Source: an uncultured Clostridia bacterium
GTDB taxonomy: Bacteria > Bacillota > Clostridia > TANB77 > CAG-508
DNA length: 33,793 nucleotides
Assembly: GCA_944388605.1 (NCBI GenBank)
Contig: CALXJJ010000015.1
Coordinates: 1 to 33,793, forward strand
Reading direction: 5' to 3'
The notes beneath the pieces were generated by a model, which was not told the origin of the DNA, ran no database searches, and saw nothing but the letters and a program-made list of their open reading frames with translations. Shown one piece after another: positions 1 through 33,793 of this stretch; position 1 is the stretch's first letter, and each line of letters begins with the position of its first letter. The position numbers and the translations under genes are program-made.

Positions 1-135
1 AATATATTCCATATTTCTCTCAAACTTGCATTTAGTCTTTCATTTCAAACTAGAATTTACTTTTTTACTTAACCAAAATTTAATTTAATTTTTTCTCCAA
101 AAAAAATTATCGAAAAAGTATTCTTTCTACATATT

Positions 136-163
136 TTGACATGAACATAAATAAAGTTAAAAT
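136..163 (+). promoter_or_regulatory. Sigma-A type promoter of the ECF sigma operon
   Basis: A consensus TTGACA at 136-141 is followed after 16 bases by TAAAAT at 158-163. Transcription would start near 170, leaving a leader of about 67 bases before the ATG at 237. The element looks like a housekeeping promoter rather than an ECF-type one, so autoregulation is not evident. Bases 1-135 are A/T-rich and hold no gene I can support. Confidence 0.55.
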
Positions 164-236
164 TATTAATATTTAGAAAAAAATTTGTAATAAATTATTA
201 AAATTTGATACTAATATAGTAGAGGAGGAAAATTTT

Positions 237-725
237 ATGCAGGATATGAAAGAAATATATAATAAGTATTGTAAAATTGTTTATAAATATGTATTCTGCT
301 TAACTGCAAATGAAGATATAACTGAGGAAATTGTTCAAGAAACTTTTTTGATAGCAGTTAAAAATATAAACAATTTTAGAGGTGAATGTAAAGTATCGAC
401 TTGGTTGTGCCAAATTAGTAAATATATATGGTATAAAAGATTAAAAAAGGAAAAATTAAAAAAAGATGTGTCATTAGATGAAATACAAGATGAATTATTC
501 ACAGAAGAGACAATAGAAGATAGTTTTTTAAGAAAAGAAGAGAAAATAAAATTATTTAAAAAAATACAAAATCTTGATGAAAATACTAGAAATGTAATGT
601 ATTTAAGAATATTTGGAGATTTTGAATATGATGAAATAGCTGAAATTATGAATAGAACTTCAAATTGGGCAAGAGTTATATTTTTTCGAGGAAAGCAAAA
701 ATTAAAGGAGGAATTTGATAAATGA
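237..725 (+). CDS. ECF-type RNA polymerase sigma factor
   Basis: A 162-residue sigma-70 family protein with the two-domain ECF layout. Region 2 (about residues 5-71) includes the -10-recognition segment NNFRGECKVSTWLCQISKY. An acidic linker follows, then region 4 (about 103-155) with the helix-turn-helix stretch FEYDEIAEIMNRTSNWARV. There is no region 1 or 3. GAGGAGG at 222-228 sits 8 bases before the ATG, fixing the start. The stop overlaps the next gene's start as ATGA (722-725), so sigma factor and membrane anti-sigma factor are translationally coupled. It should direct RNA polymerase to a stress regulon when released from its partner. The regulon cannot be read from this window. The family assignment is firm; the signal is inferred from the partner's outer domain. 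Confidence 0.93.
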   Translation: MQDMKEIYNKYCKIVYKYVFCLTANEDITEEIVQETFLIAVKNINNFRGECKVSTWLCQISKYIWYKRLKKEKLKKDVSLDEIQDELFTEETIEDSFLRKEEKIKLFKKIQNLDENTRNVMYLRIFGDFEYDEIAEIMNRTSNWARVIFFRGKQKLKEEFDK

Positions 726-1357
726 AAAATGAATGTGATATTGTTAAAGATTTATTATTTAGTTACAATGATGGTGTTTTGAGTAACACATCAAAACAAT
801 TTGTGGAAGAACATTTAAAAGTTTGTATTAATTGCAAAAAAAATTTAGAAGAAATAAAAAAAGATAGTGAACGTAAAAGTCAAGAAAAAGAGATTGATTT
901 TCTTAAAAGTGTTAAGAAGAAAATAAATAAGAAAAACATAATTATTGCAATTAGTTTAATAATTCTATTTGTTATAATTGGATTTAATGTTTTGGTATAT
1001 AATAATTATAATGAAATAGCATCAACAATGGAGATATATCTTGAAAATGATATAACAAATGAACAATTAGAAAGTATAAAAAATAAGTTAATTGAAGAGA
1101 GCGATAATATAGAGATTGAATATATTTCAAAAGAAAAAGCGCTAGAAAAAATTAGAAATCAATTAGGAGACAATTCAGATTTATTAAGTGGATATAACAA
1201 AGATAATCCTATTAATGCTTCTATTGAAATAAGAACAAATACTGAAGTAGAAAAATTAGTAGAAAAAGTGCAACATATGCCTGGAATTAACCATATAAAT
1301 ATACATACAAATGAAAATCCATATATATTATTTATTTCTAAAATTTTAAGTAATTAA
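722..1357 (+). CDS. ZF-HC2 anti-sigma factor with an FtsX-type extracellular domain
   Basis: A 211-residue single-pass membrane protein. Residues 1-45 form a zinc-binding anti-sigma domain with C5 and the signature H31-x3-C35-x2-C38, expected to hold the sigma factor encoded just upstream. A charged linker follows, then one transmembrane helix (about 72-93). Residues 102-195 would lie outside the membrane and resemble the extracellular domain of FtsX: residues 133-167 align without gaps to residues 91-125 of the FtsX in this window with 17 of 35 identical, including EYIS, QL, GY, DNP and AS. The rest of FtsX (four helices, permease domain) is absent. The start overlaps the sigma stop by 4 bases. 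The likely role is to keep the sigma factor inactive until the outer domain binds or loses a ligand. ZF-HC2 and FtsX-domain assignments are from sequence; the sensing model is inference. Confidence 0.85.
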   Translation: MKNECDIVKDLLFSYNDGVLSNTSKQFVEEHLKVCINCKKNLEEIKKDSERKSQEKEIDFLKSVKKKINKKNIIIAISLIILFVIIGFNVLVYNNYNEIASTMEIYLENDITNEQLESIKNKLIEESDNIEIEYISKEKALEKIRNQLGDNSDLLSGYNKDNPINASIEIRTNTEVEKLVEKVQHMPGINHINIHTNENPYILFISKILSN

Positions 1358-1431
1358 AGACAGAATAAATATAAAAGATAATATATATTTTTTATATGGT
1401 AACCATTTATTTGTTATAAAAGCATTTTATC

Positions 1432-1461
1432 TTGAAAAAGGTATTGCAATAATTATATAAA
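1432..1461 (+). promoter_or_regulatory. Probable rpsO promoter
   Basis: TTGAAA at 1432-1437 and TATAAA at 1456-1461 with an 18-base spacer. It lies after the anti-sigma gene and just upstream of the structured rpsO leader, giving a transcript start near 1468. Confidence 0.45.
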
Positions 1462-1488
1462 CGTGATAAAATAATTAAGTAACCTTAT

Positions 1489-1548
1489 ACTTGGCAAAAG
1501 GATAAAAACTCCACTTGTGCTAAGTTAAAGGATAAAAAATATAGGAGG
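1489..1548 (+). promoter_or_regulatory. Putative S15 autoregulatory leader of rpsO
   Basis: An 8-bp helix pairs 1489-1496 (ACTTGGCA) with 1518-1525 (TGCTAAGT). It contains a tandem G-U/G-C step (1493-1521, 1494-1520), the kind of feature S15 reads in helix 22 of 16S rRNA. A short inner helix pairs 1500-1502 with 1510-1512. The loop bases CTCC at 1509-1512 are complementary to GGAG (1544-1547) inside the Shine-Dalgarno AGGAGG (1543-1548), so a pseudoknot could hide the ribosome-binding site. S15 repression of its own mRNA is established in several bacteria; this instance is inferred. Confidence 0.45.
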
Positions 1549-1558
1549 TATGTTAATT

Positions 1559-1825
1559 ATGATGACAAAAGAAAGAAAACAAGAAATTATTAATACTTAT
1601 AAGAGAGACGAGAAGGATACTGGGTCACCAGAAGTGCAAATAGCTCTTTTGACAGAAAGAATTAATGAATTAACAGAACATTTGAAGATTCATAAAAAAG
1701 ACAATCATTCAAGAAGAGGACTTTTAAAAATGGTTGGTTCAAGAAGAAGTTTATTGAACTATCTTGCTAGAAAAGATATTCAAAGGTATAGAGATATCGT
1801 CGAAAAATTAGGATTAAGAAAATAA
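1559..1825 (+). CDS. rpsO: 30S ribosomal protein S15
   Basis: An 88-residue protein, the normal S15 length, with the conserved core [15 protein letters not shown], then [18 protein letters not shown] and the C-terminal [14 protein letters not shown]15 is a primary binder of the 16S central domain. An in-frame ATG at 1550 lies only one base from AGGAGG (1543-1548), too close to be used. ATG 1559 has 10 bases of spacing, and ATG 1562 is a possible alternative that gives one residue fewer. rpsO is followed by pnp, the classic neighbour pair, with a hairpin between them. Expression is probably controlled by the leader hairpin and pseudoknot described upstream. Confidence 0.97.
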
Positions 1826-1833
1826 TAAAATTG

Positions 1834-1862
1834 AGGCGTTTGCTAAAATTAGCTAAACGCCT
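1834..1862 (+). terminator. Hairpin after rpsO, terminator or attenuator
   Basis: An 8-bp stem AGGCGTTT (1834-1841)/AAACGCCT (1855-1862) is extended by GCT/AGC across one bulged T, with loop AAAATT. The following sequence TACTTTGAG has few T residues, so termination is probably partial, allowing some read-through into pnp. Confidence 0.6.
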
Positions 1863-1876
1863 TACTTTGAGATTAG

Positions 1877-1971
1877 TAATAATGCCAATATTTAGAAAAG
1901 TAGCTTGTATAATATATTATTTTATAGGAAATAATACATTATAGAGGTTACCTTCTAAATTAGCATTATTA
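1877..1971 (+). promoter_or_regulatory. Long nested hairpin in the pnp leader
   Basis: The outer helix pairs 1877-1885 with 1963-1971 (9 bp), 1887-1889 with 1959-1961, and 1892-1897 with 1953-1958. Defects are one A/C mismatch and a two-base bulge. Inside it a second hairpin pairs 1909-1922 with 1929-1942 (13 pairs, one A/C mismatch, loop TATAGG). The structure ends about 12 bases before the Shine-Dalgarno of pnp. In E. coli the pnp leader is a long stem cut by RNase III and then used by PNPase for self-repression. A similar role here is inferred from position and shape. Confidence 0.5.
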
Positions 1972-1994
1972 AATAAAATTTAAGGAGGAAAAAT

Positions 1995-4121
1995 ATGTTT
2001 AAGTCTTACGAAACAAAACTTGCAGGAAGAAAATTAATAATAGAAACAGGTAAAGTAGCAGAACTAAGTAATGGAAGTGTATGGGTTAGATATGGTGATA
2101 CAGTTGTGATGGTAAATGTAACTGCATCAAAAGAACCAAGAGAAGGAATTGATTTTTTTCCATTATCAGTAGATTATGAAGAAAAATTATACTCTGTTGG
2201 AAAAATACCGGGTAGTTTTCAAAAAAGAGAAGGAAAGCCAGCGGATAAAGCAATATTAACATCAAGAGCTATAGATAGACCAATTAGACCATTATTTCCA
2301 AAAGACTTTAGAAATGATGTTTGTGTTGTTGCGACAGTACTTTCAGTGGAGCAAGATAATAGTCCAGAAGTATGTGCAATGATAGGAACATCAGTTGCAT
2401 TAGCTATATCAGATATTCCATTTGGAGGACCAACAGCAGCTGTAAATGTAGGATATGTAGATAATAATATTGTAATTAATCCAACACAAGAGCAAAGGGA
2501 AAAATCAAGATTAACTTTAACTGTAGCAGGAACATTAGATAAAATAACTATGATAGAAGCAGGAGCAGATGAAATACCAAATGATATTATGTTAGAAGCA
2601 ATTAAAAAAGCTCATGAGGAAATAAAAAAAATATGTACATTTATAGAAAATATACAAAAAGAAATAGGAAAGCCAAAATTTGAATATAAATCATTTGCAA
2701 TAGATCAAGATATATATAAAGAAATAGAAGATAATTTTAAAGAAAGAATGTATAAAGATATTCAAGCACAAGATAAAGAAGTTAGAGATGCAAATATAGA
2801 AAAATTGACAGACGATATAATACAATATTATATAGATAAATATGGAGAAGAAGTAACCGAAGAGAAAAAGGCAGATATAGATGGCTCTATACATGATTTA
2901 GAAAAAAAATGTGTAAGAAATATGATTTTATTAGAGCATAAGAGACCAGATGGAAGGAAAATAGATGAAATAAGGCCATTATCTTGTGAAGTTGGATTGC
3001 TACCAAGAGTTCATGGAAGTGCTATATTTACAAGAGGACAAACTCAAGTGATGTCTGTAGTAACATTAGGAATGAAATCAGAAGAGCAAATGTTAGATGG
3101 ATTAGATGAGGAAGAAACAAAAAGATATATGCATCAATATAATTTCCCATCATATAGTGTAGGAGAAGCAAGACCATCTCGCGGACCAGGAAGAAGAGAG
3201 ATAGGTCATGGAGCTTTAGCAGAAAAAGCATTAGTACCAGTAATTCCATCAGAAGAAGAATTCCCTTATGCAATAAGAGTAGTTTCAGAAGTTTTATCAT
3301 CAAATGGTTCAACATCTCAAGCTAGTATTTGCGGAAGCACTTTAGCGTTAATGGATGCAGGGGTTCCAATAAAGAAACCTGTTGCAGGAATATCTACAGG
3401 TTTGGTAACAGATTCAGAAGATCCAAATAAATATATAATGCTTACAGATATTCAAGGAATAGAAGATTTTTTTGGTGATATGGATTTTAAGGTTGGAGGA
3501 ACAAAAGATGGTATTACAGCAATTCAAGTAGATATAAAAATAGATGGATTAACATATGATATTATAGAACAAGCTTTTGAAAGAACAAAACAGGCTAGAG
3601 ACTATATTTTAGATAATATAATGTTACCAGTAATAGACAAACCTAGAGCAGAAATTTCAAAATATGCTCCTAGAATTATTACAACAAAAATAGAAGTAGA
3701 TAAAATTAAAGATGTAATAGGAACTGGGGGAAAAGTTATAAATAAAATAATAGAAGAAACTGGTGTGAAAATAGACATAGAGGAAGATGGTAGAGTATAT
3801 ATATACACTACAGATTCAGAGAGTGGAAAGAAAGCATTGAAATTAATAGACAAAATTGTAAAAGAAATAGAACCTGGAGAAATATATGAAGGAATTGTAA
3901 CAAAAATAATGCCTTTTGGAGCTTTTATAGATATAGGAGGAAAAGAAGGATTACTTCATATTTCTAAAATTTCAAGTAAGAGAATAGAAAGAGTAGAAGA
4001 TGTTTTGAATGTTGGAGATGAAGTAACTGTAAAGGTAACAGATATAGACGATCAAGGAAGAATAAATTTAAATATGAAAGACTTAGAGGTAGGAAGAAAA
4101 GAAGAGAATATGAATATATAA
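1995..4121 (+). CDS. pnp: Polyribonucleotide nucleotidyltransferase (PNPase)
   Basis: At 708 residues it is full length for PNPase, a phosphorolytic 3'-to-5' exoribonuclease that forms trimers and degrades mRNA. Domain order is canonical: first RNase PH domain (about 12-145), linking helical domain, second RNase PH domain (about 325-460) with RPDGRKIDEIRPLSCEVGLL and GEARPSRGPGRREIGHGAL, a KH domain with its GxxG loop IGTGGKVIN near residue 576, and a C-terminal S1 domain from about residue 626 (GIVTKIMPFGAFIDIGGKEG). TAAGGAGG lies 6 bases before the ATG. It follows rpsO, as in many bacteria, and is preceded by a long nested hairpin likely to mediate self-control. A strong hairpin terminator follows. 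Confidence 0.98.
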   Translation: MFKSYETKLAGRKLIIETGKVAELSNGSVWVRYGDTVVMVNVTASKEPREGIDFFPLSVDYEEKLYSVGKIPGSFQKREGKPADKAILTSRAIDRPIRPLFPKDFRNDVCVVATVLSVEQDNSPEVCAMIGTSVALAISDIPFGGPTAAVNVGYVDNNIVINPTQEQREKSRLTLTVAGTLDKITMIEAGADEIPNDIMLEAIKKAHEEIKKICTFIENIQKEIGKPKFEYKSFAIDQDIYKEIEDNFKERMYKDIQAQDKEVRDANIEKLTDDIIQYYIDKYGEEVTEEKKADIDGSIHDLEKKCVRNMILLEHKRPDGRKIDEIRPLSCEVGLLPRVHGSAIFTRGQTQVMSVVTLGMKSEEQMLDGLDEEETKRYMHQYNFPSYSVGEARPSRGPGRREIGHGALAEKALVPVIPSEEEFPYAIRVVSEVLSSNGSTSQASICGSTLALMDAGVPIKKPVAGISTGLVTDSEDPNKYIMLTDIQGIEDFFGDMDFKVGGTKDGITAIQVDIKIDGLTYDIIEQAFERTKQARDYILDNIMLPVIDKPRAEISKYAPRIITTKIEVDKIKDVIGTGGKVINKIIEETGVKIDIEEDGRVYIYTTDSESGKKALKLIDKIVKEIEPGEIYEGIVTKIMPFGAFIDIGGKEGLLHISKISSKRIERVEDVLNVGDEVTVKVTDIDDQGRINLNMKDLEVGRKEENMNI

Positions 4122-4155
4122 TTTATATATGAACCTAAAATTATTTTTATGAAAG

Positions 4156-4211
4156 AACAAATTGGAAAGCATGAAATTTGTACTAATTTAAAGGCTTTCC
4201 AATTTGTTTTT
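4156..4211 (+). terminator. Rho-independent terminator of pnp
   Basis: A perfect 15-bp stem pairs 4156-4170 with 4194-4208, followed by a T-rich tail ending near 4211. An inner 5-bp helix may extend it. The outer arms (TTGGAAAGC/GCTTTCCAA) recur in the hairpin at 27174-27221. Confidence 0.85.
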
Positions 4212-4295
4212 ATTGCATTGAAAAAGCTAATATACAGATTAGTATGAAATAATTTAATTTATATTAAATGAAATTATAAAAAAACGCATTAAAAG

Positions 4296-4324
4296 TTGCA
4301 AAAAAAATCGAAAAATAGTATAAT
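4296..4324 (+). promoter_or_regulatory. Promoter of the glycosyltransferase gene
   Basis: TTGCAA (4296-4301), a 17-base spacer and TATAAT (4319-4324). The start would be near 4331, giving a leader of about 186 bases, almost the same as the leader length inferred for dapF. Confidence 0.65.
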
Positions 4325-4375
4325 ATAAAAGAAGAATATTATAAAGATAAAAGTATATATTATAAAGAGAGGTAA

Positions 4376-4512
4376 AAGATTGAAAAATAATTATAATTTT
4401 GACGGTCTTAAATTTTACATCGAAAATTATCAATATATGATACACAGTAGTTATTTGATTAGTCAAAATGTAATCTTTTAAAACCAGTCTTATATCTTAG
4501 AAAGGAATAATA
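4376..4512 (+). promoter_or_regulatory. Repeated structured leader element, copy A
   Basis: The start (ATTGAAAAATAATTATAATT) and the end (ACCAG, then CTTAGAAAGGAATAATAG) match the leader in front of dapF. ATTTTGAC at 4396-4403 pairs with GTCAAAAT at 4462-4469, extended by ATTA/TAAT and AAAA/TTTT. The Shine-Dalgarno AAAGGA lies in a small TCTT-AGA-AAGGA hairpin. It matches no RNA class I know; regulation is inferred from repetition and structure. Confidence 0.4.
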
Positions 4513-4516
4513 GAAA

Positions 4517-5743
4517 ATGGAATATTTGTATATCATACAACAAGCTCTAGTATGGATTATAACTATATTCTGGTTGTATCAAATAATTGTTAGCATATGT
4601 TCATTGGTGAAATTAAAGGAAAAACCTATATTAGAAGAAAAAAATAATCGTTTTATGGCAATTATACCTGCGCATAATGAATCAAATGTAATTAAAAATT
4701 TAGTAGAAAGCTTAAAAAGACAAGATTATCCAAAAGAATTATATGATATTTATGTAATAGCAGATAATTGCACTGATGATACTGCAAAAATAGCAAAGGA
4801 TGCAGGAGCTATTGTAATGGAAAGAAATGATCCAGAACATAAAACAAAAGGATATGCACTTCAGTGGTTTTTACAAAAAAAAATAGAAGAAAATGCTCAA
4901 TATGATGCATTTTGCATATTCGATGCAGATAATATTGTGGATAAAAACTTTCTAAAGAGTATGAATAAGAAATTATGTCAAGGTGAGGATGTTGTTCAAG
5001 GATATCGTGATATAAAAAATCCTACAGACAGCTGGGTTTCAGCAGGATATGCATTATTTTATTGGACAATGAATCGTTTTTATCATTTAGCAAGGTATAA
5101 TTTGGGATTATCACCATTAATAAATGGTACCGGATTTATGGTTAAATTTGATGTAATAAAACCTGAAGGTTGGAACACAAAAACTCTTACTGAAGATATA
5201 GAATTTTCATTAAAACGAATAATTGCAGGGAAGAAATTAGGATGGGCTACAGATGCAATAGTATATGATGAACAGCCAGTAGATTTTAAACAATCGTGGT
5301 CACAAAGAACTAGATGGACAGTAGGTCATATACAATGTTTGAAAGAATATACAAAAGCCCTAGCGATAGCAGTGAAAGAAAAGAAAACATTGATGAATTT
5401 TGACGGTTTACTATATATGCTTGGAAGTATACCGATGTTTGTTTTAACAATAATACTAGTACTAATGAATTTTATTATGTATTTAGCTAATGCAATGACA
5501 ACATATGATTTAATTATAAATTGTTTAAGATTTTTAATACCAACATTCCTATTGCCTATATTTATTGCTATAGTAATAATGAAGTTAGATGGTAAACCAA
5601 TAAAACCTATGATAAAAGGTCTGTTATGTTATCCATTATTTCTAGGATCATGGTTATTAATAAATTTTAAATGTTTGTTTAAAAGAGAAACAAAATGGGA
5701 AAAAATAGATCATGTAAGAGATATAAAAATTAATGAGGTATAA
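4517..5743 (+). CDS. Processive family 2 glycosyltransferase, membrane-bound
   Basis: A 408-residue integral membrane GT2 enzyme. One N-terminal helix (about 8-32) precedes a GT-A catalytic domain. Its motifs are PAHNES (51-56), the DAD motif for metal and nucleotide-sugar (136-138), TED (225-227) with the catalytic acid, and QRTRW (263-267), the QxxRW signature of processive synthases. C-terminal helices lie near 300-325, 335-355 and 365-385. The layout resembles EpsO/IcaA-like polysaccharide synthases, so it probably adds sugars to a lipid-linked or extruded surface glycan. Donor and product cannot be read from sequence. AAAGGA lies 11 bases before the ATG, a long spacing also seen at dapF and ftsH. 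It stands alone between two terminators. Confidence 0.88.
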   Translation: MEYLYIIQQALVWIITIFWLYQIIVSICSLVKLKEKPILEEKNNRFMAIIPAHNESNVIKNLVESLKRQDYPKELYDIYVIADNCTDDTAKIAKDAGAIVMERNDPEHKTKGYALQWFLQKKIEENAQYDAFCIFDADNIVDKNFLKSMNKKLCQGEDVVQGYRDIKNPTDSWVSAGYALFYWTMNRFYHLARYNLGLSPLINGTGFMVKFDVIKPEGWNTKTLTEDIEFSLKRIIAGKKLGWATDAIVYDEQPVDFKQSWSQRTRWTVGHIQCLKEYTKALAIAVKEKKTLMNFDGLLYMLGSIPMFVLTIILVLMNFIMYLANAMTTYDLIINCLRFLIPTFLLPIFIAIVIMKLDGKPIKPMIKGLLCYPLFLGSWLLINFKCLFKRETKWEKIDHVRDIKINEV

Positions 5744-5780
5744 TAGAATGAATTTTAAATTCATTCTATTTATTTTTTTA
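5742..5780 (+). terminator. Terminator of the glycosyltransferase gene
   Basis: AATAGAATGAAT (5742-5753) pairs with ATTCATTCTATT (5759-5770), followed by TATTTTTTTA. The hairpin begins inside the stop codon of the gene. Confidence 0.85.
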
Positions 5781-5786
5781 ATATAG

Positions 5787-5795
5787 TGATATAAT
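5787..5795 (+). promoter_or_regulatory. Extended -10 promoter of dapF-dapL
   Basis: TGATATAAT at 5787-5795 is a consensus extended -10 element (TGn-TATAAT). No good -35 is seen. Transcription would start near 5802, at the foot of the structured leader. Confidence 0.55.
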
Positions 5796-5801
5796 AGCAC
5801 A

Positions 5802-5980
5802 AGAAAAATTGTAATTACATTTTCGATAAAATATTGATAAAATATTTAAGGAGATTAAAGGTTGAAAAATAATTACAATTTTGACGTTGTCAAACATCGT
5901 TAAAAATTTAAACTCGTTTTGACTGCTCAAAATTTAATTCTTTTCAAACCAGATTTATTCCTTAGAAAGGAATGATAGTA
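5802..5980 (+). promoter_or_regulatory. Repeated structured leader element, copy B, with alternative helices
   Basis: Segment 5870-5882 (TAATTACAATTTT) is perfectly complementary to 5805-5817 at the transcript's 5' end (13 bp). It also belongs to a long downstream helix: 5860-5868 with 5941-5950, 5871-5875 with 5935-5939, and 5877-5884 with 5927-5934. The two folds exclude each other. An inner stem pairs 5889-5894 with 5918-5923. A perfect ATTCCTT-AGA-AAGGAAT hairpin (5957-5973) covers the Shine-Dalgarno. It lacks the conserved core I would expect of a lysine riboswitch. Confidence 0.45.
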
Positions 5981-5983
5981 AAA

Positions 5984-6823
5984 ATGATAAAATTTACAAA
6001 AATGAATGGTTTAGGCAATGATTATGTATATATTGATTGTATAAATAATAAATATAATATAGATGAAATGCCTAAATTAGCAAAAGTTATGAGTGATAGA
6101 CATTTTGGAATAGGCTCAGATGGAGTTATATGTATTTGCAATAGTGATATAGCAGATTTTAAAATGAGAATGTTTAACCAAGATGGAAGCGAAGCTGAAA
6201 TGTGTGGAAATGGCATCAGATGTGTTGGCAAGTTTGTATATGACAAAAGATTAACAAATAAAAAAAATATTACAATAGAAACTTTAGCAGGTATCAAACA
6301 GTTAAAACTTAATATTGTGAACGAAAAAGTAGATACTGTAAAGGTGGATATGGGAGAACCGATATTAGATAAAGAAAAAATACCAGTAAAATGTGAAAAA
6401 GAAAAATTACTATTAAAAGTAGATGATAAGGAATTTGAATTTATTCCGGTATCAATGGGAAACCCACATGCTGTTACTTTTATAAATAACGTAGATAAAT
6501 TTGATGTAGAAAGATATGGAAAAATAGTAGAAATAGATAAACATTTTCCACAAAAGACAAATGTTGAATTTATTCAGATACTTGATAAGGAAAATATAAA
6601 AATGCGAGTATGGGAGAGAGGAACAGGAGAGACTATGGCTTGTGGAACAGGTGCATGTGCAAGTGTTGTTGCTAGTATATTAAGTAATTACACAAATAAT
6701 AATGTATATGTACACCTTTTAGGAGGAGATTTACAAATAGAATGGAATAAGGAAAATGATCATATATATATGACCGGACCAGCAGAAATAGTTTTTGAAG
6801 GAGAGTGGATGAAAAATGATTAA
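5984..6823 (+). CDS. dapF: Diaminopimelate epimerase
   Basis: A 279-residue cofactor-independent epimerase that turns LL-diaminopimelate into meso-diaminopimelate for peptidoglycan cross-links and lysine. The catalytic cysteine pair is visible: C74 in EMCGNGIRC and C220 in [11 protein letters not shown]. The N-terminus [16 protein letters not shown] is typical. An upstream in-frame ATG at 5972 is one base from AAAGG and is replaced by ATA in the related leader before the glycosyltransferase, so ATG 5984 is preferred, 13 bases from the GG of the Shine-Dalgarno. It overlaps dapL by 8 bases, and the two act in consecutive steps. Control through the long leader is likely. Confidence 0.96.
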
Positions 6824-8033
6824 AGTAAACGAAAATTATTTTAATTTAGAAGAAAGTTATTTATTTTCAACAATAGCTAAAAAAGTAAATGAATATCAAA
6901 TAAAAAATCCAAATAAAAAAGTAATAAAATTAGGAATAGGAGATGTTACTTTACCTTTAATTCCTGAAGTTGTTAAAGCTATGAAGAAAGCAATTGAAGA
7001 AATGGGACAAAAAGAAACGTTTAGAGGATATGGACCAGAGCAAGGATATGATTTTTTAAGAGAAAAAATAGCTAAATATGATTATCAAGATAAAGGGATA
7101 GATATTGACTTAGATGAAATATTTGTTTCAGATGGCGCAAAATGTGATACTGGAAATATTACAGAAATATTTAGTAAAAATAATAAAGTAGCTATAACAG
7201 ATCCAGTTTATCCAGTATATTTAGATACAAATATTATGTGTGGAAGAATTAATAAAGAAAAACCAGTAGTATATTTACCATGTACGAAAGAAAATAATTT
7301 TATGCCAGAACTTCCAAAAGAACATGTAGACATCATTTATTTGTGTTCTCCAAATAATCCAACAGGAGCAACAATGACAAAAGGGGAACTAAAAAAATGG
7401 GTTGAATATGCTAAGAATAATAAATCTATTATTTTATATGATGCAGCATATGAAAGGTTTATACAAGACCAAAATACTGTACATAGTATTTTTGAAATAG
7501 AAGGAGCAAAAGAGACTGCAATAGAGTTTAAAAGCTATTCAAAAACAGCGGGATTTACAGGTGTAAGATGTGGATATGTAGTAATACCTAAGGAAGTAAA
7601 AGCATATAAAGAAAATGGAGAAGAAGTAGAAGTAAGAAAAATGTGGAATAGACGTCAATGTACAAAATTCAATGGAACACCATATATAACTCAAAGAGGA
7701 GCAGAAGCAATATATACAGAAAGAGGAAGAAAAGAAATAGATAAAAATATAGAATATTATAGAGAAAATGCAAAAATAATAAAAGAAGGGTTAGAAGAAG
7801 CAGGTTTTAATGTTTATGGAGGAATTAATTCACCATATATATGGTTAGAAGTTCCAAATGGAAAAAGTTCATGGGAATTTTTTGATGAGTTATTAGAAAA
7901 TGTTAATATAGTAGGAACTCCAGGTGTAGGCTTTGGAAAATGTGGTGAAGGATTTTTTAGATTAACTGCATTTGGAGATAGAGAAAACACGATAGAAGCT
8001 ATAGATAGAATAAAAAAATATTATAAAAAATAA
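6816..8033 (+). CDS. dapL: LL-diaminopimelate aminotransferase
   Basis: A 405-residue class I/II PLP-dependent aminotransferase of the DapL family. It makes LL-diaminopimelate directly from tetrahydrodipicolinate and glutamate, bypassing the succinyl or acetyl intermediates. Visible features are [11 protein letters not shown] near the N-terminus, [14 protein letters not shown], the substrate/PLP loop [11 protein letters not shown], the PLP aspartate in ILYDAAYE, and the Schiff-base lysine K243 in [15 protein letters not shown]. The gene overlaps dapF by 8 bases, so aminotransferase and epimerase are coupled. This supports a meso-diaminopimelate cell wall made by the aminotransferase route. 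The 3' end has no clear terminator; a new promoter follows within 10 bases. Confidence 0.96.
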
Positions 8034-8042
8034 TAAATAGTA

Positions 8043-8071
8043 TTGACAAAACCAAACATATGTTTTATAAT
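8043..8071 (+). promoter_or_regulatory. Consensus promoter with palindromic operator before dinB
   Basis: TTGACA (8043-8048), exactly 17 bases, then TATAAT (8066-8071): a perfect sigma-A consensus. The spacer contains the 12-base perfect palindrome AAACATATGTTT (8054-8065). It resembles the Gram-positive LexA box (GAAC-N4-GTTC) with G/C replaced by A/T at the outer positions. A repressor bound there would block the promoter, which suits an SOS polymerase. LexA identity is inferred. Confidence 0.7.
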
Positions 8072-8089
8072 AACACTTAGGTGGTTAAG

Positions 8090-9304
8090 ATGGAGCGTCA
8101 AATTTTACATGTAGATGTAAATAATGCTTTTTTGTCTTGGACAGCTGTCGAAGAATTGAAGAATGGTGCAAATATAGATATACGAACAATACCATCAATA
8201 ATAGGTGGAGATGAAGAAAAAAGAAAAGGTGTAGTGTTGGCTAAAAGTAATATAGCAAAACAATTTGGAATTAAAACAGGAGAGCCAATTTATTTTGCAA
8301 GAAAAAAGTGTCCAAAAATATTAGTAATAAATAGCAATTTTGGTATATATATAAAATATTCTAATAAATTGTACGAATTACTATCAGAATATACAAATGA
8401 AATACAAAGATTTTCAATAGATGAATGTTTTATGGATTTAACTCATTTTCTTGCAGGAAGAAAAATAATGGATATAGCACAAGAAATAAAATATAGAGTA
8501 AAAAAAGAATTAGGTTTTACTGTAAACATAGGTATTGCGCATAATAAACTTTTAGCGAAAATGGCATCAGATTTTGAAAAACCAGATAAGATTCATACAT
8601 TATATGAAAATGAAATAGAAGAGAAAATGTGGAAATTAAATATTTCAGATTTGTTTATGGTAGGAAGAAAAAATGTACCAAAATTAGAAAAAATGGGAAT
8701 AAAAACAATAGGCGATTTAGCCAAAAAACAAGAGAAAGATATACATAGAATATTTGGAAAGTATGGAAAACTTATTTGGGAATATGCAAATGGAATAGAC
8801 AATTCGAAAGTCGAATATGAAAAGGAAAAACCAAAATGTATAGGTAATTCTATAACACTTCCACATGACGAAAGAAATATAGAAAAAATAGAAGAGATTT
8901 TATTAGCATTAACAGAACAAGTTACATATAGGTTAAGAAAGCAAAGAATGTTAGCAAGAGTAGTAGGAGTTACATTAAAAACAAGTGATTTTGTAGTAAA
9001 TTCTCATCAAAAAAAATTAAATTATTTGACAGATAGTACGAAAATTATATATGAAGAAGTAAAGAAATTATTGATAGAACTATATAAAGATGAACCTATT
9101 AGATTAATAGGAGTAAAAGTAGAAAGATTAGAAGATGAAAAAGAAAAACAAATTTCATTGTTTGAAAGTAAAGAACAAGAAAAGCAAGGTAAATTAGATA
9201 AAGTAATTGATGAACTAAAAAATAAATATGGATATAATAAAGTTACAAGAGCTGGAAAAATGCAAGTAAATAATATTATAAATTTAAAAGAGGAGAAAAA
9301 GTAA
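8090..9304 (+). CDS. dinB: Y-family DNA polymerase IV
   Basis: A 404-residue translesion polymerase. Metal-binding acids are D9 (HVDVNNAF) and D111-E112 (SIDECF), with F14 as the likely steric gate against ribonucleotides. Thumb and little-finger domains follow. A clamp-binding motif QISLF lies at residues 354-358, so it should work with the DNA polymerase III sliding clamp. A reading frame opens at GTG 8081, but that codon is part of the Shine-Dalgarno AGGTGG (8079-8084). ATG 8090, 5 bases later, is the start. The palindrome-containing consensus promoter suggests damage-inducible control. The stop overlaps folD by one base. Confidence 0.93.
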   Translation: MERQILHVDVNNAFLSWTAVEELKNGANIDIRTIPSIIGGDEEKRKGVVLAKSNIAKQFGIKTGEPIYFARKKCPKILVINSNFGIYIKYSNKLYELLSEYTNEIQRFSIDECFMDLTHFLAGRKIMDIAQEIKYRVKKELGFTVNIGIAHNKLLAKMASDFEKPDKIHTLYENEIEEKMWKLNISDLFMVGRKNVPKLEKMGIKTIGDLAKKQEKDIHRIFGKYGKLIWEYANGIDNSKVEYEKEKPKCIGNSITLPHDERNIEKIEEILLALTEQVTYRLRKQRMLARVVGVTLKTSDFVVNSHQKKLNYLTDSTKIIYEEVKKLLIELYKDEPIRLIGVKVERLEDEKEKQISLFESKEQEKQGKLDKVIDELKNKYGYNKVTRAGKMQVNNIINLKEEKK

Positions 9305-10152
9305 TGAGCATAATAATGAATGGAAAAGAATTGTCAGCAGAAATAAGATCAGAATTAAAGAAAGAAGTAAATAGATTGAAAGAATATAATATTATACCAA
9401 AATTAGCTGTAATTATGGTTGGAGATGATAAAGCATCACAAATATATGTTAGAAATAAAAGTAGGGCTTGTGATGATATTGGAATTCAATATGAAGAATA
9501 TTTACTTCCATCAACAATAGAAGAAAAAGAGTTATATTCAATTATTGATAAATTGAATAAACGAAAAGATGTTAATGGCATATTGCTACAGAGCCCAATA
9601 CCAAAGCACTTAAATATAGATAAAGCATTTCAAAGAATAAGTCCAGAAAAAGATGTTGATGGCTTTAATCCAATAAATGTAGGAAAACTTTCATTAGGAC
9701 AAGATACATTTGTTTCATGTACTCCATATGGTATTATCAAAATATTAGAAAAATATAATATTAATCTTGAAGGTACAAATGCAGTTATAGTAGGAAGAAG
9801 TAATATAGTAGGGAAACCTTTAGCACAATGTTTTTTAGCAAAACATGCAACAGTTACGATATGCCATTCAAGGACGAAAAATATAGAAGAAATAACCCAA
9901 AAAGCTGATATAGTTGTGGTAGCATTAGGAAAATCTAAATTTCTAAAAGAAAATATGGTGAAAGATGGAGCTATTGTAATTGATGTAGGAATTAATAGAG
10001 ATGAACAAGGAAAAATATCAGGAGATGCAGATTATGAAAACTTAAAAGATAAAGTATCATATATTACTCCAGTGCCAGGTGGTGTAGGACCTATGACAAT
10101 AACTATGCTTATGAATAATGTTATAAAAGCAACAAAAGAACAAATGTTATAA
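9304..10152 (+). CDS. folD: Bifunctional methylenetetrahydrofolate dehydrogenase/cyclohydrolase
   Basis: A 282-residue FolD that interconverts 5,10-methylene-THF, 5,10-methenyl-THF and 10-formyl-THF. Active-site residues match the family: Y48 and K52 in QIYVRNK, Q96 in LLQSPIP, and D119 in EKDVDGF. The NADP-binding loop is VIVGRSNIVGKPLAQ, and YITPVPGGVGPMT closes the active site. TAATG overlap with dinB (stop 9302-9304, start 9304) implies coupled translation, although the two have no shared pathway. FolD supplies one-carbon units for purines and formyl-Met-tRNA. Confidence 0.97.
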   Translation: MSIIMNGKELSAEIRSELKKEVNRLKEYNIIPKLAVIMVGDDKASQIYVRNKSRACDDIGIQYEEYLLPSTIEEKELYSIIDKLNKRKDVNGILLQSPIPKHLNIDKAFQRISPEKDVDGFNPINVGKLSLGQDTFVSCTPYGIIKILEKYNINLEGTNAVIVGRSNIVGKPLAQCFLAKHATVTICHSRTKNIEEITQKADIVVVALGKSKFLKENMVKDGAIVIDVGINRDEQGKISGDADYENLKDKVSYITPVPGGVGPMTITMLMNNVIKATKEQML

Positions 10153-10160
10153 ATATAAGG

Positions 10161-10190
10161 GGGGGCTAAATAAAATAATATTTAGTCTCT
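10161..10190 (+). terminator. Hairpin between folD and dprA
   Basis: CTAAATA (10166-10172) pairs with TATTTAG (10179-10185). The stem can extend by five more pairs, three of them G-U, through the run of seven G (10159-10165) with TCTCT. The tail TTGTGTC is poor in T, so this is a weak terminator or an mRNA end. Confidence 0.4.
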
Positions 10191-10223
10191 TTGTGTCTAA
10201 AAGAGAAGAATGTGAGGACATAA

Positions 10224-11105
10224 ATGAAAGAAAAAGATAAATATTGGATATGGTTATCAATATTTAAAGATTTGAAAAATAAAACAATTCAAGAATTAAT
10301 AAAAAAATTTGGAACTATAGAAGAAATATATAAAGCAAAGAAAAAAGAATTATTAACAGTAAATGGGATAAATGAAGATATTGCAGATCAAATGACGAAT
10401 GAAATATATAAAAGGAAAACATATAAATATCAAAAATGTATGGAAAAAAATAATATTGATATAATTTCAATAGAAAGTGAAGAATATCCTAATATATTAA
10501 GGCAAATATATGATATGCCTATATATCTATTTGTAAAAGGAAATAAATCTATATTAAATGGAATGAACATAGCAATTATAGGATGTAGGCAAGCAACTAA
10601 TTACGGTATAGAAACAGCAAAAAATATAGCATATAAATTAGCTTTAAAGAATATAAATATTGTAAGTGGACTAGCGAAGGGAATAGATACAAGTGCTCAT
10701 ATAGGTACCTTAAATGCTAAAGGAAGAACAATAGCTGTTTTAGGAAGTGGTTTAGATATAATATATCCAAAAGAAAATTATATAATTGCAAACGAAATAG
10801 TAAATAGAGGTGGAATATTAATATCAGAATATATTCCAGGAACAATGCCTGAAAAATTCCATTTTCCACAGAGAAATAGAATAATAAGTGGATTATCTAT
10901 AGGAGTTGTAGTTGTAGAAGCTAAAGAGAAAAGCGGAAGTATGATAACTGTAGATTTTGCATTAGAACAAGGAAGGGATATTTTTGCTGTACCAGGTAGT
11001 ATAAATTGGAGAAATTCAGTAGGATGTAATAAACTTATAAGTGAAGGAGCGGTCTTAGTACAAAAACCAGAGGATATATTAGAATATTACTCTCAAAATA
11101 AATAA
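10224..11105 (+). CDS. dprA: DNA-processing protein DprA
   Basis: A 293-residue protein. A helical N-terminal domain (about 1-80) precedes the Rossmann-like DprA core: IAIIGCRQATNYG (117-129), SGLAKGIDTSAH (148-159), VLGSGLDIIYP, FPQRNRIISGL (214-224) and FAVPGSI. DprA loads RecA onto incoming single-stranded DNA during natural transformation and is widely conserved beyond competent species. The usual GSR/GTR motif reads GCR here, which keeps the arginine. The C-terminal winged-helix domain found in some homologues is missing. The usual Firmicutes neighbour topA is not here; a PBP gene follows. Confidence 0.94.
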   Translation: MKEKDKYWIWLSIFKDLKNKTIQELIKKFGTIEEIYKAKKKELLTVNGINEDIADQMTNEIYKRKTYKYQKCMEKNNIDIISIESEEYPNILRQIYDMPIYLFVKGNKSILNGMNIAIIGCRQATNYGIETAKNIAYKLALKNINIVSGLAKGIDTSAHIGTLNAKGRTIAVLGSGLDIIYPKENYIIANEIVNRGGILISEYIPGTMPEKFHFPQRNRIISGLSIGVVVVEAKEKSGSMITVDFALEQGRDIFAVPGSINWRNSVGCNKLISEGAVLVQKPEDILEYYSQNK

Positions 11106-11111
11106 AAAGAC

Positions 11112-11140
11112 TTTCTTTTTTTAGGAAAATATAATATAAT
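11112..11140 (+). promoter_or_regulatory. Possible promoter of the PBP gene
   Basis: TATAAT at 11135-11140 lies 17 bases after TTTCTT (11112-11117), a poor -35. AAGGAGG follows at 11161-11167, ahead of ATG 11175. Confidence 0.35.
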
Positions 11141-11174
11141 ACGTATATAAATTTTATTCCAAGGAGGAAAAAAT

Positions 11175-13805
11175 ATGGGAAGTAATAAAAAAAATAAAAA
11201 TAGTAATGAAAAAGAAGAAACAAAGAAATATAAAAAAAATAAAAAGGTAAAAACGGAAAAGAAAAAACATACAAAATTAAAAAAAGTCATAAAAGTAATA
11301 GCAATTTTATTTGTACTAATGTGTATTATTGGAGCTGGAATTGTTGCAGGTATTATATTTAGTGATGAATTTGCAATATCTGAAAGTGAACTTGTAATAA
11401 AATTTGAAAATAGCACAGCATATGATAAAAATGGAAATGTAATTGCAAAATTTACTGGAGATGAAAATAGAGAAAATGTAAGTATAGGAAATATGTCATA
11501 TTTACCACAGGCTTTTGTAGCAATAGAAGATAGAAAGTTTTATGATCATCATGGAGTAGATTTATTAAGAACAGCAAAAGTAACAATCCAATACATAATA
11601 AATAAAGGAGAATCTACTGCTGGTGGAGGAAGTACTATAACACAGCAATTAATAAAAAATTTAAAAGAAGATGATGATGATTCAGGCTGGGCTGGTGTTG
11701 AAAGAAAAATAAGAGAAATATCAAGAGCATATCAAGTTGAAAAAATATTGTCTAAGGAACAAATATTAGAGTTGTATTTAAATTTAATATATCTTGGGGG
11801 ATATGGAAAAAATATTCATGGTGTAGAGATGGCGGCAAAGTATTATTTTAATAAATCAGCAAAAGATTTAGATATAGCAGAGTGTGCATATATAGCAGGA
11901 ATTAACCATGCACCTAATGCATATAATCCATTTTATGGAGATGAAAATGCAGATAAAATAAAATCAAGAACAACTTTAGTACTTGACGAAATGAAAGAAC
12001 AAGGAAAAATAAATGAAGAAGAATATAACCAAGCTAAACAAAAAGTGGAAAATGGATTACCTTTTCAAGAAGGGACTATAACAAATAATAGTGATTATTC
12101 TTATTTAGTTGCAGCAGCAAGAAAACAAGTAGTAAATGATCTAATAGAGAAAAAAGGTTGGTCAGAAGAAATGGCACAACTTCAAGTAAGTAGTGGAGGA
12201 TTAAAGATATATACAACACAAGATACAGATATACAAACAAGAATGGAAGAAGAATACGCATTAGATAAATACATTATTAATGGTAGAGAAAAAAATGATG
12301 ATGGAACATTAAAGAATGAAGGACATACTCAATCAGCAATGGTAATAATTGATCATACTAATGGTCAAGTTGTAGGAATAATGGGAGGATTAGGAACAGA
12401 TAGTAATGCAATAGGAATAAATAGAGCTACACAAAGTTTAATTCAACCAGGATCATCTATGAAACCAATTGCAGTTGTTGCACCAGCTCTAGAAAAAGGA
12501 GTGGTTACATCTGGAACTGTATATGACGATTCATTAACAGATTTTGGAGGTGGATATGCACCACATAATTCTGGAAGTTTTAATGGATTAATGACTGTAA
12601 GCAGAGGTATAACTCTATCTTCAAATGTAGTAAACTTAAAAATATTAAAAGAGTTAGGACCAAAAAATTCAGTAGAGTTTTTAAATAAAATGGGAGTTAC
12701 ATCAGTTACACAAGAGGCAGTAGGAACAGATATAACTTTAGCTTTAGGAACATATGGTGTATCACCATTAGAAATGGCAGGAGCATATGCTACAATAGCA
12801 AATGATGGTGAGTATATAGAACCTACATTTTATACAAAAGTAGAAGATGCAAGTGGAAATGTTATATTAGAAGCAGAACAGAAAAAAGAGAGGGTAATGT
12901 CTACAGAAAATGCATATATTATGAAAGAAATTTTAAAAGGACCAGTAAGAAGCGGAACAGCAACTAATTGTGCTATTTCAGGGATAGATGTTGGAGCTAA
13001 AACCGGTTCAACGGATGAATATAGAGATAGATGGTTATGTGGATTTACCCCATATTATACAGCAACAACTTGGTATGGTTTTGATAATCCAGAAACACCA
13101 AGAGGAGTAAGTGGAAATGTCGCATCAAAAATATGGGCAGCAATTATGAAAGATATACATTCAGGGTTAGAAAAGAAAACATTTACAAAACCAACAAATG
13201 TTGTCACTGCTAAGATTTGTACTGATAGTGGGATGGTGGCAACAGAATCATGTACACATACTTCAACAGAGTATTATGTTAAAGGAACTATACCAGATAA
13301 ATGTACAGGACATATAAAACAAACTATATGTAAAGAAAGTGGAAAAATAGCTAATGAATTTTGTACTGAAACAGAACAAGTAACATATTTAGCAAAACCA
13401 GAAAAGGAAAACACAAATTTATGGAAAACAAATGATGGAGGAAAATATAAGACACCGATAACAGACATTTGTGATATACATACGAAAAAAGAAGAAGAAA
13501 ATAACGGAGATAATAATGAAATAATTGAAGAGCCTACAACAACTCAAAATGTTAAGGTTCCAGATTTAGTAGGACTTACAAAAAATGAGGCTATAGCAAA
13601 ATTAAAAGCAAGTAATTTAAAATACAAAATCATAGAGAAAGAAGTTACTAGCGGTAAAGATGGTGAAGTATTAGAACAAAGCCATAAAATAAATACAGAA
13701 GTAGAAGAAGGAACTGTAATAACAATTACAATTTCAAAATTGAAAAAGAATGATGAAGATGATACAAAAAATGAGATTCAAACAAATACTGTTCAAGAAG
13801 ATTAG
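11175..13805 (+). CDS. Class A penicillin-binding protein with PASTA domain
   Basis: An 876-residue bifunctional peptidoglycan synthase. A basic cytoplasmic tail (1-37) precedes one membrane helix (about 38-62). The GT51 glycosyltransferase domain has catalytic E118 in FVAIEDRKFYDHHGVD and STITQQLIKN. The transpeptidase has S427-x2-K430 (GSSMKP), S482-x-N484 and K609-T-G-S. Between the transpeptidase and the end lie six cysteines (682, 693, 710, 719, 730, 766) in two similar units of the form C-x3-G-x6-C. Residues about 794-855 form one PASTA domain (VKVPDLVGLTKNEAIAKLK). It polymerises and cross-links glycan strands on the outer face of the membrane. AAGGAGG before ATG 11175 supports the start. 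cysS follows after only 9 bases. Confidence 0.96.
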   Translation: MGSNKKNKNSNEKEETKKYKKNKKVKTEKKKHTKLKKVIKVIAILFVLMCIIGAGIVAGIIFSDEFAISESELVIKFENSTAYDKNGNVIAKFTGDENRENVSIGNMSYLPQAFVAIEDRKFYDHHGVDLLRTAKVTIQYIINKGESTAGGGSTITQQLIKNLKEDDDDSGWAGVERKIREISRAYQVEKILSKEQILELYLNLIYLGGYGKNIHGVEMAAKYYFNKSAKDLDIAECAYIAGINHAPNAYNPFYGDENADKIKSRTTLVLDEMKEQGKINEEEYNQAKQKVENGLPFQEGTITNNSDYSYLVAAARKQVVNDLIEKKGWSEEMAQLQVSSGGLKIYTTQDTDIQTRMEEEYALDKYIINGREKNDDGTLKNEGHTQSAMVIIDHTNGQVVGIMGGLGTDSNAIGINRATQSLIQPGSSMKPIAVVAPALEKGVVTSGTVYDDSLTDFGGGYAPHNSGSFNGLMTVSRGITLSSNVVNLKILKELGPKNSVEFLNKMGVTSVTQEAVGTDITLALGTYGVSPLEMAGAYATIANDGEYIEPTFYTKVEDASGNVILEAEQKKERVMSTENAYIMKEILKGPVRSGTATNCAISGIDVGAKTGSTDEYRDRWLCGFTPYYTATTWYGFDNPETPRGVSGNVASKIWAAIMKDIHSGLEKKTFTKPTNVVTAKICTDSGMVATESCTHTSTEYYVKGTIPDKCTGHIKQTICKESGKIANEFCTETEQVTYLAKPEKENTNLWKTNDGGKYKTPITDICDIHTKKEEENNGDNNEIIEEPTTTQNVKVPDLVGLTKNEAIAKLKASNLKYKIIEKEVTSGKDGEVLEQSHKINTEVEEGTVITITISKLKKNDEDDTKNEIQTNTVQED

Positions 13806-13814
13806 GAGGTAATA

Positions 13815-15221
13815 ATGAATATAACATTTTATAATACACTTAGCAGGAAGAAAGAAAACTTCATCCCTATAGATAGGGATGAAGTAAGAATATATTCTTG
13901 TGGACCTACTGTATATAATTATGCTCATATTGGGAATTTTAGGACATATATATTTATGGATACATTAAGAAGAGTATTAAAATATAATGGATATAAACTT
14001 AAACATGTAATGAATATTACAGATGTAGGACATTTAGAATCTGATGCAGATGAAGGTGAAGACAAGATGATAAAAGCAGCCAAAAAAGAGAATAAAGATC
14101 CATATGAAATAGCAAGGTTTTATGAAAAAGCATTTTTTAAGGATTTAGAAAAATTAAATATAGATGTACCAGATATAATAGCAAGAGCTACTGAACACAT
14201 ACCAGATATGATAGAATATGTTAAAGAAATAATAAAAAATGGTTATGGTTATGAAACTTCTAAAGGAATTTATTTTGATATATCAAAATTAGACAAATAT
14301 CCAGTTTTATCAAATAATAGTTTAGATGAACAAATAGCAGGTGCAAGAGTAGAAGTTGATTCAGAAAAAAGAAATCCATATGATTTTGCAATATGGATAA
14401 AAGCATCAGATAATCATATTATGAAGTGGAATAGTCCATGGGGATTATCATATCCAGGTTGGCATTTAGAGTGTTCAACTATGGGGCAAAAATATTTAGG
14501 AAACCAATTTGATATACATACAGGTGGAATAGATCATATTCCAACACACCATGAAAATGAAATAGCACAAAGTAAGGGAAGAACAGGGAAAATACCAGCT
14601 AGATATTGGCTACATTGTGAATTTTTACAAGTAGATGGTGGGAAAATGTCTAAAAGTTTAGGAAATGTATATACAATTACTGATTTAGAAGAAATAGGAG
14701 TAGAGCCACTAGCATATAAAATGTTTTGCTTTACAGCACATTATAGGACTAAATTAAACTTTACATTTGAATCTATAAAATCTGCTCAAAAATCTTTACA
14801 AAGGTTAAGAGAAGGGTATTTAAAGCATTTAGAATCTAATAATAATATAGTAAGTAGTAATGAAAAAATAAAAGAGTATAGATTTAAATTTTTAAAAGCT
14901 ATAAATGATGATATGAATATGCCAGTAGCAATGAGTGTTTTGTGGGATATTATAAAAGAAAAAGAAAAATCGAAAATTTTTGCAGAATTAATTTTAGAAT
15001 TTGATCAAGTATTAGGGTTAGATTTAAAGAAAATAAAAAAGCAAGAAAAAAATAATCTTAATATACCAAAAGAAATTGAAGAATTAATAGAGCAAAGAGA
15101 AAAAGCAAGAAAAGAAAAAAATTGGATTGTATCAGACAAAATAAGAGAAGAAATAAAGGAAAAGGGATATATAATTAAAGATACAAAACAAGGTTTTGAA
15201 TTAGAAAGAATAGAAAAATAA
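13815..15221 (+). CDS. cysS: Cysteinyl-tRNA synthetase
   Basis: A 468-residue class Ia synthetase that attaches cysteine to tRNA-Cys. HIGH-type motif HIGN is at 38-41 and KMSKS at 277-281. Zinc ligands C29, C220, H245 and E249 sit at the positions expected from E. coli CysRS (28, 209, 234, 238 plus a shift). The C-terminal anticodon-binding helical region is present, ending in EKGYIIKDTKQGFEL. TAGGAGG precedes the ATG by 6 bases. No T-box is possible in the 9-base gap after the PBP gene, so control by uncharged tRNA would have to act further upstream. A perfect inverted repeat lies in codons 15-24. Confidence 0.98.
   Translation: MNITFYNTLSRKKENFIPIDRDEVRIYSCGPTVYNYAHIGNFRTYIFMDTLRRVLKYNGYKLKHVMNITDVGHLESDADEGEDKMIKAAKKENKDPYEIARFYEKAFFKDLEKLNIDVPDIIARATEHIPDMIEYVKEIIKNGYGYETSKGIYFDISKLDKYPVLSNNSLDEQIAGARVEVDSEKRNPYDFAIWIKASDNHIMKWNSPWGLSYPGWHLECSTMGQKYLGNQFDIHTGGIDHIPTHHENEIAQSKGRTGKIPARYWLHCEFLQVDGGKMSKSLGNVYTITDLEEIGVEPLAYKMFCFTAHYRTKLNFTFESIKSAQKSLQRLREGYLKHLESNNNIVSSNEKIKEYRFKFLKAINDDMNMPVAMSVLWDIIKEKEKSKIFAELILEFDQVLGLDLKKIKKQEKNNLNIPKEIEELIEQREKARKEKNWIVSDKIREEIKEKGYIIKDTKQGFELERIEK
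13859..13884. repeat. Perfect 12-bp inverted repeat inside cysS
   Basis: CTTCATCCCTAT (13859-13870) and ATAGGGATGAAG (13873-13884) flank a two-base centre AG, 45 bases after the start codon. It encodes the ordinary FIPIDRDEV stretch of the family, so it is not an insertion. Confidence 0.8.
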
Positions 15222-15260
15222 AATTTGGAAATAATGTATACATGAAAGGAAATACAAACG

Positions 15261-16301
15261 ATGGATGAAAAGAAATCAGAAAAAAAAGACTCATTTTTAA
15301 AAAGAGTTTGGCTAAGTATAAAATGTTTTGAAAAATATCAGGAATTTGCTATGGAAAAAATAGCAAATTCATTAAAATATATATTTTTATTAGTGCTTAT
15401 ATTTGTATTTTTTATATCTATAAGTATGACTTATAAGATTTATACATTAGAAAATAAGGCGATTAAATATTATAATGAAAATATACCCAATTTTACTTAT
15501 GCTGACGGAATTTTGAAATTTGAACAGAATGAACCAATAATTATACAAAATAATGAAGATATAAATATAAAAATAATAATTGATACATCTGATACTGGAC
15601 AAGCTAAATTAGATGATTATAAATCAGATATAGTAAAAGAAGCTAATGCAATAGTTCTATTAAAAGATAAAATGTTATTGAAAACAGAGATGTTAAGTAC
15701 AGTGACAGAAACAACATACCAAGATTTTCTTGGACAATATGATATACAAAAATTGGATAAGAATATAATAAATGAATATTTTACGGGACAAAATATATTT
15801 ACTATAAATGCAGTTATGTTTTTTATGTTTTTAATATATTTTTTACCAATATATTTTATAACAACGCTTTTAGATGTATTTATTTTTGCAATATTATCTT
15901 TTATTACATGTAGAATATTTGGTATGAAAGTAAGGATGACAGCAAATTTTAATATAGTAGTTCATGCTATAACATTACCTATTTTATTAAATTCGATATA
16001 TGTTTTGTTTAATTCAATTACTGGAATATATATAGAATATTTTCAAGTAATGTATATAGGAATAACTTATATTTATATAATTACTGCAATTTTAATGATA
16101 AGATCAAATTTGATAAAACAACAAATGGAAATAGGAAAAATAATAGAAGAACAGAAAAAAATAAAAAAAGAAATAAAAGAAAATGAAGAAACAAGGAATG
16201 AAAATAAAGATATTAATAAAGATGAAAAAAATAAGAAAGAAGAGAAAAAAGAGAAAGATACTAAAGAAAGAAGTGGAGAATTAGAAGGGGACAATGCCTA
16301 A
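15261..16301 (+). CDS. DUF1189-like integral membrane protein
   Basis: A 346-residue protein that I assign to the DUF1189 family by overall pattern: a short cytoplasmic N-terminus with FLKRVWLSIKCFEKYQEFA, a first helix (about 38-60), an outer domain of about 120 residues, then a cluster of helices near 185-220, 232-250 and 258-280. The C-terminal 55 residues are an extremely lysine/glutamate-rich cytoplasmic tail, probably disordered. No catalytic motif is visible and the family has no established reaction. It lies 9 bases before the ribosome-binding region of ftsH and ends in a near-operon arrangement with it. This may suggest a membrane-stress or quality-control role, but that is speculative. 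Confidence 0.7.
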   Translation: MDEKKSEKKDSFLKRVWLSIKCFEKYQEFAMEKIANSLKYIFLLVLIFVFFISISMTYKIYTLENKAIKYYNENIPNFTYADGILKFEQNEPIIIQNNEDINIKIIIDTSDTGQAKLDDYKSDIVKEANAIVLLKDKMLLKTEMLSTVTETTYQDFLGQYDIQKLDKNIINEYFTGQNIFTINAVMFFMFLIYFLPIYFITTLLDVFIFAILSFITCRIFGMKVRMTANFNIVVHAITLPILLNSIYVLFNSITGIYIEYFQVMYIGITYIYIITAILMIRSNLIKQQMEIGKIIEEQKKIKKEIKENEETRNENKDINKDEKNKKEEKKEKDTKERSGELEGDNA

Positions 16302-16322
16302 GAAAGGAAAGTGATAAATTAT

Positions 16323-18140
16323 ATGGAAAAAAATAGTGGACAAAGAGAAAATGCAGAAATAAAAAACAAAAAGAAAAAACTAATGTACATTGCAATAGGG
16401 TTAGGTATAATAATATTATTATTTATATTAATATTAGCATATAATAAAATATCAAAAGAACAAGAAGAAAAAAATTCGCTTTCTTACACTGAATTAATAA
16501 AGGAAATGGATGCAGGAACAATTGAAGAAATAACTATGACAGCAGGTAGTAGTTCAGTTAAAGTAAAATTTAAAGGTGAGGAAAAAGAAAAAACAGCGAT
16601 TATACCAAGTACACAAGCATTTGTTGAGTTAGTGCAAAGTAAACTAGAAGCAGGAAGTGATATAGACTTTAATCCAGTAAAGCAAAATATATTTGTACAA
16701 ATAAGTTCGATTTTATTTACAATGTTTCCTACAATAGTACTCATAGCATTATTTATACTAATATATAAAATGCAAGGGTTAGGTGAAAAAGGAAAAGTAT
16801 ATGATTCTGAAACATCAAATACAAGAGTAACTTTTAAAGATGTAGCAGGATTAGATGAAGAAAAAGAAGAATTAATTGAAATTGTAAATTTCTTAAAAAA
16901 GCCAGAAAAATTTTATAATATGGGTGCAAAAATACCGAGAGGAGTATTACTTTGTGGAAAACCTGGAACTGGAAAAACATTAATAGCTAAAGCTATTGCT
17001 GGTGAAGCTAATGTTCCTTTTATTTCAATGAGTGGCTCAGAATTTATTGAGATGTTTGCAGGATTAGGTGCCTCACGTGTAAGAAAATTATTTGAAAAGG
17101 CAAAAAAAATATCACCATGTATAGTATTCATCGACGAAATTGATGCAATAGGCTCAAGAAGAACAAGTCAAAGTGGTGCTGAATCAGAAAATAACCAAAC
17201 ACTTAATCAATTATTAGTGGAAATGGATGGATTTGATACAAACGAAACTATAATAGTTTTAGCAGCAACAAATAGACCAGAAATGCTAGATACAGCATTA
17301 CTAAGACCTGGAAGATTTGATAGACAAATAACAATTGCTTTACCAGATTTAAGAGGAAGAAAAGAAATATTAGAAATACATGCAAAAGATAAAAAGATTA
17401 GTGAAGATGTAAACTTGTCAAGTATAGCACAAGATACAGCAGGATTTACAGGAGCAGAACTTGCTAATATATTAAATGAAGCAGCAATAATAGCAACTAT
17501 TAATAAACATGAAGCAATTACCAGACAAGATATAGAAGAAGCAGTAAAGAAGGTGACTGTTGGAATAGAAAAACATAGTAGAGTAATTTCTGAAAAAGAT
17601 AAAAGGATAACTGCATATCATGAAGCAGGACATGCTATAGTTAGCAAATATCTTCCAACTCAAAAAGAAGTAAAAGAAGTATCAATAATACCACGTGGAA
17701 TAGCAGGAGGATATACAATGTATAAAACAGATGAAGATAAGTGCTATATATCAAAAACTGAAATGGAAGAAAAATTAATAGCATTATTTGGTGGAAGAGC
17801 AGCAGAAAAATTAGTTATAAATGATATATCAACAGGAGCTATGAATGATATAGAAGTAGCTACAAAAATAGCAAGAGATATGGTTACTTTATATGGAATG
17901 AGCGATACTTTAGGTCCGATTTCAATTAATATAGAAAAAGATCCATATGAATTAGAAATGTTAGGAAGTAAATATAGTGATGCAATTGGATTAGAAGTTA
18001 AAAATTTAATGGATAATGCATATTACAATGCACAAAAAATTCTTTCAGAACATATGGATAAATTGCATGAGATAGCTCAAGAATTAATAAAGAAGGAAGT
18101 ACTTTCTGCGGAAGAATTTGAAAGATTCTTTAAAATGTAG
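16323..18140 (+). CDS. ftsH: ATP-dependent zinc metalloprotease FtsH
   Basis: About 605 residues. Two N-terminal membrane helices flank a short outer domain. The AAA+ module follows: Walker A GKPGTGKT (about 212-219, with K where P is usual), pore loop FIEMFAGLGASR, Walker B IVFIDEIDAIG, and the arginine-finger region ATNRPEMLDTALLRPGRFD. The M41 protease has zinc-binding HEAGH (about 433-437) and the third ligand in STGAMNDIEVATKIAR. FtsH hexamers extract and degrade membrane and short-lived cytosolic proteins. A GTG at 16311 lies only two bases from AAAGGA (16303-16308). ATG 16323 is preferred despite its long 14-base spacing, because other genes here share that spacing. It lacks the long C-terminal tail of some homologues. 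Confidence 0.96.
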   Translation: MEKNSGQRENAEIKNKKKKLMYIAIGLGIIILLFILILAYNKISKEQEEKNSLSYTELIKEMDAGTIEEITMTAGSSSVKVKFKGEEKEKTAIIPSTQAFVELVQSKLEAGSDIDFNPVKQNIFVQISSILFTMFPTIVLIALFILIYKMQGLGEKGKVYDSETSNTRVTFKDVAGLDEEKEELIEIVNFLKKPEKFYNMGAKIPRGVLLCGKPGTGKTLIAKAIAGEANVPFISMSGSEFIEMFAGLGASRVRKLFEKAKKISPCIVFIDEIDAIGSRRTSQSGAESENNQTLNQLLVEMDGFDTNETIIVLAATNRPEMLDTALLRPGRFDRQITIALPDLRGRKEILEIHAKDKKISEDVNLSSIAQDTAGFTGAELANILNEAAIIATINKHEAITRQDIEEAVKKVTVGIEKHSRVISEKDKRITAYHEAGHAIVSKYLPTQKEVKEVSIIPRGIAGGYTMYKTDEDKCYISKTEMEEKLIALFGGRAAEKLVINDISTGAMNDIEVATKIARDMVTLYGMSDTLGPISINIEKDPYELEMLGSKYSDAIGLEVKNLMDNAYYNAQKILSEHMDKLHEIAQELIKKEVLSAEEFERFFKM

Positions 18141-18146
18141 TATAAT
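18118..18146 (+). promoter_or_regulatory. Promoter of the 58-codon gene
   Basis: TTGAAA (18118-18123), 17 bases, TATAAT (18141-18146). It overlaps the last codons of ftsH, so the small gene can be transcribed separately. Confidence 0.65.
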
Positions 18147-18184
18147 AAATAGAGGTAAAAATTAACTCGAATGGAGGTTAAAAT

Positions 18185-18361
18185 ATGGGGGAAGTAATAA
18201 AAGGTGAGTTTGGAAGTAGAGCAAAAGCATATAGAGAGAGCCTGAAAAAGAACGATGATCCATATGGAGTAACAGAAAAACAACAGGCTAATATCGCTAG
18301 ACAAATAGAAATAGCAACAAAAAAATGGGAAAAGAATAAAGGAAAAGCAAATGAAAGATAA
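18185..18361 (+). CDS. Small basic protein, 58 residues, unknown function
   Basis: The ATG at 18185 is preceded at the right distance (7 bases) by GGAGG (18173-18177), by its own TTGAAA-17-TATAAT promoter, and followed immediately by a perfect terminator. These three signals make a real gene likely despite the short length. The product starts MGEVIKGEFGSRAKAYRESL, has a DDPYGVT turn, and continues with a predicted amphipathic helix (TEKQQANIARQIEIATKKW) and a lysine-rich end. No signal peptide, membrane segment or cysteine is present. I recognise no family. It sits downstream of ftsH, so a regulator or substrate of FtsH is conceivable but unsupported. Confidence 0.7.
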   Translation: MGEVIKGEFGSRAKAYRESLKKNDDPYGVTEKQQANIARQIEIATKKWEKNKGKANER

Positions 18362-18387
18362 AAAGGTATAAATTATTATACCTTTTT
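18360..18387. terminator. Bidirectional terminator between convergent genes
   Basis: AAAAAGGTATAA (18360-18371) and TTATACCTTTTT (18376-18387) form a perfect 12-bp stem with loop ATTA. A-tracts and T-tracts on both sides let it work on either strand. It includes the stop codons of both the small + strand gene and the minus-strand pseudouridine synthase. Confidence 0.9.
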
Positions 18388-19224
18388 ACTTATAATTTTA
18401 TTATTTAAATAATTTAATATTCCAGCATCTGAGGTAAAACTAAATTTAATTAAATAACTCTCTAACATTTGGTATGATTTATTAAATTTTTTATTTATAG
18501 AATTTATTCCATATTTTCCATCACCTATAATTGGATAACCAATATGAGCTAAATGTGCTCTTATTTGATGAGTCCTCCCAGTATGTAAAGTTATGTCCAA
18601 TACAGATGTATTATTTTTAATATTTTTAGATATAAGTTTATAAGATGTAACTATTTTCTTATAACCTTTAGAAAAAATATCAGAAATATATACTTTAGAT
18701 TGTTTGCAATCTTTAAATAAATATGCAGTTAATGTTTTTTCTGTATCTTTTGGAATTCCATATACAGTTGCAATATAGTGTTTTTCTATTTCATGATTTT
18801 TAAATTTATCTAAAATAATTGAAAGGGCTTCAAGAGTTTTGGCAAATAATACTAAACCAGATGTATTTCTATCTAGTCTATGGCAAGGCTGGATATAATT
18901 ATATTTGTTTTTTAAAATGCTAATTAATGAATTTTCACCTAAAACTTCTATACCAATAGGTTTATCTACAATAAGTATATAATTATCTTCATAAATAATG
19001 TCAAGATTAATTTCTTTAAAAAGTAAGTTATCACTTACAAAAATATCAATAATATCTCCATAAAAGACTCTTATATTTGAATTAACTCTTTTACCATTTA
19101 CTTTTATATCTTTTTTTCTAAGTGCTTTAAAAAAAGTATTAATATTTAAACCATTAAAATTATTAAGTAAAATAATATCTAATTTTTTTCCATCATTTTT
19201 TTTATCTACAATTAAAGTTCTCAT
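18376..19224 (-). CDS. RluA-family pseudouridine synthase
   Basis: The only minus-strand gene: about 282 residues from the ATG at 19224. An N-terminal S4 RNA-binding domain (FFKALRKKDIKVNGKRV) precedes the catalytic core with aspartate D118 in HRLDRNTSGLVLFAK, then the tail motif HTGRTHQIRAHLAHIGYPIIGDGKYG. It should isomerise uridines in 23S rRNA; the exact site (RluC/RluD-like or other) cannot be told. An upstream in-frame ATG at 19287 would add a hydrophobic, phenylalanine/tyrosine-rich 21-residue extension unlike the family and without a Shine-Dalgarno. ATG 19224 matches the family start but also has no Shine-Dalgarno. It lies 6 bases after a TATAAT, suggesting a leaderless mRNA. Confidence 0.92.
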   Translation of the reverse strand: MRTLIVDKKNDGKKLDIILLNNFNGLNINTFFKALRKKDIKVNGKRVNSNIRVFYGDIIDIFVSDNLLFKEINLDIIYEDNYILIVDKPIGIEVLGENSLISILKNKYNYIQPCHRLDRNTSGLVLFAKTLEALSIILDKFKNHEIEKHYIATVYGIPKDTEKTLTAYLFKDCKQSKVYISDIFSKGYKKIVTSYKLISKNIKNNTSVLDITLHTGRTHQIRAHLAHIGYPIIGDGKYGINSINKKFNKSYQMLESYLIKFSFTSDAGILNYLNNKIISKKV

Positions 19225-19230
19225 ACAAAT

Positions 19231-19259
19231 ATTATAATAATAAAAAAGAAAAAAAGCAA
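19231..19259 (-). promoter_or_regulatory. Promoter of the pseudouridine synthase, likely leaderless
   Basis: Read on the minus strand: TTGCTT (19259-19254), a 17-base spacer, TATAAT (19236-19231), then ATTTGT and the ATG. The expected transcript start coincides with the A of the start codon. Confidence 0.55.
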
Positions 19260-19416
19260 GAAAAAATTTTGCTTGATTATAACTCATGTAAATATATTAA
19301 AATTATTTTATAGAGAATAAAGATTTGTTAATATTAAAAATTTTATTTATATATATTTTAAGATTATAGAAAATTGAATAAAAATAGTTGTAGTACTAGA
19401 TTTAAAAAAAGTAACG

Positions 19417-19425
19417 TGGTATAAT
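19417..19425 (+). promoter_or_regulatory. Extended -10 promoter of the transketolase operon
   Basis: TGGTATAAT (19417-19425) fits TGn-TATAAT. Transcription near 19432 would exclude the upstream ATG at 19430 as a start codon and support ATG 19466. Confidence 0.6.
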
Positions 19426-19465
19426 CTAGATGAAATTTGTAAAAGTGAAAGGAATTGATATAAAA

Positions 19466-20338
19466 ATGAAAATTACGAATAAATATGCTATAGAGAAAAT
19501 TGCAAATGATATTAGAATTGGGATTATAGAAGAAGTATATTATGGACAATCTGGTCACCCAGGAGGATCACTTTCTTGTGCTGATATTATGGCAGTATTG
19601 TATTTTAACCAAATGAATATAGATCCAAAAAGACCATCTGCACCAGAAAGAGATAGGTTTGTATTATCAAAAGGACATTGTTCACCAGCTCTATATAGTA
19701 CTTTAGCTTGTAAAGGATATTTTGATAAAAAAGAGTTACAAACATTTAGAAAACTTGGAAGTAGATTACAAGGACATCCAGATAAAAATAAATTACCAGG
19801 AGTAGATATGACTTCTGGTTCATTAGGACAAGGGCTATCTGTAGCAAATGGAATGGCATTAAGTTCGAAATTAAATCATGATGGATATAGGGTATATTGT
19901 TTGCTAGGTGATGGAGAATTAGAAGAAGGGCAAGTATGGGAAGCTGCAATGTCATCTAATAAATATAAACTTGATAATTTATGTGTTATTGTAGATTATA
20001 ATGGATTACAGATAGACGGAAATATAGAAGAAGTAAAAAGTTTGAAACATATATATGATAAATTTAAAAGTTTCGGATTTAATGTAATTTCAATAGATGG
20101 CAATAATGTAGAAGAATTAATAGCAAGTTTTGATTTAGCAAAACAAATAAAGCAAAGACCAACAGTTGTGATTGCAAAGACTACAAAAGGAAAAGGTGTA
20201 TCTTTTATGGAAGGAAAAGCACAGTGGCATGGAAAATCACCTAATGATGAAGAATATAATATTGCTATGAATGAATTGAGAGAAAAAGAACATAGTATAT
20301 TAGAAATGCAAAAAAAAGATTCAGAAGGAGGAATATAA
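19466..20338 (+). CDS. Transketolase, N-terminal (ThDP-binding) subunit
   Basis: About 290 residues, equal to the N-terminal half of a classical transketolase. Visible are SGHPGGSLS with the conserved histidine, SKGHCSPALY, TSGSLGQGLSVANGMA, and the thiamin diphosphate motif that starts GDGELEEGQVWEAA (about 148 onward) and ends in DYNG. The enzyme moves two-carbon units in the non-oxidative pentose phosphate pathway. An in-frame ATG at 19430 lies at the expected transcript start, so ATG 19466 with AAAGG upstream (gap 13 bases) is chosen. The C-terminal subunit follows after one base, as in the split transketolases of many Clostridia and Archaea. Confidence 0.95.
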   Translation: MKITNKYAIEKIANDIRIGIIEEVYYGQSGHPGGSLSCADIMAVLYFNQMNIDPKRPSAPERDRFVLSKGHCSPALYSTLACKGYFDKKELQTFRKLGSRLQGHPDKNKLPGVDMTSGSLGQGLSVANGMALSSKLNHDGYRVYCLLGDGELEEGQVWEAAMSSNKYKLDNLCVIVDYNGLQIDGNIEEVKSLKHIYDKFKSFGFNVISIDGNNVEELIASFDLAKQIKQRPTVVIAKTTKGKGVSFMEGKAQWHGKSPNDEEYNIAMNELREKEHSILEMQKKDSEGGI

Positions 20339-20339
20339 A

Positions 20340-21275
20340 ATGCAAGATATAAAAAAAGCAACTAGAGAAAGTTATGGAGAAGCTTTAGCAAAATTAGGAG
20401 AGGAAAATAAAAATATAGTAGTATTAGACGCAGATTTATCAAGTGCAACAAAAACATGCGAATTTGCAAAAAAATTTCCAGATAGATTTTTTAATATGGG
20501 TATAGCAGAACAAGATATGATGGCTACAGCAGCTGGGTTTGCAACATGTGACAAGATACCATATGCCAGTACTTTTGCAGTGTTTGCAATGGGAAGAGCA
20601 TATGATCAAATTAGAAATAGTATATGTTATCCTAATTTAAATGTAAAGATATGTGCTACACATGCTGGTTTAACTGTAGGAGAAGATGGCGCAACACACC
20701 AAATGTTAGAAGACATAGCTTTAGCAAGAGTACTTCCAAACATGAAAGTAATATGTGCTAGTGATGATATTGAATGTAAATGGGCAGTACAAGAAATTTC
20801 TAAAATACCAGGTCCTGTATATTTAAGATTGGCAAGAGCTAAAACAAATATAATATATGAAGAAGGACAAAGATTTGAGATAGGAAAAGGAATACAAATA
20901 GGAGAAGGAAAAGATGCAACTATTATTGCAACTGGAATATGTGTTGCAGAAGCAATAAAAGCAAAAGAGATATTAGAAAATAAAGGAATAAGTATAAGAG
21001 TTATAGATATGCATACTATTAAGCCAATAGATAAAAATTTAATTATAAAATGTGCTAAAGAAACTAAAAATCTCTTTACTGTTGAAGATCATAGTATTAT
21101 TGGAGGCTTAGGAAGTGCTGTATGTGAAGTTTTAGCAGATGAATATCCAATAAAAGTTACTAGAATAGGTGTAAAAGATACATTTGGACAATCTGGAACA
21201 GCAGAAGAATTATTAGATTATTATAAAATTAGTGCAAAATACATAGTTCAAGAGATAGAAAATGGAAAAATGTGA
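20340..21275 (+). CDS. Transketolase, C-terminal subunit
   Basis: A 311-residue protein with the pyrimidine-binding and C-terminal domains. The cofactor-activating glutamate E57 lies in FFNMGIAEQDMMATAAGFA. THAGLTVGEDGATHQMLED follows, and the transketolase C-domain (GKGIQIGEGKDATIIATG, then VEDHSIIGGLGSAV) closes the protein. With the upstream subunit it should form the active alpha2/beta2 enzyme. GGAGG sits in the tail of the upstream gene, and only one base separates the stop codon from the ATG, so translation is coupled. Catalytic residues appear intact in both halves. A strong terminator follows. Confidence 0.95.
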   Translation: MQDIKKATRESYGEALAKLGEENKNIVVLDADLSSATKTCEFAKKFPDRFFNMGIAEQDMMATAAGFATCDKIPYASTFAVFAMGRAYDQIRNSICYPNLNVKICATHAGLTVGEDGATHQMLEDIALARVLPNMKVICASDDIECKWAVQEISKIPGPVYLRLARAKTNIIYEEGQRFEIGKGIQIGEGKDATIIATGICVAEAIKAKEILENKGISIRVIDMHTIKPIDKNLIIKCAKETKNLFTVEDHSIIGGLGSAVCEVLADEYPIKVTRIGVKDTFGQSGTAEELLDYYKISAKYIVQEIENGKM

Positions 21276-21330
21276 ATTTTTTGTAAATTTTTAAAAAGTG
21301 AGAAAAAGAGAGAAAAATAAATAAAAACTC

Positions 21331-21360
21331 AAAAAAGGGCAAAAATAATGCTCTTTTTTT
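21331..21360 (+). terminator. Terminator of the transketolase operon
   Basis: AAAAAAGGGCA (21331-21341) pairs with TGCTCTTTTTT (21349-21359), 11 bp with one G-U, loop of 7, ending in a run of seven T. Confidence 0.88.
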
Positions 21361-21372
21361 GTATAAAAACTA

Positions 21373-21401
21373 TTGCAAAAAAAGAGGTTTATTGATATGA
21401 T
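21373..21401 (+). promoter_or_regulatory. Promoter of ftsE-ftsX-M23 operon
   Basis: TTGCAA (21373-21378), 17 bases, TATGAT (21396-21401). It lies directly after the transketolase terminator, so the ftsE operon is independently transcribed. Confidence 0.6.
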
Positions 21402-21459
21402 ATGAAAGGATATAGAACATATGGCAAAATTATGTAACATAAAGGAGAAAAGAAATTGT

Positions 21460-22140
21460 ATGATAGAATTTAGAAATGTAAGTAAAACATATGATACAGG
21501 AACAAAGGCAGTACAAAATGCTAATTTTAGAATAGATAAAGGAGAATTTGCATTTTTAGTAGGAACTTCAGGTTCTGGAAAATCTACATTAATAAAATTA
21601 ATATTAAAAGAAGAGGAACCTACTTCAGGGAATATTATTATAAATGGTAAAGATACAACTTTTTTAAAACCAAGTAGAGTGCCATATTTAAGAAGAAGTA
21701 TGGGAGTGGTTTTTCAAGATTTTAGATTATTACCAGATAAAACAGTATATGATAATGTTGCATATGCAATGTACATAGTAAGATCAACTCCAAGACATAT
21801 TAGAAGACAAGTACCAATGGTATTATCTTTAGTGGGATTAAGTAATAAAGCAAAAGTATATCCAAATGAATTGTCAGGTGGAGAACAGCAAAGAGTTGCA
21901 TTAGCAAGAGCTCTTGTTAATAATCCATCAATGTTAATAGCAGATGAGCCAACAGGAAACTTAGACCCAGATACAGCATGGGATATAATGACACTTTTAA
22001 ATGATATTAATTTAAGAGGAACTACTGTAGTAGTTGCAACTCATGCAAAAGATATTGTAGATAAAATGAAAAAAAGAGTAATTCAAATAGATAAAGGTGT
22101 AATAATAAGAGATGATAAAAAAGGTGGGTATGAGAAGTGA
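21460..22140 (+). CDS. ftsE: Cell-division ATPase FtsE
   Basis: A 226-residue ABC ATPase. Walker A is GTSGSGKS (35-42), the Q-loop is in VVFQDFRLLPD, the signature LSGGEQQR at about 138-145, and Walker B ends IADE (D162, E163) followed by PTGNLD. FtsE hydrolyses ATP in the cytoplasm to drive FtsX, which activates peptidoglycan hydrolases outside. An ATG at 21421 would add 13 residues unlike the family. ATG 21460, with AAGGAG at 21442-21447, gives the usual MIEFRNVSKTY start. The stop overlaps the GTG of ftsX by 3 bases. The operon continues into the coiled-coil M23 peptidase gene, its expected partner. Confidence 0.95.
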   Translation: MIEFRNVSKTYDTGTKAVQNANFRIDKGEFAFLVGTSGSGKSTLIKLILKEEEPTSGNIIINGKDTTFLKPSRVPYLRRSMGVVFQDFRLLPDKTVYDNVAYAMYIVRSTPRHIRRQVPMVLSLVGLSNKAKVYPNELSGGEQQRVALARALVNNPSMLIADEPTGNLDPDTAWDIMTLLNDINLRGTTVVVATHAKDIVDKMKKRVIQIDKGVIIRDDKKGGYEK

Positions 22141-23039
22141 AATATAATATTTTTAGTTATTTAATAGGAGAAGGCTTTAAAAATGTATGGAAACAGAAAA
22201 AGTCAACAGGTGCCTCTCTTGTAATAATGTGTGCAACTATGATTATATTTGGAATTTTCTTTTTGGCAGGAGAAAATATAAATAACATGATGAAAGATTT
22301 AGAGAGTCAGCAAGGAATGAGAGTTTTTATAGAAAAAGAAGCGACAGAAGAGAATATAACAAAGTTAGGAGATACAATAAAAGCATTAGATGGAGTAAAC
22401 AAAGTAGAATTTATATCTGAAGAAGATGCATTAAAAGATGTAAAAGAGCAATTAGATGATAAGCAATATTTGATAGAAGGCTATGATACAGATAATCCAT
22501 TTAGAGCATCATATGTAGTTACATTAACAGATTTATCAAAAAGTGAACAGGTTAAATCTGAAATAGAAAAAATGGAATTTGTAGGAAGAGTATCGAGTAG
22601 GGATACAACAATATCAGCACTTATGTCAGTTACACATGGTATAAATATTATTTCTTGGACAATTTTAGTCTTATTAATAGTAATTTCAACTTTTATAATA
22701 TCAAATACTATCAAATTAACAGTTCATGCAAGACGAAAAGAAATATCAATTATGAAATATGTAGGTGCAACTAATAGTTTTATAAGATGGCCATTTATGG
22801 TAGAAGGAATAATAATTGGAATTGTTGCAGCTTTAATTTCAATTTTAATTATAGGAGTAAGTTATGATTTCTTAGTAGAAAAAATATTAGCATCTTCAAT
22901 AACAAATGTTATTAAAACAATAACTTTATTACCATTTGAAGCAATGTTTGGAAAAATTTTAATTGTATATTTAGTTTTAGGTGTGGGCATAGGAGCAATA
23001 GGTAGTGTAATATCAATGAGAAAATATTTAAAAGTATAA
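22137..23039 (+). CDS. ftsX: Cell-division permease-like protein FtsX
   Basis: A 300-residue membrane protein of the FtsX family. Helix 1 is at about 25-45, the large extracellular domain at about 58-155, and three further helices near 168-192, 218-245 and 272-295. The outer domain has the family block EFISEEDAL...GYDTDNPFRAS (91-125). HARRKEISIMKYVGAT after helix 2 is the cytoplasmic coupling segment that meets FtsE. The start is GTG at 22137, overlapping the ftsE stop. FtsX couples ATP hydrolysis to a coiled-coil hydrolase; the gene 15 bases downstream encodes such a protein. Its outer domain is also found in the anti-sigma factor at 722-1357. Confidence 0.95.
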   Translation: MKYNIFSYLIGEGFKNVWKQKKSTGASLVIMCATMIIFGIFFLAGENINNMMKDLESQQGMRVFIEKEATEENITKLGDTIKALDGVNKVEFISEEDALKDVKEQLDDKQYLIEGYDTDNPFRASYVVTLTDLSKSEQVKSEIEKMEFVGRVSSRDTTISALMSVTHGINIISWTILVLLIVISTFIISNTIKLTVHARRKEISIMKYVGATNSFIRWPFMVEGIIIGIVAALISILIIGVSYDFLVEKILASSITNVIKTITLLPFEAMFGKILIVYLVLGVGIGAIGSVISMRKYLKV

Positions 23040-23054
23040 AAAGGAGAGATACTC

Positions 23055-24272
23055 ATGAAAAGAAAAATTGTATCAATAATTTTAGTATTTATGTTAATAA
23101 TATTACAAACACAAATTATATTTGCTGAAAGTGAACAAGAATTAAAAGATAAAAAACAAGAATTACAAGATCAAAAAGAAGCTGCTGAAGCAAGACAGGG
23201 GGAAGTTGAAGAAGAATTAGATGCACAAATGACAGAAATACAAAATTTAGATAGTAAAATAGAAGAAAATGAAAATCAAATAGATGAATTGTCATCGAAA
23301 ATAGAAAATTTAGAAACATCTATAACAGAAAAGACAGTAGAAATAGATAAAAAGCAAAAAGAATATGAAGAAAAAGACGAATTATTAAGAAAGCGTTTAG
23401 TAGCTTTATATGAAGATGGAGATGTAAGTTTTTTAGATCTATTATTTGATTCAGAAAATATTTTAGATTTTATATCAAGTTATGATACAATACAACAAAT
23501 TACTGAATGTGATACTGAGCTAATGGAAAGTATATCTAAAGAAAAACAAGAAATAGAAGCTACTAAAAAAACTTTAGAAGAAGAAAAAGCTCAAGTAGAA
23601 TCTGCTAAAAAAGAAAAAGAAGTATTAAGTACTTCACTTAATGCAAAAAAACAAGAAAGACAGAAAAAGGTTGATGCATTATCTGAAGAACAAAAAAGTT
23701 TACAACAACAAATAGATGATTTTGTTGGAGAAATAAATGCTGTAGATAATGCTATAAAGGAAGCATTAGAAAAGGCACAAGAGCAAATTAATAATGCAAA
23801 TAGTTCTTCTGGAGGATCTGGCTCTGCAGGATTACAATTTGATGGAAGTTTTATATGGCCATGTAATACAAAGATTATAACTTCAACAGTTAAACAAAGA
23901 TGGGGTAGATGGCATAAAGGAATAGATATAGGTGCAAGATATGAAAATGTATATGCTTCAGCATCAGGATATGCGTATAATTTGAATAATCCAGGTGGAT
24001 ATGGAACATATATAATGGTTGTTCATGGTAGTGGATACATAACATTATATGGACATTTAAGTACAAGTCATATATCAGATGGAGAATATGTAAAACAAGG
24101 AGATGTGATAGCAACATCAGGAAATACTGGAGCAAGTACAGGAGCTCATTTACATTTTGAAATAAGAAAAAGCTCATCAATATCAAGTTATTTTAATGCT
24201 GCTTTCTTAGATCCACTAGATTATTTACCTGGAGGTTGGACAATGACCGCAGGTGCAGATAAAGCGTCATAA
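23055..24272 (+). CDS. Coiled-coil M23 peptidoglycan hydrolase (PcsB/CwlO/EnvC-like)
   Basis: A 405-residue secreted protein. The signal peptide spans about 1-24 (cleavage near FA-ES). A long coiled coil (about 26-250) is interrupted near 110-150 by RKRLVALYEDGDVSFLDLLF, the hinge typical of FtsX-activated hydrolases. A Ser/Gly linker precedes the M23 endopeptidase domain (about 265-395). Zinc and catalytic residues are H287 and D291 (HKGIDIG), H334 (LYGHLS) and H365-x-H367 (GAHLHFE), so it should be active. It most likely cuts peptide cross-links when released by FtsEX. Its gene lies 15 bases after ftsX with AAGGAG upstream, which strongly supports the partnership. A closely related paralogue follows after a 330-base gap. 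Confidence 0.93.
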   Translation: MKRKIVSIILVFMLIILQTQIIFAESEQELKDKKQELQDQKEAAEARQGEVEEELDAQMTEIQNLDSKIEENENQIDELSSKIENLETSITEKTVEIDKKQKEYEEKDELLRKRLVALYEDGDVSFLDLLFDSENILDFISSYDTIQQITECDTELMESISKEKQEIEATKKTLEEEKAQVESAKKEKEVLSTSLNAKKQERQKKVDALSEEQKSLQQQIDDFVGEINAVDNAIKEALEKAQEQINNANSSSGGSGSAGLQFDGSFIWPCNTKIITSTVKQRWGRWHKGIDIGARYENVYASASGYAYNLNNPGGYGTYIMVVHGSGYITLYGHLSTSHISDGEYVKQGDVIATSGNTGASTGAHLHFEIRKSSSISSYFNAAFLDPLDYLPGGWTMTAGADKAS

Positions 24273-24317
24273 TGTATAAAGCTCTATAATATTATTAATT
24301 ATAGAGCTTTATACATT
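24271..24317 (+). terminator. Perfect 20-bp hairpin at the end of the ftsEX-M23 operon
   Basis: Bases 24271-24290 pair perfectly with 24298-24317 around loop ATTATTA. The left arm starts in the stop codon. No T-run follows (GCACAG), so it may be an mRNA-stabilising end or RNase III site as much as a terminator. Confidence 0.6.
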
Positions 24318-24602
24318 GCACAGAAAAATCTTTACGCTTCTTCGAGAACTTGAATATATATAGTTAAGTTAGAAAAGTAGAGAAAAGTTCTCGCTAAGCG
24401 AGATTTGTTCTACAATAGGAATTTCCTATTGTAGAAAAGTCACTTAGAGATAGCATTACACACAAATATACTAAAAAGCCAAAGAGAAAGTTAAAATAAT
24501 TACAAGTTTTAAAACTTTCCAATTTATTCTAGGGTCTAATATAAAAAATTGAAATTAAGTTTTAGGCATAAATATACAAATAGGCTTAAAAAGGAGAAAA
24601 GT
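24273..24602 (+). other. Structured gap between the two M23 genes, possible ncRNA
   Basis: No coding sequence is supported in these 330 bases, but complementary segments are dense. After the 20-bp hairpin, CGAGAACTT (24343-24351) pairs with AAGTTCTCG (24385-24393). The overlapping CTCGC (24390-24394) can instead pair with GCGAG (24398-24402). A 13-bp perfect hairpin pairs 24408-24420 with 24424-24436. A further hairpin near 24486-24519 has an AATTACA-type loop like that at 27174. A weak promoter (TTGAAA 24549-24554) precedes the next gene. Confidence 0.5.
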
Positions 24603-25790
24603 ATGAAAAAAACTATATATTTTTTTATAGTGATTTTAATTTGTATAATATTTACAACAACTGTATTAGCAGAGGATACTAATACAGTGCAAAATAATAG
24701 TGTAATACAAGAAATTGGAACAAATGAATTACAAGAGCAAAAAACACAAGTAACAAAAGAAAAAGAGGAAGCAATAGGCAATTTACAATATGTACAAGAT
24801 GAACTTTCTGCATCAATAATACAAGTTCAAAATATAGGGGATACCATACAGAATTATCAAACCGAAATTATGCAAATGAATCAAAAAATCGAGGAATTAG
24901 ATAAAAGTATAAGTGATAATAAAATAAAATTAGAAGATGCACAGTTAAAATATAATAAACAAGATGAATTATTAAGGAGAAGATTAGTTGCATTATATGA
25001 ATATGGAGAAACAAGTTATTTAGATCTTTTGTTTTCTTCTACTTCATTAGCAGATTTTGTTTCAAATTATTATGCAATACAGCAAATTGTTGAGACAGAT
25101 TCAGAAATCTTAGAAGATATGAAAAAAATTCGAGATACTTTATCAAGGACAAAACAGGCTTTAGAAAAACAGGAAAATGATGCAAAAACAATAAAAGTTA
25201 ATAAAGAGAAAACAGCTATTGCTTTAGAAAATGCAAAACTCGTAAGAGAAAGTTATATAGCAAATCTTTCAATAGAGGAAAGAGATTTAAATACAAAAAT
25301 TGAAGAATATAAGCAAGAAGAACTAAGAATAGAAGCATTAATACAGTCAGCTATAAACAATAATCAATTTGTTATTCAATATACCGGTGGAAAGATGATA
25401 TGGCCTGTAGCAAAGGAAGGAACAAGAATAACGTCATATTTTGGGTTTAGAGAGCATCCTATACAAGGAATAACAAAAAATCATTCTGGAATAGATATAG
25501 GAAGTGCAGGTTTTGGAGCACCTGTCGTGGCAGCTCTTGATGGAATAGTAAGTTATGCAGGATATTTAGGAGATTATGGAAATTGTGTTATGATTAATCA
25601 CGGAAATGGGATTACAACATTATACGGACATGGTCAAGCAATAAAAACTGAACTAGGTAAAGAAGTAAAACAGGGAGAACTCATAATGGAAGTTGGATCA
25701 ACAGGTATGTCAACTGGACCGCATTTGCATTTTGAAGTTAGAGTAAATGGAACAAGAACAGATCCATTGCAATTTGTTAATGCACCATAA
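24603..25790 (+). CDS. Second coiled-coil M23 peptidoglycan hydrolase
   Basis: A 395-residue paralogue of the preceding M23 protein. It starts at ATG 24603 with AAGGAG at 24591-24596; an upstream TTG at 24549 would hide the signal peptide MKKTIYFFIVILICIIFTTT. The mature part has a coiled coil (about 30-255) with the same hinge, DELLRRRLVALYEYGETSYL. The M23 domain has H294 and D298 (HSGIDIG), H343 (LYGHG) and H374-x-H376 (GPHLHFE). All catalytic residues are present. It is separated from ftsEX by a structured gap and probably has its own promoter. Whether it also uses FtsX is unknown; the shared hinge suggests it could. Duplication of PcsB-like proteins next to one FtsEX may allow division and elongation roles to be split. 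Confidence 0.92.
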   Translation: MKKTIYFFIVILICIIFTTTVLAEDTNTVQNNSVIQEIGTNELQEQKTQVTKEKEEAIGNLQYVQDELSASIIQVQNIGDTIQNYQTEIMQMNQKIEELDKSISDNKIKLEDAQLKYNKQDELLRRRLVALYEYGETSYLDLLFSSTSLADFVSNYYAIQQIVETDSEILEDMKKIRDTLSRTKQALEKQENDAKTIKVNKEKTAIALENAKLVRESYIANLSIEERDLNTKIEEYKQEELRIEALIQSAINNNQFVIQYTGGKMIWPVAKEGTRITSYFGFREHPIQGITKNHSGIDIGSAGFGAPVVAALDGIVSYAGYLGDYGNCVMINHGNGITTLYGHGQAIKTELGKEVKQGELIMEVGSTGMSTGPHLHFEVRVNGTRTDPLQFVNAP

Positions 25791-25794
25791 TTAT

Positions 25795-25821
25795 TTCATC
25801 TTAGTATAAAATTAAGGTGAA
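25795..25821 (+). terminator. Weak hairpin after the second M23 gene
   Basis: TTCATCTTA (25795-25803) pairs with TAAGGTGAA (25813-25821), one G-U, loop of 9. No T-run follows, so transcription may continue into the CtpA gene. Confidence 0.4.
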
Positions 25822-25910
25822 AAGTCTAAAATAAATTATGTAAAATGAATAATATCAAATGTTTTAATGAAAGAACAAACTTAATAAGCTAAGATGGAGG
25901 TAACTATACA

Positions 25911-27140
25911 ATGAAATCAGAAAAATTTGAGAAAATTTATAAAATTGTGATGCTAATTATAATAACTGTAGCCATTACTTTTTTTGTAACGACAATAGGC
26001 ATATATAATTATATAAAATCTGGAAAAAATCCAAGTTATTTAACAACTGTGTTAGGAGAAGAAGAAGCGAGTACAGAATATATTGCTTCTGTACTACAAA
26101 ATTTTAGAGATTTAATAGATAAAGAATATGTAGGAGAAATTAATGAGCAAGATTTGCTAGATGGAGCAATAAAAGGTTATATATCTGGGCTAAATGACCC
26201 ATATTCTGAATATTATACAAAAGAAGAGATGAGTTCAGTAATGGAAGAAACTGAAGGAGAATTTATAGGAATAGGTGTATATATAACTACAGATATAGAG
26301 GAAAATAAAGTTGTAGTTGTAAGTGCAATGAAAGATTACCCGGCAGATAAGGCAGGAATTAAGGCAGGAGATTATATAGTAAAAGTAGATGGTGTTGAAT
26401 ATACTGGAGAGCAAATAGATGAATTAACTAATAGTCTTAAAGGAGAAGAAAATACTACTTCTAAGATTGAAATATTAAGAGATGGAGAAACACAAGAAAT
26501 TGAAGTTAAAAGAGAAAAAGTTAAAGTAAGTCATATAGATGCGGAAATGTTAGATTCAGAAATCGGATATATAGATATATTGTCTTTTGATGGAGACACA
26601 GCAACTGAATTTGAAACGAAATATAATGAATTAGTAAATCAAGGAATGAAAAAATTAATTATAGATGTTAGAAATAATGGTGGTGGAGTTGTAGAAGAAG
26701 CCTTAAATATAGCAGATTTAATGGTGGGTAAAGATAAAATATTATTGATAACAAAAAATAAAAATGAAGAAGAAGAAATAAGAAAAGCTCAAAAAGATAA
26801 AATAATTAATATTCCAGTAGTAATTTTAGCAAATGAATATTCTGCTAGTGCATCTGAGATTTTGGTTGCAGCATTAAAAGAACAAGCAGGAATTAAAGTT
26901 ATAGGAAAAACTACTTATGGTAAAGGAGTTATACAAACACTTCATATGTTAGCTGATGGAAGTGGAGTGAAACTTACAACAGAAGAATATTACACACCTA
27001 ATAGAAATAAAATTAATAAAATAGGAATAACACCAGATATAGAAGTTAGTTTAGATGAGAAATATAAAGGAGTAACAAATATTCCAATAGAAGATGATTT
27101 GCAATTACAGATGGCAATTGAAGAAATAAAAAAAGAATAA
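25911..27140 (+). CDS. C-terminal processing protease, S41A family (CtpA-like)
   Basis: A 409-residue membrane-anchored serine protease. One N-terminal helix (about 12-33) leads to a CTP N-terminal domain (NDPYSEYYTKEEM), a PDZ domain (about 117-200, GIGVYITTDIEENKVVV), and the S41 core. The catalytic Ser-Lys pair is S313 in EYSASASEIL and K338 in GKTTYGKGV. Their spacing of 25 residues equals that in B. subtilis CtpB. The active site faces outside the membrane. CtpA-type proteases in other bacteria trim or degrade secreted M23 endopeptidases, so the location right after two of them is suggestive. GGAGG precedes the ATG. Confidence 0.94.
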   Translation: MKSEKFEKIYKIVMLIIITVAITFFVTTIGIYNYIKSGKNPSYLTTVLGEEEASTEYIASVLQNFRDLIDKEYVGEINEQDLLDGAIKGYISGLNDPYSEYYTKEEMSSVMEETEGEFIGIGVYITTDIEENKVVVVSAMKDYPADKAGIKAGDYIVKVDGVEYTGEQIDELTNSLKGEENTTSKIEILRDGETQEIEVKREKVKVSHIDAEMLDSEIGYIDILSFDGDTATEFETKYNELVNQGMKKLIIDVRNNGGGVVEEALNIADLMVGKDKILLITKNKNEEEEIRKAQKDKIINIPVVILANEYSASASEILVAALKEQAGIKVIGKTTYGKGVIQTLHMLADGSGVKLTTEEYYTPNRNKINKIGITPDIEVSLDEKYKGVTNIPIEDDLQLQMAIEEIKKE

Positions 27141-27173
27141 ATCAGAAATTATTAAATTTTAATTTTATAAAAT

Positions 27174-27224
27174 AAATCGGAAAGTCTTAAAATAATTACA
27201 AATTTTAAGGCTTTCCGATTTGTT
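27174..27224 (+). terminator. 20-bp hairpin terminator after ctpA
   Basis: Bases 27174-27193 pair with 27202-27221 (one U-G) around the eight-base loop AATTACAA, followed by GTTCTATATT. The CGGAAAG/CTTTCCG arms relate to the pnp terminator, and the loop to a hairpin near 24500. Confidence 0.75.
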
Positions 27225-27348
27225 CTATATTAAAATTAAATGAGACATGCAAGAAGAAAATTACAATATGCACAGCTTAAGAATTTGTAAATAATTGAAA
27301 AATACTAATATTTAAAGTATAATATCAATTAGGAGGAAATTAGTTATA

Positions 27349-27972
27349 ATGAAAAATTATTTAGATTTAAGAAATAAAATGGATTGTAAATTATTAAAGG
27401 AACCAGCTGAAATTATAAGAAGTGGAGGGATTGTAATTTTTCCTACTGAAACAGTATATGGAATAGGAGCTAATGGTTTAGATGAAAAAGCTGTTGATAA
27501 ATTATATAAAGTTAAAAATAGACCATTAAATAAGCCAATTAGTTTATTGGTTTCTAATATGGAAATGATAGAAAAAATAACAAAAAATATATCAAATAAA
27601 GAATATAAATTAATGAATAAATTCTTTCCAGGGCCATTCACTATAATATTAAAGAAAAAAAATATTATTCCAGATATTGTTACAAGTGGAGGAGATACTG
27701 TAGGAATACGCATGCCAAGTGGAGAAATAGCTAGAAAGTTAGTAGAATATGCAAATGTACCTATAGCAACTCCAAGTGCAAATATTTCTGGAAAGCCAAG
27801 TGGAACAAATATTGATAGCATAATTAGAGATTTTGAAGGAAAAGTAGACTATATTATAGACGGAGGAGAAAGTAAGATTGGAATTGCTTCAACTATTGTA
27901 CAAGTAGTGAATGAAGAAATACATATTTTAAGGGAAGGAATCATTTCAAGAGAAAATGTATTGAATATATGA
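27349..27972 (+). CDS. Threonylcarbamoyl-AMP synthase (TsaC/YwlC/Sua5 family)
   Basis: A 207-residue YrdC-domain protein that makes threonylcarbamoyl-adenylate from threonine, bicarbonate and ATP, the first step of the t6A37 modification of ANN-decoding tRNAs. Recognisable are FPTETVYGIGANGLDEKAVDKLYKVKNRP, the KPISLLV strand, FPGPFTIILK, GIRMPS and ATPSANISGKPSGT. The end GIASTIVQV...ILREG is typical. It lacks the extra C-terminal Sua5 domain of about 130 residues found in B. subtilis YwlC, so it is the short TsaC-like form. TAGGAGG precedes the ATG. recG follows after a leader. Confidence 0.93.
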   Translation: MKNYLDLRNKMDCKLLKEPAEIIRSGGIVIFPTETVYGIGANGLDEKAVDKLYKVKNRPLNKPISLLVSNMEMIEKITKNISNKEYKLMNKFFPGPFTIILKKKNIIPDIVTSGGDTVGIRMPSGEIARKLVEYANVPIATPSANISGKPSGTNIDSIIRDFEGKVDYIIDGGESKIGIASTIVQVVNEEIHILREGIISRENVLNI

Positions 27973-27989
27973 TGAATTTGTTATATACT
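27961..27989 (+). promoter_or_regulatory. Possible recG promoter
   Basis: TTGAAT (27961-27966), 17 bases, TATACT (27984-27989). It overlaps the end of the TsaC gene and would give a leader of about 150 bases before recG. Confidence 0.45.
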
Positions 27990-28010
27990 TGTTATACGAT
28001 AAAAATGATA

Positions 28011-28104
28011 AAGAATAATTACATTTTGGCGTAGGAAAATTAATCTTTTAAAATTTTGGTGAGTTCTAAAAAGTATAATCCTGATTTTCTTAATACATAG
28101 CCAA
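28011..28104 (+). promoter_or_regulatory. Repeated leader element, copy C (diverged), before recG
   Basis: AAGAATAATTACATTTTGGCG near the start, and CTAAAAAGTATAATC then CTGATTTTCTTAATACATAG near the end, correspond in order and spacing to the blocks before the glycosyltransferase and dapF. Pairing is less clear than in the other two; ATTTTGGC can pair with GCCAAAAAAT just downstream (28101-28110). Confidence 0.3.
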
Positions 28105-28148
28105 AAAATACAATTTTATTTGTATAATCAGAAGGGAATGAAAAGAAA

Positions 28149-30197
28149 ATGCTAAATTTAGAGCAAGATATTCAATATATAAAAGGTGTGGGACCTAATA
28201 AAGCAAAAGCACTTCAAAGATTAGGAATATATACTATAGAAGATATGATAACTCATTATCCAAGGGAATACGAAGATAGAACAAAACCTAAGAAAATAGC
28301 AGAATTAGTAGATGGAGAAGAGGCATTTATACAAGCAATTTGTGTATCGGCAGTAACTGTAATTAGAAAGAAAAAAAATATGATTGTTTATAAAATGGCA
28401 ATAAGGGATGATACTGGAACTTTAGTTACTACATGGTATAATCAATCATATATAAAAGATAAATTTAGAATAGGAGAGGGATATAATTTCTATGGAAAAA
28501 TAAGTAAAAAATATGGTGCAATAGAAATGAATTCACCTGAATTTGAAGAAGCAAATAAACATGAAATAACTGGTAGAATTGTTCCAATGTATCCTTCAAC
28601 ATATAACATATCACAAAATGTAATTAGAAAAATAATAAAAGAATGTTTAAAAATTATATATGGAAAATTAGAAGAGACTCTTCCTGAAAAAATATTAGAA
28701 GAATATAAATTAGTAGATATAAATACAGCAATCTTGCAAATACATTTTCCAACAGATTTTGAACAATATAAAAAGGCTAGAAAAAGATTAGTCTTTGAAG
28801 AGCTGTTACAAGTTCAAATAGCACTACTTTCAGTAAAATATGATTATACTACTCAGAAAACAGGAATTTCATTTAGTAAAAATGTAAAGATGTCAGATAT
28901 AATTAATTCATTAAAATTCAAATTAACAAAGGCACAATTAAGAGTATTAGAAGAAATAGATAGAGATATGGAAAGTAGCAAACCTATGAATAGATTATTG
29001 CAGGGAGATGTAGGTTCTGGAAAAACTATAGTATCTATAATATCAACATATAAGGCTGTGAAAAGTGGATATCAAGTAGCAATAATGGCACCAACAGCAA
29101 TATTAGCGAGTCAACATTTAGAGAGCTTTAAAGAAATATTAGAACCTTTTGAAATTAAATGTGAATTGTTAGTAAGTAGCATTACAGCAAAGAAAAAAAA
29201 GGAATTGTTAGAAAGACTAAATAATGGAGAAATAGATGTATTAATAGGTACTCATGCTATATTAGAAGATAATGTATTATTTAAAAAATTAGGGCTAGTT
29301 GTTACAGACGAACAACATCGCTTTGGTGTAAGACAGAGGAGTATAATAGCAGAAAAGGGAGAAAATCCAGATGTAATGGTAATGACTGCAACTCCAATTC
29401 CAAGAACATTAGCACTTATATTATATGGAGATTTAGATATCTCAATAATAGATGAATTGCCACCAAATAGACAAAAAATAGATACTTTTGCTGTTACTAA
29501 AAATTTGGAAGATAGGGTAAATAATTTTGTGAAAAAATTAATAAATGAAGGAAGACAAGTATATATAGTTTGCCCACTAGTGGAAGAAAAGGAGGACATA
29601 GAGGCAAAAGCTGTACTAGAATTATATGATAAATATGCAAACCAAATTTTTAGTAAATATCGAGTAGCATATTTGCATGGAAAAATGAAAGCAAAAGAAA
29701 AAGATAGTATAATGCAAGAATTTAAAGATGGAAATATAGATATTTTAATATCTACAACAGTAATTGAAGTAGGAGTAAATGTGCCAAATGCGAGTATAAT
29801 GATAGTGGAAAATGCAGATAGATTTGGATTGGCACAATTACACCAGTTAAGAGGAAGAGTAGGAAGAGGAAGTAATAAATCATATTGTATTTTGAAATAT
29901 GATGGAAAATCAAAGGAAAAGATGGAAAGACTGAAAATCATGACACAAACTAATGACGGATTTGTAGTAGCAGAAAAAGACTTAGAATTAAGAGGAACAG
30001 GTGAGTTTTTTGGAACTAAACAACATGGTTTGCCAGAATTTAAAATAGCTAATTTATTTGAAGATGTTAGTATCCTAAAAATAGCGCAAGAAGTTGCAAT
30101 GAAAATAGAAAAAGATGATCCTAAATTGGAAAAAGAAGAAAATATTAAATTAAAATTAATGGCAGAAAAGAAAATAAATAATAGGATAGAATTATAA
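28149..30197 (+). CDS. recG: ATP-dependent DNA helicase RecG
   Basis: A 682-residue protein of normal RecG length. The N-terminal wedge/OB domain (about 1-240) includes [17 protein letters not shown]. The helicase core has Walker A GDVGSGKT (286-293), DEQH (387-390) in [14 protein letters not shown], the [11 protein letters not shown] motif, and the C-terminal lobe with [14 protein letters not shown] and QLRGRVGRG. RecG regresses stalled replication forks and processes Holliday junctions. AAGGG lies 12 bases before ATG 28149. The next gene begins 48 bases later, without a clear terminator. A long antisense frame opposite the C-terminal half is an artefact of base composition. Confidence 0.97.
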
Positions 30198-30245
30198 ACA
30201 ATTTTATGATAAAATAGTATAAATTTCAAAAGATTGGAGAATATT

Positions 30246-31928
30246 ATGAGAGCAAAAAGAGCTATAAAAAAAGAAAAAAATAATATATTAAAAAATATAA
30301 TTACAGTAATAATTTTGGGAGCAATAATAGTTTGGATATTATCAATTGCACCAAATTATAAAAAAACAGGATTAGAAGATAAACTAAATTTAGTTATAAA
30401 TAGCAGTAATGTAACAAAATCATTAAAAAATGATATATGGATAGATGAAAATAATACTATTTATATAAGTCAAGATGATGTAAAGAATTTTTTTGATAAT
30501 AACATATATTATGACGAACAGTATAATCAAATAATAACTACATCAGATAAAAAAGTGGCAGTAATAGGAATAGGAAAAACAGATATACAAGTAAATAGTG
30601 GAAATGATAAAATTTATGCACCAATAATAGAAAAAGATGGAAAATATTACTTGCCATTTTCAGAATTAGATGATGTGTATAACACGAAAACAAGTTATAT
30701 AAAAGAAGGAAATACAATAGTAATAGAATCATTAGACAGAGAATTAAATGGAGCAAATGCAAGGAAGAATGTTAATGTAAAAGTATTAGATACTATTTTT
30801 TCATATACAGTAGATAAAATAAACAAAGGTGACAATGTATATATATTAGAAAAACAAGACAAGTGGACAAAGGTAAGGACTGCAAAAGGTAAAATAGGAT
30901 ATATAAAAACATCAAATTTAGTAAATGAATATAATATAAGAGAAGCAATTACTGAAGAAAAACAAATACAAGGAAAGGTTAGTTTGGTTTGGGATTATTA
31001 TTCAGAATATGTATCAGCACCAAATAGAGAAGGAACAAGTATAGAAGGTGTTAATGTAGTATCTCCTTCGTTTTATACAATAGAAAAATTAGGAAAAGGT
31101 GAAATGGAAACAAATGTAGGAGATGAAGGAAAAGCGTATATTGAGTGGGCTCATAATAATGGCTATAAAGTATGGCCTATCGTTTCAAATAATTCTATGA
31201 TAGATACTACTTCAGAAATAATGAAAGATTATAAATTGAGAGAAAAATTAATAAACAATATAGTAGATAACGCAGTAGCTGATGGAGTAGATGGAATAAA
31301 TATAGACTTCGAAAATATGTATGCAGAGGATAAAGATTTATTTACAAGATTTTTAATAGAATTGGCGCCAAGGCTAAGAGAAGTAGGGATGGTTTTATCG
31401 GTAGATGTAACAGCACCAGATGGATCTGATACATGGTCAAAATGTTTCGATAGATATAATATAGGACAAGTTGTAGATTATATTATATTTATGGCATATG
31501 ATCAATATGGAGCTTCTTCACCACAAGAAGGTACTACAGCAGGAGCAGATTGGGTTGAGGCAAATGTTAAAAAATTTTTAGGACAGGAAGGTGTAGAAGC
31601 AGAGAAATTAGTATTGGGAATGCCATTTTATACAAGGTTATGGAAAGAGGAAAATGGAGAAATAACAAGTAATGTTTTAGCAATGAATGAAGTTAATGAG
31701 TATATACCTGAAAGTGCAAATAAAGAATGGAATGAAGAATTAAAACAATATTATGTTGAGTACATTCAAGATGGTGTAACATATAAAATATGGATTGAAG
31801 ACGAAGAATCTATAAAAGCTAAATTTGATATAATGAATAGATATCAACTAGCTGGAGCAGCTTATTGGGAAAAAGATAGAGAAACAGATACACTATGGTC
31901 AATAATAAAGCAAGAGTTGGAAAAATAA
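30246..31928 (+). CDS. SH3/GH18 cell-wall glycosidase, membrane-anchored
   Basis: About 560 residues. A short basic N-terminus and one membrane helix (about 16-36) anchor the protein. A domain like the copper amine oxidase N-terminal fold (stalk domain, about 55-165) follows, then a bacterial SH3 domain (about 175-226) and a GH18 catalytic domain (about 243-558). The chitinase-type motif DGINIDFE is at about 349-356, with E356 the likely acid; SVDVTAPDG and FMAYDQYG also fit GH18. Such proteins (YaaH/SleL-like) cut N-acetylglucosaminyl bonds in peptidoglycan, including spore cortex in relatives; no spore gene is seen here. The frame opens at TTG 30234, but GGAG (30236-30239) points to ATG 30246. 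Confidence 0.92.
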   Translation: MRAKRAIKKEKNNILKNIITVIILGAIIVWILSIAPNYKKTGLEDKLNLVINSSNVTKSLKNDIWIDENNTIYISQDDVKNFFDNNIYYDEQYNQIITTSDKKVAVIGIGKTDIQVNSGNDKIYAPIIEKDGKYYLPFSELDDVYNTKTSYIKEGNTIVIESLDRELNGANARKNVNVKVLDTIFSYTVDKINKGDNVYILEKQDKWTKVRTAKGKIGYIKTSNLVNEYNIREAITEEKQIQGKVSLVWDYYSEYVSAPNREGTSIEGVNVVSPSFYTIEKLGKGEMETNVGDEGKAYIEWAHNNGYKVWPIVSNNSMIDTTSEIMKDYKLREKLINNIVDNAVADGVDGINIDFENMYAEDKDLFTRFLIELAPRLREVGMVLSVDVTAPDGSDTWSKCFDRYNIGQVVDYIIFMAYDQYGASSPQEGTTAGADWVEANVKKFLGQEGVEAEKLVLGMPFYTRLWKEENGEITSNVLAMNEVNEYIPESANKEWNEELKQYYVEYIQDGVTYKIWIEDEESIKAKFDIMNRYQLAGAAYWEKDRETDTLWSIIKQELEK

Positions 31929-31977
31929 AATATTAATCAAATACATTAGGAAAAGGATGAAGATGGTTTTATAAATA

Positions 31978-32017
31978 GGAAAGCTTAAAAAAAGTGAAAT
32001 AACTTTTGTGGCTTTCT
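31978..32017 (+). repeat. GGAAAGC...GCTTTCT hairpin, degenerate member of the terminator repeat
   Basis: GGAAAGC (31978-31984) pairs with GCTTTCT (32011-32017), with an inner AAAAGT/ACTTTT helix. The arms resemble those at 4156 and 27174. It lies just before a conventional terminator. Confidence 0.4.
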
Positions 32018-32028
32018 GTAAATTGTAA

Positions 32029-32055
32029 GAGGCACTCAAAAGTGCTTCTTTTCTT
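32029..32055 (+). terminator. Rho-independent terminator after the GH18 gene
   Basis: GAGGCACT (32029-32036) pairs with AGTGCTTC (32041-32048) around loop CAAA, with one G-U, followed by TTTTCTT. Confidence 0.85.
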
Positions 32056-32172
32056 ATATAATATAGCATACCATAATAATAGAGAAAAAAGATTATTGGC
32101 TACAAATTTTAATGCTTACTGATTTGTTAATGTAAAGATATTTATGCTAATAAAGGAAAGAAGGAGTTTATT

Positions 32173-33081
32173 ATGGTTTACTATATAATAGAAGAAAATA
32201 TGAATATAATAAATAAATTAATGAAAAGAATTAAGATAGAAGATAATTTTATAAAAATACCGTATTGGAAGGAAACGAAAAATGAAAAAATAAATGATTT
32301 TTATTATAGAAGAATTGAAACTAAAATTAATAAAAAAATAAAAAAATTGAATATTGATAATGTAGTTATGCAACAAAGGATAAAAAATATATACAATTTA
32401 CAAGTTAATAAATTGAATGGTGATATAATATTTAAAAATTCGATACAAAAAACACTTAAATTTATATTAAAAAAGTTAGATAATAAACCAGAAGATATGG
32501 ATGTATATGTATGCATTAATGAAAAGAAACAGTACATATATAATCAATTAATAGATTTAGGAAACATTTTTAGAACCGTAAATTTGGTAACAAATAATAT
32601 AAAAGAAATTAAAGAGTTTGAAAAAGTTTTAGAAAATGATTTAATAACTACAACAATTAGTAATAACAAGAGAAAAGCTTTAAGAAGAGCAGAATTAATT
32701 ATAAATGTAGATTTTGAAGAAAATGAACTTAATGAATATTTATTAAATAGAAATGCAATAATAATAAATTTACCAAAAATAAAAATAAATCAAAAATCAT
32801 TTCAAGGAATAAATATTATAGGAATAAAAATATTATTAAATGAAAGTGCGAAATATAGAATTAGGGAAGATATAAAATATTTATGTAATTTTGAAGAAAT
32901 TGAATTATATGAAAGTGAAATTATAGATGAAAAAGAAAAATGGATAAAAATTGGTCAAGATGTAAATATATTAAACTTAATTGGACAAAAAGGAGCTATA
33001 AGAGAAGAAGAATATACCAGAATAAAAAATATGTGTAAAAGTAAAAAAAGTATTGCAAAAGAGGAAAAGATAAGTATATAA
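32173..33081 (+). CDS. Unknown 302-residue cytosolic protein, possible Rossmann-like fold
   Basis: I do not recognise a characterised family. The ATG at 32173 has AAGGAG 6 bases upstream, and a terminator precedes the gene. The N-terminal third is rich in lysine, asparagine and isoleucine with predicted helices. The middle alternates hydrophobic strands and helices: MDVYVCINEKK, TVNLVTNNIKEIKEFEKVL, LITTTISNNKRKALRRAEL, IINVDFEENEL, AIIINLP, INIIGIKIL. This is the rhythm of a nucleotide-binding Rossmann-like domain, though no glycine-rich loop is visible. No signal peptide or membrane segment is present. A prepilin-like gene follows about 500 bases later, but the gap argues against a tight operon. 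Confidence 0.75.
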   Translation: MVYYIIEENMNIINKLMKRIKIEDNFIKIPYWKETKNEKINDFYYRRIETKINKKIKKLNIDNVVMQQRIKNIYNLQVNKLNGDIIFKNSIQKTLKFILKKLDNKPEDMDVYVCINEKKQYIYNQLIDLGNIFRTVNLVTNNIKEIKEFEKVLENDLITTTISNNKRKALRRAELIINVDFEENELNEYLLNRNAIIINLPKIKINQKSFQGINIIGIKILLNESAKYRIREDIKYLCNFEEIELYESEIIDEKEKWIKIGQDVNILNLIGQKGAIREEEYTRIKNMCKSKKSIAKEEKISI

Positions 33082-33187
33082 TGTACTAAAAATAATAAAA
33101 TAAAATAAATAAATTATAGTGAATAGTAATTTTGTAGAGATTAGCAATGTACTTAAAATGAACTAGAAACAAAGGAGATAAAAGAAC

Positions 33188-33244
33188 ATGAAAAAAATGG
33201 CTGAAAGCCTTGAGGCTGTATATATATATATATATATATCGTAA
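33188..33244 (+). CDS. Possible 18-residue peptide ending in a TA repeat
   Basis: AAGGAG (33172-33177) stands 10 bases before an ATG whose frame reads MKKMAESLEAVYIYIYIS and stops. The tail is encoded by the TA run. The signal may be fortuitous. A leader peptide or remnant are the alternatives. Confidence 0.2.
   Translation: MKKMAESLEAVYIYIYIS
33219..33239. repeat. TA dinucleotide microsatellite
   Basis: An uninterrupted TA run of 21 bases, the longest simple repeat noticed in the window. It lies inside the possible 18-codon frame, where loss of one unit would open a frame of about 49 codons. Confidence 0.9.
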
Positions 33245-33283
33245 ATTTTAGAGAAAATATAATAAGAGAAATAAATAGAATAA

Positions 33284-33330
33284 ATCAAAAGCATAGGTTG
33301 TTTTATTGTAAAATAACCTATGCTTTTGAT
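33284..33330 (+). terminator. 22-bp hairpin downstream of the unknown gene
   Basis: Bases 33284-33305 pair with 33309-33330 with a single G-U and loop TTG. No T-run follows (ACGTCATAAT), so it may act as an RNA end or processing signal rather than a classic terminator. Confidence 0.6.
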
Positions 33331-33456
33331 ACGTCATAATTATTGCAAAGCAAATAATTGACTTTTGGCTTGGTGGCAGATTAGTATCATAAAATTTTGT
33401 AGATATAGGAAGTGTTTGATATAAAGTATTAACGAACTAAATATACATAAACGATA

Positions 33457-33483
33457 TTGACACTGAATAAATAATACTATAAA
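33457..33483 (+). promoter_or_regulatory. Possible promoter of the prepilin-like gene
   Basis: TTGACA (33457-33462) and TATAAA (33478-33483), but with a short 15-base spacer. The leader would be about 100 bases. Confidence 0.35.
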
Positions 33484-33590
33484 ATGTTTATTAGAGAGTG
33501 ATTAAATTAGGAAACTGTATAAAAATATAAAAAAAACATAAAATATAAACAAATGCAAACATTAAGAGAACAGAAAGGAGCATATGAAAA

Positions 33591-33793
33591 ATGGAAAATA
33601 AAGCAATAAAGAGTGAAAGTGGTATAACACTTATCGCTTTGGCAGTAACAATAATAGTATTAATAATATTAGCATTAATAACAATAGATGCAACAATAGG
33701 TGAAAATGGATTGTTAAAAAAAGCCCAAGAAATACAAGATTATTTAGTAAATTCACAGACATCAGATGAAGAAGAAATAAATAAATTATTATC
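33591..33793 (+). CDS. Prepilin-like (type IV pilin N-terminus) protein, partial
   Basis: An open frame from ATG 33591 runs off the window; at least 67 residues are visible. AAGGAG is 10 bases upstream. The start MENKAIKSESGITLIALAVT has a short charged leader, then G followed by a hydrophobic helix (about 11-33) that reads ITLIALAVTIIVLIILALIT. This is the class III signal of type IV pilins and pseudopilins, cut after the glycine by a prepilin peptidase. The usual glutamate at mature position +5 is alanine here, which is common in clostridial proteins with a GITLIALVVTIIV-type start. GENGLLKKAQEIQ after the helix is also typical. Surface role unknown. Confidence 0.8.
   Translation, partial: MENKAIKSESGITLIALAVTIIVLIILALITIDATIGENGLLKKAQEIQDYLVNSQTSDEEEINKLL

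Follow-up and report, generated by a model that had tools for sequence, protein, structure and literature searches.

An anti-sigma factor of Clostridia carrying an FtsX extracellular domain whose X-lobe is matched to the FtsX of its own genome

A sigma and anti-sigma gene pair with an FtsX-type outer domain

Near the start of the window, by which we mean the whole 33,793-nucleotide stretch of clostridial DNA analysed here, a predicted promoter precedes a gene for an ECF sigma factor and a gene for a membrane-bound anti-sigma factor (Table 1). The sigma open reading frame (ORF) carries Sigma70 regions 2 and 4 only, with PF04542, PF08281 and TIGR02937 all matching above their cut-offs. Both ORFs are present and overlap by 4 bp, in agreement with the original prediction that they are co-translated. 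The same window holds ftsE, ftsX and two genes for secreted hydrolases.

Table 1 Features of the sigma operon and of the ftsEX-hydrolase cluster
Feature	Position	Strand	Evidence
Predicted autoregulatory ECF promoter	185..214	+	TTGTAATAAAT (-35) ... ATACTAA (-10)
ECF sigma factor	237..725	+	Pfam Sigma70_r2 and r4; closest NCBIfam subfamily SigM, under its cut-off
Anti-sigma factor: zf-HC2 head, one transmembrane (TM) helix, FtsX extracellular domain	722..1357	+	Pfam, AlphaFold, Foldseek, adjoining sigma gene
Zinc anti-sigma motif C5-x25-H31-x3-C35-x2-C38	734..835	+	Four residues invariant, 30 orthologues
TM helix, residues about 70-96, lysine-rich cytoplasmic flank	929..1009	+	Sequence; helix H70-100 in AlphaFold model
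FtsX_ECD (PF18075), residues 103-192	1028..1297	+	E=1e-18; strand/helix order as in window FtsX model
X-lobe, residues 137-165, equivalent of FtsX hydrolase-binding lobe	1130..1216	+	Selective likeness to, and matching with, own-genome FtsX
N-P-Y (residues 199-201), start of C-terminal helix	1316..1324	+	Invariant in 30/30 orthologues; helix H200-210
FtsE	21421..22140	+	TIGR02673 E=1.6e-86, above cut-off
FtsX, source of comparison domain	22137..23039	+	NF038347 286 bits, above cut-off; FtsX_ECD E=1.9e-23
Secreted CC_PcsB coiled coil and M23 hydrolase	23055..24272	+	CC_PcsB E=1.3e-13, M23 E=1.7e-26
Second secreted CC_PcsB and M23 hydrolase	24603..25790	+	CC_PcsB E=7.1e-13, M23 E=9.8e-31

The cytoplasmic head of the 211-residue anti-sigma protein had been read as a ZF-HC2 domain followed by a single membrane helix. 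Both assignments hold: PF13490 matches residues 5-35 at 23.9 bits against a cut-off of 22.2, and the membrane helix is apparent in the sequence and in the structural model. The head places the protein among the class I zinc anti-sigma factors (ZAS/ASDI), with sigma binding and inhibition inferred. It shares with the class I proteins RsiW and ChrR the N-terminal zf-HC2 domain, the Hx3Cx2C motif and a gene placed directly after an ECF sigma gene, and with RsiW a single TM helix; in a PDB search, a profile of its family picks up RsiW and ChrR as weak matches. It differs from both in its outer domain, which is an FtsX extracellular domain.

A profile search and a predicted fold had been set beforehand as the tests that could refute this identification, and each returned FtsX. 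PF18075 matches the outer domain at 68.2 bits (cut-off 23.5), NCBIfam FtsX models match residues 74-198 (E=1e-15 and 6e-13), BLASTP aligns the protein with the window FtsX at E=6e-11, and hhalign relates the anti-sigma family to the FtsX family with a probability of 99.4% (E=1.3e-21). The AlphaFold model has a mean pLDDT of 86.5, and its ten best PDB matches in Foldseek are all FtsX, with TM-scores of 0.60-0.66 normalised on isolated domains. Judged by this model and Foldseek, the outer domain qualifies as a Porter fold with an X-lobe, a lobe that distinguishes FtsX from other type VII ABC permeases and grips the coiled coil of EnvC (PMC7668044). The same FtsX lobe binds PcsB in Streptococcus pneumoniae (PMC6355983). 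The ungapped alignment of residues 133-167 with FtsX residues 91-125, on which the original prediction rested, stands at 17 of 35 identities by direct count, except that one motif quoted as conserved was misread, FtsX having EFIS rather than EYIS.

The likeness to FtsX covers a TM helix followed, in identical order, by two beta-alpha-beta halves and the X-lobe. Unlike FtsX, the protein has neither TM2-4 nor a permease domain (PF02687 is not matched), ftsE does not adjoin its gene, and it possesses a cytoplasmic zinc head and a short helix at its end that begins with NPY. Its sensor makes it a carrier of an FtsX domain rather than an FtsX; its build, an anti-sigma factor whose sensor is an FtsX outer domain, is established. 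FtsX outer domains thus exist outside FtsX, and automatic annotation by FtsX_ECD can therefore mislead. The NPY residues directly follow the FtsX domain at the point where FtsX would enter TM2, and have no counterpart in FtsX. This invariant element is a candidate for a role in sigma release, which may proceed via proteolysis or via a change of conformation.

In the ftsEX cluster, the ORF of the second hydrolase runs from 24549, with a likely ATG start at 24603. The first hydrolase (23055-24272) is presumed to be both the partner of FtsX and the ligand of the anti-sigma factor. Two loci from a related family of the same order, L028 (genome G039) and L026 (G051), hold FtsX and a coiled-coil hydrolase in one frame of 781-782 amino acids. 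This is an apparent natural fusion, and the single frame at L028 supports this class of hydrolase as the partner of FtsX in the order. After the cluster lies a gene for a CtpB-like protease with PDZ and S41 domains (25911-27140), which is a candidate for the protease that makes the first cut in the anti-sigma factor, with no cleavage data. Elsewhere in the window (19430-21275), transketolase is split into two adjacent genes for its N- and C-terminal halves.

Distribution, promoter and predicted target

A scan of genome contigs yielded 36 related loci, mostly full-length orthologues, from metagenome-assembled Clostridia. Twenty-nine full-length orthologues, 40-65% identical to the window protein, were aligned with it, and both zf-HC2 and FtsX_ECD were matched in all 30 aligned proteins (Pfam, E<=0.01). 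A full-length copy occurs in about 31 of 243 sampled genomes of the window's family, spread over several genera. Every full-length copy in the order-level sample falls inside this one family of uncultured gut Clostridia, and in the phylum sample the full-length architecture was not found outside it; the remaining matches in these samples are either ordinary FtsX or anti-sigma heads joined to a different sensor. The genome survey that had been proposed for ZF-HC2 and FtsX-domain proteins beside ECF sigma genes thus returned about 30 orthologues in one family.

A sigma ORF lies directly 5' of the anti-sigma gene in nearly all loci, with few exceptions in which an automatic search found none. In relatives the pair is unlinked to ftsEX, and a neighbour comparison found no gene near the sigma operon that is shared beyond close relatives, which indicates that sigma and anti-sigma genes form a two-gene unit.

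Many paralogues in the family (L064, L066, L068 and others) have the same cytoplasmic head and membrane segment joined to different, mostly unassigned outer domains, and their genes come after similar sigma genes. Since the combination of such a head with some other outer domain is widespread in the family, the window protein looks like one of a group of paralogues with swapped sensors. The -35 box TTGTAAC is common to paralogous sigma operons, some of which have TTCCCTTA in place of ACTAA as the -10 box (G194:C69:38880-38909 and G398:C22:25842-25871 compared with the L064 and L066 upstream regions). Different -10 boxes may keep the regulons of these operons separate.

The promoter consensus of the family is TTGTAACAAAAT-N-GATACTAA, and TGTAAY-N18-ACTAA occurs about 55-58 nt 5' of the sigma start in 29 of the 30 upstream regions examined. 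Because the operon has this conserved two-box ECF promoter of its own, the pair is predicted to be autoregulated, with transcription inferred. An exact TGTAAY-N16-RTACTAA site occurs once in the window's 1.3-Mb genome, at the sigma operon, and no second strong match was found there. Two near matches in this genome were set aside, one (C32:485) lying near a contig end with no clear gene start following and the other (C8:1074) lacking a clear promoter context.

In the genus designated g2, the 14-base core TGTAACAAA-N15-ACTAA was searched genome-wide in five genomes. G438, G549 and G620 each have two copies of it, one at the sigma operon and the other preceding a gene that encodes CC_PcsB and M23 domains. 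G526 and G597 carry it once, at the sigma operon, and the extra CC_PcsB and M23 gene was not found in them. The predicted target in L209 is secreted (CC_PcsB E=1.9e-13, M23 E=1.2e-30) and is of the CwlO/PcsB/EnvC type, the class to which the partners of FtsX belong. About 41 nt separate the end of the -10 box from the start codon of the target gene, and this codon is served by a good ribosome site. The spacer in G438 is unlike those in G549 and G620, whereas both boxes are identical. Since these three genomes belong to one genus, the hydrolase promoter counts as one evolutionary event. In L209-L211 of this genus, a gene for a small membrane-anchored protein precedes the target hydrolase on the same strand.

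In genera other than g2, a strong promoter match was found at the sigma operon only, and the unlinked CC-M23 genes examined in such genera lack the motif. Pattern scans allowing 1-2 mismatches gave counts near those of a reversed-pattern control in most genomes; a broad regulon was rejected for this reason and is not claimed.

Matching of the X-lobe to FtsX of the same genome

Identities were compared in the 29 genomes that have both the anti-sigma factor and FtsX. Between the anti-sigma factor and the FtsX of one genome, the X-lobes share 53% identity, and X-lobe identity between genera is 48% for FtsX and 38% for the anti-sigma factors. With 53% against 38%, the anti-sigma X-lobe thus resembles the FtsX of the same genome more closely than it resembles orthologous anti-sigma X-lobes from other genera. 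The flanking parts of the anti-sigma domain are 25% and 23% identical to own FtsX.

In terms of genus means, X-lobe identity falls from 0.48 to 0.39 when partners are swapped among the nine genera, and 0.006% of all permutations equal the real pairing; the exact permutation test gives p=6e-5 for identity and p=2e-5 for BLOSUM scores. The same permutation of genera yields nothing for the first flank (p=0.48) and a marginal result for the second (p=0.05). A partial Mantel test on 21 non-redundant genomes, with the flanks of both proteins held constant, gives r=0.588 (p=0.0002), and its two control comparisons were negative. The p-values derive from several tests whose genomes are in part related to each other, and are best taken as a ranking of evidence.

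The anti-sigma columns with the biggest excess of own over other identity are 163, 144, 161, 148 and 165. Columns 144 and 148 correspond, in the alignment made in this analysis, to L115 and M119 of S. pneumoniae FtsX, whose extracellular domain folds but no longer binds PcsB when it carries L115A and M119A (PMC6355983). An unusual threonine at 144 is common to FtsX and the anti-sigma factor in two genomes. Two orthologues (L046 and L050) have lost part of the X-lobe.

Anti-sigma X-lobe distances also follow those of the coiled coil of the first ftsX-linked hydrolase when flanks are controlled (r=0.216, p=0.004). No tracking was seen with the M23 part of this hydrolase (r=0.025), and the corresponding coiled-coil correlation for the second ftsX-linked hydrolase was not significant (p=0.11).

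Genome-specific likeness could likewise be produced by gene conversion between the two genes or by repeated recent duplication from ftsX, which would make the X-lobe match an artefact. At identical residues, however, ftsX and the anti-sigma gene share codons at a rate of 0.657 against 0.635 expected from codon usage. Gene conversion is rejected because this rate is at expectation, which indicates that the match is kept by selection on the protein. In a tree, the anti-sigma domains cluster, with weak support (75/43), apart from the FtsX clade of the family (100/99). This grouping argues against repeated recent copying from ftsX, although the resolution of the tree is poor. Conversion or copying would also leave the lack of genome matching in the flanks unaccounted for, and we regard such an artefact as largely refuted and scarcely credible.

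Proposed hydrolase sensing and its alternatives

The build of the protein, its conservation, the X-lobe matched to own FtsX, the autoregulatory promoter and, in one genus, the predicted hydrolase target are results of computation. The original prediction had gone further in proposing that the anti-sigma factor listens to the ligand of FtsX. That proposal is supported by an X-lobe that is kept and tracks own FtsX and by the hydrolase promoter of genus g2, with binding inferred. We consider it highly probable that the outer domain shares a ligand with FtsX, and we assign a probability of about 0.68 to the reading in which the shared ligand is a hydrolase that the domain senses, polarity excluded.

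In the mechanism that we propose, the outer domain would bind the CC_PcsB M23 hydrolases that FtsX binds and would thereby control sigma release; both steps are inferred. With hydrolase available, the occupied anti-sigma factor would keep the ECF sigma factor at the membrane. Scarcity of hydrolase, or engagement of the entire pool by FtsEX, would leave the sensor empty; the sensor would then be destabilised or cleaved and the sigma factor set free. The released sigma factor is predicted to transcribe the operon that encodes it and also, in one genus or more, a reserve hydrolase of the CC_PcsB-M23 type. Wall hydrolases would in this way come under feedback control, read via a copy of their own docking site. 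Such negative feedback, with scarcity switching the sigma factor on, is preferred because the one extra target is a hydrolase. This preference is not strong, and if the ligand is shared, we put scarcity rather than excess as the activating state at only slightly better than an even chance.

For many membrane anti-sigma factors the switch is cleavage set off by a signal, and the same ligand could act here with the opposite sign, such that hydrolase in excess or uncoupled from FtsEX would trigger cleavage and the sigma factor would drive envelope protection. Every binding-type result fits this arrangement equally well. The sole target found beyond autoregulation is nevertheless a hydrolase, and switching it on by excess would create a runaway loop, such that we hold this polarity to be unlikely while keeping it in consideration. 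Two FtsX domains clamp EnvC in a 2:1 complex (PMC7668044), which allows for a mixed pair in which the anti-sigma domain pairs with FtsX or replaces one FtsX in the clamp and reports FtsEX assembly or activity. The X-lobes do match within genomes, as this would require, but it is the ligand-binding lobe that is matched and not the rest, the flanks diverging freely and being barely or not genome-matched, and FtsEX sensing of this kind appears improbable. Detergents were bound in the PcsB-binding lobe of S. pneumoniae FtsX (PMC6355983), and this, together with the diverged flanks and the two orthologues with shortened X-lobes, would suit a different ligand, such as a lipid, a cell-wall fragment or a detergent-like compound, with the likeness to FtsX reflecting descent only. 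Descent alone predicts even divergence, whereas the X-lobe resembles own FtsX more than it does other anti-sigma factors; we give this possibility little credence.

SigI-RsgI of Bacillus subtilis belongs to another sigma class, uses another sensor and, unlike the pair described here, has no FtsX-type domain. It is likewise a sigma and anti-sigma pair that controls a wall hydrolase gene, lytE, and WalRK of the same species is likewise a surface sensor system that adjusts wall hydrolase transcription, exerting homeostatic control over LytE and the FtsEX-linked CwlO (PMC7299342). WalK is a two-component kinase, and the described WalRK pathway reads hydrolysis products, not enzymes, whereas the anti-sigma factor would sense the enzyme itself and act through a sigma factor. 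The original prediction knew of no described anti-sigma factor of this build. A literature search, outside which most subscription journals and preprints lay, likewise found no description of an anti-sigma factor with FtsX or FtsEX, and the word FtsX is absent from the main text of a large survey of class I anti-sigma (ASDI) proteins (PMC7406223). As far as could be found, a familiar signalling chassis here carries a sensor not previously described in this role.

How cells match hydrolase supply to the FtsEX machines that license these enzymes is poorly understood. The full proposal, in which the free pool of division and wall hydrolases is measured directly by a co-evolving copy of the FtsX docking site and replenished via a dedicated ECF sigma factor, remains tentative, at somewhat less than an even chance. 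Because the gripping part of the outer domain stays matched to own FtsX, the cell probably uses this domain to sense its wall-cutting enzymes and to tune the genes that encode them. An anti-sigma factor seems to have acquired a copy of the FtsX docking site that stays matched to the original, which provides a directly testable handle; if the proposal is true, the sensor would be a decoy of the machine's own receptor.
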